Below are positions 1-64,000 of a stretch of 64,000 nucleotides of DNA, one piece after another. The stretch is from assembly GCF_900187565.1 (NCBI RefSeq), contig NZ_FYED01000001.1, forward strand, positions 248,001-312,000. The letters are read 5' to 3'. Positions within the stretch are counted from its first letter, which is position 1. Each line of letters begins with the position of its first letter. The DNA is from Pseudomonas sp. Irchel 3A7 (GTDB taxonomy: Bacteria; Pseudomonadota; Gammaproteobacteria; Pseudomonadales; Pseudomonadaceae). The notes under the pieces were generated by a model. It saw only the letters and a program-made list of their open reading frames with translations. It did no database searches and was not told the origin of the DNA. The position numbers were made by a program, and so were the translations under genes.

Positions 1-278
1 TATCCCGTTGCGCTAAGAAAACTAAAGATCGAAGCCTTCCGCCCCCTGCAGGATGTACGTCGTTTGTATGAGCTGCGCAAGGCTGCGATTTTTACGGAAA
101 TAGCATTACTTTTGACCTTAATTGAAGAAATCTTCGCTCCTGCCGACATATTCTTATAGCACTTGGCCTTCATGTCTCTTGTCAGTCGGTGTCGCAATGA
201 TGCAACCTTGCCGCAGGCAACAGTAAAGAGGGCGAGAGCCCGGCGCGTTCAGCAAATACGAAGCGAGTTTCCCTCCCT
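1..278. other. Intergenic region at the left edge
   Basis: I see no convincing gene. Bases 85-165 are relatively AT-rich and are the likeliest place for the promoter of the rightward EAL-domain gene that starts at 279. No strong Shine-Dalgarno sequence precedes that ATG. The upstream gene lies outside the window. Confidence 0.4.
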
Positions 279-2972
279 ATGAAGAGCCAACCCGATGCCG
301 CCAGCCGTATGGTGGCCGAGGTAGTGACGCAGTTGCCTGTGCCCTCGCGGCTCGGCATGCTGCGTTTCGAACGGCTGAATGAACCTAGCTGGGCGCTGCT
401 GTTTCTCGATCCCAATTGCGAACGACAATTCGGCTTGCCGGCCGTGGAGCTGTGCGCCCTGGTCGGCTCGCCCTACGCCAGCCTGATGGAGCCGGAAGCG
501 CGCTATCAGCTGCATGACGCGATCCAGCAACAGCTGACAGAAGCCACGCATTACCTGATCCGCTACACCCTGCACACCGCCACAGGTTCGCTGAACTTGC
601 TGGAGCTGGGCGAAGCCTATAAACAACACAATCGACACCTGTTGCGCGGTTACCTGCTGGTCATCGACGGTCTCTTCGAAGATGACCCGTTGCTGCCGGC
701 GCTGGACCTGGAAACCCAGAACTCTCGGCTGCAAATCGCCCTGGAGCTCAACCAGCGCGCACAACAGGAACAACTGCAGCATCTGGACCGGGTTCGCGCC
801 CAGCAGGACCTGATCCTGTTGTTGACCCGCCAGCGCTACAGCAGCAACAACTCCCTGCAAGAGGCCGCCGAACTGATCACCCGCAGTGCCTGCGAGATCT
901 ACGAAATCGACTGCGCCAGCCTGTGGAACCTGGAAGGCTCGATGCTGGTGCCGATTTCGGCCTACTACCGCGCCGACCAGCAATACCTGTTGCCGCAGCC
1001 AATCGACGTCAGCGACTTTCCCGACTACCTCGACGCCCTGCACACTGGCCGCGCCATCGACGCCCATAACGCCATGCGCGACCCGCGCACCCGGGAAATG
1101 GCCGAGAGCCTGCGCCCGCGTGATGTCAACGCAATGCTCGACGCCAGTGTCCGCGTCGACGGCCAGGTGGTTGGCGTGCTGTGCCTGGAGCAAACCGGCG
1201 CTACCCGCGCCTGGCAGTCGGATGAAATCGCCTTCGCCGGCGAGCTGGCGGACCAGTTCGCGCAGGTCATCAGCAACCATAACCGGCGCACCGCCACCAG
1301 CGCCCTGCACCTGTTCCAGCGAGCGGTCGAGCAAAGCGCCAACGCCTTCCTGCTGGTCAATTGCGATGGCGTAGTGGAATACGTCAACCCGAGCTTCACC
1401 GCGATCACCCAATACAGCACCGAAGAAGTCCACGGCCAGCGCCTGGCGGAACTGCCGGCACTGGAAAACCTCAGCGAGCTGCTGTTCGACGCGCCGTCAG
1501 CGCTGGCCAAAAGCAACAGTTGGCAGGGCGAATTCAAGAGCCGCCGCAAAAACCTCGAACCCTACTGGGGCCAGTTGTCGATCTCCAAGGTCTACGGCGA
1601 TAACCGCGAACTGACTCACTACATCGGCATCTACGAAGACATCACCCAGACCAAGCTCGCCCAGCAACGCATCGAGCGCCTGGCCTACACCGACAACCTG
1701 ACCAACCTCGGCAACCGCCCGGCATTCATCCGCAATCTCGATGAACGCTTCGCCCGAGACAGCGATACCCCGATCAGCCTGTTGCTGGTGGACATCGACA
1801 ACTTCAAGCGCATCAACGACAGCCTCGGCCACCAGACCGGCGACAAGCTGCTGATCAGCCTGGCCCGGCGACTGCGCAACAGCCTCAGCCCGAGCGGCAG
1901 CCTGGCACGTTTCGCCAGTAACGAATTTGCGGTGCTGCTGGACAATGCCGACCTCCACACCGGACAACTGGTCGCCAACCAGTTGCTGACGACCCTCGAC
2001 AAGCCGATGTTCGTCGACAACCAGTTGATCAGCGTCACCGGCTCCGTAGGCCTAGCTTGCGCGCCGCTGCACGGGCGCGATCCGCAAACCCTGATGCGTA
2101 ACGCCGGGCTGGCGCTGCACAAGGCCAAGGCCAACGGCAAGCATCAGGTGCAGGTTTTCACCGAAGCACTGAACGCCGAAGCCAGCTACAAGTTGTTCGT
2201 CGAAAACAACCTGCGGCGCGCCCTGACCCAGAACGAGCTGGACGTGTTCTATCAACCCAAGCTCTGCCTGCGCAGCGGTCGCTTGCTGGGCATGGAAGCG
2301 TTGCTGCGCTGGGATCACCCGGAAAAAGGCATGATCCGGCCGGACCAGTTCATCAGCGTCGCGGAAGAAACCGGCCTGATCATTCCGATCGGCAAATGGA
2401 TCGCCCGCCAGGCCTGCCGCAAGAGCAAAGAGCTGACCGCCGCCGGGCTGGGCAATCTTCAGGTGGCGATCAACCTGTCTCCCAAACAGTTTTCCGACCC
2501 GGACCTGGTGGCGTCCATCGCCAACATCCTCAAGGAAGAAGCGTTGCCGGCGAACCTGCTGGAGCTTGAGCTGACAGAAGGCCTTCTGCTGGAAGCCACC
2601 GAAGATACCCACTTGCAGCTCGACCAGCTCAAGCGCCTGGGCCTGACCCTGGCCATGGACGACTTCGGCACCGGTTACTCGTCGCTCAGCTACTTGAAAA
2701 AATTCCCCATCGACATCATTAAGATCGATCGGAGCTTCATTCACGAAATCCCGGACAACCAGGACGACATGGAAATCACCTCCGCGGTGATCGCCATGGC
2801 CCACAACCTGAAACTCAAGGTCGTGGCTGAGGGCATCGAAACCGCCGAGCAGTTGGCCTTCCTGCGTCGCCACCGCTGCGATGTCGGCCAGGGCTACCTG
2901 TTCGACCGACCGATCCCGGGCGCCGAGCTGATCGAGAAGCTCAAACGCTACCCGCGCGGCCCGATCGCCTGA
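279..2972 (+). CDS. c-di-GMP phosphodiesterase, GAF-PAS-(degenerate GGDEF)-EAL
   Basis: 897-residue cytoplasmic signalling protein without membrane segments. In order I see an N-terminal PAS-like region (about 15-130), a Gln-rich coiled-coil linker (about 145-185), a GAF-like region (about 190-335), a PAS/PAC region (about 340-460), a GGDEF domain (about 465-630) and an EAL domain (about 640-890). The cyclase signature is ASNEF at residues 546-550 instead of GGDEF, so diguanylate cyclase activity is unlikely. The EAL domain keeps EAL at 673-675 and the downstream NLSPKQF, DDFGTGYSS and IKIDRSF motifs, so it should hydrolyse c-di-GMP. The ATG at 279 is the first good start. It is monocistronic and followed by a REPIN. 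I assign no gene symbol because hybrid proteins of this type are numerous in pseudomonads. Confidence 0.88.
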   Translation: MKSQPDAASRMVAEVVTQLPVPSRLGMLRFERLNEPSWALLFLDPNCERQFGLPAVELCALVGSPYASLMEPEARYQLHDAIQQQLTEATHYLIRYTLHTATGSLNLLELGEAYKQHNRHLLRGYLLVIDGLFEDDPLLPALDLETQNSRLQIALELNQRAQQEQLQHLDRVRAQQDLILLLTRQRYSSNNSLQEAAELITRSACEIYEIDCASLWNLEGSMLVPISAYYRADQQYLLPQPIDVSDFPDYLDALHTGRAIDAHNAMRDPRTREMAESLRPRDVNAMLDASVRVDGQVVGVLCLEQTGATRAWQSDEIAFAGELADQFAQVISNHNRRTATSALHLFQRAVEQSANAFLLVNCDGVVEYVNPSFTAITQYSTEEVHGQRLAELPALENLSELLFDAPSALAKSNSWQGEFKSRRKNLEPYWGQLSISKVYGDNRELTHYIGIYEDITQTKLAQQRIERLAYTDNLTNLGNRPAFIRNLDERFARDSDTPISLLLVDIDNFKRINDSLGHQTGDKLLISLARRLRNSLSPSGSLARFASNEFAVLLDNADLHTGQLVANQLLTTLDKPMFVDNQLISVTGSVGLACAPLHGRDPQTLMRNAGLALHKAKANGKHQVQVFTEALNAEASYKLFVENNLRRALTQNELDVFYQPKLCLRSGRLLGMEALLRWDHPEKGMIRPDQFISVAEETGLIIPIGKWIARQACRKSKELTAAGLGNLQVAINLSPKQFSDPDLVASIANILKEEALPANLLELELTEGLLLEATEDTHLQLDQLKRLGLTLAMDDFGTGYSSLSYLKKFPIDIIKIDRSFIHEIPDNQDDMEITSAVIAMAHNLKLKVVAEGIETAEQLAFLRRHRCDVGQGYLFDRPIPGAELIEKLKRYPRGPIA

Positions 2973-2982
2973 TCTGTAAACT

Positions 2983-3082
2983 TGTAGGAGCGAGCTTGCT
3001 CGCGATGTACGTAAACGATAACGCGCGCTGCCTGGTGCGGCGCGCTGCCCTGAAGTCCATCGCGAGCAAGCTCGCTCCTACA
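2983..3082. repeat. REPIN (TGTAGGAGCGAGC family)
   Basis: Two REP arms in inverted orientation: TGTAGGAGCGAGCTTGCTCG at the left and its complement ending CTCGCTCCTACA at the right, about 50 bp apart. It lies between the EAL gene and msrA. Such doublets are mobilised by RAYT transposases, none of which is in this window. Confidence 0.92.
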
Positions 3083-3115
3083 GATCTGACTAATTACCCT
3101 GACTGAGGACTGATA

Positions 3116-3763
3116 ATGGTTCTGCGCTCGGAAATTCTGGTGAACAAAAACGTGCTTCCTACAAAAGAACAAGCTCTGCCTGGCCGCGAAACCCCGATCA
3201 AGGTTCCGGACGAACACTTCGTCAACGGCAACCCGCTGCTGGGTCCGTTCCCGGGCAATGTGGAATTCGCCATTTTTGGCCTGGGTTGTTTCTGGGGCGC
3301 AGAGCGTCGCTTCTGGCAGCGTGAAGGCGTGTTCAGTACGTCCGTCGGCTACGCCGGCGGCTACACGCCGAACCCGACCTATGAAGAAGTCTGCTCGGGC
3401 CTGACCGGTCACAGCGAAGTGGTGCTGGTGGTGTACGAACCGGAGAAAGTCAGCTACGAAGAGCTGCTGAAGATGTTCTGGGAACTGCACAACCCGACCC
3501 AGGGCATGCGCCAGGGCAACGACATCGGCACCCAGTACCGCTCAGTGATCTACGCCACCAAACCGGAACAACTGGAAGCGGCGAAGAAGAGCGCGCAAGT
3601 GTTCCAGGCCGAACTGACCAAGGCCGGCCAAGGGATCATCACCACCGAAATCGACGAAGCCCCGACGTTCTACTATGCCGAGGCGTATCACCAGCAGTAC
3701 CTGGCCAAGAATCCGGAAGGTTACTGCGGCATTGGCGGCACTGGCGTGACCTGCCCGATCTGA
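3116..3763 (+). CDS. msrA: Peptide methionine-S-sulfoxide reductase MsrA
   Basis: 215 residues. It reduces the S-epimer of methionine sulfoxide in proteins and is a cytosolic repair enzyme that uses thioredoxin. The signature GCFWGAE carries the catalytic cysteine at residue 58. The family regions [12 protein letters not shown] and GHSEVV follow, and the C-terminal [14 protein letters not shown] holds the resolving cysteines. The N-terminal extension before the catalytic domain matches the long proteobacterial MsrA. The ATG is preceded by GACTGAGGACTGATA, with GAGG as ribosome-binding site. Both flanks are REPINs, so it is probably a single-gene unit. The next gene is convergent. Confidence 0.96.
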
Positions 3764-3772
3764 CCAGTAACC

Positions 3773-3872
3773 TGTAGGAGCGAGCTCGCTCGCGAAAAAC
3801 CCGAGGACGCCGCAGGGCATCCGGTTTTACGCGTAATCGTTCACGACCATCGCGAGCGGGCTCGCTCCTACA
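3773..3872. repeat. REPIN (TGTAGGAGCGAGC family)
   Basis: Inverted pair of arms, TGTAGGAGCGAGCTCGCTCG and GCGAGCGGGCTCGCTCCTAC, filling the space between the convergent msrA and rlmJ genes. The right arm ends 3 bp before the rlmJ stop codon, so it may also shape both transcript ends. Confidence 0.92.
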
Positions 3873-3874
3873 GA

Positions 3875-4714
3875 TCAACTCTCGGCGATCAACCAATCCA
3901 TCTGCCACCCACCCTGGGTCTGCCCAAGCTTCTTGGACAACCACGGCAACAACTCACGCAATTCTTCCTCCAGCCCCCACGGTGGATTGGCAATCGCCAG
4001 ACCCGAACCGTTCAGGCTGTTGGGCGTGTCCAGCGGATGTACCAGCAACTCCACGCGCAACAGCTTCGGCGCACCGGTGCCGGCCAGGTCCTGATAGAAC
4101 CGGCGCAATGCGCGCTGATCCTTCACCGGGTACCAGATCGCCGCCACGGTTTGCCGCATCCGGCCAATCGCCTCTTTCAACGACGCCGCGCAGCGCTGCA
4201 TTTCGTCGAGCTTTTCGAACGGCGGGTCGATCAACATCACCGCACGCTTCTCCGGCACCGGCAGCAAGGCCCGCGCAACATGCCAGCCTTCACCCAGGTG
4301 CACCTTCACCCGGCGATCACCGGCCATGTTGTCCTTGAGCAACACGCCGTCTTCCGGGTGTTTCTCGTTGAGCAACACGCGGTCCTGCGGGCGGGTCAGG
4401 CGTCGCGCCAACTCCGGCGAACCCGGGTAATAGCGCAACTGGCCATCCGGGTTCATCTCGTGCAGCACCTGCATGTAATCAGCGGTCAGGATCGGTAGAT
4501 CCGGCTGATCCCACAAACGTGCAATGCCTTCCAGGTACTCGCCGGTACGGCTGGCCTGATCGCCCTGAAGGTCATACAGGCCAATGCCGGCGTGCGTATC
4601 GAGATAGGCAAACGGCTGTTCCTTGCGCGACATCAGGGCGATGAGGCGGGTCAAGGTCAGGTGTTTGAACACGTCGGCATGATTGCCGGCATGGAAGGCG
4701 TGACGATAATTCAT
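3875..4714 (-). CDS. rlmJ: 23S rRNA (adenine(2030)-N(6))-methyltransferase RlmJ
   Basis: 279 residues, the usual family length. It methylates N6 of A2030 in 23S rRNA using S-adenosylmethionine. The N-terminus MNYRHAFHAGNHADVFKH is the family hallmark. A glycine-rich SAM loop (DTHAGIG, about residues 39-45) and the N6-adenine methylase catalytic motif DPPF (163-166) are present. It follows the T6SS adaptor gene in the same direction with a 100 bp gap, but its housekeeping function suggests that this is coincidental. A convergent REPIN borders the stop codon. Confidence 0.95.
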   Translation of the reverse strand: MNYRHAFHAGNHADVFKHLTLTRLIALMSRKEQPFAYLDTHAGIGLYDLQGDQASRTGEYLEGIARLWDQPDLPILTADYMQVLHEMNPDGQLRYYPGSPELARRLTRPQDRVLLNEKHPEDGVLLKDNMAGDRRVKVHLGEGWHVARALLPVPEKRAVMLIDPPFEKLDEMQRCAASLKEAIGRMRQTVAAIWYPVKDQRALRRFYQDLAGTGAPKLLRVELLVHPLDTPNSLNGSGLAIANPPWGLEEELRELLPWLSKKLGQTQGGWQMDWLIAES

Positions 4715-4815
4715 GGCTGCTCCTGCGAAGGCCGGGAAGTTTACCTTCTACCGGCCTGCAAGTCAGGGGCTCGCGGCCGAGCGGCTCGACAAAGAAACCT
4801 GAAGGAACAAAGCCA

Positions 4816-5553
4816 TCAGCTCAGCTCCTCCATCAAATACACCAACAACTCTTCTTTCGGCACGGATGGCAAATCAGGCTCCTGGAGAAAATTTGTAACC
4901 TTGCTGCGCAATACGCTTTCAGGAAACGCCTCAAAAACACCAGGTTGCTCCTCACTCAACCACTGCAAAAGGTTATTGATCTGCGCTGTGGCATCCTCTT
5001 CACCCAGTTGTTGCAACAGTGATTCAGGCACTTCCCACCACGGAAAAGCTACTGATGCCCCCTGCCCGCTTCCGCCGATTTCGACGGCCTGGCCATTGAT
5101 CAAACACCGCTCGATCCCCGGCAGCAGTTGCGCGCCATTGACCTCGGCATTCTGAAGCATTGGCAGCACATAGCGCCCATCCCAGAAGCGGAAAAACACC
5201 GCGCTGCCATTGGGCAGTAAAACCTGCGTGAGACTGCGCAGGTGTTCGACCATTATTTTCTGACTCGCCGAGGAAACCGCCAACCAGCCCCAGTCACGTG
5301 ACGCCGTGGTCGCCACCCACTGCAGAAACTCACTGTTCGCAGCGACGGTTGCGACAAAGGGCATCACCGCTTCCCACTCGGCGTAAGCGGTTTCGGCCCA
5401 GATCGGACTCGGTATCTTTTCGGGGGACGCGCGCCGCCAGGCTTCGAACGGTTCGGCGGAACTGGCGTTGCTGAAGATGGCGAACAGTTGCTCCGACGGT
5501 TGCAGCGGCTGAAGCTCGAGCCACGTATGAGGCGACAAAAATTCAGGCAACAC
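4816..5553 (-). CDS. DUF4123 adaptor protein (T6SS effector chaperone, Tap/TEC type)
   Basis: 245 residues if it starts at the GTG at 5553. I prefer this start because AGGGAGG lies 5-6 bp upstream and the gene then overlaps the vgrG stop by only 11 bp; an ATG at 5586 is possible but would give a 44 bp overlap. The protein is acidic and rich in Trp and Leu. The pattern WDGRYVLPMLQ in its middle and an upstream region ending SRDWGWL fit DUF4123, whose members load specific effectors onto the VgrG encoded just upstream. No effector gene follows: the next gene is rlmJ. Without a database search, the family call rests on these motifs plus the vgrG context. Confidence 0.75.
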   Translation of the reverse strand: MLPEFLSPHTWLELQPLQPSEQLFAIFSNASSAEPFEAWRRASPEKIPSPIWAETAYAEWEAVMPFVATVAANSEFLQWVATTASRDWGWLAVSSASQKIMVEHLRSLTQVLLPNGSAVFFRFWDGRYVLPMLQNAEVNGAQLLPGIERCLINGQAVEIGGSGQGASVAFPWWEVPESLLQQLGEEDATAQINNLLQWLSEEQPGVFEAFPESVLRSKVTNFLQEPDLPSVPKEELLVYLMEELS

Positions 5554-7435
5554 AGACACCCTCCCTGCACTGTCCGCATATTTCACAAAAAGGTGCGGCT
5601 TTTTTCAGGTTACGCATCTGTGCCGAGCCCAAAGCGGCACTTTGAATCTTTTCGCCCATTTCTCCCGGAGCAGGTGCCGGTACCCCACCGAGCAGAATGG
5701 GCACGCTGCTGAAAATCCCGGCAGGGCCAATATTTATCCAGTGCCCGCCTGCCTGAATCGTCGCGTGAGCACCACTGGCGAGCACAACCTGACTACCGGC
5801 ATTGATGCGAATCTGCCCGCTTGCATTGACGGTTTGGCTACCGACGTGGATATGCTGGCCACCTGTGACGTGCAGGTATTCGTTTTGCCCGACGTGAACA
5901 TGCATGTCGTGCAGCACCTGCTGGCGCCAGTTTCGTTGGGCACGCAATGAAATTTCCTCGGCCCCCTTGCGATCCTCTATGCGCAGTTCGTTGTAGCCGC
6001 CGCCATCGGGACTGCTACGGGTGCGAAAAATGCTGCGGGTCTTGTCAGCTGGCAAGTCCAGCGGCACAGGCGTCGAGGCGTTTGGCAGGCACCCCATCAC
6101 CAACGGTTTGTCAGCATCACCATCGACGAAACCCACCAGCACTTCCATGCCGACACGCGGCGTCAGCACGCTGCCATAGCCATCGTGCGCCCAAGCACTG
6201 GCCACCCGCAGCCAGCAACTGGAATGCTCATACAACTTACCGCGGCGATCCCACATCATCCGGACCTTGACCCGACCGAACGCGTCGCAATGAATTTCAC
6301 TGTTCTTCGGACCGGTGACCACCGCCGATTGATACCCGGCAATATGGGGCTTCTCGATCAACGATGGACGAAAGAAAACATCCCACGGCGTCGCCAGAAA
6401 CGTATTGCGATAGCCCTGGAAATCATCCGCATCGTCATTGCCCGCCGATTCTTCGAGCACTTGCGGTTGTCGACCGTGGTGATCGACTTCCGTCAGCAGC
6501 CACAAATCATTCCAGGCCTGTCGCGGATGCTCATCAAGCTGAAGGAAATGTCCGCTGGTCAGCGCGGTCTGGTCACTGCCGCCTTGCGCCTGACGGTAAT
6601 CCGCACGATGACGCTCCAGGGCTCGTCCCGACAGATGATTACCGACTTCGCGGTCATTGAATTGTCCCGGAAAAGCATAATCCTCCAGCACCGGCAGCTG
6701 CTTGCTGTCACGATGGCTTTCCAGCTCGATCCGGGGTTGATGGAAGTCGTAATCACGGCGGACCACCGCAGTCGGGCGCGTTTCCAGACGTACATTGAAG
6801 TGATTGATCACCGGAATCGGTGCCGTCATGCCACTGCCCGGCAGGTACAGGGCAGGCTCGGGCAGATGCGGGAAAACGGTCTGGTCATCGCCGAACACCA
6901 ACAGATGGCCATCGACGCTGTGCTGGAAGTGGTAGTGAATACCGACCTCGGCACACAGTCGCTGTATAAACGCCAGGTCACTTTCTGCGTATTGCACGCA
7001 GTATTCGCACTTAGGGTAAACGGTACCGAGCTGAAACTTGAAGGTGTCGCTGAAGATGCCATGCATCTTGAGAATTCGCTTTATGATCGCCGGCACGCTT
7101 AGGCGCTGGAAAACCCGCTGATTGATGCGCTGGCTCAGGTAAGCCAGTCGCGGCACCAGACTGATCTGATAACGCGTCAGTCGCGCGCCGGAATCACCCT
7201 GGCCAACGCGAAAAATCTGACCATGAACACCTCCGCCCCGCACATCGAAACTCAGAAAGGCCTGACGGTGCAGCAAGCTTTCAAGCTCGATGTCCGGTCG
7301 CTCGCTGACCAGCTCCAGATCAAATCGGTATGGCTGGCTGATAGCCTCCTTGCCTGTGAACTCAAGCACCTTGAGCTCACTGGGGACACCGTCGAGGGTC
7401 AGCATGAAGCGAGGTTGATTGGCAGAAGCGAACAT
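5543..7435 (-). CDS. vgrG: Type VI secretion spike protein VgrG
   Basis: 630 residues. It forms the trimeric puncturing tip of a type VI secretion needle. The N-terminal gp27-like part begins with MLTLDGVPSELKVLEFTGKE, and the gp5/OB-fold region holds GRVKVRMMWDRRGK and DGYGSVLTPRVGMEVLVGFV DGD-type motifs typical of VgrG. These are followed by the beta-helical repeat region (NASGQIRINAGSQVV). No enzymatic extension follows. Instead the chain ends in a short Cys-rich tail (CEICGQCREGVC), which could bind a metal. The tail overlaps the adaptor start, so the two genes are translationally coupled. No other T6SS structural gene is in the window, so this is an orphan vgrG island. Confidence 0.95.
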   Translation of the reverse strand: MFASANQPRFMLTLDGVPSELKVLEFTGKEAISQPYRFDLELVSERPDIELESLLHRQAFLSFDVRGGGVHGQIFRVGQGDSGARLTRYQISLVPRLAYLSQRINQRVFQRLSVPAIIKRILKMHGIFSDTFKFQLGTVYPKCEYCVQYAESDLAFIQRLCAEVGIHYHFQHSVDGHLLVFGDDQTVFPHLPEPALYLPGSGMTAPIPVINHFNVRLETRPTAVVRRDYDFHQPRIELESHRDSKQLPVLEDYAFPGQFNDREVGNHLSGRALERHRADYRQAQGGSDQTALTSGHFLQLDEHPRQAWNDLWLLTEVDHHGRQPQVLEESAGNDDADDFQGYRNTFLATPWDVFFRPSLIEKPHIAGYQSAVVTGPKNSEIHCDAFGRVKVRMMWDRRGKLYEHSSCWLRVASAWAHDGYGSVLTPRVGMEVLVGFVDGDADKPLVMGCLPNASTPVPLDLPADKTRSIFRTRSSPDGGGYNELRIEDRKGAEEISLRAQRNWRQQVLHDMHVHVGQNEYLHVTGGQHIHVGSQTVNASGQIRINAGSQVVLASGAHATIQAGGHWINIGPAGIFSSVPILLGGVPAPAPGEMGEKIQSAALGSAQMRNLKKAAPFCEICGQCREGVCVA

Positions 7436-7595
7436 CCGGCGTGTCTCTGCAGAGGGGAGGCTCGCGATTCTGCATGAGTGACAGTAGGGATGAACGAGGG
7501 GCGGGAAAAACAGAAATGCCCTACTTCACTTGTAGTTTTGGCCTTCAGAAAACGGCTCTTCTGGCTACAGACAACGCCGCAAAAAAATACAACTC

Positions 7596-7692
7596 CCCCT
7601 GTGGAAGCGAGCCTGCTCGTGAAAGCGATTTGACCGTCGCATTGATGTTGAATGCGCGGCCGCCTTCGCGAGCAGGCTCGCTCCCACAGGGG
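7596..7692. repeat. REPIN (GTGGGAGCGAGC family)
   Basis: Inverted arms: CTGTGGAAGCGAGCCTGCTC at the left, carrying one A-for-G change, and GCGAGCAGGCTCGCTCCCAC at the right. It lies between vgrG and the putP terminator. The rest of the 7436-7791 gap (7436-7595) presumably carries the vgrG promoter, but I see no clear box. Confidence 0.9.
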
Positions 7693-7716
7693 AATAAATT
7701 ATTGTCGAAAAATGCA

Positions 7717-7752
7717 CAAAAAAACGGCCCGCCTCCAAAGGAAGCGGGCCGT
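7717..7752 (-). terminator. Rho-independent terminator of putP
   Basis: On the minus strand a 9 bp stem ACGGCCCGC/GCGGGCCGT with an 11-base loop is followed by seven T residues. It lies about 40 bp downstream of the putP stop codon. Confidence 0.9.
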
Positions 7753-7791
7753 TCTCATTCAAGCATTGGCTCAGCGCATGCGCTCAACCCA

Positions 7792-9276
7792 TTACTTGTT
7801 CAGGCGGAAATCATTCTCGGCCGCGGCAAAGCGTTGAAGCATGCCGGCGGTCGGTGCGCCCATTTTGCTGACGATGTAGATCGCCAGGCTGGCGAAGATG
7901 AAACCAGGGATGATTTCGTACAGGCCCAGCAGTTCGAAGTGTTTCCAGACGATCACAGTGATTGCGCCGACCAGGATACCGGCCAGTGCGCCATTGCGGG
8001 TCATGTCTTTCCAGATCACCGAGATCAGCACGACCGGACCGAATGCGGCACCGAAACCGGCCCAGGCGTAGCTGACCAGACCCAGCACGCGGTTTTCCGG
8101 GTTGGCGGCCATCGCGATGGCGATCAGGGCAACCAGCAGCACCATGGCGCGGCCGACCCAGACCAGTTCCTGTTGGGAAGCCGATTTGCGCAGGAAGGTT
8201 TTGTAGAAGTCTTCGGTCAGAGCGCTCGAGCACACCAGCAACTGGCAGCTCAGGGTGCTCATGACGGCAGCCAGAATGGCCGACAGCAACACACCGGCAA
8301 CCCATGGATTGAAGAGGATTTTCGCCAGCTCGATGAACACACGTTCGTGGTTCTCGCTCACTGGCATGGCCACGGCCGGGTTGGCCGAGAAGTAAGCGAT
8401 GCCGAAGAAACCGACCGCCACGGTGCCACCCAGGCACAGGATCATCCAGGTCATGGAGATGCGACGGGCATTGGCGATCGATTTCACCGAATCCGCCGCC
8501 ATGAAGCGCGCCAGGATGTGCGGCTGGCCGAAGTAGCCCAGACCCCAGCCCATCAGCGAGATGATGCCGATGAAGGTGGTGTTTTTCAGCATGTCGAAGT
8601 TGGCCGGATCCTGCGCTTCGATGGCCAGGAACGCGGTATCGACGCCGCCGGTCGCCAGCATCACGATGATCGGCGTGAGGATCAGGGCGAAAATCATCAG
8701 GGTGGCTTGTACGGTGTCCGTCCAGCTCACCGCCAGGAAACCGCCAACGAAGGTGTAGGCAATGGTCGCCGCGGCACCGGCCCACAGCGCCGTCTCGTAG
8801 GACATGCCGAAGGTGCTTTCGAACAGACGGGCACCGGCCACGATGCCGGAGGCGCAGTAGATGGTGAAGAACACCAGGATCACTACGGCAGAGATGATCC
8901 GCAGCACGCCGCTCTTGTCTTCGAAACGGCTGGAGAAGTAGTCCGGCAGCGTCAGGGCATCGCCGTTGTGCTCGGTCTGCACGCGCAGACGGCCGGCAAC
9001 GAACAACCAGTTCAGGTACGCACCGACGATCAGGCCGATGGCGATCCAGCTTTCGGAAAGACCGGACATGTAGATGGCGCCCGGCAGGCCCATCAACAAC
9101 CAGCCGCTCATGTCGGAAGCACCGGCGGACAGTGCGGTGACGACGCTGCCCAGGCTGCGACCACCCAGAATGTAGTCGGAAAGGTTGTTGGTGGAGCGAT
9201 AGGCCATGAAGCCGATCAGCACCATTGCAGCGATGTAGATCACGAACGTGATCAGGGTTGGATTCGTTACGCTCAT
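7792..9276 (-). CDS. putP: Sodium/proline symporter PutP
   Basis: 494 residues from the ATG at 9276; the upstream in-frame ATG at 9369 would add 31 unlikely residues. Inner-membrane SSS-family transporter that imports L-proline with Na+. The N-terminus TNPTLITFVIYIAAMVLIGF is the first helix. The conserved early regions LGGRSLGSVVTALSAGASDMSGW and GLSESWIAIGLIVGAYLNW match PutP sodium and proline site regions, and thirteen hydrophobic segments can be counted. It is divergent from putA across a 461 bp region with PutA operator motifs, so uptake and catabolism are coregulated by PutA. It ends at its own terminator. Confidence 0.97.
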   Translation of the reverse strand: MSVTNPTLITFVIYIAAMVLIGFMAYRSTNNLSDYILGGRSLGSVVTALSAGASDMSGWLLMGLPGAIYMSGLSESWIAIGLIVGAYLNWLFVAGRLRVQTEHNGDALTLPDYFSSRFEDKSGVLRIISAVVILVFFTIYCASGIVAGARLFESTFGMSYETALWAGAAATIAYTFVGGFLAVSWTDTVQATLMIFALILTPIIVMLATGGVDTAFLAIEAQDPANFDMLKNTTFIGIISLMGWGLGYFGQPHILARFMAADSVKSIANARRISMTWMILCLGGTVAVGFFGIAYFSANPAVAMPVSENHERVFIELAKILFNPWVAGVLLSAILAAVMSTLSCQLLVCSSALTEDFYKTFLRKSASQQELVWVGRAMVLLVALIAIAMAANPENRVLGLVSYAWAGFGAAFGPVVLISVIWKDMTRNGALAGILVGAITVIVWKHFELLGLYEIIPGFIFASLAIYIVSKMGAPTAGMLQRFAAAENDFRLNK

Positions 9277-9426
9277 TAAGTGACGCCCTGGCTTTGTTTT
9301 TATGTAGCGGCGGCTGGTGAACCGCTCGCAAACGATGACGTTTGACAGACGATTCGGGATCCCGCGCATTTATGACTGATGTTTCCCCAGGAAAGCCATC
9401 AGCCGGCACACCTGCCTTTTCGACGG

Positions 9427-9665
9427 GTTGCACCTTGGGGCGCGAATGCTATTCAACAAAGCAAATGAGGTGCAACCCATTTTTCGGGAATTAGTTGCAC
9501 CTAGTCGGATTTACAACAAAAGCCGTTGTTTTTGCTCCTTTTTAGCGCAGTCCTGAAGCTTTTCTAGAAGTAAAAGCACCAAGCAGGAGCGGCACGTTCG
9601 TACCAGAATTTAATTCCTGACGAGGCGCTGATTTTTCCGACAAAAAAGGGTTGCACCCGGTTGCA
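9427..9665. promoter_or_regulatory. putP-putA divergent control region with five GTTGCA (PutA operator) sites
   Basis: GTTGCA occurs at 9427-9432, 9494-9499, 9650-9655 and 9660-9665, and its complement TGCAAC at 9471-9476. Each is extended to GTTGCAC(C). The last two are spaced exactly 10 bp apart, one helical turn, and lie about 75 bp before the putA start. GTTGCA is the published core operator of E. coli PutA in putPA. The putA gene here encodes the matching N-terminal ribbon-helix-helix domain. No other strong signal was seen in the remaining part of the 9277-9737 gap, and promoter boxes could not be assigned with confidence. Confidence 0.8.
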
Positions 9666-9737
9666 CCTCTCTCGGCACGCGGCTAATCTTGCCGCCAGCT
9701 GATGCCACGCAGTCGTGGCAAACATGAGGATAAAAAC

Positions 9738-12700
9738 ATGGCTACCACCACCCTTGGGGTCAAACTTGACGACCCGACCCGCGAACGCCTCAAGGCGGCC
9801 GCGACCTCGATTGATCGCACGCCGCACTGGCTGATCAAGCAGGCAATTTTCAATTACCTGGAAAAACTCGAGGGTGGTGCAACCCTGACCGAGCTGAACG
9901 GTTTGACCACCAGGGACGCTGACGACGCGGGCGAAGTCCATGTCGATCACGCACATCAGTGCTTCCTTGAATTCGCCGAAAGCATCCTGCCGCAATCGGT
10001 GCTGCGCGCATCGATCACCGCCGCTTACCGTCGCCCGGAACCGGAAGTGGTGCCGATGCTGATCGAGCAGGCGCGCCTGCCGGCGCCTATGGCCGAAGCC
10101 ACCAACAAACTCGCCGCCTCGATTGCCGAAAAACTGCGCAATCAGAAGAGTGCTGGCGGTCGCGCAGGCATTGTTCAGGGGCTGCTGCAGGAGTTTTCCC
10201 TGTCGTCCCAGGAAGGCGTGGCGCTGATGTGCCTGGCCGAAGCGCTGTTGCGCATCCCGGACAAAGGTACCCGCGACGCACTGATTCGCGACAAGATCAG
10301 CACCGGTAACTGGCAGCCACACCTGGGCAACAGCCCGTCGCTGTTCGTCAACGCCGCCACCTGGGGTCTGCTGCTGACCGGCAAGCTGGTCTCCACCCAC
10401 AACGAAGCCGGCCTGACTTCTTCCCTGAGCCGCATCATCGGTAAGAGCGGCGAACCGATGATCCGCAAGGGCGTTGACATGGCCATGCGCCTGATGGGCG
10501 AGCAGTTCGTCACCGGCGAAACCATTGCCGAAGCCCTGGCCAACGCCAGCAAGTTCGAAGCCAAGGGCTTCCGCTATTCCTACGACATGCTCGGTGAAGC
10601 CGCACTGACCGAACATGACGCGCAGAAGTACCTGGCCTCGTACGAGCAAGCCATCCACTCGATCGGCAAAGCCTCCCACGGTCGCGGGATTTATGAAGGC
10701 CCGGGCATCTCCATCAAGCTGTCGGCACTGCACCCGCGTTACAGCCGCGCGCAGTACGAGCGCGTGATGGACGAGCTGTACCCACGCCTGCTGTCGCTGA
10801 CCTTGCTGGCCAAGCAGTACGACATCGGCCTGAACATCGACGCCGAAGAAGCCGACCGTCTTGAGCTGTCGCTGGACCTGCTTGAGCGCCTGTGCTTCGA
10901 GCCGCAACTGACCGGCTGGAATGGCATCGGTTTTGTGATCCAGGCTTACCAGAAGCGTTGCCCGTACGTGATCGACTACGTGATCGACCTGGCTCGTCGC
11001 AGCCGTCATCGCCTGATGATCCGCCTGGTGAAAGGCGCCTACTGGGACAGCGAAATCAAGCGCGCCCAGGTCGAAGGCCTGGAAGGTTATCCGGTCTACA
11101 CCCGCAAGGTGTACACCGACGTTTCCTACATCGCTTGCGCACGCAAGCTGCTGTCGGTGCCGGAAGTCATCTACCCGCAGTTTGCCACGCACAACGCCCA
11201 CACCCTGTCGGCTATCTATCACATCGCCGGTCAGAACTATTACCCGGGCCAGTACGAGTTCCAGTGCCTGCACGGCATGGGCGAACCCCTGTACGAACAG
11301 GTCGTAGGCAAAGTCTCCGAAGGCAAGCTGAACCGTCCGTGCCGCGTGTACGCACCAGTTGGCACCCACGAAACCCTGCTGGCGTACCTGGTGCGCCGCC
11401 TGCTGGAAAACGGCGCGAACACTTCGTTCGTCAACCGTATCGCCGACCAGTCGATCTCGATCCAGGAACTGGTCGCCGATCCGGTGGCGAGCATCGAGCA
11501 AATGGCGACGCTGGAAGGCGGTTTCGGCCTGCCGCACCCACGCATCCCGTTGCCGCGTGATCTGTACGGTTCCGAGCGCGCCAACTCCAGCGGCATCGAC
11601 ATGGCCAACGAACATCGTCTGGCCTCGCTCTCCTGTGCCTTGTTGGCCACCGCACACAATCACTGGAAAGCCGCGCCGATGCTCGGTTGCGCTTCCAGCA
11701 ACGAAGCACCGGCACCGGTCCTGAACCCGTCCGACCTGCGTGACGTGGTCGGTCACGTACAGGAAGCGACCGTCGACGACGTCGACAACGCCATCCAATG
11801 TGCCCTGAAAGCCGCACCGATCTGGCAGGCCACCCCGCCAGCCGAACGTGCCGCGATCCTCGAACGTGCCGCCGACTTGATGGAAGGCGAGATTCAGCCG
11901 CTGATGGGCCTGCTGGCTCGCGAAGCCGGCAAGACCTACGCCAACGCCATCGCTGAAGTGCGCGAAGCCGTGGACTTCCTGCGTTATTACGCGGTGCAGG
12001 CACGCAACGATTTCACCAACGACGCCCATCGCCCATTGGGTCCGGTGGTGTGCATCAGCCCGTGGAACTTCCCGCTGGCGATCTTCAGTGGTCAGGTCGC
12101 TGCCGCACTGGCCGCCGGTAACCCGGTGCTGGCCAAGCCTGCCGAACAGACTCCACTGGTCGCGGCTCAGGCTGTGCGCCTGCTGCTCGAAGCCGGGATT
12201 CCGGAAGGCGTGCTGCAACTGCTGCCGGGCCGTGGCGAAACCGTCGGTGCCGGCCTGGTCGGCGACGATCGCGTCAAGGGTGTGATGTTCACCGGCTCCA
12301 CCGAAGTGGCGCGTCTGCTGCAGCGCAACATCGCCGGTCGCCTGGATAGCCAGGGCCGTCCGATTCCGCTGATCGCCGAAACCGGTGGCCAGAACGCGAT
12401 GATCGTCGACTCCTCTGCGCTGACCGAACAAGTGGTCATCGACGTTGTATCCTCGGCCTTCGACAGCGCCGGTCAACGTTGCTCGGCCTTGCGCGTGCTG
12501 TGCTTGCAGGAAGATTCCGCCGACCGCGTCATCGAAATGCTCAAGGGCGCGATGGCTGAAAGCCGTCTCGGCAACCCGGAACGCCTGTCCGTGGACATCG
12601 GCCCGGTGATCGACGCTGAAGCCAAGTCAGGCATCGAGAAGCACATCCAGGCCATGCGTGACAAAGGTCGCAGCGTGTACCAGGTGGCCATCGCCGATGC

Positions 12701-13691
12701 CGAAGAAATCAAACGCGGCACCTTCGTGATGCCGACCCTGATCGAACTGGAAAGCTTCGACGAACTGCAACGGGAGATCTTCGGCCCGGTGCTGCACGTG
12801 GTTCGCTACAAGCGCAAGGACATCGATCAACTGATCGGCCAGATCAACGCATCCGGTTACGGCCTGACCCTGGGCGTGCACACCCGCATCGACGAGACCA
12901 TCGCCAAGGTGATCGACACCGTCAATGCCGGTAACGTCTACGTGAACCGCAACATCGTTGGCGCCGTGGTCGGCGTGCAGCCATTCGGCGGCGAAGGCCT
13001 GTCGGGCACCGGTCCGAAGGCGGGTGGCCCGCTGTACCTGTACCGTCTGTTGTCGACCCGTCCTACCGACGCCATCGAACAATCCTTCGCTCGCGGCGAC
13101 GCCGCCGTGGCACCGGATGTGCGCCTGCGCGACGCCATGAGCAAGCCGCTGACCGCCCTGAAAGCCTGGGCCGACAGCAACAAGTTCGCCGACCTGAGCG
13201 CGTTGTGCGTGCAGTTCGCCGCGCAATCGCAAAGCGGTATCACCCGTGTACTGGCCGGCCCGACCGGCGAGCGCAACAGCTATGCGATCCTGCCGCGTGA
13301 GCACGTGCTGTGCCTGGCGGAAGTCGAAGGCGACCTGCTGACGCAACTGGCTGCTGTATTGGCGGTCGGTGGTTCGGCGGTCTGGCCGGAAACAGAGCTG
13401 AGCAAAGCGTTGTTCGCACGCCTGCCGAAGGACATTCAGGCGCGCATCAAGCTGGTTTCCGACTGGAACAAGGACGAGTTGGTGTTTGATGCGGTTCTGC
13501 ATCATGGCCATTCCGATCAGTTGCGCGCGGTCTGCCAGCAAGTGGCCAAGCGTGCCGGTGCCATTGTCGGTGTGCAGGGCCTGTCGCAGGGTGAGTCCAA
13601 CATTGCGCTGGAACGCCTGGTGATCGAGCGGGCATTGAGCGTTAACACTGCGGCGGCGGGTGGTAATGCGAGCCTGATGACTATCGGCTAA
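9738..13691 (+). CDS. putA: Trifunctional PutA: transcriptional repressor, proline dehydrogenase, L-glutamate gamma-semialdehyde dehydrogenase
   Basis: 1317 residues from the ATG at 9738, which has AGGA 9 bp upstream. It oxidises proline to glutamate at the membrane (FAD, then NAD+) and represses putP/putA when proline is absent. Domains: ribbon-helix-helix (about 1-47, TTTLGVKLDDPTRERLK), PRODH arm and barrel (about 85-560, with IKLSALHPRY and RLVKGAYWDSEIK), aldehyde dehydrogenase (about 640-1120) with its general-base glutamate near 881 (ETGGQNA) and nucleophilic cysteine near 915 (GQRCSALR), then a C-terminal domain typical of long PutA. A strong hairpin follows the stop. Confidence 0.98.
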   Translation: MATTTLGVKLDDPTRERLKAAATSIDRTPHWLIKQAIFNYLEKLEGGATLTELNGLTTRDADDAGEVHVDHAHQCFLEFAESILPQSVLRASITAAYRRPEPEVVPMLIEQARLPAPMAEATNKLAASIAEKLRNQKSAGGRAGIVQGLLQEFSLSSQEGVALMCLAEALLRIPDKGTRDALIRDKISTGNWQPHLGNSPSLFVNAATWGLLLTGKLVSTHNEAGLTSSLSRIIGKSGEPMIRKGVDMAMRLMGEQFVTGETIAEALANASKFEAKGFRYSYDMLGEAALTEHDAQKYLASYEQAIHSIGKASHGRGIYEGPGISIKLSALHPRYSRAQYERVMDELYPRLLSLTLLAKQYDIGLNIDAEEADRLELSLDLLERLCFEPQLTGWNGIGFVIQAYQKRCPYVIDYVIDLARRSRHRLMIRLVKGAYWDSEIKRAQVEGLEGYPVYTRKVYTDVSYIACARKLLSVPEVIYPQFATHNAHTLSAIYHIAGQNYYPGQYEFQCLHGMGEPLYEQVVGKVSEGKLNRPCRVYAPVGTHETLLAYLVRRLLENGANTSFVNRIADQSISIQELVADPVASIEQMATLEGGFGLPHPRIPLPRDLYGSERANSSGIDMANEHRLASLSCALLATAHNHWKAAPMLGCASSNEAPAPVLNPSDLRDVVGHVQEATVDDVDNAIQCALKAAPIWQATPPAERAAILERAADLMEGEIQPLMGLLAREAGKTYANAIAEVREAVDFLRYYAVQARNDFTNDAHRPLGPVVCISPWNFPLAIFSGQVAAALAAGNPVLAKPAEQTPLVAAQAVRLLLEAGIPEGVLQLLPGRGETVGAGLVGDDRVKGVMFTGSTEVARLLQRNIAGRLDSQGRPIPLIAETGGQNAMIVDSSALTEQVVIDVVSSAFDSAGQRCSALRVLCLQEDSADRVIEMLKGAMAESRLGNPERLSVDIGPVIDAEAKSGIEKHIQAMRDKGRSVYQVAIADAEEIKRGTFVMPTLIELESFDELQREIFGPVLHVVRYKRKDIDQLIGQINASGYGLTLGVHTRIDETIAKVIDTVNAGNVYVNRNIVGAVVGVQPFGGEGLSGTGPKAGGPLYLYRLLSTRPTDAIEQSFARGDAAVAPDVRLRDAMSKPLTALKAWADSNKFADLSALCVQFAAQSQSGITRVLAGPTGERNSYAILPREHVLCLAEVEGDLLTQLAAVLAVGGSAVWPETELSKALFARLPKDIQARIKLVSDWNKDELVFDAVLHHGHSDQLRAVCQQVAKRAGAIVGVQGLSQGESNIALERLVIERALSVNTAAAGGNASLMTIG

Positions 13692-13705
13692 ATAGCTATC
13701 TAATG

Positions 13706-13735
13706 ATCGTCCCCCATTTTTTTGGGGGACGATCA
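13706..13735. terminator. Intrinsic terminator downstream of putA
   Basis: 11 bp perfect stem GATCGTCCCCC/GGGGGACGATC enclosing an 8-base loop ATTTTTTT, 15 bp after the putA stop. The T-run is in the loop and the distal side has no U-tract, so it is an unusual terminator but a very stable mRNA 3' end. Confidence 0.7.
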
Positions 13736-13880
13736 CGTCGCACCCAGCCTACCATCCCCCTCGCTGTCAGCAACCTATCACTTTTGATAGGTAGTCAACC
13801 TCTTTCATTGGCGTATTTTAAGTCGAGCCTGAGTGGCTCTTTTCACTGTTTTCGGGCATCCCCCAAAACGGAGAACGAAC

Positions 13881-14093
13881 ATGGAAAATACAAGCGACAA
13901 TGTATCTGAAACAATCAGTAGCGGAGCTTTGAATGAGCCGATTACCGCAAAGGATTGGTGGTTAAGCGTCAACGTTGGGGAGCTGACAACGTATAAAGAA
14001 GGAGACACTAGAAAGATCACCAACAAAAACTGGGTACGCAATGGAGACGGGACCTACACAATACTTCTCCACACTACCCCAGTAATTAAGTAA
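13881..14093 (+). CDS. Small hypothetical protein (70 aa)
   Basis: 70 residues from the ATG at 13881, which has GGAG 7 bp upstream; a longer reading from 13833 lacks a good ribosome-binding site. I do not recognise a family. The sequence is hydrophilic, has no signal peptide or transmembrane segment, and carries a Trp-rich stretch (KDWWLSVNVGE) followed by a short region that may form beta-strands. Its base composition is clearly more AT-rich than the flanking putA and acyl-CoA dehydrogenase genes, suggesting horizontal acquisition or an orphan gene. It is isolated between two hairpins: the putA terminator before it and its own terminator 6 bp after the stop codon. This makes a stand-alone transcript likely. 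Confidence 0.65.
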   Translation: MENTSDNVSETISSGALNEPITAKDWWLSVNVGELTTYKEGDTRKITNKNWVRNGDGTYTILLHTTPVIK

Positions 14094-14098
14094 AGTCT

Positions 14099-14126
14099 AA
14101 GGAGGCGCACACCCGGTGCGCCTCCT
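14099..14126 (+). terminator. Terminator of the 70-aa gene
   Basis: Perfect 12 bp stem AAGGAGGCGCAC/GTGCGCCTCCTT with a short loop, starting 6 bp after the stop codon. The stem ends in TT and is followed by GTTCT. Confidence 0.85.
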
Positions 14127-14218
14127 TGTTCTAATCGCCCATCACCCACATCAATCTTACTACCCACTCTCAATTCCCGGACTTAGACTCAGGCGCACTC
14201 CAATACAGGTAAGCCGCC

Positions 14219-16021
14219 ATGTCCGAGACGTTGCTCAGTTCCCGCAATCTGGCTTTCGAGCTGTATGAAGTCCTCGATGCCGAGGGCCTGACCCAGCGTG
14301 AGCGTTTCGCCGAGCACAACCGCGAAACCTTCGATGCCGCCATTGGCACCGCCCGCAGCATCGCCGAGAAGTTCTTCGCCCCGCACAACCGCAAGGGTGA
14401 CGAGAACGAGCCGCGCTATGAGGACGGCCAGGCGATTCTGATTCCCGAAGTGAAACCGGCGGTGGATGCCTTCCTCGAAGCCGGCTTCCTCAACGCCGCG
14501 CGCAGTTTCGATGCTGGCGGCATGCAGCTTCCTACACTCTTGTCCCAAGCCTGCTTCGCGCATTTTCAATCGGCCAACGCCGCCTCGACCTCGTACCCGT
14601 TCCTGACCATGGGTGCGGCTAACCTGATCGAAAGCTTCGGCACCGAGGAGCAGAAACGACGTTTCCTGCAACCGATGATCGACGGGCGCTTCTTCGGCAC
14701 CATGGCCCTCACCGAACCTCACGCCGGCTCATCGCTGTCGGATATTCGCACCCGCGCCGAGCCTGCGTCTGACGGCACTTATCGACTCAAGGGCAACAAG
14801 ATCTTCATCTCCGGCGGCGATCACCCGTTATCGGAAAACATCGTGCACATGGTCCTGGCCAAACTGCCGGATGCGCCGGCCGGGGTGAAGGGTATTTCGC
14901 TGTTTATCGTGCCCAAGTACCTGGTCAACGATGACGGCAGCCTGGGCAAGCGCAACGATGTGTTGCTGGCTGGCCTGTTTCACAAGATGGGCTGGCGTGG
15001 CACCACGTCCACCGCACTGAATTTCGGCGATAACGGCGAGTGTGTCGGTTACCTGGTGGGCAAGCCGCACCATGGCTTGAGCTACATGTTCCAGATGATG
15101 AACGAAGCGCGGATCGGCGTCGGCATGGGCGCAGTGATGCTCGGGTATGCCGGTTACCTGTATTCGCTGGAGTACGCACGTTTACGCCCGCAGGGTCGCG
15201 TGCCGGACAGTAAAGATCCGAATACCGCACCGGTAGCGATCATCCAGCACGCCGACGTCAAACGCATGCTGCTGACCCAGAAGGCCTACGTCGAAGGCTC
15301 GTTCGACCTGGGACTGTACGCCGCGCGCCTGTTCGACGACACCACAACCCTGGAAAGCGAAGCCGAACGCAAACAGGCCCATGAGCTACTGGATTTGCTG
15401 ACACCGATCGTCAAATCCTGGCCGTCGGAATTCTGCCTGAAGGCCAACGAACTGGCGATCCAGATCCTCGGCGGCCACGGTTACACCCGCGAATATCCGG
15501 TGGAACAGTACTACCGCGACAACCGCCTGAACCCTATCCACGAAGGCACCCACGGCATCCAGTCACTGGACCTGCTGGGTCGCAAACTGGCGCAAAACAG
15601 CGGCGCGGGACTCAAGCAACTGATCCGCCTGATCGCCGACACCGCCGAGCGCGCCCAGGCCCATGAATCGCTGACCGCACTGCGTGAACCGCTGGAGAAA
15701 CTGGTCGCGCGCCTGCAAACCGTAACCATCGGTCTGCTGACCGACCTGGCCCAGGGCAAGGTCAACAGCAGCCTGGCGAACTCGGCGCTGTACCTGAAAG
15801 TGTTTGGCCACACGGTGATTGGCTGGCGCTGGCTGGAACAGGCGATTCGCGCCGAAGAAGGATTGGCCAGGGGCAATGCGGCGGATGTGAACTTTTATAA
15901 AGGCAAGTTGCAGGCAGCGCGGTATTTCCTGACCTGGGAAATTCCGGGGTGCCACCATGAATTGGCGATTCTTGAGGCGCGGGATGATGTCTGCCTGAAT
16001 ATGCAGGATGAGTGGTTCTGA
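14219..16021 (+). CDS. Acyl-CoA dehydrogenase (long form with extra C-terminal domain)
   Basis: 600 residues, longer than the 380-400 of simple acyl-CoA dehydrogenases because of an additional C-terminal helical region. FAD enzyme that introduces the 2,3-double bond into an acyl-CoA. The substrate/FAD motif MALTEPHAGSSLSDI (about residues 161-175) and the C-terminal IHEGTHGIQS, with the catalytic glutamate at about residue 442, are both present. GGHGYTREYPVEQYYRD is the usual cofactor-contact motif. Start ATG 14219 follows ACAGGTAAGCCGCC. No beta-oxidation partner gene lies beside it, so chain-length preference cannot be told. A REPIN follows. Confidence 0.93.
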   Translation: MSETLLSSRNLAFELYEVLDAEGLTQRERFAEHNRETFDAAIGTARSIAEKFFAPHNRKGDENEPRYEDGQAILIPEVKPAVDAFLEAGFLNAARSFDAGGMQLPTLLSQACFAHFQSANAASTSYPFLTMGAANLIESFGTEEQKRRFLQPMIDGRFFGTMALTEPHAGSSLSDIRTRAEPASDGTYRLKGNKIFISGGDHPLSENIVHMVLAKLPDAPAGVKGISLFIVPKYLVNDDGSLGKRNDVLLAGLFHKMGWRGTTSTALNFGDNGECVGYLVGKPHHGLSYMFQMMNEARIGVGMGAVMLGYAGYLYSLEYARLRPQGRVPDSKDPNTAPVAIIQHADVKRMLLTQKAYVEGSFDLGLYAARLFDDTTTLESEAERKQAHELLDLLTPIVKSWPSEFCLKANELAIQILGGHGYTREYPVEQYYRDNRLNPIHEGTHGIQSLDLLGRKLAQNSGAGLKQLIRLIADTAERAQAHESLTALREPLEKLVARLQTVTIGLLTDLAQGKVNSSLANSALYLKVFGHTVIGWRWLEQAIRAEEGLARGNAADVNFYKGKLQAARYFLTWEIPGCHHELAILEARDDVCLNMQDEWF

Positions 16022-16050
16022 GCAAAGCCCTTCGGTGCTGCTGAAAACCA

Positions 16051-16140
16051 ATCGCGGGCAAGCCCGCTCCCACAGTGATCTCAGTTGTTCACAGATAATG
16101 TGCTCAACACAAATCCTGTGGGAGCGGGCTTGCCCGCGAT
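16051..16140. repeat. REPIN, arms in reversed orientation
   Basis: Arms ATCGCGGGCAAGCCCGCTCC and GTGGGAGCGGGCTTGCCCGC. The conserved head GTGGGAGCG faces inward, opposite to most doublets in the window. It separates the convergent acyl-CoA dehydrogenase and chemoreceptor genes. Confidence 0.88.
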
Positions 16141-16161
16141 GAGGCCATCACTGACAGCACA

Positions 16162-18096
16162 TCAACTCAACCGAAACCCACCCATCTGCCGCGCCAGATC
16201 ATCCGCCAACCGCTGCAGCGTCTGGCAATCCTCACGACAAGCCCTGACCTCCCCCGCCGTCGCCCGCGCCAGATCGGAAATCCCCTGCACGTTGCGGTTG
16301 ATTTCTTCGGTCACCGCGGACTGCTCCTCCGTCGCCGTGGCGACTTGGTGGTTCATGTCGCTGATGCGCTCGACCTGCCCGGTAATCGCAGTCAATGACG
16401 CTCCAGTGCGCTGGCTCGACTCGACTCCGGTGCCAGTCGCCGCCTGCCCGGTATGCATCGACGAAACCGCATTCTCCGCGCCCTGCTTGAGGCTGCCGAT
16501 CATCTGCTGGATTTCATCGGTGGACGTTTGCGTACGTCGCGCCAACGTGCGCACTTCATCGGCAACCACCGCAAACCCGCGCCCCATATCCCCGGCCCGT
16601 GCCGCTTCGATCGCCGCATTCAAAGCCAGAAGATTGGTCTGCTCGGAAATCCTGCGAATCACCGCCAACACCTGATCGATGGAAGCGACCTGATCGGCCA
16701 ACTCACCCACGGCGCTGGCAGCGACACCGATTTCATCGGACATGCTTTCGATATGGCGAATCGAGCCGCCCACCACTTCCCGCGCTTGCATCGCCTCATC
16801 AAGGGCCGTCTGCGAAGCGAGCGCCGCGTTGCCGGCATTCTGCGCGATTTCCTGTACGGTCAGGCCCATTTCGTGGACTGCGGTGGCGACCATATCAGTC
16901 ATTTCCTGCTGGCGACCGGCACGCTCAGCGGTGTTGTCCACCACCCGCGCCACCTGGCCGACAGCCGTGCGCAAGCGTTCGCTGGTGGTCAGAACTTCAC
17001 CGATCATCTCGCGCTGGCTGTCGAGGAATCGATTGAAACCTCGAGCCAGGTCGCCCAGCTCATCGGCACGGCTGGAATCTAACCGGTGGGTCAAATCTCC
17101 ACCACCGCTACCGATGGCTACCAGTGCCGCTGTTACCTGACGAATCGGTCGCACCAGCCCACGGGCCAGCAACACCACGAGTAACAGGCACACCAGCGCC
17201 ACCGCCAGGCCAATGCCACTGCTCATCCACATCGCGCGTCGAGCTTCGGCGTAGATCTGCGACTGTGGCACTTCGGCCACCAGGGTCCAGCCCAGATCCC
17301 GCAGCGGCAGGCTCAATGCGAGGAAATCTTCGCCATCACGATCGAAACCGGTGGCGACCGCTTTTTGACCCATCACCGCTTGCGCGGCAGACGCGCCAAT
17401 TTGCTCGGTCAACGTGCGTTTACCGCTGAGTTGCGCCTCGGGATGTACCTGGATCAATCCGTCGGAACGCACAAGATAGACCTTGCCGCGCTCTCCGAAG
17501 GCGAAATTGTGAATCAGCTCGGACAGCTCTTTCATGCTCAACCCAAGCCCGGCGACACCCACGACTTTACCGGCCTGTTCGACCTTGATGTCGATGAACA
17601 GCGCCAACTCTCCCGTGGCCGTGTCGTTGTCGATGTTGAGGGTGCGCGGCTGGCTGCTGTCGAGGAACGAATAGAACCAGGCGTCTTTGGGATTGGAACG
17701 GCTCAGGGTCCGGTCCAGACCTTTTTCAGTGAAATAGTGGTTTGAGGCTGTGCCGACAATCAACGCGGTAAAAGCCTTGTGTTCGGCGCGGATACCTTCG
17801 AGATACTGCACGAACGACGAAGTCCGGGCGGGATTTTCACCCCCGGCCAACCAGTCGCGCACCATGCTGTTACTGGCGATATCCTTGGCGGCAGTGAGGG
17901 GCTGGACGAGGATGCGCTCGATGTCGTTGCGCATCGCTTCGATGCTCGACGGCAATGCCTGCTCGACCAGATAGCGCTGGGCCAGGCGATTGACCACGAG
18001 GGTATAAATGCCAACCACAATCAGGATACTGACCAGCAGGGCGGTGCCCATGCTGAGGATCAACTGCCATTGAATACTGCGTCGCCAGAACTGCAT
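16162..18096 (-). CDS. Methyl-accepting chemotaxis protein with Cache-type periplasmic sensor
   Basis: 644 residues from the ATG at 18096; the ORF extends 15 codons further but only to a weaker start. Topology: N-terminal transmembrane helix (about 10-32), a large periplasmic domain of about 245 residues with Cache-like features (a [14 protein letters not shown] segment and [14 protein letters not shown]), a second helix (about 285-305), HAMP, and a cytoplasmic signalling tip with the invariant [20 protein letters not shown]. It should feed ligand information to CheA/CheW. The ligand cannot be read from the sequence: the amino-acid-binding dCache signature is not clearly present. It is downstream of zapA in the same direction, but with its own 100 bp gap. 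Confidence 0.94.
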
Positions 18097-18196
18097 GGAG
18101 CACCCCCAAAGAATAAGAGGCTGAAACACTGCAACAGCCATGCCGATTGTATACAGCTAAATCGACAATCTATTCTTTGGTTGTGCGCAAAGCCGA

Positions 18197-18496
18197 TCAG
18201 GCCTGATTGATCGTCTTGGTGATCACTTCAACCGTGGCGCTGACTTGCTCTTGGTAACGGTCGAGTTCGAGCTTGTGCTGCTTCTGCATTTCGATCTGTT
18301 GCGAGCACAGGTTCATGGCGGCCAGCACCAGCAGTCGGTCACCGATCAGGGTCGGGTACTTCTTTTTGGTCTCGGCCAGGGCAGCCTTCAACATCAACGC
18401 AGCATCGAGCAGGGTCTGTTCTTCCCCGGCCGGCGCCTTGATCGAATAGTCCTCCCCCAGGATCGAGACGACTTTTACCCCTGCGCCATAACTCAT
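18197..18496 (-). CDS. zapA: Cell division protein ZapA
   Basis: 99 residues. Cytoplasmic FtsZ-bundling protein that stabilises the Z ring. The pattern VKVVSILGEDYSIKAPAGEE, then LLDAALMLKAALAETKKKYP and a C-terminal coiled coil rich in Gln and Glu, matches ZapA length and layout. Its ATG overlaps the stop of the upstream TIGR02449 gene by 4 bp (ATGA). In many gammaproteobacteria the 6S RNA gene and ygfA follow zapA. Here only 100 bp separate it from a chemoreceptor, and I see no 6S-like sequence. Confidence 0.92.
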   Translation of the reverse strand: MSYGAGVKVVSILGEDYSIKAPAGEEQTLLDAALMLKAALAETKKKYPTLIGDRLLVLAAMNLCSQQIEMQKQHKLELDRYQEQVSATVEVITKTINQA

Positions 18497-18735
18497 GCGC
18501 TGACTGATTCGACTAGAGGCCCAGCGCTGACGCGCTCAACCAAAGCCTGAATGCGGGCGGCGGTGGCGCCTTGTTTCTCTTCCTGTTCCATCAGGCTCAG
18601 TTGCAGGCTTTCGTTTTCATCCTTGGCCTGGGCCAGTTCTGCGCTCAGGGCTTGGCTGGTACCGAGCAGGGTCTGGTTCTGTTGTACCAGGTCGCTGACC
18701 AGTTGTTCCAATTGGCTTAGGGATGCTTCCAACAT
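18493..18735 (-). CDS. TIGR02449-family coiled-coil protein (ZapB-like)
   Basis: 80 residues from the ATG at 18735; the ORF is open to 18813, but the upstream residues are not family-like. Almost the whole protein is a coiled coil (LSQLEQLVSDLVQQNQTLLG, then many Glu/Gln heptads). It belongs to the short family found directly upstream of zapA in pseudomonads and presumably acts in division-ring assembly. It is translationally coupled to zapA by an ATGA overlap. The molecular role is inferred from neighbourhood and shape, not from a catalytic motif. Confidence 0.85.
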   Translation of the reverse strand: MLEASLSQLEQLVSDLVQQNQTLLGTSQALSAELAQAKDENESLQLSLMEQEEKQGATAARIQALVERVSAGPLVESVSA

Positions 18736-18906
18736 TTTGATTTTCCAGGCATTTTCAAAGGGCGCGTACGATAAAGAAAAGTCACCGTGGATGCCAGGGT
18801 TAAACGGGCGCAAAGCCTTGATTTTCCTGACGAGTGACCTGTCTCGCGAACTTTAAAGACTGTGATTGGCCGATCTGGTTCCTGCACTTCGTCGCCCGCC
18901 TCATCC

Positions 18907-19006
18907 TGTAGGAGCGAGCTCGCTCGCGATGGTGACATGAGCACCGCGTGTATTCAGGTGCCCCTCGTCATCGTTGACGTCCATCGCGAGCGAGCTCGCT
19001 CCTACA
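18907..19006. repeat. REPIN (TGTAGGAGCGAGC family)
   Basis: Arms TGTAGGAGCGAGCTCGCTCG and CGAGCGAGCTCGCTCCTACA in inverted orientation. It lies between the divergent TIGR02449/zapA pair and the second chemoreceptor, so the chemoreceptor promoter must be inside or downstream of it. Confidence 0.92.
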
Positions 19007-19102
19007 ATTAATACAAGGGCTCAAGACTTCGGGCGCATGACCGATAAGTCATTCATACGTCAGCCTCGGCACCGCTCAGGTGCGCTCTTTTCGGTAATCA
19101 CC

Positions 19103-20728
19103 ATGTCCCTTCGTAATATGAATATCGCGCCGCGAGCGTTCCTCGGTTTTGCCTTGATTGGCGGCTTGATGCTGGTGCTGGGCGTGTTTGCCCTGAACCA
19201 GATGAGCAAGATCCGCGGTGCCGCCGAGAACATCACCGTCAGTAGCGTGCCGAGCATCAAGAGCCTCGACGAGTTCACTCAACTGACGCTTCGCCTGCGC
19301 GTGCTGTCTTATCGCCTGCTGGTGAACCGCGAGCCGGACGTGCAACAGAAAACCATCGAGCTGCTGGAATTGCGTAACCAGCAGATCCGCGCCGCCCAGG
19401 CCACCTACGAAAAACTGATCGCCAGCCCGCAGGAACGTGCGGCCTACGATCAATACGTACAGCTGCTCGGGCAGTACCGCCAGATCGAAGACCGGATGAA
19501 GACCCTGTCGCGCAATAATCAGGTCGACGAACTGCGCAGCCTGCTCAACGCCGATCTGCTGAGCAACTCCGAAGCGATCAACGCTGTGCTGAGCAAGCTG
19601 CTGGAGATCAATACCCAGCAGACCCTCGACACCAACCAGCAAGCCGCCGATCAATACGATTCGGCGTTCAATCTGGTCATTACCCTGTTGGTGATCGCCA
19701 CTGGCCTGACGATTCTGTTCGCCTGGCTGCTGACCAACAGCATCACCAAACCGATCGCCAACGCGCTGAACGCTGCCGAGCAAATCGCCGAGGGCAATCT
19801 GACACGCCCGATCACGGTCGACGGCGAGGACGAAGCCGGCCGCTTGCTGCTGGCGATGTCGAAGATGCAGGACAAGCTGCGCGACACCCTGCAGCGAATT
19901 TCCGGCTCCGCCACTCAGCTGGCTTCTGCCGCCGAAGAGCTCAACAGTGTCACCGATGAAAGCGCCCGTGGCCTGACCCAACAGAACAACGAGATCGAAC
20001 AGGCCGCCACGGCAGTCAACGAGATGACCAGCGCCGTGGAAGAAGTCGCGCGCAATGCGGTCAGCACATCCGAAGCATCGAAAAACGCTACGACTTCCGC
20101 CGGTGACGGCCGCGATCTGGTGCAGGAAACCGTCAGCGCCATCGAGCGCATGAGCGCCGATGTGCAAAGTACCGCCACCCTGATCGGCGACCTGGCCAAT
20201 GAATCTCGCGATATCGGCAAAGTGCTGGATGTGATTCGCGGCCTGGCCGACCAGACCAACCTGCTGGCCCTGAACGCTGCCATCGAAGCGGCGCGCGCCG
20301 GTGAAGCCGGCCGTGGCTTCGCGGTGGTGGCGGACGAGGTTCGGGCCCTGGCGCACCGCACCCAGCAGTCGACCAGCGAAATCGAACGCATGATCGGCAG
20401 CATCCAGAGCGGCACCGAGCACGCGGTGGATTCGATGCGCAACAGCACCGAGCGCGCCGAATCGACCCTGAACATTGCCCGCGGCGCCGGACTGTCGCTG
20501 GACACCATCAACAGCGCCATCGTCGAAATCAACCAACGCAACCTGGTCATCGCCAGCGCCGCCGAAGAGCAGGCGCAAGTGGCCCGCGAAGTGGACCGCA
20601 ATCTGGTGAACATTCGTGATCTGTCGGTGCAATCGGCCACCGGCGCCAACCAGACCAGTGCGGCCAGTAGCGAGCTGTCGCGATTGGCAGTGGACCTGAA
20701 CACGATGGTTGGGCGGTTCAGCCTCTGA
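19103..20728 (+). CDS. Methyl-accepting chemotaxis protein with four-helix-bundle sensor
   Basis: 541 residues from the ATG at 19103; I reject the longer reading from 18974 because its first codons lie inside the REPIN arm. Two transmembrane helices (about 10-32 and 190-212) flank a roughly 155-residue periplasmic region that is predicted all-helical, with [21 protein letters not shown] at its start, typical of the 4HB_MCP class. HAMP and the signalling tip [20 protein letters not shown] follow. It is unrelated in its sensor domain to the other chemoreceptor 1 kb away. Ligand unknown. Confidence 0.94.
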
Positions 20729-20748
20729 TCAGGCGGTAACACATTTCC

Positions 20749-20848
20749 TGTAGGAGCGAGCATGCTCGCGATGGACGTCAACGATAACGTGTGCTGCCTG
20801 AATCAACACGTCGTCATTGAGTTCTTCGCGAGCAAGCTCGCTCCTACA
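20749..20848. repeat. REPIN (TGTAGGAGCGAGC family)
   Basis: Arms TGTAGGAGCGAGCATGCTCG and GCGAGCAAGCTCGCTCCTAC in inverted orientation, between the second chemoreceptor and the antiporter gene. Its right arm lies about 120 bp before the chosen antiporter start. Confidence 0.92.
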
Positions 20849-20967
20849 TGGATGTGCGACAACCAAAAAGCTTTTTGACAGCATCACATTTCAACAGGTT
20901 AGAATCGCTGGCACGCAGACTGCATGGTCAGTTTGTGCCCGTCTTTCAGCTTTCCGGAGTACTGCCT

Positions 20968-22710
20968 TTGAATGCGACGACCATCAACAGCCTGTTCTTG
21001 ATCGGCGCGTTGCTGGTAGGTGCGAGCATTCTGGTGAGTTCACTTTCCTCGCGCCTCGGCATCCCGATTCTGGTGATCATCCTGGCGGTGGGCATGGCCG
21101 CCGGGGTCGATGGCGGCGGCATCATTTTTACTAACTACCCCACGGCTTACCTCGTCGGCAACCTTGCACTGGCGGTGATCCTGCTCGATGGCGGTTTGCG
21201 CACCCGGGTGTCGAGTTTCCGCGTGGCGTTATGGCCAGCGTTGTCGCTGGCAACGGTTGGCGTCTTGATCACCACCGGGCTGACTGGCATGGCCGCCGCC
21301 TGGTTGTTCGACCTGAACATGATTCAAGGCCTGCTGATCGGCGCCATCGTCGGCTCCACCGACGCCGCCGCGGTGTTTTCCCTGCTGGGTGGCAAAGGCC
21401 TGAACGAGCGGGTGACCGCAACCCTGGAGATCGAATCCGGCAGCAACGACCCGATGGCGGTGTTCCTCACCGTGACCCTGATCGACATGCTCGCCAGCGG
21501 CCAGACCGGCCTGCACTGGAGCCTGTTGACCCACTTGCTGCGCGAGTTCGGCATCGGCGCCGTCATTGGCCTGGGCGGTGGCTGGCTGATGCTGCAAATG
21601 GTCAACCGCATCAACCTGGCCACCGGCCTGTATCCGATTCTGGTCATCGCCGGCGGCCTGGTGGTGTTTGCCCTGACCAACGCCCTGCATGGCAGCGGCT
21701 TCCTGGCGGTGTACTTGTGTGGACTGGTGATCGGCAACCGCCCGGTACGCAGCCGCCACGGTATCCTGCACATGCTCGACGGCATGGCCTGGCTGGCGCA
21801 GATCGGCATGTTCCTGGTGCTGGGGCTGCTGGTCACGCCCCACGACTTGCTGCCGATTGCGTTGCCGGCACTGGGCCTGGCGCTGTGGATGATTCTATTT
21901 GCCCGGCCGCTGTCGGTACTGGTCGGCCTGCTGCCTTTCAAAGCCTTCCATGGCCGCGAAAAAGCGTTCATTTCCTGGGTCGGCTTGCGCGGCGCGGTAC
22001 CGATCATTCTGGCTGTGTTCCCATTGATGGCGGGCCTGCCCAACGCCCAACTCTATTTCAACCTCGCCTTCTTTATCGTACTGGTGTCGCTGCTGGTGCA
22101 GGGCACGAGCCTGCCGTGGATCGCCAAACTGCTGAAGGTGACGGTGCCACCGGAGCCGGCGCCGATCTCCCGTTCGGCCCTCGAAGTTCACGTCACCAGC
22201 GAGTGGGAGCTGTTCGTTTATCGCCTCGGCGCCGAAAAATGGTGCATCGGTTCGCACCTTCGCGAGCTGAAAATGCCCGAAGGCACCCGTATCGCAGCCC
22301 TGTTTCGTGGCGAGCAACTGCTCCATCCGTCGGGTAGTACGGTGCTCGAAGTCGACGATTTATTGTGCGTAATCGGCCATGAACACAATCTTGGAGCCCT
22401 CGGAAAACTCTTCAGCCAGGCTCCGCAACGAGGCCTCGATTTGCGCTTTTTCGGCGACTTCGTACTCGAAGGAGATGCCCAGCTGGCCGCGGTTGCTGCC
22501 CTGTACGGGCTGAAGGTCGAAGGCATCGATCCGGACATGTCCCTGGGCCACTTCATTGCCCAGAAAGTAGGGGGCGCACCAGTAGTCGGTGACCAGGTGG
22601 AATGGAACAACACCATCTGGACCGTTGCGGTCATGGAGGGGAACAAGATCGGTAAAGTGGGCGTCAGATTCCCCGAAGGAAGTCGCCCGGGTCCGGGACT
22701 CTTCCTCTAA
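20968..22710 (+). CDS. nhaP2: K+/H+ antiporter, CPA1 family (NhaP2/CvrA type)
   Basis: 580 residues from a TTG at 20968. I choose this start because CCGGAG sits 9 bp upstream and the sequence becomes family-like only from [19 protein letters not shown] onward. Inner-membrane cation/proton antiporter with about 12-13 helices (about 5-400). [20 protein letters not shown] and [13 protein letters not shown] carry the acidic ion-binding residues of the family. A cytoplasmic part follows: an RCK_C/TrkA-C region (about 410-480) and a CorC/HlyC-type domain (about 495-575), as in NhaP2, which exports K+ and aids volume control. The next gene is a mechanosensitive channel, consistent with osmotic adaptation. 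Confidence 0.93.
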
Positions 22711-22745
22711 ACTCCACACTTCGTCCTGTTTTTTGATCGGTCTTT

Positions 22746-25700
22746 ATGTCAAGCCTGCGCACCTTTTTCGTCCTGGTCCTGTTGGGCCTGAGCCTCTCCG
22801 TCGGCACGCTGCAAGCCGCTGAGCCACCCACCCGCGAAACCGTGCAGGCGAGCCTGGACAAGATCGCCGACCGCAAACTGCCGGAGGCCGATCAAAAAGC
22901 CCTGCAGTCGGTCCTGCAAGGCACGCTGACGCAGCTCAACAACCAGCGTGATTACGAGCAGAAACTCAGCGACCTCAAGCAGCAACTGGCCACGGCCCCC
23001 AAACAGACCGTCGAGAACCAGCGTGAGCTGACGCGCCTGAAGGCCAGCAACGTGGTGCCAGTTGCGCAACGCTTTACCAAAGAGTCGATTCAGCAGCTTG
23101 AGCAGATGCTCACCGAGCGCTCTACGCAGCAAAGCGATCTGCAAAAGGCACTGGCCGAAGCCAACAGCCTGATCATTACCGCCCAGACTCGCCCCGAGCG
23201 CGCCCAGGCGGAAATTTCCGCCAGCCAGACGCGCATCCAGCAGATCAACAATATCCTCAAGGCCGGCAAGGACGCCGGCAAGACCTTGAGCGCCGAGCAG
23301 CGTGACCAGCTCAATGCTGAACTCTCGGCACTCAACGCCCTGATTCCGCTGCGTCGCCAGGAACTGGCCGGCAACACTCAGCTGCAAGACCTGGGCAATA
23401 GTCAGCATGATTTGCTGTCGGAGCGATCCGACCGGCTGGATCGGGAAATCCAGGAGCTGCAAAACCTGATCAACCAGAAGCGCCTGGCTCAATCCCAGGA
23501 AACGGTGACGCAGCAGTCCATCGAAGCGCAAAAGGCCGGTGGCAGCAGCCTGCTGGCGACCGAAAGCGCGGCCAACCTGAAGCTCTCGGACTACTTGCTC
23601 AAAAGCACTGACCGCCTCAACGAAGTCACCCAGCAGAACCTGCAGACCAAGCAGCAACTGGACAGCGTGACCCAGAGCGATTCGGCCCTGGACGAACAAA
23701 TCAACGTACTCAAGGGCAGCCTGCTGCTCTCCAAGATTCTCTACAAACAGAAACAGGCCTTGCCGCGTCTGCGGGTCGACCGTGATCTGGCCGACCAGAT
23801 CGCCGACATTCGTCTGTATCAGTTCGAAGTCAGCCAGCAACGGGAGCTGCTCAGCAACCCGACCACCTACGTCGACAACCTGCTGTCGGCCCAACCGCCC
23901 GAGCAAGTCACTCCGCAGCTGCGCAAGAGCCTGCTGGAGCTGGCCACCACCCGTGCGGACCTGCTGGAGCGGCTGAACCGCGAACTGAGCGCCGTGCTCA
24001 ACGAATCCATCACCCTGCAACTGAACCAGAAGCAACTGCTCAGCACAGCGCAAAGCCTGCGAGCGACGCTCGATGAGCAGATGTTCTGGATTCCCAGTAA
24101 CAAGCCGCTTGATCCTGAATGGTTCCGCAGCGTGCCGGACCGTCTGAAACGTCAGATCGATACGCTTCCCCTGGCCTCCAGCCTGAGTGAGCTGACCGAC
24201 GGCCTGACTCAGCGACCGTTGCTGTTCCTGCCTCTGGCGCTGTTGATCGGCGCCTTGCTGTGGCGCCGCGAGAGCCTGTACGCCCGACTGAACAAGGTTC
24301 ACCAGGACATCGGCCACTTCAAGCGCGACAGCCAGTGGCATACGCCGCAGGCGATTCTGATCAACATTCTGCTGGCGATGCCGGTGTCGCTGGGCCTGGC
24401 CTTGTGTGGCCTGGCCCTGCAAATCGACGCTCGCGGGCAAAACGCCAACATGGGTGCAGCGTTGCTGCAAATGGCCCAGGCATGGCTGGTGTTCTACACC
24501 GCTTATCGGATCCTCGCGCCGGGCGGCGTGGCGGAACTGCATTTCCGCTGGGAGAAGCCTCAGGTCGAATTCCTGCGCGGCTGGGTCCGCCGGCTCGGCA
24601 TGGTGGTGATGGCACTGGTCGCCGTGGTCGCAGTTGCCGAACTGCAACCGGCGGCACTGGCCGACGACGTGCTGGGCATGCCGGTGGTACTCATCTGCTA
24701 CGCCTTGATGACTTGGTTGCTCAGCCGACTGCTATGGAGCAGCCCGACCCACGAGAACGCATCGCTGTTCCGCAAGGCCGTGGCCATCATGTTTACCGCC
24801 CTGCCGATCGCCTTGTTCGTGGCGGTGTGCTTCGGTTACTACTACACCGCGCTGAAACTCAGTGACCGCTTGATCAACACCCTGTACCTGCTGATGTTCT
24901 GGCTGGTGATCGAAGCCACCTTCGTGCGCGGCCTCAGCGTGGCGGCACGCCGCCTCGCCTACCAGCGCGCCCTGACCAAACGTCAGGCAGCGAAAGAGGC
25001 CGGCGACGGTGAAGCGGTGATCGAAGAACCGACCCTGGACATCGAGAAGGTCAACGAACAATCCCTGCGCCTGATCCGCCTGGCACTGCTCGGTGGCTTC
25101 ATGGCTTTGCTCTACTGGGTCTGGGCCGACCTGATCACGGTGTTCTCGTACCTGGACAACATCACCCTCTACGAATACACCAGCGGCACCGGCGCCAACA
25201 TGAGCATGGTGCCGATCAGCATCGGCGACATGCTCGGCGCCCTGATCATCATCGGCATCACCTTCGCCCTGGCGCGCAACCTGCCGGGTCTGCTGGAAGT
25301 CTTCGTGCTGTCGAAGCTGAACCTGGCACAGGGCAGCGCCTATGCCACCACCACACTGCTGTCCTACGTGATCGCCGGCGTCGGCTTCGTCTCGACCCTG
25401 TCGACCCTCGGCGTCAGCTGGGACAAGTTGCAGTGGCTGGTGGCGGCGCTGTCGGTAGGCCTCGGTTTCGGCATGCAGGAGATCTTCGCCAACTTCATCT
25501 CCGGCATCATGATTCTGTTCGAGCGCCCGGTGCGGATCGGCGACACCATCACCATCGGCAACCTGTCGGGCACGGTCAGCAAGATCCGCATCCGCGCCAC
25601 GACCATCACCGACTTCGACCGCAAGGACATCATTGTCCCGAACAAGACGTTCATCACCGGACAACTGATCAACTGGTCCCTGACCGACACCATCACCCGG

Positions 25701-26096
25701 GTGACGCTCAAGCTCGGGGTCGATTACGGCTCGGACCTGGACCTGGTGAAGGAACTGCTGCTCAAGGCCGCGCGGGAAAACCCACGTGTGCTCAAGGAAC
25801 CGGAGCCGCACGTGTACTTCCTGAACTTCGGTGAAAGCACCCTCGATCACGAGCTGCGCATGCATGTGCGTGACCTCGGCGACCGTAACCCGGTACTCGA
25901 TGAGGTCAACCGCTTCATCAATCGCGAGTTCAAGAAGCAGCACATCAACATCTCGTTCCGGCAGATGGAGGTCTACCTCAAGAACCTCCACGGCCAGGAA
26001 TACAAGATGGTGCCGATCGAGCCGGAAGCGAAAACCATCGTGCCGATGGTCGATGGCAAGCCGGCGCAAGAGCCGCCCGCCGCCAAACTCGACTAA
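22746..26096 (+). CDS. Large mechanosensitive channel, MscK/MscM (KefA) type
   Basis: 1116 residues. Inner-membrane channel that releases solutes on hypo-osmotic shock. A signal peptide (about 1-24, ending LQAAE) leads to a long periplasmic coiled-coil domain rich in Gln and Leu (about 30-475). Then come about 11 transmembrane helices (about 490-920) and the C-terminal MscS module, with GLGFGMQEIFANFISGI as the pore-lining helix and FERPVRIGDTITIG as the start of the beta domain. Length and layout fit E. coli MscM (YjeP) and MscK. The gene follows nhaP2 by 35 bp with TTTTTTGATCGGTCTTT between them, so cotranscription is likely. Confidence 0.93.
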   Translation: MSSLRTFFVLVLLGLSLSVGTLQAAEPPTRETVQASLDKIADRKLPEADQKALQSVLQGTLTQLNNQRDYEQKLSDLKQQLATAPKQTVENQRELTRLKASNVVPVAQRFTKESIQQLEQMLTERSTQQSDLQKALAEANSLIITAQTRPERAQAEISASQTRIQQINNILKAGKDAGKTLSAEQRDQLNAELSALNALIPLRRQELAGNTQLQDLGNSQHDLLSERSDRLDREIQELQNLINQKRLAQSQETVTQQSIEAQKAGGSSLLATESAANLKLSDYLLKSTDRLNEVTQQNLQTKQQLDSVTQSDSALDEQINVLKGSLLLSKILYKQKQALPRLRVDRDLADQIADIRLYQFEVSQQRELLSNPTTYVDNLLSAQPPEQVTPQLRKSLLELATTRADLLERLNRELSAVLNESITLQLNQKQLLSTAQSLRATLDEQMFWIPSNKPLDPEWFRSVPDRLKRQIDTLPLASSLSELTDGLTQRPLLFLPLALLIGALLWRRESLYARLNKVHQDIGHFKRDSQWHTPQAILINILLAMPVSLGLALCGLALQIDARGQNANMGAALLQMAQAWLVFYTAYRILAPGGVAELHFRWEKPQVEFLRGWVRRLGMVVMALVAVVAVAELQPAALADDVLGMPVVLICYALMTWLLSRLLWSSPTHENASLFRKAVAIMFTALPIALFVAVCFGYYYTALKLSDRLINTLYLLMFWLVIEATFVRGLSVAARRLAYQRALTKRQAAKEAGDGEAVIEEPTLDIEKVNEQSLRLIRLALLGGFMALLYWVWADLITVFSYLDNITLYEYTSGTGANMSMVPISIGDMLGALIIIGITFALARNLPGLLEVFVLSKLNLAQGSAYATTTLLSYVIAGVGFVSTLSTLGVSWDKLQWLVAALSVGLGFGMQEIFANFISGIMILFERPVRIGDTITIGNLSGTVSKIRIRATTITDFDRKDIIVPNKTFITGQLINWSLTDTITRVTLKLGVDYGSDLDLVKELLLKAARENPRVLKEPEPHVYFLNFGESTLDHELRMHVRDLGDRNPVLDEVNRFINREFKKQHINISFRQMEVYLKNLHGQEYKMVPIEPEAKTIVPMVDGKPAQEPPAAKLD

Positions 26097-27608
<1,512 letters not shown>

Positions 27609-27681
27609 TGTACCGCGCATTTGAAAATTCAAGCGGGTGTCTCCAGATAAGGACTACCCGCTTCTCATTGGACCGTCTTTC

Positions 27682-28116
27682 ATGTCAGACCCATTCCTCA
27701 TCCCCTGCCCCCACTGCAACGGCCTTAACCGCATTCCCGCCGAGCGCCTCAACGACCACCCAAAATGCGGTCGTTGCAAGTCCGAGGTGCTGCTGAACAA
27801 ACCCTTCGAACTGAAACAGGGTGACTACGCCAGTCAGATCAAGGGTGATCTGCCTCTGCTGGTGGACGTTTGGGCGGATTGGTGCGGGCCGTGCAAGTCG
27901 TTTGCACCGATATTCGAGCAGGCGGCCGGGCAATTGGCGGGCAAGTGTCGACTGGCCAAGCTGGACAGCGAGGCGAATCAGCAGTTGTCGGCGCAATTGG
28001 GGATTCGCTCGATTCCGAGCCTGATTCTGTTCAAGAACGGACGGGAAATCGCACGCCAGAGTGGGGCCTTCCCGTTGCCGCAATTGATGAGTTGGTTGCG
28101 TAGTCAGGGGATTTGA
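27682..28116 (+). CDS. trxC: Thioredoxin TrxC (thioredoxin 2)
   Basis: 144 residues from the ATG at 27682; the in-frame ATG at 27637 would add 15 atypical residues. Cytosolic thiol reductase with an N-terminal zinc finger made of CPHC and CGRC (about residues 8-33). This distinguishes TrxC from TrxA. The redox active site is WCGPC (about residues 70-74). A hairpin with arms AAGCGGGT and ACCCGCTT lies at 27631-27662 between selO and this gene, so the two may not be fully cotranscribed. TrxC genes are often under OxyR control, but I cannot point to a site here. Confidence 0.95.
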   Translation: MSDPFLIPCPHCNGLNRIPAERLNDHPKCGRCKSEVLLNKPFELKQGDYASQIKGDLPLLVDVWADWCGPCKSFAPIFEQAAGQLAGKCRLAKLDSEANQQLSAQLGIRSIPSLILFKNGREIARQSGAFPLPQLMSWLRSQGI

Positions 28117-28143
28117 CGACGATTTCAGACGCTACCGGATCAA

Positions 28144-28233
28144 TGTGGGAGCGAGCCTGCTCGCGAATACGGTGCGTCAGTCAACATTGATTTGTCTGTA
28201 ATACCGATTTCGCGAGCAGGCTCGCTCCCACAT
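28144..28233. repeat. REPIN (GTGGGAGCGAGC family)
   Basis: Inverted arms ATGTGGGAGCGAGCCTGCTC and GAGCAGGCTCGCTCCCACAT between the convergent trxC and parA-like genes. Confidence 0.92.
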
Positions 28234-28256
28234 GGGTTCTGCATAGACCGCAATGA

Positions 28257-29027
28257 TCAGGCGTTTTCCAGCAGGTTGTGCAGTTCGACGAACTGTTGCG
28301 TCAGCTTGTGCCGCGGGTCGAGGTGGATCAACGGTGTGTTGGCCTGGTGGGATTCGCGCATACGCACAGAACTGCCCAGGTACACCGGCAGCACCGGCAA
28401 ACCTTCGGCGATCAATTCGTCGAGAATTTGCTGGGGCAGGCTGGCGCGAGCCTGGAACTGGTTGACCACGATGCCTTCGACTTCCAGGCCTTCGTTATGG
28501 TCATCCTTTAATTCGTCAATTTCCGCTAGCAGGCCGTAAAGCGCCTGACGAGAAAAACTGTCGCAATCGAAAGGGATCAGCACACGATCGGCGGCAATCA
28601 GCGCCGAAACCGCGTAAAAATTCAGTGCAGGCGGCGTATCAAGGTAGATTCGATCGTAATCTTCGTCGAGTTCTTCCAGTAATTTACGCAGCTTGTTGAT
28701 CTTGTGCTTGGCCTCAAGCTTGGGCTGCAAGTCCGCGAGCTCAGCCGTCGCGGTGATGACGTGGAGGTTATCGAATGGAGTTTCGTAGATGTCGACCTGG
28801 TTTTTCCTGGCGAAAGGCCCGGACGACAGGGTCTGCTTGAAGAAATCGGCAATACCCATCGGAATATCATTGCCAGTGAGTCCCGTCAGGTATTGAGTGG
28901 AGTTGGCTTGGGCATCGAGATCCACCAACAGGGTGCGATAGCCCTCGCTGGCGCTGACCGCCGCCAGATTGCAGGCAATGCTGGATTTGCCCACGCCACC
29001 TTTCTGATTGAACACCACGCGCCGCAT
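28257..29027 (-). CDS. ParA-family ATPase (orphan)
   Basis: 256 residues. Cytoplasmic ATP-driven partitioning/positioning ATPase. The deviant Walker A motif [11 protein letters not shown] (about residues 6-16), the A' motif [12 protein letters not shown] and the switch/Walker B region [10 protein letters not shown] are complete. No ParB, centromere-like array or replication gene lies nearby, and the chromosomal parAB is normally next to gidB. So this is one of the orphan ParA proteins that may position another cargo. It is divergent from the aryl polyene operon and separated from it by about 350 bp. Its role is not inferable from the neighbours. Confidence 0.9.
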
Positions 29028-29195
29028 GTGAAAAACCTCCGTGTATCAAAGAATGACCGAGTGTAGTAGCCCACGGCATGGCTTAGCTACCTCGCTGACA
29101 CAGGGACTACAGGGTCAGGGGCAATCTCCCGCCAAATATGCGGCAAACCCGGGGCATGGGCTTGCGCCAGAGCCGACAGACGGGCCGATAGCGAT

Positions 29196-29393
29196 GTGAA
29201 TAATTGTCAAATGTGCGGTTTTCGCGAACTAACCGGTACATCTTACTGTTCAAAATGTAACCAGCATTTGCTACACGTTCCCGGCACCGGGATAATGCGC
29301 ACCACACGGCGCCAGGCGCCACGTAGAGTGAGTCGTGGTCTTCTCCCACTCACCGCGTCAAGAAGCCCGCAGGGGCGGGATGAATGTCTGTGA
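29196..29393 (+). CDS. Possible short zinc-ribbon protein (doubtful)
   Basis: 65-codon frame from a GTG at 29196. Its first 22 residues hold two CxxC knuckles (CQMCG and CSKCN, 13 residues apart), as in a zinc ribbon. The second half (from about residue 34) looks like non-coding translation and runs into the next gene start. There is no clear ribosome-binding site, and a good sigma-70 promoter lies inside the frame. It may be a decayed gene fragment or chance; I list it only because of the paired cysteines. The rest of the 29028-29383 gap shows no other gene. Confidence 0.2.
   Translation: MNNCQMCGFRELTGTSYCSKCNQHLLHVPGTGIMRTTRRQAPRRVSRGLLPLTASRSPQGRDECL
29268..29296 (+). promoter_or_regulatory. 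Predicted sigma-70 promoter of the aryl polyene operon
   Basis: TTGCTA (29268-29273) and GATAAT (29291-29296) are separated by exactly 17 bp, about 88 bp before the first ATG of the operon. Each box is a close match to consensus. No regulator-binding repeat could be assigned. Confidence 0.45.
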
Positions 29394-30109
29394 TCAATTT
29401 CAACATCGCCCAGTGGCGCGCGTGGGCCCCGGGGCTCGAAAGCGTGGACGATTGGCAGGCCTGGAGCCAACAACCGGTGGTGCTGCCGGTCAGCGATGCC
29501 GCTCCCGACGTTTCGTTCCTGCCCGCCATGCAACGCCGGCGCCTCAGCCGTCTGGCGCGGATGGCGTTCAGTGTCGGCTGGCCTTTGGCCGAGGGCCGTC
29601 AGGACCTGCCACTGGTATTTGTTTCCCGTCACGGCGAAACCCCCCGCACGTTCGACATTCTCAGCGATCTGGCCGTCGACGAGCCGCTGTCGCCGACCCA
29701 ATTCAGCCTTTCAGTACATAACGCGATCATTGGCCTATGGTCGATCATGCGCGGCGAAACCAGCGAAATGACCGCCCTCGCCGCTGCCGGTGATGGCCTG
29801 GAACACGGCATGCTGGAAGCCGCAGCCCTGCTCAAGGAAGGCGCACCCGCGGTATTGTTGGTAGTGACCGAAGAACAACCGCCCGAGGCTTACTCGACCT
29901 GGATCGACGACGTACCTTTTCCTTATGCCGTAGGCCTGCTGATCACGCCCGGCAATGACTGGCAGTTGTCCCTGAACAGCCCCGCGGATGCGTTGTCCAA
30001 ACCCCGTTGGCCGCACGCGCTGAATCTGGTGCGTACGTTGCTTGGCCAGCAAACCACTTGCCAACATGCCTGGAAAAATCGTGTATGGACCTGGCAACGC
30101 AACCCGTGA
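29384..30109 (+). CDS. Aryl polyene ketosynthase-like chain-length factor
   Basis: 241 residues. First gene of the pigment operon, preceded by GGGGCGGGA. It belongs to the short beta-ketoacyl-synthase-like family (PF13723 type) that opens aryl polyene clusters. It aligns with only the N-terminal part of ketosynthases, with SLSVHNAIIGLWSIM at the place where an active cysteine motif would be, and it has no such cysteine. In studied aryl polyene systems the equivalent protein (ApeC) pairs with the ketosynthase ApeO and sets chain length. The equivalence is from family and position. Its 3' end overlaps the acyltransferase gene by 25 bp. Confidence 0.82.
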   Translation: MSVINFNIAQWRAWAPGLESVDDWQAWSQQPVVLPVSDAAPDVSFLPAMQRRRLSRLARMAFSVGWPLAEGRQDLPLVFVSRHGETPRTFDILSDLAVDEPLSPTQFSLSVHNAIIGLWSIMRGETSEMTALAAAGDGLEHGMLEAAALLKEGAPAVLLVVTEEQPPEAYSTWIDDVPFPYAVGLLITPGNDWQLSLNSPADALSKPRWPHALNLVRTLLGQQTTCQHAWKNRVWTWQRNP

Positions 30110-30894
30110 CCGAAAAAAACCGCGACGTCTATTACTGGCGCCTGCTGGCCACCGCCGCAAGCTTCGCCCTGTTCGGGCTGGGCGGGCTGTGCCTGCGCCT
30201 GGTGGTTTTCCCTTTGCTGAGCTGCCTGCCGGGCGATGCCCAGACCCATCGGTTGCGCGCACGGCAAACCGTCAGTCGCTGCTTCTGGTTTTTTGTCCGG
30301 TTCATGGCTCGCGTCGGTGTCCTGACCTACGACATCCAGGGCGCGGAAAAACTGGGACGACCCGGGCAGATGATCATCGCCAATCATCCTTCGCTGATCG
30401 ATGTGGTGTTCCTGATCGGCCTGGTGCGCCACGCCAACTGCGTGGTCAAGCAGAGCCTCTGGGAGAACCCGTTTACCCGCGCCCCCCTGCGCCGTACCGA
30501 ATACATCAGCAACGACGGCAGCATGGACATGCTCGATGCCGCCGCCGATGCCCTGAAAAACGGCCAGACCCTGATCATCTTTCCCGAAGGCACCCGCACC
30601 CGGCCAGGGCAGGCGCCGGCCTTTCATCGGGGGGCCGCGGCAATTGCCGTGCGGGGTGCGAAAATCCTCACCCCGGTGATCATCAAGGTCAGCCCGACCA
30701 CACTGACCAAGGCCGAGCCCTGGTATCGGATCCCGAAACGCCGCGTGCACTTCAGTTTCCGTGTCGGTGCCGATATAGACCCACAGGTCTTCGCCGCGCT
30801 GGGCCCGGCACCTCAGGCCTCGCGCAAGCTCAACGACTATTTGCATTCTTTCTTCATCAAGGAGCTCGCCGAAGATGAGCGATCTGAACCGTGA
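30085..30894 (+). CDS. 1-acyl-glycerol-3-phosphate acyltransferase-like (PlsC family)
   Basis: 269 residues from the ATG at 30085. Membrane-associated acyltransferase with an N-terminal hydrophobic segment (about 20-47). It carries the HX4D catalytic pair in NHPSLID (His101, Asp106) and the substrate motif FPEGTRTRPG (about residues 165-174). In the operon it probably transfers a fatty acyl or polyene chain to build the lipid-anchored pigment, rather than making ordinary phosphatidate. It overlaps the genes on both sides (25 bp and 20 bp), so translation is coupled. Confidence 0.88.
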   Translation: MDLATQPVTEKNRDVYYWRLLATAASFALFGLGGLCLRLVVFPLLSCLPGDAQTHRLRARQTVSRCFWFFVRFMARVGVLTYDIQGAEKLGRPGQMIIANHPSLIDVVFLIGLVRHANCVVKQSLWENPFTRAPLRRTEYISNDGSMDMLDAAADALKNGQTLIIFPEGTRTRPGQAPAFHRGAAAIAVRGAKILTPVIIKVSPTTLTKAEPWYRIPKRRVHFSFRVGADIDPQVFAALGPAPQASRKLNDYLHSFFIKELAEDERSEP

Positions 30895-31135
30895 AATAAA
30901 AGATCTGATCATCGAAGCCCTCGGCCTCGAAGACATCAGTGCCGACGACATCGGTGATCAACAGACCCTGTTTGGCGAAGGCCTGGGCCTTGACTCGGTG
31001 GACGCCCTTGAACTGGGCCTGGCCATCCAGAAAAAGTACGGCATCAAAATCGATGCCGACGCCAAGGACACTCGCAATCACTTCAGCAACGTGGCGAGCC
31101 TTGCGGCGTTCGTCACTGCAAAACAGGCAGCTTGA
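30875..31135 (+). CDS. Acyl carrier protein 1 of the aryl polyene operon
   Basis: 86 residues. Small acidic carrier with the phosphopantetheine attachment site GLGLDSVDALEL, serine 41. It would carry the growing polyene or the aryl starter. The ribosome-binding site AAGGAG lies inside the preceding acyltransferase gene. A second carrier follows 9 bp later; the pair corresponds to ApeE and ApeF of studied clusters by position. Confidence 0.93.
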   Translation: MSDLNREIKDLIIEALGLEDISADDIGDQQTLFGEGLGLDSVDALELGLAIQKKYGIKIDADAKDTRNHFSNVASLAAFVTAKQAA

Positions 31136-31144
31136 GACCGGACC

Positions 31145-31399
31145 ATGCAAACTCGTGACGACATTTTCAACACACTGCGCGATGCCTTGGTCGAGCTGTT
31201 CGAACTGGACCCCGAGCGCGTGAGCCTCGAATCCAACCTGTACCAGGACCTGGAAATCGACAGCATTGATGCGGTCGACCTGATCGATCACATCAAACGT
31301 CAGACCGGCAAGAAAATCGCCGCCGAGGAATTCAAATCGGTGCGTACCGTCAGTGACGTGGTCGAGGCCGTCTACCGTCTGGTTCAACCCGCCGCATGA
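31145..31399 (+). CDS. Acyl carrier protein 2 of the aryl polyene operon
   Basis: 84 residues with the attachment site DLEIDSIDAVDL, serine 40. It differs from carrier 1 around the prosthetic-group serine (EIDSI versus GLDSV), so the two are not recent duplicates and probably have separate partners. It overlaps the membrane-protein gene by 4 bp (ATGA). Confidence 0.93.
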   Translation: MQTRDDIFNTLRDALVELFELDPERVSLESNLYQDLEIDSIDAVDLIDHIKRQTGKKIAAEEFKSVRTVSDVVEAVYRLVQPAA

Positions 31400-31941
31400 G
31401 CCGACTGATCGGCCTCGGCCTGCTGCTGGCAGGCCTGCTGTACCCCTTCGCGGTGTATTTCGGCATGGAACATTTCGCGCCATGGCAGTTCGGTTTGCTG
31501 CTGGGCAGCCTGTGGCTGGCGCGAGCACTGACCGGACGGCGGCGACCGGGCAGTCTGTGGATGGCCGTGGTGGCCATCGTGTTCTGTCTGTTGCTGGCGC
31601 TGTTCGATAGCCCGGTATTGCTGCGCTGGTACCCGGTCCTGATCAGCGGTTTCATGCTGGTGCTGTTCGGCGTGAGTCTGATCTACGGCACACCGATGGT
31701 TGAACGCCTGGCCCGCCTGCGTGAACCGCATCTACCGGCCAAGGGCATTCGATATACCCGCCAGGTGACCATCGCCTGGAGCGTGTTTTTTCTGTGCAAC
31801 GGTTTGTGCGCGGCCGCCCTGACGCTTTGGGCGCCGCTGAGCTGGTGGATGTTGTACACCGGCCTGATTTCCTACGGATTGATAGGCCTGATGTTTGCCA
31901 TTGAATGGCTCATACGACAAAGGGTACGAGGCCACCCATGA
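31396..31941 (+). CDS. Aryl polyene cluster membrane protein (COG4648-like)
   Basis: 181 residues, about five to six transmembrane helices with short loops. Examples are LIGLGLLLAGLLYPFAVYF at the start and a final helix near 155-175. Proteins of this kind sit between the carrier and ligase genes of aryl polyene clusters and are annotated only as COG4648 membrane proteins; the function is unknown. Its stop overlaps the start of the ligase gene by 4 bp. Membership is inferred from topology and gene order. Confidence 0.75.
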   Translation: MSRLIGLGLLLAGLLYPFAVYFGMEHFAPWQFGLLLGSLWLARALTGRRRPGSLWMAVVAIVFCLLLALFDSPVLLRWYPVLISGFMLVLFGVSLIYGTPMVERLARLREPHLPAKGIRYTRQVTIAWSVFFLCNGLCAAALTLWAPLSWWMLYTGLISYGLIGLMFAIEWLIRQRVRGHP

Positions 31942-33617
31942 ATTGGATAAAACTTGAGCACTTGTTGCTCAAGGCTCAGCCGGAGCGTGTCGTAACGGCC
32001 GAACCGGCGCTGAATCACGCACAACTGTGCGAACAGGTCCTGAGCCTGGCCGCCGGCCTGCAAGCCAAAGGCGTGCAGCGCATCGCCGTGCACCTTGAGG
32101 ACGCCGTCGACCTGGCGATTGCCCTGCTCGGCGCGTGGCGTGCCGGGGTCAGCGTTTTGTTGCCGGCCGACCTGCAAGCCCAGACTCGCCAGCGCTGGTC
32201 GGGCGAAGTCGACCTGTGGCTCACCGATCAACCCGATGACGCCCGTCTGGACGATTTCCAGTACCCGCCACTGGCCGCTGCGGCACTGGATCTGGATCGC
32301 TGTTCCCTGAGCCTGTGCACCTCCGGCTCCAGCGGCGAACCCAAGCGCATCGAGAAAAACCTGCGCCAACTGATCAATGAAGTCGAAGCCCTGGAGCAAC
32401 TGTGGGGCGCCGACCTGGGCCCGGCGTGCATCATTGGCAGCGTCGCCACCCAACACATTTACGGCCTGCTGTTTCGGGTACTTTGGCCGCTCTGCGCCGG
32501 GCGCCCGTTCGTGCGCAAGCAATTGGCCTTTCCGGAAGACCTGCAACGCGCCAGCCGTTTGCACCCGGCCTTCGCCTGGGTCGCCAGCCCGGCGCTGCTC
32601 AAACGGATGGGTGACAACCTCGACTGGCGGGCCTTGAGCACGGTGCGTCGGGTGTTTTCATCCGGCGGCGCATTGCCAGCCGAGGCCGCACAGAGCCTGC
32701 ACGAGCGCCTGCATCAATGGCCGACCGAAATTTTCGGCAGTTCGGAGACCGGTGGCATTGCATGGCGTCAGGGGCACGATCTGTGGCAACCCTTCGCCGA
32801 TGTCGCGCTGAGCCAGGACAAAGACGGCGCTCTGCTCATCACCTCGCCCTACTTGCCCGCCGGCCATGTCGAACACACCGCCGATGCAGCGAAAATCGCC
32901 CCTGATGGCCGATTCGAATTGCTCGGGCGGCTGGACCGGATCGTCAAACTGGAAGAAAAACGTATCTCGCTGCCAATGCTGGAGCAGGCGCTGACGGCTC
33001 ATGATTGGGTCGCCGAAGCGCGGCTGGGTGTCGTTCAGGAAAACCGCGCCTCACTGGGGGCGCTGCTGGTACTCAGCGAAGCGGGGTTGCATGCCCTGCG
33101 CAACCAAGGCCGACGCGGCCTCACTGAGACCTTGCGCCAACATCTGAGCCAACACTGCGAAGCCCTGGCCCTGCCACGGCGCTGGCGTTTGCTACGGCAA
33201 CTGCCGCTGAACGCTCAAGGCAAACTGCCCCAAGCCGATGTCGAAGCCCTGCTGCTGGCGCCGCGCCCCAAGGCGCCACTGGTGCTGGAACAGATCGAAA
33301 CCGAGGGCGAGTGGAGCCTGCAACTGGCCGTGCCACCGGACCTGGCCTATTTCAGTGGCCACTTCCCCCGAGCGCCGGTGCTGCCGGGCGTGGTGCAAGT
33401 GGAGTGGGCATTGAGCCTGGGCCAGCAATTGATGAACCTGCCGGCAAAATTCGCCGGCATGGAAGTGCTGAAGTTCCAGCAACTGGTGCGTCCCGGTGAT
33501 GAAGTGCAATTGCACCTGCGCTTCGACCCGAGCCGCAACAAACTGTATTTCGCCTATCGCAATGAAACCGCTACCTGCTCCAGTGGGCGGATTCTGCTGG
33601 AGACAGTACATGCATAG
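31938..33617 (+). CDS. Acyl-AMP ligase fused to a FabZ/ApeI-like dehydratase
   Basis: 559 residues from the ATG at 31938. The N-terminal 450 residues are an ANL-type adenylating enzyme: the phosphate loop TSGSSGEPK is at 128-136, [12 protein letters not shown] is the adenine-site motif, and the catalytic lysine region is LNAQGKLP. It should activate an aromatic acid for loading on a carrier protein. The last about 95 residues form a hotdog dehydratase with YFSGHFP (His475) and [12 protein letters not shown], so 3-hydroxyacyl dehydration is combined with starter loading in one chain. A REPIN separates it from the next gene. Confidence 0.9.
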
Positions 33618-33640
33618 GTTTGGTGAGTGCTGCGCACTCA

Positions 33641-33715
33641 TTCGCGAGCAGGCTCGCTCCCACAGGGAGACTGCGGTGCTCACCCGTTCAGTGTGGGAGC
33701 GAGCCTGCTCGCGAA
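33641..33715. repeat. REPIN inside the aryl polyene operon, reversed orientation
   Basis: Arms TTCGCGAGCAGGCTCGCTCC and GTGGGAGCGAGCCTGCTCGC with heads facing inward. It fills the ligase-glycosyltransferase junction. The flanks carry the 7-bp direct repeat ATGCATA at 33610-33616 and 33749-33755, compatible with a target duplication that restored a ligase end and kept a glycosyltransferase start. Confidence 0.9.
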
Positions 33716-33748
33716 GCAGACACCTCGGTTTCACAGGTGTACCCCAAA

Positions 33749-34483
33749 ATGCATAACCCCTGCGCCGTCATCCCGGTCTATAACCACGAAACCGCGATCA
33801 CCACCGTGGTCGAGGCACTGCTCGCCAGCGGTCTGCCGTGCATTCTGGTGGACGACGCCAGCGATAAGCCCTGCGCCACGGTCCTGGATCAACTGGCCCA
33901 GCGCGACAAGGCGCACTTGATCCGCCTGGCCGCCAATCAGGGCAAGGGTGGTGCGGTGATGACCGGCCTGCGTGAAGCCTCGCGCCTGGGTTTCAGCCAC
34001 GCCTTGCAGGTGGACGCTGACGGTCAACACGACCTGCAAGACGTCCAACGTTTCATCGACCACTCCCGCGCTTATCCCGAGGCTGTGATCTGCGGCTATC
34101 CGCAGTACGACGCCAGTGTGCCCAAAGGTCGCCTGTATGCCCGCTACCTGACCCACGTCATGGTCTGGATCAATACCCTGTCGCTGCAGATCCGCGACTC
34201 CATGTGCGGCTTCCGTGTCTATCCGTTGCCGCCGGTACTGGCGCTGATCGACACCGCGAAGATCGGCAAGCGCATGGATTTCGATTCGGACATCCTGGTG
34301 CGCCTGGCCTGGCGCGATCAGCCGATGCAATGGCTGCAAACCCGAGTTCACTACCCTCTGGACGGCGTTTCGCATTTCCGCATGTTCCACGACAACGTGC
34401 TGATTTCGAGCATGCACACCCGGTTGTTCTTCGGCATGCTGCTGCGCTCGCCCCTGATTCTCTGGCGGCGGTGGCGAACATGA
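33749..34483 (+). CDS. Glycosyltransferase family 2
   Basis: 244 residues from the ATG at 33749, with AGGTG 9 bp upstream; the reading frame continues upstream to 33620 through the REPIN, but those residues are repeat translation. GT-A fold enzyme of the dolichyl-phosphate mannosyltransferase/DPM1 type. CAVIPVYNHE opens the nucleotide-sugar domain, ILVDDASD and LQVDADGQHD carry the metal-binding acidic residues, and NQGKGGAV is typical of the subgroup. A hydrophobic patch, but no complete membrane anchor, is at the C-terminus. It would attach a sugar to the pigment head or lipid anchor. It overlaps the next gene by 4 bp. Confidence 0.9.
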   Translation: MHNPCAVIPVYNHETAITTVVEALLASGLPCILVDDASDKPCATVLDQLAQRDKAHLIRLAANQGKGGAVMTGLREASRLGFSHALQVDADGQHDLQDVQRFIDHSRAYPEAVICGYPQYDASVPKGRLYARYLTHVMVWINTLSLQIRDSMCGFRVYPLPPVLALIDTAKIGKRMDFDSDILVRLAWRDQPMQWLQTRVHYPLDGVSHFRMFHDNVLISSMHTRLFFGMLLRSPLILWRRWRT

Positions 34484-35421
34484 ACGTCGACAAGCAACAT
34501 TGGGCCGACCGCGAGGAACGCGGCAGCTTCTGGCTGATGAAATTCACGGCGTTCGCCGCCAAAGTCCTCGGTCGCCGGCTGTTGAGCCCGTTGCTGTACG
34601 GCATCGTGTTGTACTTTTTCCTGTTCGGTCGCGGCGCCCGTCACAGCGCCTGGCAGTACCAGCAGCGGCTTGCTGACTGGAGCGGCCGCAGCGAACTGCG
34701 TCCGACCCATTGGCGGGTATTCGGCCAGTTCATGGCCTTCGCCGACTCCATGCTCGACAAGCTCGACGTATGGAACGGCAAGCTGAGCATCGAACAGATT
34801 GAGATCATCGACCCGGCGCTGTTGCGCAACCAGTTGCGCGGCACCCGCGGACAGATGCTGGTGGGTGCGCACCTGGGCAACCTGGAAGTCTGCCGCGCGC
34901 TGGCGGAGATCGGTGAGAAGGTGACGATGAACGTGCTGGTGCACACCAAGCACGCCGAACAATTCAATCGCTTGCTGGGCGAAGCCGGTGCCACCAATCT
35001 GCGCCTGATTCAGGTCAGCGAACTGGACCCGGTGATCATGCTGCAACTGCACGAACGCCTGGAGCGCGGCGAGTGGCTGGCGATTGCCGGCGACCGCGTG
35101 CCGCTGCATGGCGGGCGTAGCGTGACCGTGGATTTCCTGGGGCACCCGGCGAAATTTCCGCAAGGGCCGTGGCTGCTGGCCGGCCTGCTGAAATGCCCGG
35201 TCAATCTGCTGCTGTGCCTGAAGAAACCCGACGGCGGTTATCGACTGACTCTGGAGCCGTTCGCTGAGGCGATCACCTGGAAACGCGGAGACCGCGAGCA
35301 GGTCATTCATCAGTGGGCATCCCGATATGCCGGGCGCCTGAGTCACTATTGCCTCGAAGCGCCCCAACAATGGTTCAACTTTTACCCTTTCTGGAAGACC
35401 GATGACGACGCCAACGCTTGA
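34480..35421 (+). CDS. LpxL/HtrB-like acyltransferase
   Basis: 313 residues from the ATG at 34480. Membrane-bound lysophospholipid-type acyltransferase. An N-terminal helix (about 32-50) anchors it, and HLGNLE (131-136) is the HX4E catalytic pair of the lipid A late-acyltransferase family. The region AIAGDRVPLHGGRSVTVDFLG follows as in that family. In aryl polyene operons such enzymes are thought to acylate the anchor of the polyene, which gives two acyltransferases of different families in this cluster. It overlaps the ammonia-lyase start by 20 bp. Confidence 0.87.
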   Translation: MNVDKQHWADREERGSFWLMKFTAFAAKVLGRRLLSPLLYGIVLYFFLFGRGARHSAWQYQQRLADWSGRSELRPTHWRVFGQFMAFADSMLDKLDVWNGKLSIEQIEIIDPALLRNQLRGTRGQMLVGAHLGNLEVCRALAEIGEKVTMNVLVHTKHAEQFNRLLGEAGATNLRLIQVSELDPVIMLQLHERLERGEWLAIAGDRVPLHGGRSVTVDFLGHPAKFPQGPWLLAGLLKCPVNLLLCLKKPDGGYRLTLEPFAEAITWKRGDREQVIHQWASRYAGRLSHYCLEAPQQWFNFYPFWKTDDDANA

Positions 35422-36946
35422 GCCGGTAACCTTCGGCGAACTCCCTTTGCGCATCGAAGACGTGCTGGCCCTGGCCAACCGCCAGGCCCCCACGCAGCTG
35501 CAAAGCGACCCCGCGTACCGCGAGCGCATCGCCAAGGGCGCACGCTTCCTCGATTCCCTGCTGGACAAGGAAGGCGTGATCTATGGCGTGACCACCGGTT
35601 ACGGCGATTCCTGCGTGGTGGCGGTGCCGCTGCATCACGTCGAGGCACTGCCGCGTCATCTCTACACCTTCCACGGCTGCGGGCTGGGCAAACTGCTCGA
35701 CGCCCAGGCGACCCGCGCGGTACTGGCGGCGCGGTTGCAGTCGTTGTGCCACGGTGTTTCCGGGGTGCGCGTGGAGCTGCTGGAGCGCCTGCAAGCGTTC
35801 CTTGAACACGACATCCTGCCGCTGATTCCGGAAGAAGGTTCGGTCGGTGCCAGCGGCGATCTGACGCCGTTGTCCTATGTCGCCGCGACCCTGTCCGGCG
35901 AACGCGAAGTGATGTTCCGTGGCGAACGCCGTCAGGCCGCCGATGTGCATCGCGAACTCGGCTGGCAACCACTGGTGCTGCGTCCGAAGGAAGCCCTGGC
36001 GCTGATGAACGGCACGGCGGTGATGACCGGTCTTGCCTGCCTGGCCTACGCCCGCGCCGACTACCTGCTGCAATTGGCGACCCGCATCACCGCGCTGAAC
36101 GTGGTTGCCCTGCAGGGTAACCCGGAGCACTTCGACGAGCGTCTGTTCGCCACTAAACCCCATCCGGGGCAGATGCAGGTCGCCGCGTGGTTGCGCAAGG
36201 ACCTGGCGATCGACGCACCGACCGCGCCGTTGCATCGCCTGCAGGACCGCTACTCCCTGCGATGTGCGCCCCACGTCCTCGGTGTGCTGGCCGACAGCCT
36301 GAACTGGCTGCGTGCGTTCATTGAAACCGAGCTCAACAGCGCCAACGACAACCCGATCATCGACGCCGAGGCCGAGCGCGTGCTGCACGGCGGGCACTTC
36401 TATGGCGGCCACATCGCCTTCGCCATGGACAGCCTGAAAAACCTCGTGGCCAACGTCGCCGACCTGCTCGATCGCCAGCTCGCGCTGCTGGTGGACGAGC
36501 GTTACAACCATGGTTTGCCGAGCAACCTGTCCAGTGCCTCCGCCGAGCGGGCCATGCTCAATCACGGCTTCAAGGCGGTGCAGATCGGCGCCAGTGCATG
36601 GACCGCCGAAGCGCTGAAAAACACCATGCCGGCCAGCGTGTTCTCGCGTTCCACCGAGTGTCACAACCAGGACAAGGTGAGCATGGGCACCATCGCCGCC
36701 CGTGATGCGATTCGCGTGCTGGAACTGACCGAACAGGTCGCCGCCGCCACGCTGCTGGCCGCCAATCAGGGCGTCTGGCTACGTGAACAGTCTGCAGACT
36801 CACGCCCGTTGCCGCCAGCGCTGGCCGCCATGCACGAAGAGTTGGCCAAAGACTTCCCGCCGGTCATCGAAGACCGCGCGCTGGAAGGCGAATTGCGCCT
36901 GTGCCTGCAACGCATCGCCGAACAACACTGGAGGTTGCATGCGTAG
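35402..36946 (+). CDS. Aromatic amino acid ammonia-lyase (HAL/PAL/TAL family)
   Basis: 514 residues, the bacterial family length. Releases ammonia from an aromatic amino acid to give a cinnamate-type acid. The self-formed MIO cofactor triad Ala150-Ser151-Gly152 lies in SVGASGDLTPL. The selectivity pair is Phe90-His91 in YTFHGCGLG, which differs from the Ser-His of histidine lyases, His-Leu of tyrosine lyases and Phe-Leu of phenylalanine lyases. It would supply the aromatic starter (for instance coumarate or cinnamate) to the ligase of the same operon. Other conserved segments are GVTTGYGD and NSANDNPI. Not hutH, because no other hut gene is present. Confidence 0.93.
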   Translation: MTTPTLEPVTFGELPLRIEDVLALANRQAPTQLQSDPAYRERIAKGARFLDSLLDKEGVIYGVTTGYGDSCVVAVPLHHVEALPRHLYTFHGCGLGKLLDAQATRAVLAARLQSLCHGVSGVRVELLERLQAFLEHDILPLIPEEGSVGASGDLTPLSYVAATLSGEREVMFRGERRQAADVHRELGWQPLVLRPKEALALMNGTAVMTGLACLAYARADYLLQLATRITALNVVALQGNPEHFDERLFATKPHPGQMQVAAWLRKDLAIDAPTAPLHRLQDRYSLRCAPHVLGVLADSLNWLRAFIETELNSANDNPIIDAEAERVLHGGHFYGGHIAFAMDSLKNLVANVADLLDRQLALLVDERYNHGLPSNLSSASAERAMLNHGFKAVQIGASAWTAEALKNTMPASVFSRSTECHNQDKVSMGTIAARDAIRVLELTEQVAAATLLAANQGVWLREQSADSRPLPPALAAMHEELAKDFPPVIEDRALEGELRLCLQRIAEQHWRLHA

Positions 36947-37364
36947 CAAGGGAGTGCTCCACACCGATACGGAAATCCTCGTGCCGTTCTTTGACGTCGA
37001 CAGCATGAACGTCGTCTGGCACGGCCATTACGTCAAATACCTGGAAATCGCCCGCTGTGCGTTGCTGGACAAGATCGGCCACAACTACAGCGCCATGTCC
37101 GGATCGGGCTACGCCTGGCCGGTGATCGACCTGCAACTGCGCTACGTGCGGGGCGCGGTGTTCGGTCAGAAGCTGAACGTGCGCGCCAATCTGGTGGAGT
37201 GGGAGAACAGACTGAAGATCAACTACCTGATCAGCGACCTGGAAACCGGCGAACGCTTGACCCGCGCCGTTTCCGTGCAAGTCGCCGTCGACATGGGCAG
37301 CCGCGAGATGCAACTGGCTTCGCCGAAGGTCTTCACCGACGCCGTCGAACGGGTGCTCTCATGA
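36939..37364 (+). CDS. Acyl-CoA/ACP thioesterase (4HBT family)
   Basis: 141 residues from the ATG at 36939, with GAGG 4 bp upstream and an 8 bp overlap with the lyase gene. Hotdog-fold thioesterase with the motif FDVDSMNVVWHGHYVKYLE near residue 19, typical of the 4-hydroxybenzoyl-CoA thioesterase/YbgC family. It may release the finished polyene or correct mis-primed carriers (ApeK position in studied clusters). Its stop codon overlaps the next ATG by 4 bp. Confidence 0.88.
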   Translation: MRSKGVLHTDTEILVPFFDVDSMNVVWHGHYVKYLEIARCALLDKIGHNYSAMSGSGYAWPVIDLQLRYVRGAVFGQKLNVRANLVEWENRLKINYLISDLETGERLTRAVSVQVAVDMGSREMQLASPKVFTDAVERVLS

Positions 37365-38059
37365 ATGCCCGCCACTTCCCTGTGGGAGCGAGCCTGCTCG
37401 CGATGGTCGATAACGATGATGCTGGGCACCTGACACCCCGTGGCGTTCTCAGGTTTTTCGCGAGCAGGCTCGCTCCCACAGTGTTTTGTGTGTTGCTGGG
37501 TATTCCAGGGCTGGCCCATGCCTTCGATCTGCAACAGCTCAGCGATCAGCTGGCCAGACCCGAAGTTATCCACGGCAGCTTCGTCCAGGAGAAACACCTG
37601 CGCGCCCTGCCCCAGCCGCTGACCAGCAAGGGCTCCTTCGTCCTGGCAAAAAACCAGGGTTTGTTGTGGCTGTTGAAAACGCCGCTGCAACAGGATTACC
37701 GCATCACCACCAAGGGCATCGCACGACGTGATGCCAGCGGTTGGAAGATGCTGCCGGGCAAGAGCGCCGGTGCCGAGCAGAACCGTTTGTTCCTCGCCGT
37801 GTTGCAAGGTGACAGCAGCGGGCTGCAACGGGATTTCGAGCTGTCACTGAGTGGTGACCCACAGAACTGGAAACTGACACTGGTGCCACGCTCAATGCTG
37901 CTCAAGCAGGTGTTCAACCAGATCAACATCACCGGCGGTGAACTGGTGCACAGCATCGAATTGCTGGAAACCCAGGGTGACAGCACCCTGTTGCGCATGC
38001 AGGACAGCACCAGCGCACAACCGTTGAGCGACGCGGAGCAACATGACTTTGCCGAGTGA
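37361..38059 (+). CDS. LolA-like outer-membrane carrier with REPIN-encoded residues in its signal peptide
   Basis: 232 residues from the ATG at 37361, coupled to the thioesterase stop (ATGA). From about residue 55 the protein is a LolA-type periplasmic carrier: FDLQQLSDQLARPEVIHGSF starts the mature chain and the rest fits the beta-barrel-like half-fold. Before it, codons 8-40 lie in a complete REPIN in frame; the REP arms read GASLLA and FASRLAPT. The hydrophobic core FCVLLGIPGLAHA follows directly. Removing 99 bp between the two GTG codons at 37382 and 37481 gives a compact, normal signal peptide. Export function should persist, but the n-region is abnormally long. An in-frame ATG at 37403 inside the repeat could also start translation. 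Confidence 0.87.
   Translation: MNARHFPVGASLLAMVDNDDAGHLTPRGVLRFFASRLAPTVFCVLLGIPGLAHAFDLQQLSDQLARPEVIHGSFVQEKHLRALPQPLTSKGSFVLAKNQGLLWLLKTPLQQDYRITTKGIARRDASGWKMLPGKSAGAEQNRLFLAVLQGDSSGLQRDFELSLSGDPQNWKLTLVPRSMLLKQVFNQINITGGELVHSIELLETQGDSTLLRMQDSTSAQPLSDAEQHDFAE
37381..37480. repeat. REPIN inserted in frame in the LolA-like gene
   Basis: Arms TGTGGGAGCGAGCCTGCTCG and CGAGCAGGCTCGCTCCCACA inverted about 50 bp apart, 20 bp after the ATG of the LolA-like gene. GTG is present at both boundaries (37382 and 37481), 99 bp apart, so the insertion is a whole number of codons. Confidence 0.92.
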
Positions 38060-40382
38060 ACGGATGCTTCCGCGGTTATTCCTGATCCTGTTGCTGGCAG
38101 TGCTGGCGCTCGCGGGCTGGCAATGGCGCGACGGCGCCCCGTTGTCGGCCAACCTGATGGAACTGGTACCCGGCACCGCGCCGGACGCCCTGGAGCTGCG
38201 CGCCGAACAACGCATGCAAGAACCGCTGAACCGCGAAATGCTGGTGCTGGTCGGCCATGAACATCGTGAACAAGCCATCAACATGGCGCAGAAACTGGGG
38301 GATCAGTGGCAGGCCAGCGGCCTGTTCGAAAAGGTCCAGTGGAACCTGCAAGCCGATTTGCCGGCGCTGCGCACGCAGCTGCTGCAAGGCCGATTGGCGA
38401 TGCTGTCGGCGCCAGATCGCCAGCAACTGATCGAGCATCCCGACGCCTTCATTCAGCAACGGGTGCAGGCACTGTTCGACCCCTTCACCGGTTTCAGCCT
38501 GGTGCCGAGCCAGGACGACTGGCTGGGCCTGACCGGGCGCATCCAGAACAGCCAGCCGCAACACGGCGCGGTGCAGCTGGACATCGGCAGCGGCGCCTTG
38601 ATTGCCCAGGCCGACGGCAAACATTGGGTACTGCTGCGCGCGCGGACCACCGGCAACGCCTTCGACATGAACCTGCCGCTGCAAGTGGCCGACCTGCTCC
38701 AGCACAGCCGCGAAGAAGCTGCCGAGTCCGGCGTGCAGCTGCTGGCGGCCAGCGGCCTGCTGTATGCCGCCAACGGTCAGAAGCAGGCCTCCCGCGAAAT
38801 GACCTGGGTCGGCGGCGGAGCCACGGTCGGGATTCTGTTGCTGCTGTTGTTGGCCTTCCGTCGCTGGCGCGTGCTGCTGGCCTTCGTCCCGGTGCTGGTG
38901 GGCATGCTGTTCGGCGCGGTGGCTTGCGTGGCGCTGTTCGGCCGCATGCATGTGATGACCCTGGTGCTGGGTTCAAGCCTGATCGGCGTCGCCGTCGATT
39001 ACCCGTTGCATTACCTGTCCAAGAGCTGGAGCCTGAAGCCCTGGCACAGCTGGCCGGCCCTGCGCCTGACCTTGCCGGGCCTGACCCTGAGCCTGATCAC
39101 CAGCGCCATTGGCTACCTGGCCCTGGCCTGGACGCCATTCCCCGCACTGACCCAGATCGCGGTGTTCTCCGCCGCCGGCCTGTTGGGTGCCTATTTGTCT
39201 GCCGTGTGCCTGCTGCCGGCATTGCTCAAGGGTGTGGAACTGCGTCCGGCACAGTGGCCGCTACGCATTTCGGAGTCGTTGCTGAGCTGTCGGGAAGCAC
39301 TGCTCAAGCGCCTGCATACGCCGGTGTTGCTGGCGCTGCTGATTGCCTTCTGCATCGGTGGTCTGGTGCAACTGGAAACGAAAAATGACATCCGCCAATG
39401 GGTCGGCGCACCGCAGCAATTGACTGACGAGGCGCAAACCATTGCGCGGATTACCGGTTATCAACCCACCAGCCAGTTCTTCCTGGTGCAGGCGACCGAT
39501 CAACAGCAATTGCTTGAACGTCAGTCCGCCTTGAGCGAACGCCTGGATCAACTGGTCAACTTGGAAAAACTCCAGGGTTTCCTGTCGCTCAATCAACTGG
39601 TCAATCAGCCGAGCGAACAGCAGCAGGTGCGCGAAGCGCTGGGCAAACTGCCGAAGTTCTGGCAGCCGTTGCTCGATGTCGGCGTGCCGGTCGAGGCACT
39701 GCAGGCGGAGCTGAAGACGTTGCAGGCACTGCCCATCGAAGACATCGACGCCGCGCTGGCCGGCCCCCTGGCCGAGCCTTATCGCCTGTTGTGGCTGGGA
39801 CCGACCGCGGATGGCGTGGCGGCGATGGTCAGCCTGCAAGGCCTGAACAACCCTGCCCTGCTGCGGGTCCAGGCCGAAGACTTGCCGGGCGTGCAGTTGG
39901 TGGATCGGCTGGGTGAATTGAACAAAGTGTTCGCTGACACGCAAATCAGTGCCGCCGAACTGAAACTCGCGTCCTGCGTACTCATTGTGCTGGTGCTGAT
40001 CCTGCCGTTCGGCTTCGGCGGGGCGTTGCGCATCGTCTCCCTGCCATTGCTGGCTGCATTGTGCAGCCTCGCCAGCCTCGGTTGGCTGGGGCAACCGTTG
40101 ACCCTGTTCAGCCTGTTCGGCCTGCTGCTGGTGACGGCGATCAGCGTCGACTATGCGATCCTCATGCGTGAACAGGTGGGCGGCGCGGCCGTGAGCCTGC
40201 TGGGCACCTTGCTGGCGGCTTTGACCACCTGGCTGTCGTTCGGCCTGCTGGCGGTGTCGAGCACGCCGGCGGTGAGTAACTTCGGCCTGTCGGTCAGCCT
40301 GGGCCTGGTGTTCAGCTTCATGCTGGCCCCCTGGGCCGGTCGCCAGGTGCATGCGGCCACGGTCGCGGAGCCGACAGCATGA
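38043..40382 (+). CDS. MMPL/RND-family exporter of the aryl polyene cluster
   Basis: 779 residues. Inner-membrane pump with the two-half RND design: helix 1 (about 10-25), a periplasmic domain (about 30-240), a membrane block (about 245-420), a second periplasmic domain (about 425-640) and a second membrane block (about 645-770). The late acidic segment ISVDYAILM matches the proton-relay helix of MMPL proteins. By position it should extract the lipid-linked polyene from the inner membrane and hand it to the LolA-like carrier. Overlaps the carrier gene by 17 bp and the next gene by 4 bp. Confidence 0.9.
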   Translation: MTLPSERMLPRLFLILLLAVLALAGWQWRDGAPLSANLMELVPGTAPDALELRAEQRMQEPLNREMLVLVGHEHREQAINMAQKLGDQWQASGLFEKVQWNLQADLPALRTQLLQGRLAMLSAPDRQQLIEHPDAFIQQRVQALFDPFTGFSLVPSQDDWLGLTGRIQNSQPQHGAVQLDIGSGALIAQADGKHWVLLRARTTGNAFDMNLPLQVADLLQHSREEAAESGVQLLAASGLLYAANGQKQASREMTWVGGGATVGILLLLLLAFRRWRVLLAFVPVLVGMLFGAVACVALFGRMHVMTLVLGSSLIGVAVDYPLHYLSKSWSLKPWHSWPALRLTLPGLTLSLITSAIGYLALAWTPFPALTQIAVFSAAGLLGAYLSAVCLLPALLKGVELRPAQWPLRISESLLSCREALLKRLHTPVLLALLIAFCIGGLVQLETKNDIRQWVGAPQQLTDEAQTIARITGYQPTSQFFLVQATDQQQLLERQSALSERLDQLVNLEKLQGFLSLNQLVNQPSEQQQVREALGKLPKFWQPLLDVGVPVEALQAELKTLQALPIEDIDAALAGPLAEPYRLLWLGPTADGVAAMVSLQGLNNPALLRVQAEDLPGVQLVDRLGELNKVFADTQISAAELKLASCVLIVLVLILPFGFGGALRIVSLPLLAALCSLASLGWLGQPLTLFSLFGLLLVTAISVDYAILMREQVGGAAVSLLGTLLAALTTWLSFGLLAVSSTPAVSNFGLSVSLGLVFSFMLAPWAGRQVHAATVAEPTA

Positions 40383-41539
40383 TGATCGCCCTGTTTTGGG
40401 TAATGGCCCTGACCCTGTTTGCCGTAGCGACACGAGTCGGTCGCCACTTCGGCCTGATCCCGATCGTCAGCCAGCTGCTGTTGGCGACCGTCGGCCTGCC
40501 GCTGCTGATGTATTTCTGGATCGAACCGCAATGGCAGTTGAGCGGCGCGGCGCTGGTGTCGCCGCTCTGGCTGAAGAACCTCTACAGCTTGAGTTTCGCG
40601 CTGTTGCTGGGTTACATCCTCAGCGACGTGATCGACCTGCACCTGGACCGCCAGAGCCTGAAAATCGCCCTGCCGAGCTTCTGCATTCCGTTCGCCTGCG
40701 GCCTTGCCACGGCGATCTGGCTGTTGCCGCCGCAGCCCTGGATCAGCTCCCTGGCGGTAGGCTTGCTGTTCGCCATTACCGCGATCCCGGTGCTGTACCT
40801 GTACCTGCGGCATATCGATTATCCGCCCGCCGCCACTCGGCGGCTGGTGCAGACCGCGATCCTCATCGACCTCACTTGCTGGAGCCTGTTCGCCGTCGCC
40901 CAAGGCACCCTGCACCTGAGCAGTCTGTTACTGCCACTGGCCGGCGCCTGTCTTCCGGTGCTGCTGAGACTGCTGGGCCTGCGCCAACTGTGGCTGTACA
41001 GCCTGGGCTTTTTCGCCCTGCTGGTGGTGGCCGAACACTACAAGCTCAATGCGCTGATTTTCGGCATCGGTTATGTGCTGATCATGGCCGCACTGAAAGC
41101 ACCGCTGGTACTGCCGCTGCCGGCGATCTGGATGAGCCGCTTGCAGACCTACATGGCCATTCCGTTGATCCTCACCTTCGGCATCGTGCAAATCAACGTG
41201 CACAGCGCCATGGACAGCCTCGGCTGGGTGCAATTGGCGGCGCTGCTGCTGTTGCCGATTGCCAGCAAACTGCTGGGCAACTGGCTCGGCCTGGGCTGGG
41301 CCGGCGCCTCGTTCCAGGGCGCCAGTCGCTGGCGGGAAAGTGTGCTGCTGAACATTCGCGGCTTGAGCGAGATCGTCTTTCTCAACCTGCTGCTGCAACA
41401 ACAGCTCATCAGCCCGGCGCTGTACTTTGCGCTGATGCTGATGGGCCTGATCGCCACATTGCTGCCGGTACTGGCCGGCATGCACCGGATTCCCCTGAAA
41501 GCTGCCGTCCCGGCAAGGAGCCCTCATGCCAACCGTTGA
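40379..41539 (+). CDS. Polytopic membrane protein, CPA2-exchanger-like
   Basis: 386 residues and about 11-12 transmembrane helices. The sequence resembles a cation/proton antiporter of the CPA2 (Kef) group: a short N-terminal helix bundle, then a long inward array, and near the end LNIRGLSEIVFLNLLL followed by PALYFALMLMGLIATLLP, a pattern common to that family. Helix 5 lacks an obvious double-aspartate ion site, so transport activity is uncertain. It lies between the MMPL pump and the halogenase-like gene in the same coupled operon, a place where I know no standard aryl polyene gene. A role in energising export is only a guess. Confidence 0.7.
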   Translation: MMIALFWVMALTLFAVATRVGRHFGLIPIVSQLLLATVGLPLLMYFWIEPQWQLSGAALVSPLWLKNLYSLSFALLLGYILSDVIDLHLDRQSLKIALPSFCIPFACGLATAIWLLPPQPWISSLAVGLLFAITAIPVLYLYLRHIDYPPAATRRLVQTAILIDLTCWSLFAVAQGTLHLSSLLLPLAGACLPVLLRLLGLRQLWLYSLGFFALLVVAEHYKLNALIFGIGYVLIMAALKAPLVLPLPAIWMSRLQTYMAIPLILTFGIVQINVHSAMDSLGWVQLAALLLLPIASKLLGNWLGLGWAGASFQGASRWRESVLLNIRGLSEIVFLNLLLQQQLISPALYFALMLMGLIATLLPVLAGMHRIPLKAAVPARSPHANR

Positions 41540-42773
41540 AATGGAACATCGCCGGATCGTGGTCATCGGCGCAGGCCCTTCGGGTGCCATCGCCGCCGCG
41601 CTGCTCAAACGCAAGGGACACGATGTGCTGGTCATCGAGCGTCAGCATTTCCCACGCTTTTCCATCGGTGAAAGCCTGTTGTCCCATTGCCTGGATTTCG
41701 TCGAAGAAGCGGGCATGCTCGACGCTGTCAACGCCGCCGGTTTTCAGCTCAAGACCGGCGCCGCGTTTGCCTGGGGCGAGCGGTACAGCGCCTTCGATTT
41801 CGGCGACACCTTCACCCACGGCAAGCCGACGACCTTCCAGGTCCAGCGCGCCGATTTTGACCAGTTGCTGGCCGATCAAGCGACACTGCAAGGCGTGGAG
41901 ATCCGTTACGGCGAAGCCATCGTCAGCGTCGATTTCGAACACGCCAAACCGCGACTTGGCGTGCGTCGCGAAGATGGCAGCGAATATCGTGTCGAGGCCG
42001 ATTTCATGCTCGACGCCAGCGGTTACGGTCGCGTGCTGCCACGCCTGCTCGACCTCGAAGCACCGTCGAACTTCCCGGTGCGCCAGGCGGTGTTCACCCA
42101 CGTCGAAGACCATATCGACCAGCCGAATTTCGACCGCACCAAGATCCTCATCACCACCCATCCGATCCACCGCGATATCTGGTTCTGGACCATCCCGTTC
42201 AGCAATGGGAGATGCTCAGTAGGTGTGGTCGCGGCAAAAGAACACTTCGAGGGCCGTAGCGACGATCTGGACGACTGCCTGCGCGGTTTCATTGCCGAGA
42301 CGCCAAGCCTGGCCGGCGTACTGGACAATGCCGTGTGGGATACACCAGCGCGCACCATCGGCGGTTACTCAGCCAACGTTAAAACCCTGCACGGGCCGGG
42401 TTTTGCGCTGCTGGGCAACGCCGCGGAATTCCTCGATCCGGTGTTCTCCTCCGGCGTCACCATCGCCATGCGTTCGGCGAGCATGGCCGCCGGGGTGCTG
42501 CACCGCCAGTTGCAAGGCGAAGCCGTCGACTGGCAAAAAGAGTTCGCCGAACCACTCAAGCGCGGCGTCGACACCTTCCGTTGCTACGTCGAAGGCTGGT
42601 ACGCCGGGACCTTCCAGGACGTGATTTACCATGAGGGCGGCTCGCCGGAAATCCGTCGCATGATCAGCTCGATCCTGGCCGGCTACGCCTGGGACGAACG
42701 CAACCCGTTCGTCAGCGAGGCCAGGCGTCGCTTGAAAATGATCTCGGAACTCTGTGCAAGGGATGCCACATGA
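41526..42773 (+). CDS. Flavin-dependent halogenase-like oxidoreductase
   Basis: 415 residues. FAD-binding Rossmann motif GAGPSG is near residue 15 and GESLLSHC is the typical second FAD contact. Three halogenase landmarks are present: a lysine at 76 (QLKTGAAF), where the chloramine/bromamine lysine of tryptophan halogenases lies; WFWTIP at 219-224 (the WxWxIP motif that prevents monooxygenase activity); and FLDPVFSSG at 302-310 (FxxPxxSxG). The FSSG variant is the one seen in halogenases of phenolic or carrier-bound substrates (for example PltA). It would chlorinate or brominate the aryl head of the polyene, as in brominated xanthomonadins. Activity is inferred. Confidence 0.8.
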   Translation: MPTVEMEHRRIVVIGAGPSGAIAAALLKRKGHDVLVIERQHFPRFSIGESLLSHCLDFVEEAGMLDAVNAAGFQLKTGAAFAWGERYSAFDFGDTFTHGKPTTFQVQRADFDQLLADQATLQGVEIRYGEAIVSVDFEHAKPRLGVRREDGSEYRVEADFMLDASGYGRVLPRLLDLEAPSNFPVRQAVFTHVEDHIDQPNFDRTKILITTHPIHRDIWFWTIPFSNGRCSVGVVAAKEHFEGRSDDLDDCLRGFIAETPSLAGVLDNAVWDTPARTIGGYSANVKTLHGPGFALLGNAAEFLDPVFSSGVTIAMRSASMAAGVLHRQLQGEAVDWQKEFAEPLKRGVDTFRCYVEGWYAGTFQDVIYHEGGSPEIRRMISSILAGYAWDERNPFVSEARRRLKMISELCARDAT

Positions 42774-43369
42774 GCTATTCAACCTGTGGGAGCGGGCTTG
42801 CTCGCGAAAGCGGTGCATCCTTCAACAGTGATGTTGGATGTGATGCCCTCTTCGCGAGCAGGCTCGCTCCCACAAGGGTTCCGAGTATTCTGCGATTTTT
42901 GCTTCTGGGCTGTGTTCTGCTACTGAGCGCCTGCGCCAGCCAGGCACCGCTGCCCGAGCAAACCCCGAGCCTGTCGTTGCCGCTGCAATTGCATATCCAG
43001 CGACTGCAAGCCGAACAGCGCCAGGACTGGGTGCTGGTGATCCAGCGTGAAGGCCCGGCCATTCGCTGGTCGATGATGGACCTGCTGGGCATTCCACAGG
43101 CGCGTCAGAAACTGGTGGATGGAGCATGGCAGGCTGATGGCCTGCTGCCGCCCAACCCGGAAGCCCGGGAGCTGTTCGCGGCGCTGTTGTTTGCGCTGAC
43201 CCCGCAGGACGAATTGCCCGGCAACTATCCGCAAGCCTGGCAACACGGCGCACAACGCTCCTTGCCCGCACGCTGGGACGTGCGCTATTTACAACCGATG
43301 AGCTTTGAATTGAACTTGCCCGAAGGCCCGAAATACCAAGTCACGCCGCTGAGCGGGGAGGCACCATGA
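42770..43369 (+). CDS. Outer-membrane lipoprotein (DUF3261-like) with REPIN-encoded N-terminus
   Basis: 199 residues from the ATG at 42770, coupled to the previous stop (ATGA). The lipobox is LLSAC with the lipidated cysteine at residue 55. The sequence after it is short and rich in Leu and Gln, as in DUF3261 lipoproteins of aryl polyene clusters (ApeN-like position). Between ATG and the hydrophobic core, codons 5-34 are a complete in-frame REPIN. No other ATG, GTG or TTG in frame occurs between 42770 and the hydrophobic core, so translation must go through the repeat. Removing 90 bp (30 codons) leaves a normal start, MSYST plus RVPSILRF. Confidence 0.83.
   Translation: MSYSTCGSGLARESGASFNSDVGCDALFASRLAPTRVPSILRFLLLGCVLLLSACASQAPLPEQTPSLSLPLQLHIQRLQAEQRQDWVLVIQREGPAIRWSMMDLLGIPQARQKLVDGAWQADGLLPPNPEARELFAALLFALTPQDELPGNYPQAWQHGAQRSLPARWDVRYLQPMSFELNLPEGPKYQVTPLSGEAP
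42784..42875. repeat. REPIN inserted in frame in the lipoprotein gene
   Basis: Left arm CTGTGGGAGCGGGCTTGCTC and right arm GCGAGCAGGCTCGCTCCCAC inverted, starting 15 bp after the ATG. The codons ACC at 42782 and ACA at 42872 are 90 bp apart, so the frame is preserved. Confidence 0.92.
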
Positions 43370-44562
43370 CCGCCTACCTGAATGCCCTGGGGATCATCTG
43401 CTCCCTGGGCCGTGACAAACAAGAAGTTGCGCGCAACCTGTATGCCGGCGACTGCTCCGGCATGCGTGGCGAAACTGGCTGGGTGGCGCAGCGTTCGCTA
43501 CCGGTGGGCGCGGTGCGTGGCGAACTGGTGGCGATTCCCGCCGAACTGTCCCGGCAAAACACCCGCAACAATCGGTTGTTGATGGAAGCCGCCCTGCAAA
43601 TTCGCCCGGACATCGACCAAGCGATCCAGACCTACGGCCGCGACCGCATCGGCGTCGTCCTGGGTACCAGCACTTCGGGCATCGACGAAGCCAGCCAGGG
43701 CCTGTCCCATTACATCCGCGAGCAGCAGTTCCCGGCCGAATATGATTACCAGCAACAGGAACTCGGCGCGCCGGCCAGCTTCCTCGCCGACTGGCTGCAA
43801 CTGAGCGGTCCGGACTATGTGATTTCCACCGCCTGCACCTCCAGCGCCCGGGCACTGATGAGCGCCCAACGCCTGCTCGACCTCGGTGTATGCGACGTGG
43901 TGCTGTGCGGTGGCGTCGACAGCCTGTGCAAATTGACCCTCAATGGCTTCTCGGCGCTGGAAGCGGTGAGCGATCAGCGCTGCAACCCGTTCTCAGTGAA
44001 TCGCAACGGCATCAACATCGGTGAAGCGGCGGTGCTGTTCCTGATGAGCAAGCAGGCGGGTGGCAATCATCCGATCGCTCTGCTCGGCAGCGGTGCCAGC
44101 TCCGATGCGCACCATATTTCCGCGCCGGAACCCTCGGGTCGTGGAGCCCTGCAAGCGATGCGCAAGGCGTTGACCCGAGCCGGGCTGCAACCGCAACAAA
44201 TCAGTTACCTGAACCTGCACGGCACTGCCACCCAGCATAACGACGCCATGGAAAGTCAGGCAGTGGCCGCGTTGTTCCCGACCGACGTGCCCTGCTCTTC
44301 TACCAAACCCATGACCGGCCACACCCTCGGCGCCGCTGGCGCGCTGGAAGCGGCGTTCTGCTGGTTGAGCCTGAGCGCAGGCAACCGCGAACAGGCTTTG
44401 CCGCCGCATGTATGGGACGGCCAACCGGACCCCGAGTTGCCCGCCCTGAAATGGGTGACCCCGGCCGATCGCCTGACGTCCACAGGTCCTCGCTACCTGA
44501 TGAGCAACTCTTTCGCTTTCGGTGGCAACAACGTCAGCCTGATTATCGGAGACGCCCCATGA
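43366..44562 (+). CDS. Beta-ketoacyl-ACP synthase (aryl polyene elongating KS)
   Basis: 398 residues. Catalyses C2 extension of the polyene. The nucleophilic cysteine is residue 157 in TACTSSAR, the first histidine lies in LHGTATQHND and the second in TGHTLGAAG, so the Cys-His-His triad is complete. Its gene is adjacent to the dehydratase and reductase genes, fitting the ApeO position, partner of the short chain-length factor at the operon start. It overlaps neighbours by 4 bp on both sides. Confidence 0.94.
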   Translation: MTAYLNALGIICSLGRDKQEVARNLYAGDCSGMRGETGWVAQRSLPVGAVRGELVAIPAELSRQNTRNNRLLMEAALQIRPDIDQAIQTYGRDRIGVVLGTSTSGIDEASQGLSHYIREQQFPAEYDYQQQELGAPASFLADWLQLSGPDYVISTACTSSARALMSAQRLLDLGVCDVVLCGGVDSLCKLTLNGFSALEAVSDQRCNPFSVNRNGINIGEAAVLFLMSKQAGGNHPIALLGSGASSDAHHISAPEPSGRGALQAMRKALTRAGLQPQQISYLNLHGTATQHNDAMESQAVAALFPTDVPCSSTKPMTGHTLGAAGALEAAFCWLSLSAGNREQALPPHVWDGQPDPELPALKWVTPADRLTSTGPRYLMSNSFAFGGNNVSLIIGDAP

Positions 44563-45032
44563 TTGACTGGCCGCTCGCCGAACTGATCCCTCACGCAGGT
44601 GACATGATCCTCATCGACCGGATCCTGGCGTTCGATGAGGAGCAGATTCACACCTGCCTCACCGTCAAACCCGACGGATTGTTCAGCCACCCGGACGGCA
44701 GTTTGCCGGCCTGGGTCGGCATCGAACTGATGGCCCAGAGCGTTGCCGCCTTCGCCGGTTGCCATGCACGCCAGCGTGGCGATGCGGTAGAGCTTGGCTT
44801 CCTGCTCGGCAGTCGCAAGTTCGAATGCAACGTCGAAAGCTTCCCGGCCGGCACCGAGCTGACCATCCACGGCATTCGCTCGCTGGAAGACGACAACGGC
44901 ATGGGCGTGTTCGAATGCCACATCAATGCGCCTGGCATTCACGCCAGCGCCCGTCTGAACGTGTATCGCCCGCCCCAGGCGGCTCAGTATCTCCATGAAC
45001 CCCAAGGTTCTACACAAGGAACACAGCCATGA
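44559..45032 (+). CDS. 3-hydroxyacyl-ACP dehydratase (ApeP-like hotdog protein)
   Basis: 157 residues from the ATG at 44559 (ATGA overlap with the ketosynthase). Hotdog dehydratase of the COG4706 kind. Its N-terminus MIDWPLAELIPHAGDMILID holds the catalytic histidine and WVGIELMAQSVAAFAG is the central helix. It would dehydrate hydroxyacyl intermediates to make the conjugated double bonds. It is the second dehydratase in the operon; the other is fused to the ligase. Confidence 0.87.
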   Translation: MIDWPLAELIPHAGDMILIDRILAFDEEQIHTCLTVKPDGLFSHPDGSLPAWVGIELMAQSVAAFAGCHARQRGDAVELGFLLGSRKFECNVESFPAGTELTIHGIRSLEDDNGMGVFECHINAPGIHASARLNVYRPPQAAQYLHEPQGSTQGTQP

Positions 45033-45757
45033 CTGAATCCGTACTGGTCACCGGTTCCAGCCGTGGCATCGGCCGCGCCATTGCCTTGCGCCTGGCCCAG
45101 GCTGGACATGACATCGTGCTGCACTGCCGCAGCGGCCTGACAGATGCGATGGCGGTACAGGGCGAAATCGAGGCCTTCGGAAGCAAGGCGCGCATCCTGC
45201 AATTCGACGTGTCCGACCGTGCCGCCTGCAAAGCCATTCTGGAGGCTGACGTGGAAACCCACGGCGCCTATTACGGCGTGGTACTCAACGCCGGTCTGAC
45301 CCGTGACGGTGCTTTTCCGGCGCTGAGCGAGGATGATTGGGATGTGGTGATGCGCACCAACCTCGACGGTTTCTACAACGTGCTGCACCCGGTGATGATG
45401 CCGATGATCCGTCGTCGCGCCGCCGGGCGGATTGTCTGCATCACCTCGGTGTCCGGTTTGATCGGCAACCGTGGCCAGGTCAACTACAGCGCCTCCAAGG
45501 CCGGGCTGATCGGCGCAGCGAAGGCGTTGGCGATCGAACTGGGCAAGCGCAAAATCACCGTCAACTGTGTCGCACCCGGCCTGATCGACACCGCGATGCT
45601 CGATGAAAACGTGCCGGTGGAAGAACTGATGAAAATGATCCCTGCGCAGCGCATGGGCACCCCGCAAGAGGTGGCCGGCGCGGTGAATTTCCTGATGTCG
45701 GCGGAAGCCTCGTACATCACCCGGCAGGTACTAGCCGTCAATGGAGGCCTGTGTTGA
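45029..45757 (+). CDS. 3-ketoacyl-ACP reductase, FabG-like (aryl polyene)
   Basis: 242 residues. NADPH-dependent short-chain dehydrogenase: TGSSRGIGRAI is the cofactor loop at residues 8-18, NAG is present, the catalytic Ser is in ITSVSG (about 139-143), and Tyr153-Lys157 form the YxxxK pair. It reduces the 3-keto intermediate formed by the ketosynthase. Overlaps the dehydratase gene by 4 bp and the next start by 1 bp (TGATG). Equivalent to ApeQ by position. Confidence 0.94.
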   Translation: MTESVLVTGSSRGIGRAIALRLAQAGHDIVLHCRSGLTDAMAVQGEIEAFGSKARILQFDVSDRAACKAILEADVETHGAYYGVVLNAGLTRDGAFPALSEDDWDVVMRTNLDGFYNVLHPVMMPMIRRRAAGRIVCITSVSGLIGNRGQVNYSASKAGLIGAAKALAIELGKRKITVNCVAPGLIDTAMLDENVPVEELMKMIPAQRMGTPQEVAGAVNFLMSAEASYITRQVLAVNGGLC

Positions 45758-46983
45758 TGAAACGCGTCGTCGTCACCGGCATGGCCGGCATCACATCGCT
45801 GGGCAGCGACTGGGACACCATCGCCGGCAACTTCGCGGCCAACCGCAGCGGCATCCGCCGGATGGATGAGTGGGATCGTTTCACCGAACTCAACACGCGC
45901 CTGGCTGGCCCCATCGATGACTTCAAGGTGCCGAGCCACTGGACCCGCAAGCAACTGCGCAGCATGGGCCGGGTCTCACGGCTTGCCGTGGGTGCGGCAG
46001 AGATGGCGCTGGCCGACGCCGGCCTGTTGGGCGACGAGTCGATCAAGGACGGGCGCATGGGCGTTGCTTGTGGCTCGTCCACCGGCAGCACCGACGAGAT
46101 CAAGGCGTTCGGCAACATGCTGCTCAACTCGGTGGCCGAAGGCCTGAACGCCAACTCCTACGTGCGCATGATGCCGCACACCACGGCGGCCAATATCAGC
46201 ATCTTCTTCGGCCTTACCGGCCGGCTGATCCCCACCTCCAGCGCCTGCACCAGCGGCAGCCAGGGTATCGGCTATGCCTACGAAGCCATCAAGTTCGGGC
46301 GCCTGCCGTTGATGCTCGCCGGTGGCGCCGAAGAGCTGTGCCCGACCGAGGCCATGGTCTTCGATGCGCTCTATGCCACCAGCCTGAAAAACGATGCCCC
46401 GCAAAGCAGTCCGCGCCCGTATGACAAGGGTCGCGATGGCCTGGTGATCGGTGAAGGCGGCGGCATGCTGGTGCTCGAAGAGCTGGAACACGCCCTGGCC
46501 CGAGGCGCGCGCATCCATGCCGAGATCGTCGGTTTCGGCAGCAACGCCGACGGCCAGCACACCACCCGTCCGGAGCAAGTCACCATGCGCCGGGCCATGG
46601 AACTGGCGCTGGAAGACGCCGGGCTCAAACCGTCGGACATCGGCTACGTGAATGGCCACGGCACCGCCACCGAACAAGGCGACATCGCCGAAACCCTGGC
46701 CACCAGCAGCCTGTTCGGCGAACACATGCCGATCAGCTCGCAGAAAAGCTTCCTCGGCCACACCCTCGGTGCCTGCGGTGCGCTGGAATCCTGGTTCAGC
46801 ATCGAAATGCTCAACCGCGACCTCTACGCCCACACCCTCAACCTCGACGAAGTCGACCCGCACTGCGGCAAACTCGACTACCTGCGCGGCGAGTTCCGGC
46901 AGATGAGCAATCAGTTTGTGATGAACAATAACTTTGCGTTTGGCGGGGTGAATACGTCGTTGATCTTCAAGCGCTGGGTGTAA
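45757..46983 (+). CDS. Beta-ketoacyl-ACP synthase II-like (second KS, ApeR-like)
   Basis: 408 residues from the ATG at 45757, with GGAGG 10 bp upstream. Complete condensing enzyme: Cys164 in SSACTSGSQ, histidines in NGHGTATEQGD and GHTLGACGA. It is closer to FabF/FabB than the first ketosynthase and may start chain growth from the aryl starter or maintain malonyl priming, as proposed for ApeR. Last gene of the eighteen-gene operon. The following 27 bp carry only a small palindrome before a REPIN. Confidence 0.93.
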   Translation: MKRVVVTGMAGITSLGSDWDTIAGNFAANRSGIRRMDEWDRFTELNTRLAGPIDDFKVPSHWTRKQLRSMGRVSRLAVGAAEMALADAGLLGDESIKDGRMGVACGSSTGSTDEIKAFGNMLLNSVAEGLNANSYVRMMPHTTAANISIFFGLTGRLIPTSSACTSGSQGIGYAYEAIKFGRLPLMLAGGAEELCPTEAMVFDALYATSLKNDAPQSSPRPYDKGRDGLVIGEGGGMLVLEELEHALARGARIHAEIVGFGSNADGQHTTRPEQVTMRRAMELALEDAGLKPSDIGYVNGHGTATEQGDIAETLATSSLFGEHMPISSQKSFLGHTLGACGALESWFSIEMLNRDLYAHTLNLDEVDPHCGKLDYLRGEFRQMSNQFVMNNNFAFGGVNTSLIFKRWV

Positions 46984-47010
46984 AAAACACTTCCCCGAGG
47001 GATGTATATC

Positions 47011-47107
47011 CCTTGTGGGAGCGAGCCTGCTCGCGAAAGCGGTAGGTCAGTCAACAGAAATGTCGCCTGTATTGCCGCCTTCGCGAGCAGGCTCGCTCCC
47101 ACAAGGG
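47011..47107. repeat. REPIN (GTGGGAGCGAGC family)
   Basis: Arms CCTTGTGGGAGCGAGCCTGC and GCAGGCTCGCTCCCACAAGG, inverted, at the convergent end of the aryl polyene operon and the DUF6124 gene. It may act as a transcript 3' end for both. Confidence 0.92.
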
Positions 47108-47125
47108 GCCCGCCTGCCCAGACGA

Positions 47126-47389
47126 TCACGGTGGATCAAGGTTATCCAGCACCCGACTCACCGCCAGTTCCCCCAGCATGATCGATTGCTGAATCCCCAG
47201 CAGAGTGTGGCTCTGCGATCCCTTCAGATCCCTCGCAAAATCACTCGCCATCACACTCGCTGATGCCAGCGATACGCAGGCGTATTCCAGCAGGGTGTGG
47301 TTGTCGATATCGGTGGCGATGAGGAAGATCGGGCTGGGTTGGCGTGGCGCGTCCGGATCGGTGTCCGGTGGATTGGGCGTATGGGTCAT
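47126..47389 (-). CDS. DUF6124 family protein
   Basis: 87 residues, start ATG 47389 with AGGA 9 bp upstream. A Pro-rich N-terminus (NPPDTDPDAPRQPSPI) is followed by two helices with SLASASVMASDFARDL and LGIQQSIMLGELAVSRVLDNLDPP. This fits DUF6124, a small Pseudomonas-specific family of unknown function. No signal peptide or transmembrane helix is seen. The upstream side carries the structured element at 47430-47562, which would be part of its 5' leader. Confidence 0.75.
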   Translation of the reverse strand: MTHTPNPPDTDPDAPRQPSPIFLIATDIDNHTLLEYACVSLASASVMASDFARDLKGSQSHTLLGIQQSIMLGELAVSRVLDNLDPP

Positions 47390-47429
47390 GAGTCAGCGTC
47401 CTGAAAAAGAAGGGTGGCAGCTGTACGCA

Positions 47430-47562
47430 GGTTAGTAGACCGGTTCGCTTCAATCCGGCGCACCCGAAGGTGCCCTGCGCACAGCTACCGTCAAGGGCAG
47501 GTACGAAAGTACCTGCCTATCAGGAGCGCAAATGCACTTAAAGCGAAACGGGCTACTAAACC
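47430..47562 (-). ncRNA. Strongly structured element, candidate leader RNA of DUF6124
   Basis: Outer stem of about 20 pairs between 47430-47453 and 47538-47562 with one or two mismatches (TAGTAG with CTACTA, TTCGCTT with AAGCGAA). Inside are a perfect 9 bp hairpin GGCAGGTAC/GTACCTGCC with a GAAA loop (47496-47517) and a smaller GCACC/GGTGC hairpin with a 4-base loop near 47459-47475. Read on the minus strand it forms the DUF6124 5' leader, ending about 40 nt before the start codon, with one loop becoming C(UUCG)G. Read on the plus strand it contains AGGAG-N6-ATG and a 16-codon frame (47532-47582). The strand in use is not settled. A further small hairpin CACTGA/TCAGTG follows at 47567-47581. 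Nothing is recognised in 47582-47723. Confidence 0.55.
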
Positions 47563-47723
47563 CGATCACTGACATTCAGTGACGCGAATCAAGTTAGCGA
47601 CGACCCTCAAAGCGCACAAGCCGGCGGATTCTGGAGTAGTTGTAGGCAGGGCCGCAAGGCGCTGTAGCCTGTTGGAGGGATTTCAGAAATATCTTACGGC
47701 CAGCGGTGATGTTTCTGATTTCC

Positions 47724-47823
47724 TGTAGGAGCGAGCTTGCTCGCGATGATCGTGAACGATGGTGCGTGCTTCCTGAGTACACGCGGTGCTCTTTAGTCCA
47801 TCGCGAGCAAGCTCGCTCCTACA
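47724..47823. repeat. REPIN (TGTAGGAGCGAGC family)
   Basis: Arms TGTAGGAGCGAGCTTGCTCG and CGAGCAAGCTCGCTCCTACA, inverted. The right arm overlaps the stop codon end of the LysR-type gene (stop at 47819-47821) by a few bases. Confidence 0.92.
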
Positions 47824-48715
47824 GTGACTCGACCTTGCGCGTGAGCAGTTCGACAAACGCCCGCGCCATCGCCGACCTCTGATCCTTACGCTGCACCAGC
47901 CACACCGCCGACACCGCCGCCGGATCCAGCAACGGCCGATAAACCACACCATCGATGCGCATCCGCTGATAAGACGCCGGCAGCACCGATACGCCCAACC
48001 CCGCCGCCACCAACCCGATGATGGTCATCGCCTCGCCGGCCTCCTGGGCGAAGTGCGGGCTGAAGCCGGCGTCCCGGGCCAGGCTGAGCAATTGTGCGTA
48101 CAGGCCACTGCCGTAGCTGCGCGGGAAAAACACGAAAGGTTCCAGGGCCAGTGCCGACAGGAACAAGCCTTCCTCACTGTCCTTCACCAGCGGATGCTTG
48201 GAGCTGAGCACCGCGACCAGCGGCTCGCGCATCAGCTCGACCACAGTGAGCGAATCGGGCAGCCCGAGCGGCCGCATGATTCCGACTTCGATGGATTCAT
48301 CCACCAATGCATCGGCCACTTGGGTACTGCTCATTTCCCGCAGGTTCAGGTGCACCGCCGGGAAGCGCTGGCGAAACGAGAAGATCGCCTGGGGGATCGT
48401 CGAATTGAACGGCGCTGACGAGGTGAAGCCGATTTTCAGTTCGCCCAACTCACCCAACTGCGCCCGACGCGCAACATCTGCCGCCTTGTCGACTTGCGCC
48501 AGCACCAGACGCGCCTCTTCCAGGAACAACCGACCGGCCTCACTCAGCTCGACCCGACGATTGGTACGCTCGAACAATCGCGCGCCGACCTCCTGCTCCA
48601 GCGCCTGAATCTGCTGACTCAACGGTGGCTGCGAGATGCCCAGCACCTGTGCGGCGCGGCCAAAATGCAGTTCTTCGGCGACGGCGATGAAGTAGCGCAG
48701 ATGACGCAATTCCAT
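47819..48715 (-). CDS. LysR-family transcriptional regulator
   Basis: 298 residues from the ATG at 48715; GAGG 5 bp upstream decides against the ATG at 48721. N-terminal winged helix-turn-helix (about 1-60, AQVLGISQPPLSQQIQALEQ) and a two-lobe effector domain (about 90-295). It is divergent from the transporter gene with a 120 bp promoter region, so it most likely controls that gene and itself. The effector is not inferable. Its 3' end overlaps a REPIN arm, so the last residues may be repeat-derived. Confidence 0.95.
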   Translation of the reverse strand: MELRHLRYFIAVAEELHFGRAAQVLGISQPPLSQQIQALEQEVGARLFERTNRRVELSEAGRLFLEEARLVLAQVDKAADVARRAQLGELGELKIGFTSSAPFNSTIPQAIFSFRQRFPAVHLNLREMSSTQVADALVDESIEVGIMRPLGLPDSLTVVELMREPLVAVLSSKHPLVKDSEEGLFLSALALEPFVFFPRSYGSGLYAQLLSLARDAGFSPHFAQEAGEAMTIIGLVAAGLGVSVLPASYQRMRIDGVVYRPLLDPAAVSAVWLVQRKDQRSAMARAFVELLTRKVESL

Positions 48716-48835
48716 GAACACCTCATTGGGTCGTTAAAGCTATCAAACAGGTCGAACAATATATTGGATTGAATCATTAGCCAGCTATATGCTTTTTTCA
48801 TTGCCTGACCGGCTGTGCTCTCTCCGAGGTCGAAC

Positions 48836-50110
48836 GTGAAAACTGCTGTCGCTCCACTTGCCCATGAAGTTTCCCCCTCAGCGCTGGACGATGTTGCCGT
48901 CGAACTGAAGGAGATCTACATCGAAAAAGGCACGCCGGCATTTATGCGCACGGTGCTGGCACTGTTCTGCGGCGGCTTCGCGACTTTCGCCCTGCTCTAT
49001 TGCGTGCAACCGATGATGCCGCTGTTGTCCCAGGAATACTCCATCAACGCGGCCCAGAGCAGCCTGATCCTTTCAGTGGCCACTGGCTTGCTCGCCATTG
49101 GCCTGCTGATCACCGGCCCGATCTCTGATCGCGTCGGGCGCAAACCGGTGATGGTTGCGGCACTGTTTGCCGCCGCGCTGTGCACCATGGCCAGTGCGAT
49201 GATGCCGAGCTGGCATGGCGTTCTCTTGATGCGCGCATTGATCGGCTTGTCATTGAGCGGCCTGGCCGCGGTCGCCATGACTTACTTGAGTGAAGAAATC
49301 CACCCGCAACACATCGGTCTGGCCATGGGCTTGTACATCGCTGGCAACGCCATCGGCGGGATGAGCGGACGTTTGATTACCGGGGTGTTGATCGATTTTG
49401 TCAGCTGGCATTCAGCGATGCTGGTGATCGGTGGCCTGGCGCTGATCGCGGCGGCGGTGTTCTGGAAAATCCTTCCCGAATCGCGCAACTTCCGCGCCCG
49501 TTCGCTGCATCCGCGCAGCCTGCTCGACGGTTTCACCATGCACTTTCGCGACGCCGGTCTGCCGCTGCTGTTCCTCGAAGCCTTTGTGCTGATGGGGGCG
49601 TTCGTCACACTGTTCAACTACATCGGCTACCGCCTGCTGGCCGAGCCGTACCACATGGACCAAGCCTTCGTCGGCTTGCTCTCGGTGGTCTACCTGTCGG
49701 GCATCTACAGTTCGGCGAAAATCGGCTCCCTGGCCGACAAGTTGGGACGGCGCAAAGTTCTGTGGAGCACCATCGTGCTGATGATCGCAGGTCTCGCGCT
49801 GACGATGTTCACGCCGCTGCCACTGGTGATATTCGGCATGCTGGTGTTCACCTTCGGCTTCTTCGGCGCCCATTCGGTGGCCAGCAGCTGGATCGGCCGT
49901 CGCGCCACCAAGGCCAAGGGTCAGGCGTCGTCGCTGTACCTGTTCAGCTATTACGCCGGGTCGAGCATCGCCGGCACGGCAGGCGGGGTGTTCTGGCATG
50001 TGGGGGGCTGGAACGGCATCGGCTTGTTCATTGGTGGGTTGTTGGTGGTGGCGTTGTTGATCGCGTTGAAGCTGGCCAAGTTGCCGCCGTTGGGTGGCGT
50101 AAAAGCCTGA
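48836..50110 (+). CDS. MFS transporter (YnfM-like)
   Basis: 424 residues from the GTG at 48836, chosen because GAGG lies 6 bp upstream; a GTG at 48815 would add seven residues. Twelve transmembrane helices after a cytoplasmic N-terminal segment of about 45 residues. The drug:H+ antiporter loop GPISDRVGRKPVM is between helices 2 and 3. The overall layout is like YnfM and related exporters. Partner of the divergent LysR-type regulator. Substrate unknown. A REPIN follows. Confidence 0.92.
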   Translation: MKTAVAPLAHEVSPSALDDVAVELKEIYIEKGTPAFMRTVLALFCGGFATFALLYCVQPMMPLLSQEYSINAAQSSLILSVATGLLAIGLLITGPISDRVGRKPVMVAALFAAALCTMASAMMPSWHGVLLMRALIGLSLSGLAAVAMTYLSEEIHPQHIGLAMGLYIAGNAIGGMSGRLITGVLIDFVSWHSAMLVIGGLALIAAAVFWKILPESRNFRARSLHPRSLLDGFTMHFRDAGLPLLFLEAFVLMGAFVTLFNYIGYRLLAEPYHMDQAFVGLLSVVYLSGIYSSAKIGSLADKLGRRKVLWSTIVLMIAGLALTMFTPLPLVIFGMLVFTFGFFGAHSVASSWIGRRATKAKGQASSLYLFSYYAGSSIAGTAGGVFWHVGGWNGIGLFIGGLLVVALLIALKLAKLPPLGGVKA

Positions 50111-50130
50111 ATTCGACCGCCACAAACAAC

Positions 50131-50220
50131 TGTGGGAGCGAGCCTGCTCGCGAAAGGGCTTCACATTCAACATCGCTGCTGACTAATCCACCGCTTTCGC
50201 GAGCAGGCTCGCTCCCACAT
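50131..50220. repeat. REPIN (GTGGGAGCGAGC family)
   Basis: Arms TGTGGGAGCGAGCCTGCTCG and CGAGCAGGCTCGCTCCCACA, inverted, between the convergent MFS and hemE genes, 15 bp from the hemE stop. Confidence 0.92.
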
Positions 50221-50235
50221 TGAACCGGGCGCTGG

Positions 50236-51303
50236 TTATTCGTGATACTGCGCCGACAACTCATGCACCGCGCGCAAGAAAGCGCCAGCGTGTTCCGGAT
50301 CGACTTCCGGCGTGATGCCATGGCCCAGGTTGAACACATGGCCGCTGCCCTTGCCGTAGCTGGCCAGAATACGCCCGACTTCCGTGCGGATGGCTTCAGG
50401 CTTGGCGTAGAGTACGGTCGGGTCCATGTTGCCTTGCAGTGCGACCTTGTCGCCGACACGGGCGCGGGCGCTGCCGATGTCGCAGGTCCAATCCAGGCCC
50501 AAGACATCAGCACCTGCATCGGCGATGCTTTCCAGCCACAGGCCGCCGCTCTTGGTGAACAGGATCACCGGCACCTTGCGGCCTTCGTGCTCGCGGATCA
50601 GGCCGCTGACGATTTTCTTCATGTAGGCCAGGGAGAACTCCTGGTACGCCGCCGCCGAGAGGGCGCCGCCCCAGCTGTCGAAGATCTGCACCGCTTGCGC
50701 ACCGGCCATGATCTGGCCGTTGAGGTAGCTGGTGACCGTCTGCGCGAGCTTGTCCAGCAGCAGGTGCAAGGCTTGCGGGTTGTCGTAGAGCATGGTTTTG
50801 GTCTTGCGGTAGTCTTTCGACGAACCGCCTTCGACCATGTAGGTGGCCAGGGTCCATGGGCTGCCGGAGAAGCCGATCAGCGGCACACGACCATTGAGTT
50901 CGCGGCGGATGGTGCTGACAGCGTCCATCACGTAGCCCAGGTCTTTCTGCGGATCGGGAATTGGCAGGGCTTCGATGTCGGCCAGGGTGCTGACGACTTT
51001 CTTGAAGCGCGGACCTTCGCCGGTTTCGAAATACAGGCCTTGGCCCATGGCATCCGGAATGGTGAGGATGTCGGAGAAAAGGATCGCCGCATCCAGCTGT
51101 GGATAACGGTCGAGCGGCTGCATCGTGACTTCGCAAGCGAACGCCGGGTTCATGCACAGACTCATGAAATCACCGGCCTTGGCGCGACTGGCGCGGTATT
51201 CCGGCAGGTAACGGCCGGCTTGACGCATCATCCACACAGGGGTGACGTCTACGGGTTGCTTGAGCAGTGCGCGCAGGAAACGGTCGTTCTTCAGGGCAGT
51301 CAT
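50236..51303 (-). CDS. hemE: Uroporphyrinogen decarboxylase HemE
   Basis: 355 residues, exactly family length. Converts uroporphyrinogen III to coproporphyrinogen III in haem synthesis. The signature [16 protein letters not shown] near residue 22 and the active-site Asp in [16 protein letters not shown] are present, as is [17 protein letters not shown]. Located downstream of gltBD, an order I know from other pseudomonads, but with a separate 240 bp leader containing a REPIN. Confidence 0.97.
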
Positions 51304-51436
51304 GTCGGCATCCGGAAAAAAAGTGCGGGCATTTTCTCAGAGGTCGACGCAAAAGGCACGGCAAGCACCGCACCTTTTGTCTATCGGGTCAATTTGTCGC
51401 GGGGACACACGGATTTCAGCGACACCTGAAAACCAA

Positions 51437-51527
51437 TGTGGGAGCGAGCCTGCTCGCGAAGAGGCTGGCACATCCAACATTGAAGTTGGCTGACAGACCG
51501 CTTTCGCGAGCAGGCTCGCTCCCACAG
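51437..51527. repeat. REPIN (GTGGGAGCGAGC family)
   Basis: Arms ATGTGGGAGCGAGCCTGCTC and GAGCAGGCTCGCTCCCACAG, inverted, between gltD and hemE, which run in the same direction. It ends 18 bp after the gltD stop (minus strand). Confidence 0.92.
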
Positions 51528-51544
51528 GGTTTTGTGTCGCCTGG

Positions 51545-52975
<1,431 letters not shown>

Positions 52976-52981
52976 TTACAC

Positions 52982-53092
52982 GACAGCTTCAAGCTACAAG
53001 CTTCAAGCTGCAAGAAAATCAAATTCATCCGATACACCGCGCATTGCTCCAAGCTTGTCGCTTGAAGCTTGCCGCTTGCAGCTGCGTCGTTT
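52982..53092. repeat. Inverted repeat of AGCTTGAAGCTTG type between gltB and gltD
   Basis: Left arm CAGCTTCAAGCTACAAGCTT with CAAGCTGCAAG; right arm AAGCTTGTCGCTTGAAGCTT with GCCGCTTGCAGCTG. The arms are about 35 bp apart. They contain multiple short direct copies of AGCTTCAAGC/GCTTGAAGCT, distinct from the two REPIN families in this window. Because it is inside an operon, a hairpin here could alter the GltB:GltD ratio. Confidence 0.8.
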
Positions 53093-56000
53093 ATTGCGGA
53101 CTCGCACGAGTACTGGAGAGCAGAGATTTCAAGCTCGCCGCCTTAGGTTTGACCAGCCAGAAACGACGCACATAGTCATCGAGGTTCTCGGCGAGTTCAC
53201 GACCCCACTCGCTGTCGGTTTCCTCGACGTACTCGTTCAGCACGCGTTGCAGATGGCTACGGTAGGCTTCCATCGCCTCGCCGCTGATCCGCTGGATTTC
53301 CACCAGTTCGTGGTTGACCCGGTCAACGAAGGTGTTGTCCTGGTCGAGCACGTAGGCGAAACCACCGGTCATGCCAGAGCCGAAGTTGTAACCGGTCTTG
53401 CCCAAGACGCAGACGAAACCACCGGTCATGTACTCGCAGCAGTGATCGCCAGTGCCTTCCACCACGGTGTGGGCACCAGAGTTACGCACGGCGAAACGCT
53501 CGCCCGCGGTGCCGGCGGCGAACAGCTTGCCGCCCGTGGCGCCGTACAGGCAGGTGTTGCCGATGATGGCACTGTCCTGAGTCTTGTAGACGCTTCCCTT
53601 GGGCGGAACGATGACCAGTTTGCCGCCGGTCATGCCTTTGCCGACATAGTCGTTGGCATCGCCTTCCAGGTACATGTTCAGGCCACCGGCGTTCCACACA
53701 CCGAAGCTCTGGCCAGCCGTGCCCTTGAAACGGAAGGTGATGGGCGCGTTGGCCATACCCTGGTTGCCGTGCTTACGGGCGATTTCGCCGGAGATCCGCG
53801 CGCCGATGGAACGGTCGCAGTTGCAGATATCCAGCTCGAATTCAGCGCCACTCAGGTCGTTGATTGCCGAGGTGGCCATGTCGACCATTTTCTCGGCCAG
53901 CAGGCCCTTGTCGAACGGTGGGTTGCGCTCGACGCCACAGAACTGAGGCTTGTCTGCCGGCACGTGATCGCTGCCCAGCAACGGGGTCAGGTCCAGGTGA
54001 TGCTGCTTGGCGGTCTGGCCTTCGAGCACTTCCAGCAGGTCGGTACGGCCGATCAGCTCTTCAAGGGAGCGCACGCCCAGCTTGGCCAGCCACTCACGGG
54101 TTTCTTCGGCGACGTAGGTGAAGAAGTTCACCACCATGTCGACGGTACCGATGTAGTGATCCTTGCGCAGCTTCTCGTTCTGAGTCGCAACGCCGGTAGC
54201 GCAGTTGTTCAGGTGGCAGATGCGCAGGTATTTGCACCCCAGGGCGATCATCGGCGCGGTGCCGAAGCCGAAGCTTTCAGCGCCGAGGATCGCAGCCTTG
54301 ATCACGTCGAGGCCGGTTTTCAGGCCGCCGTCGGTCTGCACCCGGACTTTGCCGCGCAGGTCGTTGCCACGCAGGGTCTGGTGGGTTTCGGCCAGGCCGA
54401 GCTCCCACGGAGCGCCCGCGTATTTGATCGAGGTCAGCGGTGAAGCACCGGTGCCGCCGTCGTAGCCGGAAATGGTGATCAGGTCGGCATAGGCCTTGGC
54501 CACGCCGGCGGCGATGGTGCCAACGCCCGCTTCTGCTACCAGCTTCACCGAGACCAGCGCCTTCGGGTTGACTTGTTTCAGGTCGAAAATCAGTTGCGAC
54601 AAGTCTTCGATCGAGTAGATGTCGTGGTGCGGCGGTGGCGAAATCAGGGTCACGCCCGGCACTGCATAACGCAGCTTGGCGATCAGACCGTTGACCTTGC
54701 CGCCTGGCAGTTGACCACCTTCGCCGGGCTTGGCGCCCTGGGCGACCTTGATCTGCAGCACTTCGGCGTTGACCAGATACTCCGGGGTCACACCGAAACG
54801 GCCGGTTGCAACCTGCTTGATTTTCGAGCTTTTGATGGTGCCGTAGCGCGCCGGGTCTTCGCCGCCTTCGCCGGAGTTGGAACGCGCACCGAGGCGGTTC
54901 ATGGCTTCGGCCAGGGCTTCGTGTGCTTCCGGCGACAGGGCGCCCAGCGAGATGCCGGCGGAATCGAAGCGCTTGAGCACCGATTCCAGTGGTTCGATCT
55001 CACTCATGTCCAGCGGCGTGTCGAGGGTTTTGACTTTGAGCAAGTCGCGGATCATCGACACCGGACGGTTGTCCACCAGCGATGTGTATTCCTTGAACTT
55101 GCTGTAGTCGCCCTGCTGCACCGCGGCTTGCAAGGTGTTGACCACGTCCGGGTTGTACGCGTGATACTCGCCACCGTGGACGAACTTCAGCAGGCCGCCT
55201 TGCTGGATCGGCTTGCGCGGGCTCCAGGCTTCGGTGGCCAGGGCTTTCTGCTCGGCTTCGATGTCGACGAAACGCGCACCCTTGATGCGGCTCGGTACGC
55301 CACGGAAGCTCAGGTTGCAGACTTCCTCGGACAGGCCGATGGCTTCGAACAGCTGCGCACCACGGTACGAGGTGATGGTCGAGATGCCCATCTTCGACAG
55401 GATCTTGAGCAGGCCTTTGGTGATGCCCTTGCGGTAGTTCTTGAACACCTCATAGAGGTCGCCCAGCACTTCACCGGTGCGGATCAGGTCGCCCAGCACT
55501 TCATAAGCCAGGAACGGATAGACCGCCGAGGCGCCGAAACCGATCAGCACCGCGAAGTGATGCGGGTCACGCGCGGTCGCGGTTTCCACCAGGATGTTGG
55601 AGTCGCAACGCAGGCCTTTTTCGGTCAGGCGGTGGTGTACCGCACCGGTCGCCAGGGAGGCGTGGATCGGCAGCTTGCCCGGGGCAATATGACGGTCACT
55701 CAGCACGACCTGGGTGCGACCGGCGCGTACGGCCTCTTCAGCCTGATCGGCAACGTTGCGGATCGCCGCTTCGAGGCCGACGCTTTCGTCGTAGTTGAGG
55801 TCAATGATCGCGCGCTCGAAGCCCGGACGATCGAGGTTCATCAACGAACGCCACTTGGCCGGGGAAATGACCGGCGAGCTGAGGATCACGCGCGAAGCGT
55901 GTTCCGGCGACTCCTGGAAGATGTTGCGCTCGGCGCCGAGGCAGATCTCCAGCGACATGACGATGGCTTCACGCAGCGGGTCGATCGGCGGGTTGGTGAC

Positions 56001-57539
56001 CTGCGCGAACTGCTGGCGGAAATAGTCGTACGGCGTACGCACGCGCTGGGACAGCACGGCCATCGGCGTATCGTCGCCCATGGAACCCACGGCTTCGTAG
56101 CCTTGTTCGCCGAGCGGACGCAGCACCTGGTCGCGCTCTTCGAACGTGACCTGGTACATCTTCATATATTGCTTGAGCTGATCGACGTCGTAGAACGCCG
56201 AACCGTGGTCGTTGTCTTCCATAGTCGCCTGGATACGCAGGGCATTCTTGCGCAGCCATTGCTTGTACGGATGACGGGACTTCAGGCGGTTGTCGATCGC
56301 ATCGGTATCGAGGATCTGACCGGTTTCGGTGTCCACGGCAAAGATCTGGCCCGGGCCAACGCGACCTTTGGCGATCACGTCTTCAGGCTGGTAGTTCCAG
56401 ACACCGATTTCCGACGCCAGGGTGATGAAACCGTTCTTGGTGGTGACCCAACGCGCCGGACGCAGACCGTTACGGTCGAGCAGGCACACCGCGTAGCGAC
56501 CGTCGGTCATGACCACGCCCGCCGGACCGTCCCACGGTTCCATGTGCATCGAGTTATATTCGTAGAACGCACGCAGATCCGGGTCCATGGTTTCGACGTT
56601 CTGCCACGCAGGCGGAATGATCATCCGCACGCCACGGAACAGGTCGATACCACCGGTGACCATCAGCTCGAGCATGTTGTCCATGCTGGAGGAGTCGGAG
56701 CCGACACGGTTGACCAGCGGACCGAGCTCTTCAAGATCGGGCATCAGGTCGTTGGCGAACTTGGTGCGACGGGCCACGGCCCAGTTGCGGTTACCGGTGA
56801 TGGTGTTGATCTCGCCGTTGTGCGCCAGGAAGCGGAACGGTTGAGCCAACGGCCATTTCGGCAGGGTATTGGTGGAGAAGCGCTGGTGGAACACGCAGAT
56901 TGCGGTTTTCAGGCGCTCATCGCTCAGGTCTGGATAGAAGGCGGTCAGATCCGCCGGCATCATCAGGCCTTTGTAAATGATGGTCTTGTGGGAAAAGCTG
57001 CAGATGTAGTGATCGACGTCGGCAGCGTTGGCCACGGACGATTTACGACGCGAACTGAACAGCTTGATCGCCATTTCCTGGTCGCTCAGGCCTTCACCGC
57101 CGATGAACACTTGCTCGATCTGCGGCAGGCGCTCAAGGGCCAGGCGGCCGAGGACGCTGGTGTCGATCGGCACTTTGCGCCAGCCGACCAGTTGCAGGCC
57201 GGCGGCCAGAATCTCGCGGTTCATGTTCGCGCGAGCGGCTTCGGCTTTGACCGGGTCCTGGTTGAAGAAGACCATGCCCACGGCATATTGCTTGGGCATT
57301 TCGACGCCGAACGTTTCCTGGGCGATGGCTCGCAGGAACACGTCCGGCTTTTGAATCAGCAGACCGCAACCGTCACCGGTCTTGCCGTCGGCATTAATCC
57401 CACCGCGGTGGGTCATGCAGGTCAGGGCCTCGATGGCCGTTTGCAAAAGGGTATGACTGGGCTCGCCCTGCATATGGGCTATCAGGCCGAAACCGCAGTT
57501 ATCCTTGAATTCATCTGGTTGGTACAGACCTGCTTTCAT
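53091..57539 (-). CDS. gltB: Glutamate synthase (NADPH) large subunit GltB
   Basis: 1482 residues from the ATG at 57539. Makes two glutamates from glutamine and 2-oxoglutarate. A short propeptide ends before Cys15 (CGFGLIAH), which becomes the N-terminal nucleophile of the glutaminase domain. The central FMN-binding synthase domain and the 3Fe-4S motif [15 protein letters not shown] (about residues 1103-1117) are complete, and the C-terminal beta-helix has the expected Gly-rich ladder. First gene of gltBD, with a 349 bp upstream region. Length equals that of other proteobacterial GltB. Confidence 0.98.
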
Positions 57540-57720
57540 AGACACTTTCTCACCAGGCTGCCTCTTAACAAGGCAAATTTCTTTTCAATTCAACCACTTG
57601 CCATCCGCGCCGAACGTACGCCAGCTTTGCGGGGGCAAAAGGGAGGTCATTGTACACACCGACACTTGGCCTCACAAATTTGACGACGAAATGTCGCAAA
57701 TCTATGTCGCATTTGTGAAA

Positions 57721-57749
57721 GGTTTAAAGCGATCTGCTGTGCTAGTCAA
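57721..57749 (-). promoter_or_regulatory. Possible sigma-70 promoter of gltBD
   Basis: On the minus strand TTGACT (57749-57744), 17 bp spacer, then TAAACC (57726-57721). The -35 box is nearly perfect; the -10 box is weak, so an activator may be needed. The leader to the ATG would be about 180 nt. It contains two direct copies of ATGTCGCA (57691-57698 and 57704-57711, plus strand), 13 bp apart, that could be an operator. Confidence 0.4.
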
Positions 57750-57804
57750 AACTTTTTTAATTTTGACCGCAACGACTCAAAGACTACTGTGACGCAGACA
57801 CCAC

Positions 57805-57882
57805 AACGCACGCGTCCCGAAGGGCGCATGCGTTGCAGAAATTTTGAGGTGCCGGGAGAGAGGCGGCCTGGGTAAGGCCGCC
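57805..57882 (-). other. Two hairpins downstream of the damX-like gene
   Basis: GGCGGCC/GGCCGCC at 57862-57868 and 57876-57882 starts 7 bp beyond the damX-like stop. AACGCA/TGCGTT, with more pairs toward the loop, is at 57805-57834, its loop reading TTCG on the minus strand. Neither is followed by a T-run, so transcript-end protection is more likely than intrinsic termination. Confidence 0.4.
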
Positions 57883-57888
57883 GAATCT

Positions 57889-59484
57889 TCAGCGAGCTGT
57901 TGCCAGTTCCTGTTGGACACTGGCGACAGAGCGTGGCCAAGGTTTACCAGCCTGAACCTTCGCTGGCAAGGCCTTGATGGCGGTAACAGCTGCATCGCGG
58001 TTGGCGAAGCTACCGTAAGTGATGACGTAAAGCGGTTTGCCGTTGAGGACTTTCTTGAAATAACGGTACTCGCCACCCTGCTCCTTGACGAAGCTTTGCG
58101 CGGTCGCCTCGGAGCTGGTGCCGAGGATTTGTACCACGTAATTACCCGGCGCCTGACCGGCGTACCAGGTACCGCCAGCGGCCTTGGCCACGGTGGCCGG
58201 CTTCTCGGCAGGCTTGGCAGCAGCGGCCACGGCCGGTTTGGCCTGCGCCGGAGCAGGCTTGGCGGCAGCAGCTGGAGCCGGTGCCGGCTTGGCGGTAGCG
58301 ACTTGAGTCGGTGCCGGTGTCGGTTTGGCCGCTGGCGTTGGCGTTGGCGCCGGGCCAGCCGGGGCACCCTCAGGTGGCGCGATCGTGGTCACAGTCGGCG
58401 GCGTTGCGCTGGAGCCTTCCACCGGCACACCATCGTCGCCCTCGGTGATGCCACCGGCGGCTTCGGCGAGCGGGCCACGCATGACCGGTTGAGAATTACC
58501 GACCAACGGCAGTGGCATCGGTTGCGTGTTGCCGGCGAATTCGACGGCTGGTGCGCCGCCGTTCGACGCCCCCTGGCCGAGCGGCAATTGCGCCTGCTCG
58601 TTGGCGGGTACCCCCGTGGTCGGTGTTTTGGTGCGACCCGGCATCAGCCAGGCGGCGGCTACCGCGACCACAACGACGGCGGAAATCGCCAATACGTGTT
58701 TCTTCGGCATATTGAACCCCATACTTGGACGCTTGACCGCTGAGCGGCTGGCAATCATGGCTTCGATCATTGCATCGCGGGCGACCTGGTTGATGTTGCC
58801 AGGCCAACCGTCGGAGCTTTCGTGAATATCAGAGATCTGATCCGCGGTGAAAAGTTCGATACCCCGACCCGCGCCCTCAAGACGCTGCTCCAGATATTCG
58901 CGGGTTTCTTCTTCCGTGTAAGGCTGCAACTCGATGACGTGGAAGCGCTCTTCTTCGAGATGCAAAGCCTCAAGCTGGGCAATGAACGACGACTCGCCGA
59001 ACAGGAACACATGCGGACGACCTTCCGGCGCACCGGCAGCCAGCGCCATCAAGGCTTCGAGCGCAGACTCGTCGAGCTGCTCGGCATCATCCACCAGCAG
59101 ATAGACTTCCTGCCCCGTGAGCGCGAGCTGCACCACCTGATCCAGAATGGCACCGATCTCGGCCTGGGCAATGTCCAGCGCCTGGGCGACCTGACGCAGT
59201 ACGCCAGCCGAATCCCCAGCGCCACGAGCGGAAACCACTACGCTTTGCACCGACTGCTTGTTGGTGCTGGCCACCAGGGCCTGACGCAGCAGGGTCTTGC
59301 CACTGCCTTGCGGGCCAGTGACCACCAGCAGCAACTGGCTGTAGCGCGCCAGGTGGTGCAACTGCCCCAGCACCGGTTTGCGCTGGGCCGGGAAAAACTT
59401 GAAGCCAGGCACCCGTGGAGCAAAAGGGTCATGACTCAACTGGTAATGGCCGAGGAAAGCCTCGTCGGCATGCAAACTAGTCAT
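57889..59484 (-). CDS. AAA ATPase with C-terminal SPOR domain (DamX-like)
   Basis: 531 residues. N-terminal cytoplasmic AAA/ExeA-like ATPase (about 10-270) with Walker A GPQGSGKT at 57-64 and Walker B YLLVDDAEQLDES. One transmembrane helix (about 272-290, VLAISAVVVVAVAAAWLM), then a long Pro/Ala-rich periplasmic linker (about 295-445) and a SPOR domain (about 450-527) with YVVQILGTSSE. SPOR domains bind denuded septal peptidoglycan, so it should act at the division site. It follows aroB by 10 bp; the pil-aroKB-damX arrangement is common in gammaproteobacteria. Confidence 0.93.
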   Translation of the reverse strand: MTSLHADEAFLGHYQLSHDPFAPRVPGFKFFPAQRKPVLGQLHHLARYSQLLLVVTGPQGSGKTLLRQALVASTNKQSVQSVVVSARGAGDSAGVLRQVAQALDIAQAEIGAILDQVVQLALTGQEVYLLVDDAEQLDESALEALMALAAGAPEGRPHVFLFGESSFIAQLEALHLEEERFHVIELQPYTEEETREYLEQRLEGAGRGIELFTADQISDIHESSDGWPGNINQVARDAMIEAMIASRSAVKRPSMGFNMPKKHVLAISAVVVVAVAAAWLMPGRTKTPTTGVPANEQAQLPLGQGASNGGAPAVEFAGNTQPMPLPLVGNSQPVMRGPLAEAAGGITEGDDGVPVEGSSATPPTVTTIAPPEGAPAGPAPTPTPAAKPTPAPTQVATAKPAPAPAAAAKPAPAQAKPAVAAAAKPAEKPATVAKAAGGTWYAGQAPGNYVVQILGTSSEATAQSFVKEQGGEYRYFKKVLNGKPLYVITYGSFANRDAAVTAIKALPAKVQAGKPWPRSVASVQQELATAR

Positions 59485-59494
59485 CGCGTTCTTA

Positions 59495-60595
59495 TTAACC
59501 TTTAAGCTGAGCCAGGGCGCGGTAATCCGCTCCCAGCGTGGCCTGTAGAACCTCTTTCGGATAATCGTCGGTCACCACTGCTTCGCCCATGCGGCGCAGC
59601 AGCACCAGGCGCAATCGACCGTCGATCACTTTTTTATCAATTGCCATGTGTTCGAGGAAATCGGCTTCGCTCATCTCTTCAGGCGGGATGACCGGCAGGC
59701 CGGCACGCTGGAACAGACGAATGCCACGGTCGCGGTCCTGTTCGCTGATCCAGCCCAGGCGTGCGGACATTTCCAACGCCATCACGGTCCCAGCGGCAAC
59801 CGCTTCGCCGTGCAGCCAGACACCGTAACCCATATGGGTTTCGATGGCGTGACCAAAGGTATGCCCCAGGTTGAGCGTGGCACGTACACCGGTCTCTTTT
59901 TCGTCAGCTCCGACAACCGCCGCCTTGGCTGCGCACGAGCGCTCGATGGCATAAGTCAGCGCTTGCTGATCAAGATTGCGCAAGCGATCGACGTTATCTT
60001 CGAGCCAGGTCAGGAACGGCTCATCGCAGATCAGTCCGTACTTGATGACTTCGGCCAGACCGGCGGACAGCTCGCGGGGCGGCAGGGTCTTGAGGGAAGC
60101 AGTGTCGATCAGCACCACGTTCGGCTGGTAGAAAGCGCCGACCATGTTCTTGCCCAGCGGGTGATTGATACCGGTCTTGCCACCCACCGAAGAGTCGACT
60201 TGCGACAGCAAGGTGGTCGGAACCTGGATGAAATCGACACCGCGCTGGTAGCAGGCGGCCGCAAAACCGGCCATGTCGCCGATCACGCCGCCACCGAGGG
60301 CAATCACCGTGGTACGGCGGTCGTGCCGTGCGGTCAGCAGACCATCGAAAATCAGTTGCAGGGTTTCCCAGGTCTTGAAGGCTTCACCGTCGGGCAGCAC
60401 CACGGAGATCACCGAGAATTGCGCGAGGCTGCGGGTCAAACGTTCGAGATAGAGCGGCGCAACGGTTTCGTTGGAGATGATGGCCACTTGCCGTCCGCGG
60501 ATATGCGGGGCCAGCAGCTCGGGCTGATCCAACAAACCTTCGCCAATATGAATCGGGTAGCTGCGCTCGCCTAGATCGACCTTGAGTGTCTGCAT
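59495..60595 (-). CDS. aroB: 3-dehydroquinate synthase AroB
   Basis: 366 residues. Second step of the shikimate pathway: converts DAHP to 3-dehydroquinate using NAD+ and a divalent metal. The NAD loop [11 protein letters not shown] and [22 protein letters not shown] are diagnostic, and the metal ligands Glu and His lie in EVIKYG and [11 protein letters not shown]. Runs between aroK and the damX-like gene, in one direction, with a 148 bp gap to aroK. Confidence 0.98.
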
Positions 60596-60743
60596 GTGTC
60601 CCCACAGTGAAGATGGAATCAGGCATCCTGCCTTGAGTTAACGAATGTCCACGGCCTCTGCTGTGACGCCGTTCGGTAGCCGTTCGCCACAACCTTGAGC
60701 GGTCGTGGCAGGACGCCGAGGATAGCGCATTTCGCGCTGCGCA

Positions 60744-61262
60744 TTAACGGGGAGGCAGCTGCTGCAAGCGTTCGAGAATATCGAGCACGACCATTCGCGG
60801 CGGCCGCTCATCGGTTTCCACCACCAGATCGGCGATTTCCCGATAAAGCGGATCACGGATTGCCAGCAGATCCCGAAGGGTCTTGGCCGGATCGGCAGTG
60901 CGCAACAGGGGCCGATTGCGATCACGGGATGTACGACCGACCTGCTGCTCGACGGACGCATGCAGATAGACCACCCGTCCGCCGGCATGCAGTGCCCGGC
61001 GATTGGCTTCGCGCATGACCGCGCCACCACCGGTCGCCAGCACCACACCGTCGTAATCGCAGAGTTCGGCAATCATTGCCTGCTCGCGGTCACGAAAGCC
61101 CGGCTCGCCTTCCTTGTCGAAGATCCATGGGATATTGGCGCCCGTGCGTAATTCAATTTCCTTATCGGAATCTTTGAATGGCAAGCGCAGCTCTTTGGCC
61201 AGCAACCGGCCGATGGTGCTCTTTCCAGCCCCCATCGGTCCTACAAGAATCAAATTTCGCAC
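60744..61262 (-). CDS. aroK: Shikimate kinase AroK
   Basis: 172 residues. Phosphorylates shikimate with ATP. Walker A motif GPMGAGKST is at residues 8-16. The shikimate-binding region DSDKEIE contains the conserved Asp residues, and GGGAVMRE is the second binding loop. Gene starts 4 bp after the pilQ stop, so it is part of the pil-aroKB operon. Confidence 0.97.
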
Positions 61263-61266
61263 AGAA

Positions 61267-63333
61267 TCAACGACTCACAGCAATCGCCTGGTTATTCATG
61301 ATACGCGGTGTGAGAAACACCAACAGCTCGGATTTTTTCTCCGAAACCACGTCACGCCGGAAAAGGCGGCCAAGATACGGCACATCGCCAAGAAATGGCA
61401 CCTTATCTACAACCTTGCTTTGAGTATTTGAGAAAACGCCACCAATGACGATGGTCTCGCCATCGTTGACCAGGACCTTGGCGTTGACCTCGTTTTTCTT
61501 GATGGGCGGCACATCCTGCACCTTGTTCAGGTAGTCCGGTTCGTCCTTGGTGACCTTGACCTCCATGATGATCCGGTTGTCCGGGGTTATCTGCGGCGTG
61601 ACTTCCAGCGACAGCGAGGCCTCCTTGAAGGACACCGAGGTAGCGCCGCTGGAACTGGCTTCCTGATAGGGAATTTCGGTGCCCTTGAGGATCTTGGCGG
61701 TCTCCTTGTCCGACGTGACCACCTTGGGTTGCGAGACGATTTCGCCGTTACCGGTTTTTTCCATGGCCGTCAGCTCCAGATCAAGCAACACGTTATCGGT
61801 GATGAACGCGATGCCGATCCCCGAGGTATTCCCCGCCGCACCCAAGTCGACGAACGGCGTATTGGTGCTGGTGCTTCCCGGCGTGCCGATGGTCGTGGAA
61901 GCGTTCGCACCGTTACTGACGCCGGAAGTATTCCAGTTGCCTTTGTTCTGGATCGAACCGCCCCAGCGCACGCCGAGGCTCTTGTCATAGTCGACGTTGG
62001 CTTCGACGATTCGCGCCTCGATCATCACCTGACGTACCGGGATATCCAGTTGCGCCACGATTCGACGCAGTTCATCGAGCCGATCCTGGGTCTGGTAGGC
62101 AATGATGTTGTTGGTCCGCTCATCGACAGTGATCGAACCCCGTTCGTCGACCTTTGCCTCGGCGCTGGTCACCGACTGGAACAGCTTGGCAATATCGGCC
62201 GCCTTGGCGTAATTGACCTGAAGCAATTCGCGCCGCAATGGCGCCAAATCCTCGATCTGCTTCTGCGACTCCAGTTCCTGACGTTCCCGGGCGGCGATTT
62301 CATCGGCCGGCGCCACCAGCAGGACGTTACCGATCCTGCGCTTGTCCAACCCCTTGGTTTTCAACACCAGATCCAACGCCTGATCCCACGGCACGTTTTG
62401 CAAACGCAGGGTGATGCCCCCTTGCACCGTGTCACTGGCCACCAGATTGAGATTGGTAAAGTCGGCGATCAGTTGCAGTACCGAGCGCACATCGATGTCC
62501 TGGAAGTTCAGCGACAGCTTTTCACCGCTGTAGGCGTAGCGGTCGGCATTGCGCTTTTGCAGGTCAACGACGGACATCGGGCGAATGCTGACGGTCAGCT
62601 TGTTGTCGGTCTGATAGGTCGAATAGTCGAAGGCACCACTGGGTTCGATCGTGATCGTGGCCCTGTCACCTGTGGCGCCGGCATTGACGAACTGCACCGG
62701 CGTGGCGAAGTCCTTGACGTCCAGGCGTACGCGCAATGGTTCAGGCAATCGGGTCCTGGCGAAACTCAGGACGATTTTGCCATCACGCTCCTGAATGTCT
62801 GGCGCAATGGATGGGTCCGACAAATCGATCACCACATTGCCTTCGCCCTGGGTGCCGCGCTGAAAATCCACTGCGCGAATGGCCTTCGTCGTCGGCGCAA
62901 GTGCACGCGCCGGGGCCACAGCAGCTGGTGGCCTGGATGTCGTACTTTTGGCGCCCGGGCCCACCACCACAAACAAGTTGTTGCCTTCGACCCGTGCGTT
63001 GTAAGGGGTCAACTGGGTCAGATTGATGATCAGCCGCGTGCGATCCCTGGCTTCGACCACCGTCGCACTTCGGGCATTGCCACTGCCCAGATCGCGCGTT
63101 TTGTTCGTCAGCTGACTGACGACACCGGGCAAGTCCAGCGCGATCCGCGCAGGCGACTCCGTCGTATAGCCATGGGGCATCGGAGGTTGTTCATCGAACG
63201 CCAGCTTTAACTCGACGCGGTCCCCAGGCAGCGAGGCGACATCCACTGCCTTGAGGTTGACCGCTTGTACCATCGGCGACAGCAGCGCTATCCATAGCGA
63301 CACTCCGAGGGTGGAGAAAATCCTGTTCATCAT
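61267..63333 (-). CDS. pilQ: Type IV pilus secretin PilQ
   Basis: 688 residues. Outer-membrane channel through which the type IV pilus passes. A signal peptide (about 1-24, ending MVQA) leads to two AMIN domains (about 30-260, predicted peptidoglycan contact), an STN/N0 domain (about 275-330), an N1 domain and the secretin core (about 420-680), with [15 protein letters not shown] near the end. An in-frame second ATG follows immediately. Ends 4 bp before aroK and starts 10 bp after pilP. Confidence 0.97.
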
Positions 63334-63343
63334 TCGAGTTCCA

Positions 63344-63871
63344 CTAAGTGTGTTCTTTCAAAGAAATGGTCCGCGGCCTTTCCAGCCAGGCACCTTCGCC
63401 ATCGGGGACGATTTCGACCACATCGACTTGCGAGGCACTGATGGCGACGATCCGACCATCGTTGCGCCCCAGGTAATCTCCGACTTTCAGCCGATGTACC
63501 CCGCCGGCCCCGCGCAGCAGCGCAAAGGAGCCTGTCGCATTAGCGATCGTGCCGACCATTTCAAACTGCTCGATGTTGAAACCTTCGAGGTATTGCCTGA
63601 CCCGATCGGGGTCGGGCTTGACGTTGCGCGAGCCGTATCTCTGCCCGGCCAGGTCGATTCTGACTTGTCGGGAAAACGGGCTGCGCAGGTTGGCGGCGTT
63701 GTAAGTGAATGTGGGGTAAGACCGGAATGTCGGCGTTGGTTCAATCTTGCCCGGCGCCCGCAGGCGCATTTCGTTCATGTAAGCATCGAGATCACTGAAG
63801 TCATCGCAGCCACCACAACCGGCCAGGACGATCAACGCCACAACCATCGAAAAGACACGAATCGGGCTCAT
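63344..63871 (-). CDS. pilP: Type IV pilus assembly lipoprotein PilP
   Basis: 175 residues. Inner-membrane lipoprotein that links PilNO with the secretin. The lipobox LAGC lies at about residues 16-19 after a short signal peptide. The C-terminal beta domain (about 90-170) has the usual VGTIANATGSFALLRGAGGV pattern. Its ATG overlaps the pilO stop by 4 bp. Confidence 0.95.
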   Translation of the reverse strand: MSPIRVFSMVVALIVLAGCGGCDDFSDLDAYMNEMRLRAPGKIEPTPTFRSYPTFTYNAANLRSPFSRQVRIDLAGQRYGSRNVKPDPDRVRQYLEGFNIEQFEMVGTIANATGSFALLRGAGGVHRLKVGDYLGRNDGRIVAISASQVDVVEIVPDGEGAWLERPRTISLKEHT

Positions 63872-64000
63872 GGGTGCAGCCCCTTGTCGTTATAGCGATA
63901 GGTCTTGGCCAGGACGCTCATGCGTAACTTCGTCCCGCCGTCGGGATTTGCCGGCGCCAGGTCGAAATCATGCAAAGTGACGATGCGCGGCAGACCGGCT
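63868..64000 (-). CDS. pilO: Type IV pilus assembly protein PilO (C-terminal part only)
   Basis: Only the last about 44 codons are in the window; the rest lies beyond 64000. The frame ends ...KTYRYNDKGLHP and stops at 63868-63870, overlapping the pilP start (ATGA). The sequence before it, with LHDFDLAPA and KLRMSVLAKTYRY, is the C-terminal strand region of PilO, which pairs with PilN in the inner-membrane alignment complex. The call is based on this end and the strict pilO-pilP-pilQ order. Confidence 0.85.
   Translation of the reverse strand, partial: AGLPRIVTLHDFDLAPANPDGGTKLRMSVLAKTYRYNDKGLHP

Follow-up and report, generated by a model that had tools for sequence, protein, structure and literature searches.

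An in-frame REPIN at the start of an apeN-like lipoprotein gene in Pseudomonas, likely translated within a disposable signal region

REPINs of Pseudomonas fluorescens, i.e., inverted doublets of REP sequences, are described as elements of extragenic space (excerpts of PMC3116915). In a stretch of 64,000 nucleotides from Pseudomonas sp. Irchel 3A7 (here called the window, to which all coordinates refer), one such element lies inside the reading frame of a predicted lipoprotein gene, which raises the question of whether the repeat is translated and how it can persist there. REPs within genes are already known: according to the excerpted text of PMC3733652, intragenic REPs of the GTAG/CGTC kind exist, many of them at the N-terminus of ORFs, and REPs between genes of the same direction sit near the 3' end of the upstream ORF. 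The same source infers that most REPs at the N-terminus of ORFs go untranslated in P. putida, C. koseri and S. maltophilia, a doubt that for P. putida rested on shorter homologues. A literature search, with subscription journals and supplements mostly outside its coverage, listed no paper that, judged by title, beginning of the abstract or excerpts, concerns REPINs in signal peptides. What appears to be new is a REPIN kept in frame inside the signal region across many Pseudomonas species.

The apeN-like gene and its repeat

The gene (42770..43369, +) encodes an apeN-like lipoprotein of 199 amino acids in an ORF free of stop codons across the whole repeat. Its start ATG shares bases (ATGA) with the stop codon of the preceding gene for an FAD-dependent oxidoreductase (41526..42773, +), from which the repeat is separated by 11 nt. 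The predicted h-region and the lipobox LSAC occupy 42890..42934 (+); the cysteine behind the hydrophobic core is residue 55 (codon 42932-42934), in agreement with the sequence-only reading. The window protein has no match in Pfam or NCBIfam, whereas DUF3261 matched two of four tested homologues, both below the cut-off, and NCBI names some homologues Lipoprotein or DUF3261. The putative label apeN-like derives from gene order and from these names. The order thioesterase, LolA-like, MMPL/RND, lipoprotein and ketosynthase agrees with apeK-apeO of the aryl-polyene cluster of E. coli as given in excerpts of PMC8253772, from which the window differs by extra genes between the MMPL and lipoprotein genes; the operon is thus probably of aryl-polyene type.

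The repeat spans 90 bp from TGT at 42785 to ACA at 42874 (42785..42874, +) and forms codons 6-35 of apeN, one codon further downstream than the codons 5-34 read earlier. Its 5' REP arm (42785..42808, +) is of type G, with 30 exact copies of its 20-mer in the genome, and its 3' REP arm (42851..42874, −) is of type E, the commonest of the five types counted, whose 20-mer has 1634 exact occurrences. The two inverted arms of 24 nt are 92% complementary, lie 42 nt apart and fall within the span of about 70-110 nt that characterizes a REPIN; the RNA of 42740-42905 folds with -88.7 kcal/mol (z -9.1 against 200 shuffles). The element is a genuine high-copy repeat, because 128 segments of its own genome match 42740-42960 (palindromic copies counting on both strands) in addition to the 1634 copies of one arm 20-mer. 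The RAYT-type domain Y1_Tnp (PF01797) has two matches above cut-off in this genome, one of them near REPIN copies on the same contig. Since structure, copy number and RAYT gene all fit, the element was filed as a REPIN, so that the in-frame REPIN in the apeN n-region claimed from the letters of the window is borne out. A REPIN array elsewhere in the genome (G000:C20:143236-144421) adjoins one of the two RAYT-type transposase genes.

The window thus shares with P. fluorescens, as portrayed in excerpts of PMC3116915, the inverted REP doublet, the high copy number and the RAYT-type genes of its genome, but differs in that two genes hold a copy within their coding frame, which is kept across species. 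The customary site of a REPIN is outside genes; the apeN copy differs in being in frame within one. Of 55 REPINs sampled elsewhere in the genome by similarity to the in-gene copy, 41 have a length that is a multiple of 3 and are open in this frame, most measuring 90 nt. ORFs lie over or beside 34 of 60 own-genome REPINs in a raw, uncurated ORF list. Residues 1-46 of the window protein, used as query, found a similar peptide in ten proteins, six of them apeN homologues (P0001, P0002, P0069, P0083, P0125, P0126) and four resembling translated repeat arrays (P0121-P0124).

Spread of the repeat and origin of the start codon

Homologues of the apeN-like protein were found by protein search in 243 of 298 genomes of the genus. 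Besides the window, the set comprised the best 100 listed matches and, from a second collection, the top 80 named loci out of 114, in all 181 sequences, of which 157 differ from one another over 600 bases. In the stretch from the start codon to the lipobox, 77 of these 157 loci have a REPIN with two arms, seven have an apparent remnant and 73 have neither; since the loci were picked by similarity to the window protein, such fractions are not genus-wide frequencies. Two arm matches with at most 6 edits occurred at 79 loci, from which L057 (another repeat) and L088 (overlapping matches) were removed by eye. The seven remnants were also picked by eye (L049, L050, L060, L076, L080, L088, L159), and two of them, L050 and L159, have a longer apeN front end without a recognisable arm. 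At L057, counted among the 73, a different repeat lies ahead of the core and the usual ATG position is empty; at L049 and L207 the lipobox is away from its expected position.

A long N-terminus unrelated to REPs, as considered in the sequence-only reading, proved not to be universal when the orthologues were compared: in most REPIN-free relatives apeN begins near MIRFLLLGC, and in all four of those displayed its start codon touches or overlaps the upstream stop. Presence and absence of the REPIN were mapped on a FastTree phylogeny of apeN, the FAD gene and the MMPL gene for 155 loci (two of the 157 fell below the tree minimum for the lipoprotein or FAD gene; branch support was unused). At least 14 changes are required, against at least 43 in 200 shuffles, which suggests that inheritance accounts for most occurrences of the apeN REPIN, along with a number of gains, losses or exchanges. 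Carried by 77 of 157 loci, with seven further loci judged remnants and few changes of presence (14), the apeN repeat marks a widely shared site rather than a single private insertion, and on this point the earlier proposal does not hold as worded. At L215 (Pseudomonas bubulae), outside the main clade, a REPIN stands at the apeN start with no ordinary start codon ahead of it.

The start codon of the window has a history of its own. At 132 of 155 loci the interval from the FAD gene to apeN is long enough for a further gene, which is missing at the other 23, the window included; in all three cases translated, the gene in that gap is, by look, methyltransferase-like. The bases ATGAGCTATT (42770..42779, +), now the apeN start, are identical to the beginning of this gene in L144 and L139, and the window sequence just before the REPIN is similar to the flank of apeN in L046. 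On these grounds a deletion probably gave apeN the start codon of the lost methyltransferase-like gene. The resulting MSYST beginning is not an assembly error, since a metagenome protein with 94% identity shares it.

Probable translation of the repeat and competing explanations

The explanation that we consider likely is that the REPIN behind the apeN start is translated as a disposable n-region, the removable signal providing a safe harbour. Lying at codons 6-35, directly after the start codon, the repeat would be read as n-region, and a cut by signal peptidase II before Cys55 would discard the peptide it encodes. REPs would usually land just behind a stop codon, and because in the window both apeN and apeL begin within the preceding stop codon, a repeat in that position falls within the gene that follows. 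Two conditions would have to hold for its persistence, namely an open frame and a downstream protein whose front end can be removed; apeN and apeL, both signal-peptide genes, could offer the latter. In 65 of 66 cases the distance from the upstream stop to the 5' arm is 2-41 nt.

An open frame that starts ahead of the repeat with an ATG (73 carriers), GTG or TTG is present in 75 of the 77; the exceptions are L131, where the frame is lost, and L215, which has no start ahead. When the start nearest to the upstream stop was taken blindly, 78 of 83 lengths of carriers or remnants were multiples of 3, four of the five odd ones arising from another start taken by the rule (L049, L051, L095, L141) and the fifth from the frameshift in L131. 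For the full set of 156 loci that have an upstream ORF, this rule gave 138 multiples of 3; beyond these five, the exceptions are 13 REPIN-free loci, most with an extra ATG further up. On the tree the apeN front changed its length at least 47 times, the five odd lengths included. The carriers are related, and none of these counts is made up of independent cases. The L131 copy measures 89 nt and shows a run of A in its loop; it is the sole clear frame loss among carriers, which may be real or a sequencing error.

Avoidance of stop codons had been considered as the main proof of translation and was dropped, 41 of the 55 own-genome REPINs being already open and a multiple of 3 in length. Because the family is mostly of 90 nt and open in this frame, the absence of stops is weak evidence alone and a single in-frame insertion is unsurprising. 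The notable point is the keeping of the frame over the long term rather than one insertion in frame. Compared with the intragenic REPs in the excerpts of PMC3733652, the apeN element is alike in lying within an ORF, near the upstream 3' end and, as is often the case there, at the N-terminus; it differs in that the frame kept over many species suggests translation, in a signal region.

The inverted arms are the subject of the first competing explanation, which regards the repeat as a regulatory hairpin that would slow ribosomes and tune the relative output of the two coupled genes, with the open frame as no more than the price. In 53 distinct in-gene copies of 90 nt, 1245 of 1272 arm positions form Watson-Crick pairs and a further 11 form G-U pairs, whereas redealing the arm partners 500 times gave a maximum of 1158 Watson-Crick pairs. 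This conserved pairing, the very strong RNA fold and the 11 nt from stop to 5' arm in the window would suit a hairpin, the more so as REPs less than 16 nt behind a stop reduce translation in E. coli (work cited in the excerpts of PMC12306157). However, the distance from stop to arm varies across the 2 to 41 nt given above, the repeat is absent from many relatives and apparent remnants free of a hairpin exist. Copies elsewhere in the own genome have paired arms as well, so the pairing needs no local function. Regulation by the hairpin is on balance unlikely.

The arm types follow the repeat family of the host. The 5' arm is of the commonest of the five types of its host in 25 of 36 carrier genomes (shuffled mean 8.6) and the 3' arm in 23 of 36 (shuffled mean 8.0), neither value being reached in any of 20000 shuffles, a test that ignores kinship among the carriers. 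In 11 of the 36 genomes the 5' arm is not of the commonest type; the window is one of them, its element combining a type G arm on the left with the host-dominant type E arm on the right. Arm types that differ between species and track the host family would, indirectly, fit a mobile REPIN. Similarity of the loops was considered as proof of an exchange limited to the arms, since among in-gene copies that differ in their arms the loops are identical at up to 38 of 42 positions. This argument was dropped, as pairs of own-genome copies have a median loop identity of 29 and reach 42, and the window loop shares 35 positions with genomic copies and 34 with its nearest orthologue. Renewal of the arms may have occurred by gene conversion or by replacement of the whole element.

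According to a second alternative, the repeat is an untranslated leader and the protein starts behind it; most species would then use GTG or TTG, and the window a non-canonical ATT or CTG or else the TTG at the beginning of the core. REPs at the N-terminus of P. putida ORFs were mostly judged to be untranslated (excerpts of PMC3733652), and a later start is possible for 59 of the 77 carriers, whose frame offers a GTG, TTG or ATG (ATG in seven) in the stretch from the repeat to 11 codons short of the cysteine. By this 11-codon rule, the other 18 have no ordinary later start. The window, judged by its sequence, is among them: as had been noted from the sequence before, no ATG, GTG or TTG is in frame from the 3' arm to the hydrophobic core, which the TTG at 42899 itself opens. 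Shine-Dalgarno matches of at least 4 bases favour the upstream start, being present at 57 of 67 such starts and at only 15 of 55 best downstream starts, with 13 loci having no downstream start. The keeping of the frame in 75 of 77 carriers and 78 of 83 lengths would likewise be unexpected for a leader, and we hold this alternative to be improbable.

Translation as part of a discarded signal peptide, as favoured here, makes a prediction about the peptide itself. Among 60 carriers, dN/dS is 0.95 in the 5' arm, 0.94 in the loop and 0.95 in the 3' arm, compared with 0.45 between repeat and cysteine (pairs of equal length there only) and 0.13 in the mature part; these values come from the 693 of 1770 pairs with a synonymous divergence of 0.02 to 0.45 in the mature part. 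The REPIN-encoded peptide thus shows no apparent sign of selection, and a kept frame with a drifting sequence is what would be expected of a protein part that is discarded, presumably with no benefit to the host. A function of the peptide, for instance as a targeting extension, might be read from its long retention in one large clade and is very improbable in view of the dN/dS of about 0.95 across the repeat, of close relatives with apparent remnants or clean absence, and of five 100-nt in-gene copies (L048, L084, L139, L141, L149) in which the 5' arm is in another frame while the 3' arm is in the usual one.

Signal regions as sites for repeats

The second in-frame REPIN that had been reported for the same operon is present as well: it spans 100 bp (37381..37480, +) in the signal region of the apeL-like LolA gene (37361..38059, +), whose start ATG shares bases with the thioesterase stop (ATGA). 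In the window a GTG follows immediately after this REPIN, so that its translation is less certain than that of the apeN copy. Of the operon genes, three bear putative labels, namely thioesterase, antiporter-like and HAL. Across the HAL-KS2 stretch of the 157 loci, 105 REPINs were counted, 73 at the apeN start, 24 at the apeL start and eight just behind KS2. The screen covered REPINs of this kind, and none was found in this stretch at the starts of the thioesterase (150 loci), MMPL (155), antiporter-like (140), FAD (155), KS1 (157), dehydratase (57), KR (55) and KS2 (57) genes. The earlier suggestion that tolerated positions are selected, as distinct from that of independent insertion, is thus strengthened: 97 of the 105 stand at the starts of the two signal-peptide genes. 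Where room exists the repeat is simply intergenic, e.g., as a REP doublet at ~33641-33715, which lies after an ORF ending at 33617 and ahead of an ATG at 33749, in contrast to the apeN and apeL copies.

Among 150 apeL orthologues, 31 have a REPIN of the apeN kind, 17 a GTAGCAGCTG-type palindrome, six the GTGGCGAGC type, three a type of the P. syringae group and one another palindrome; the classes were set by peptide motif, and at least one more GTAGCAGCTG case (L056) was missed. The GTGGCGAGC type recurs outside apeL, with 24-42 matches in the fetched loci, where the other non-REPIN palindromes of apeL have 0-2. The GTAGCAGCTG-type palindromes were considered as repeats, which is unsupported given 0 or 1 matches outside apeL in these loci. 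Reading frames are open throughout the apeL inserts of the displayed orthologues, and by the blind rule 137 of the 150 apeL lengths are multiples of 3, the 13 others belonging to no repeat class. A broader reading is put forward tentatively, with somewhat more doubt than trust: cleaved signal peptides might be a standing niche in which, in gap-free operons, several unrelated palindrome families settle just after the start of genes for secreted proteins and are translated and discarded, their arms being rewritten by the resident repeats over the whole lifetime of the species group. Palindromic elements of Rickettsia, which according to excerpts of PMC10969869 lie in frame in many unrelated genes and modify the gene product, are alike in being palindromic repeats in frame in protein genes. 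They are likened here by description, not by sequence; the case at hand differs in being a REPIN and in the predicted cut-off end, and the in-frame copies identified here lie in two genes of the operon.

The apeN site offers a natural test of translation for REPs at gene starts, which was doubted earlier, and its REPIN separates constraint on the frame from constraint on the sequence. With some caution, the spread of database lengths of apeN homologues, 150-226 amino acids among 120 listed, would also be due in part to the repeat and to which start codon is chosen. Being fixed and orthologous, the site lets the turnover of REPIN arms be tracked across species, and the apeN case shows where a repeat of mobile type can live within coding DNA.
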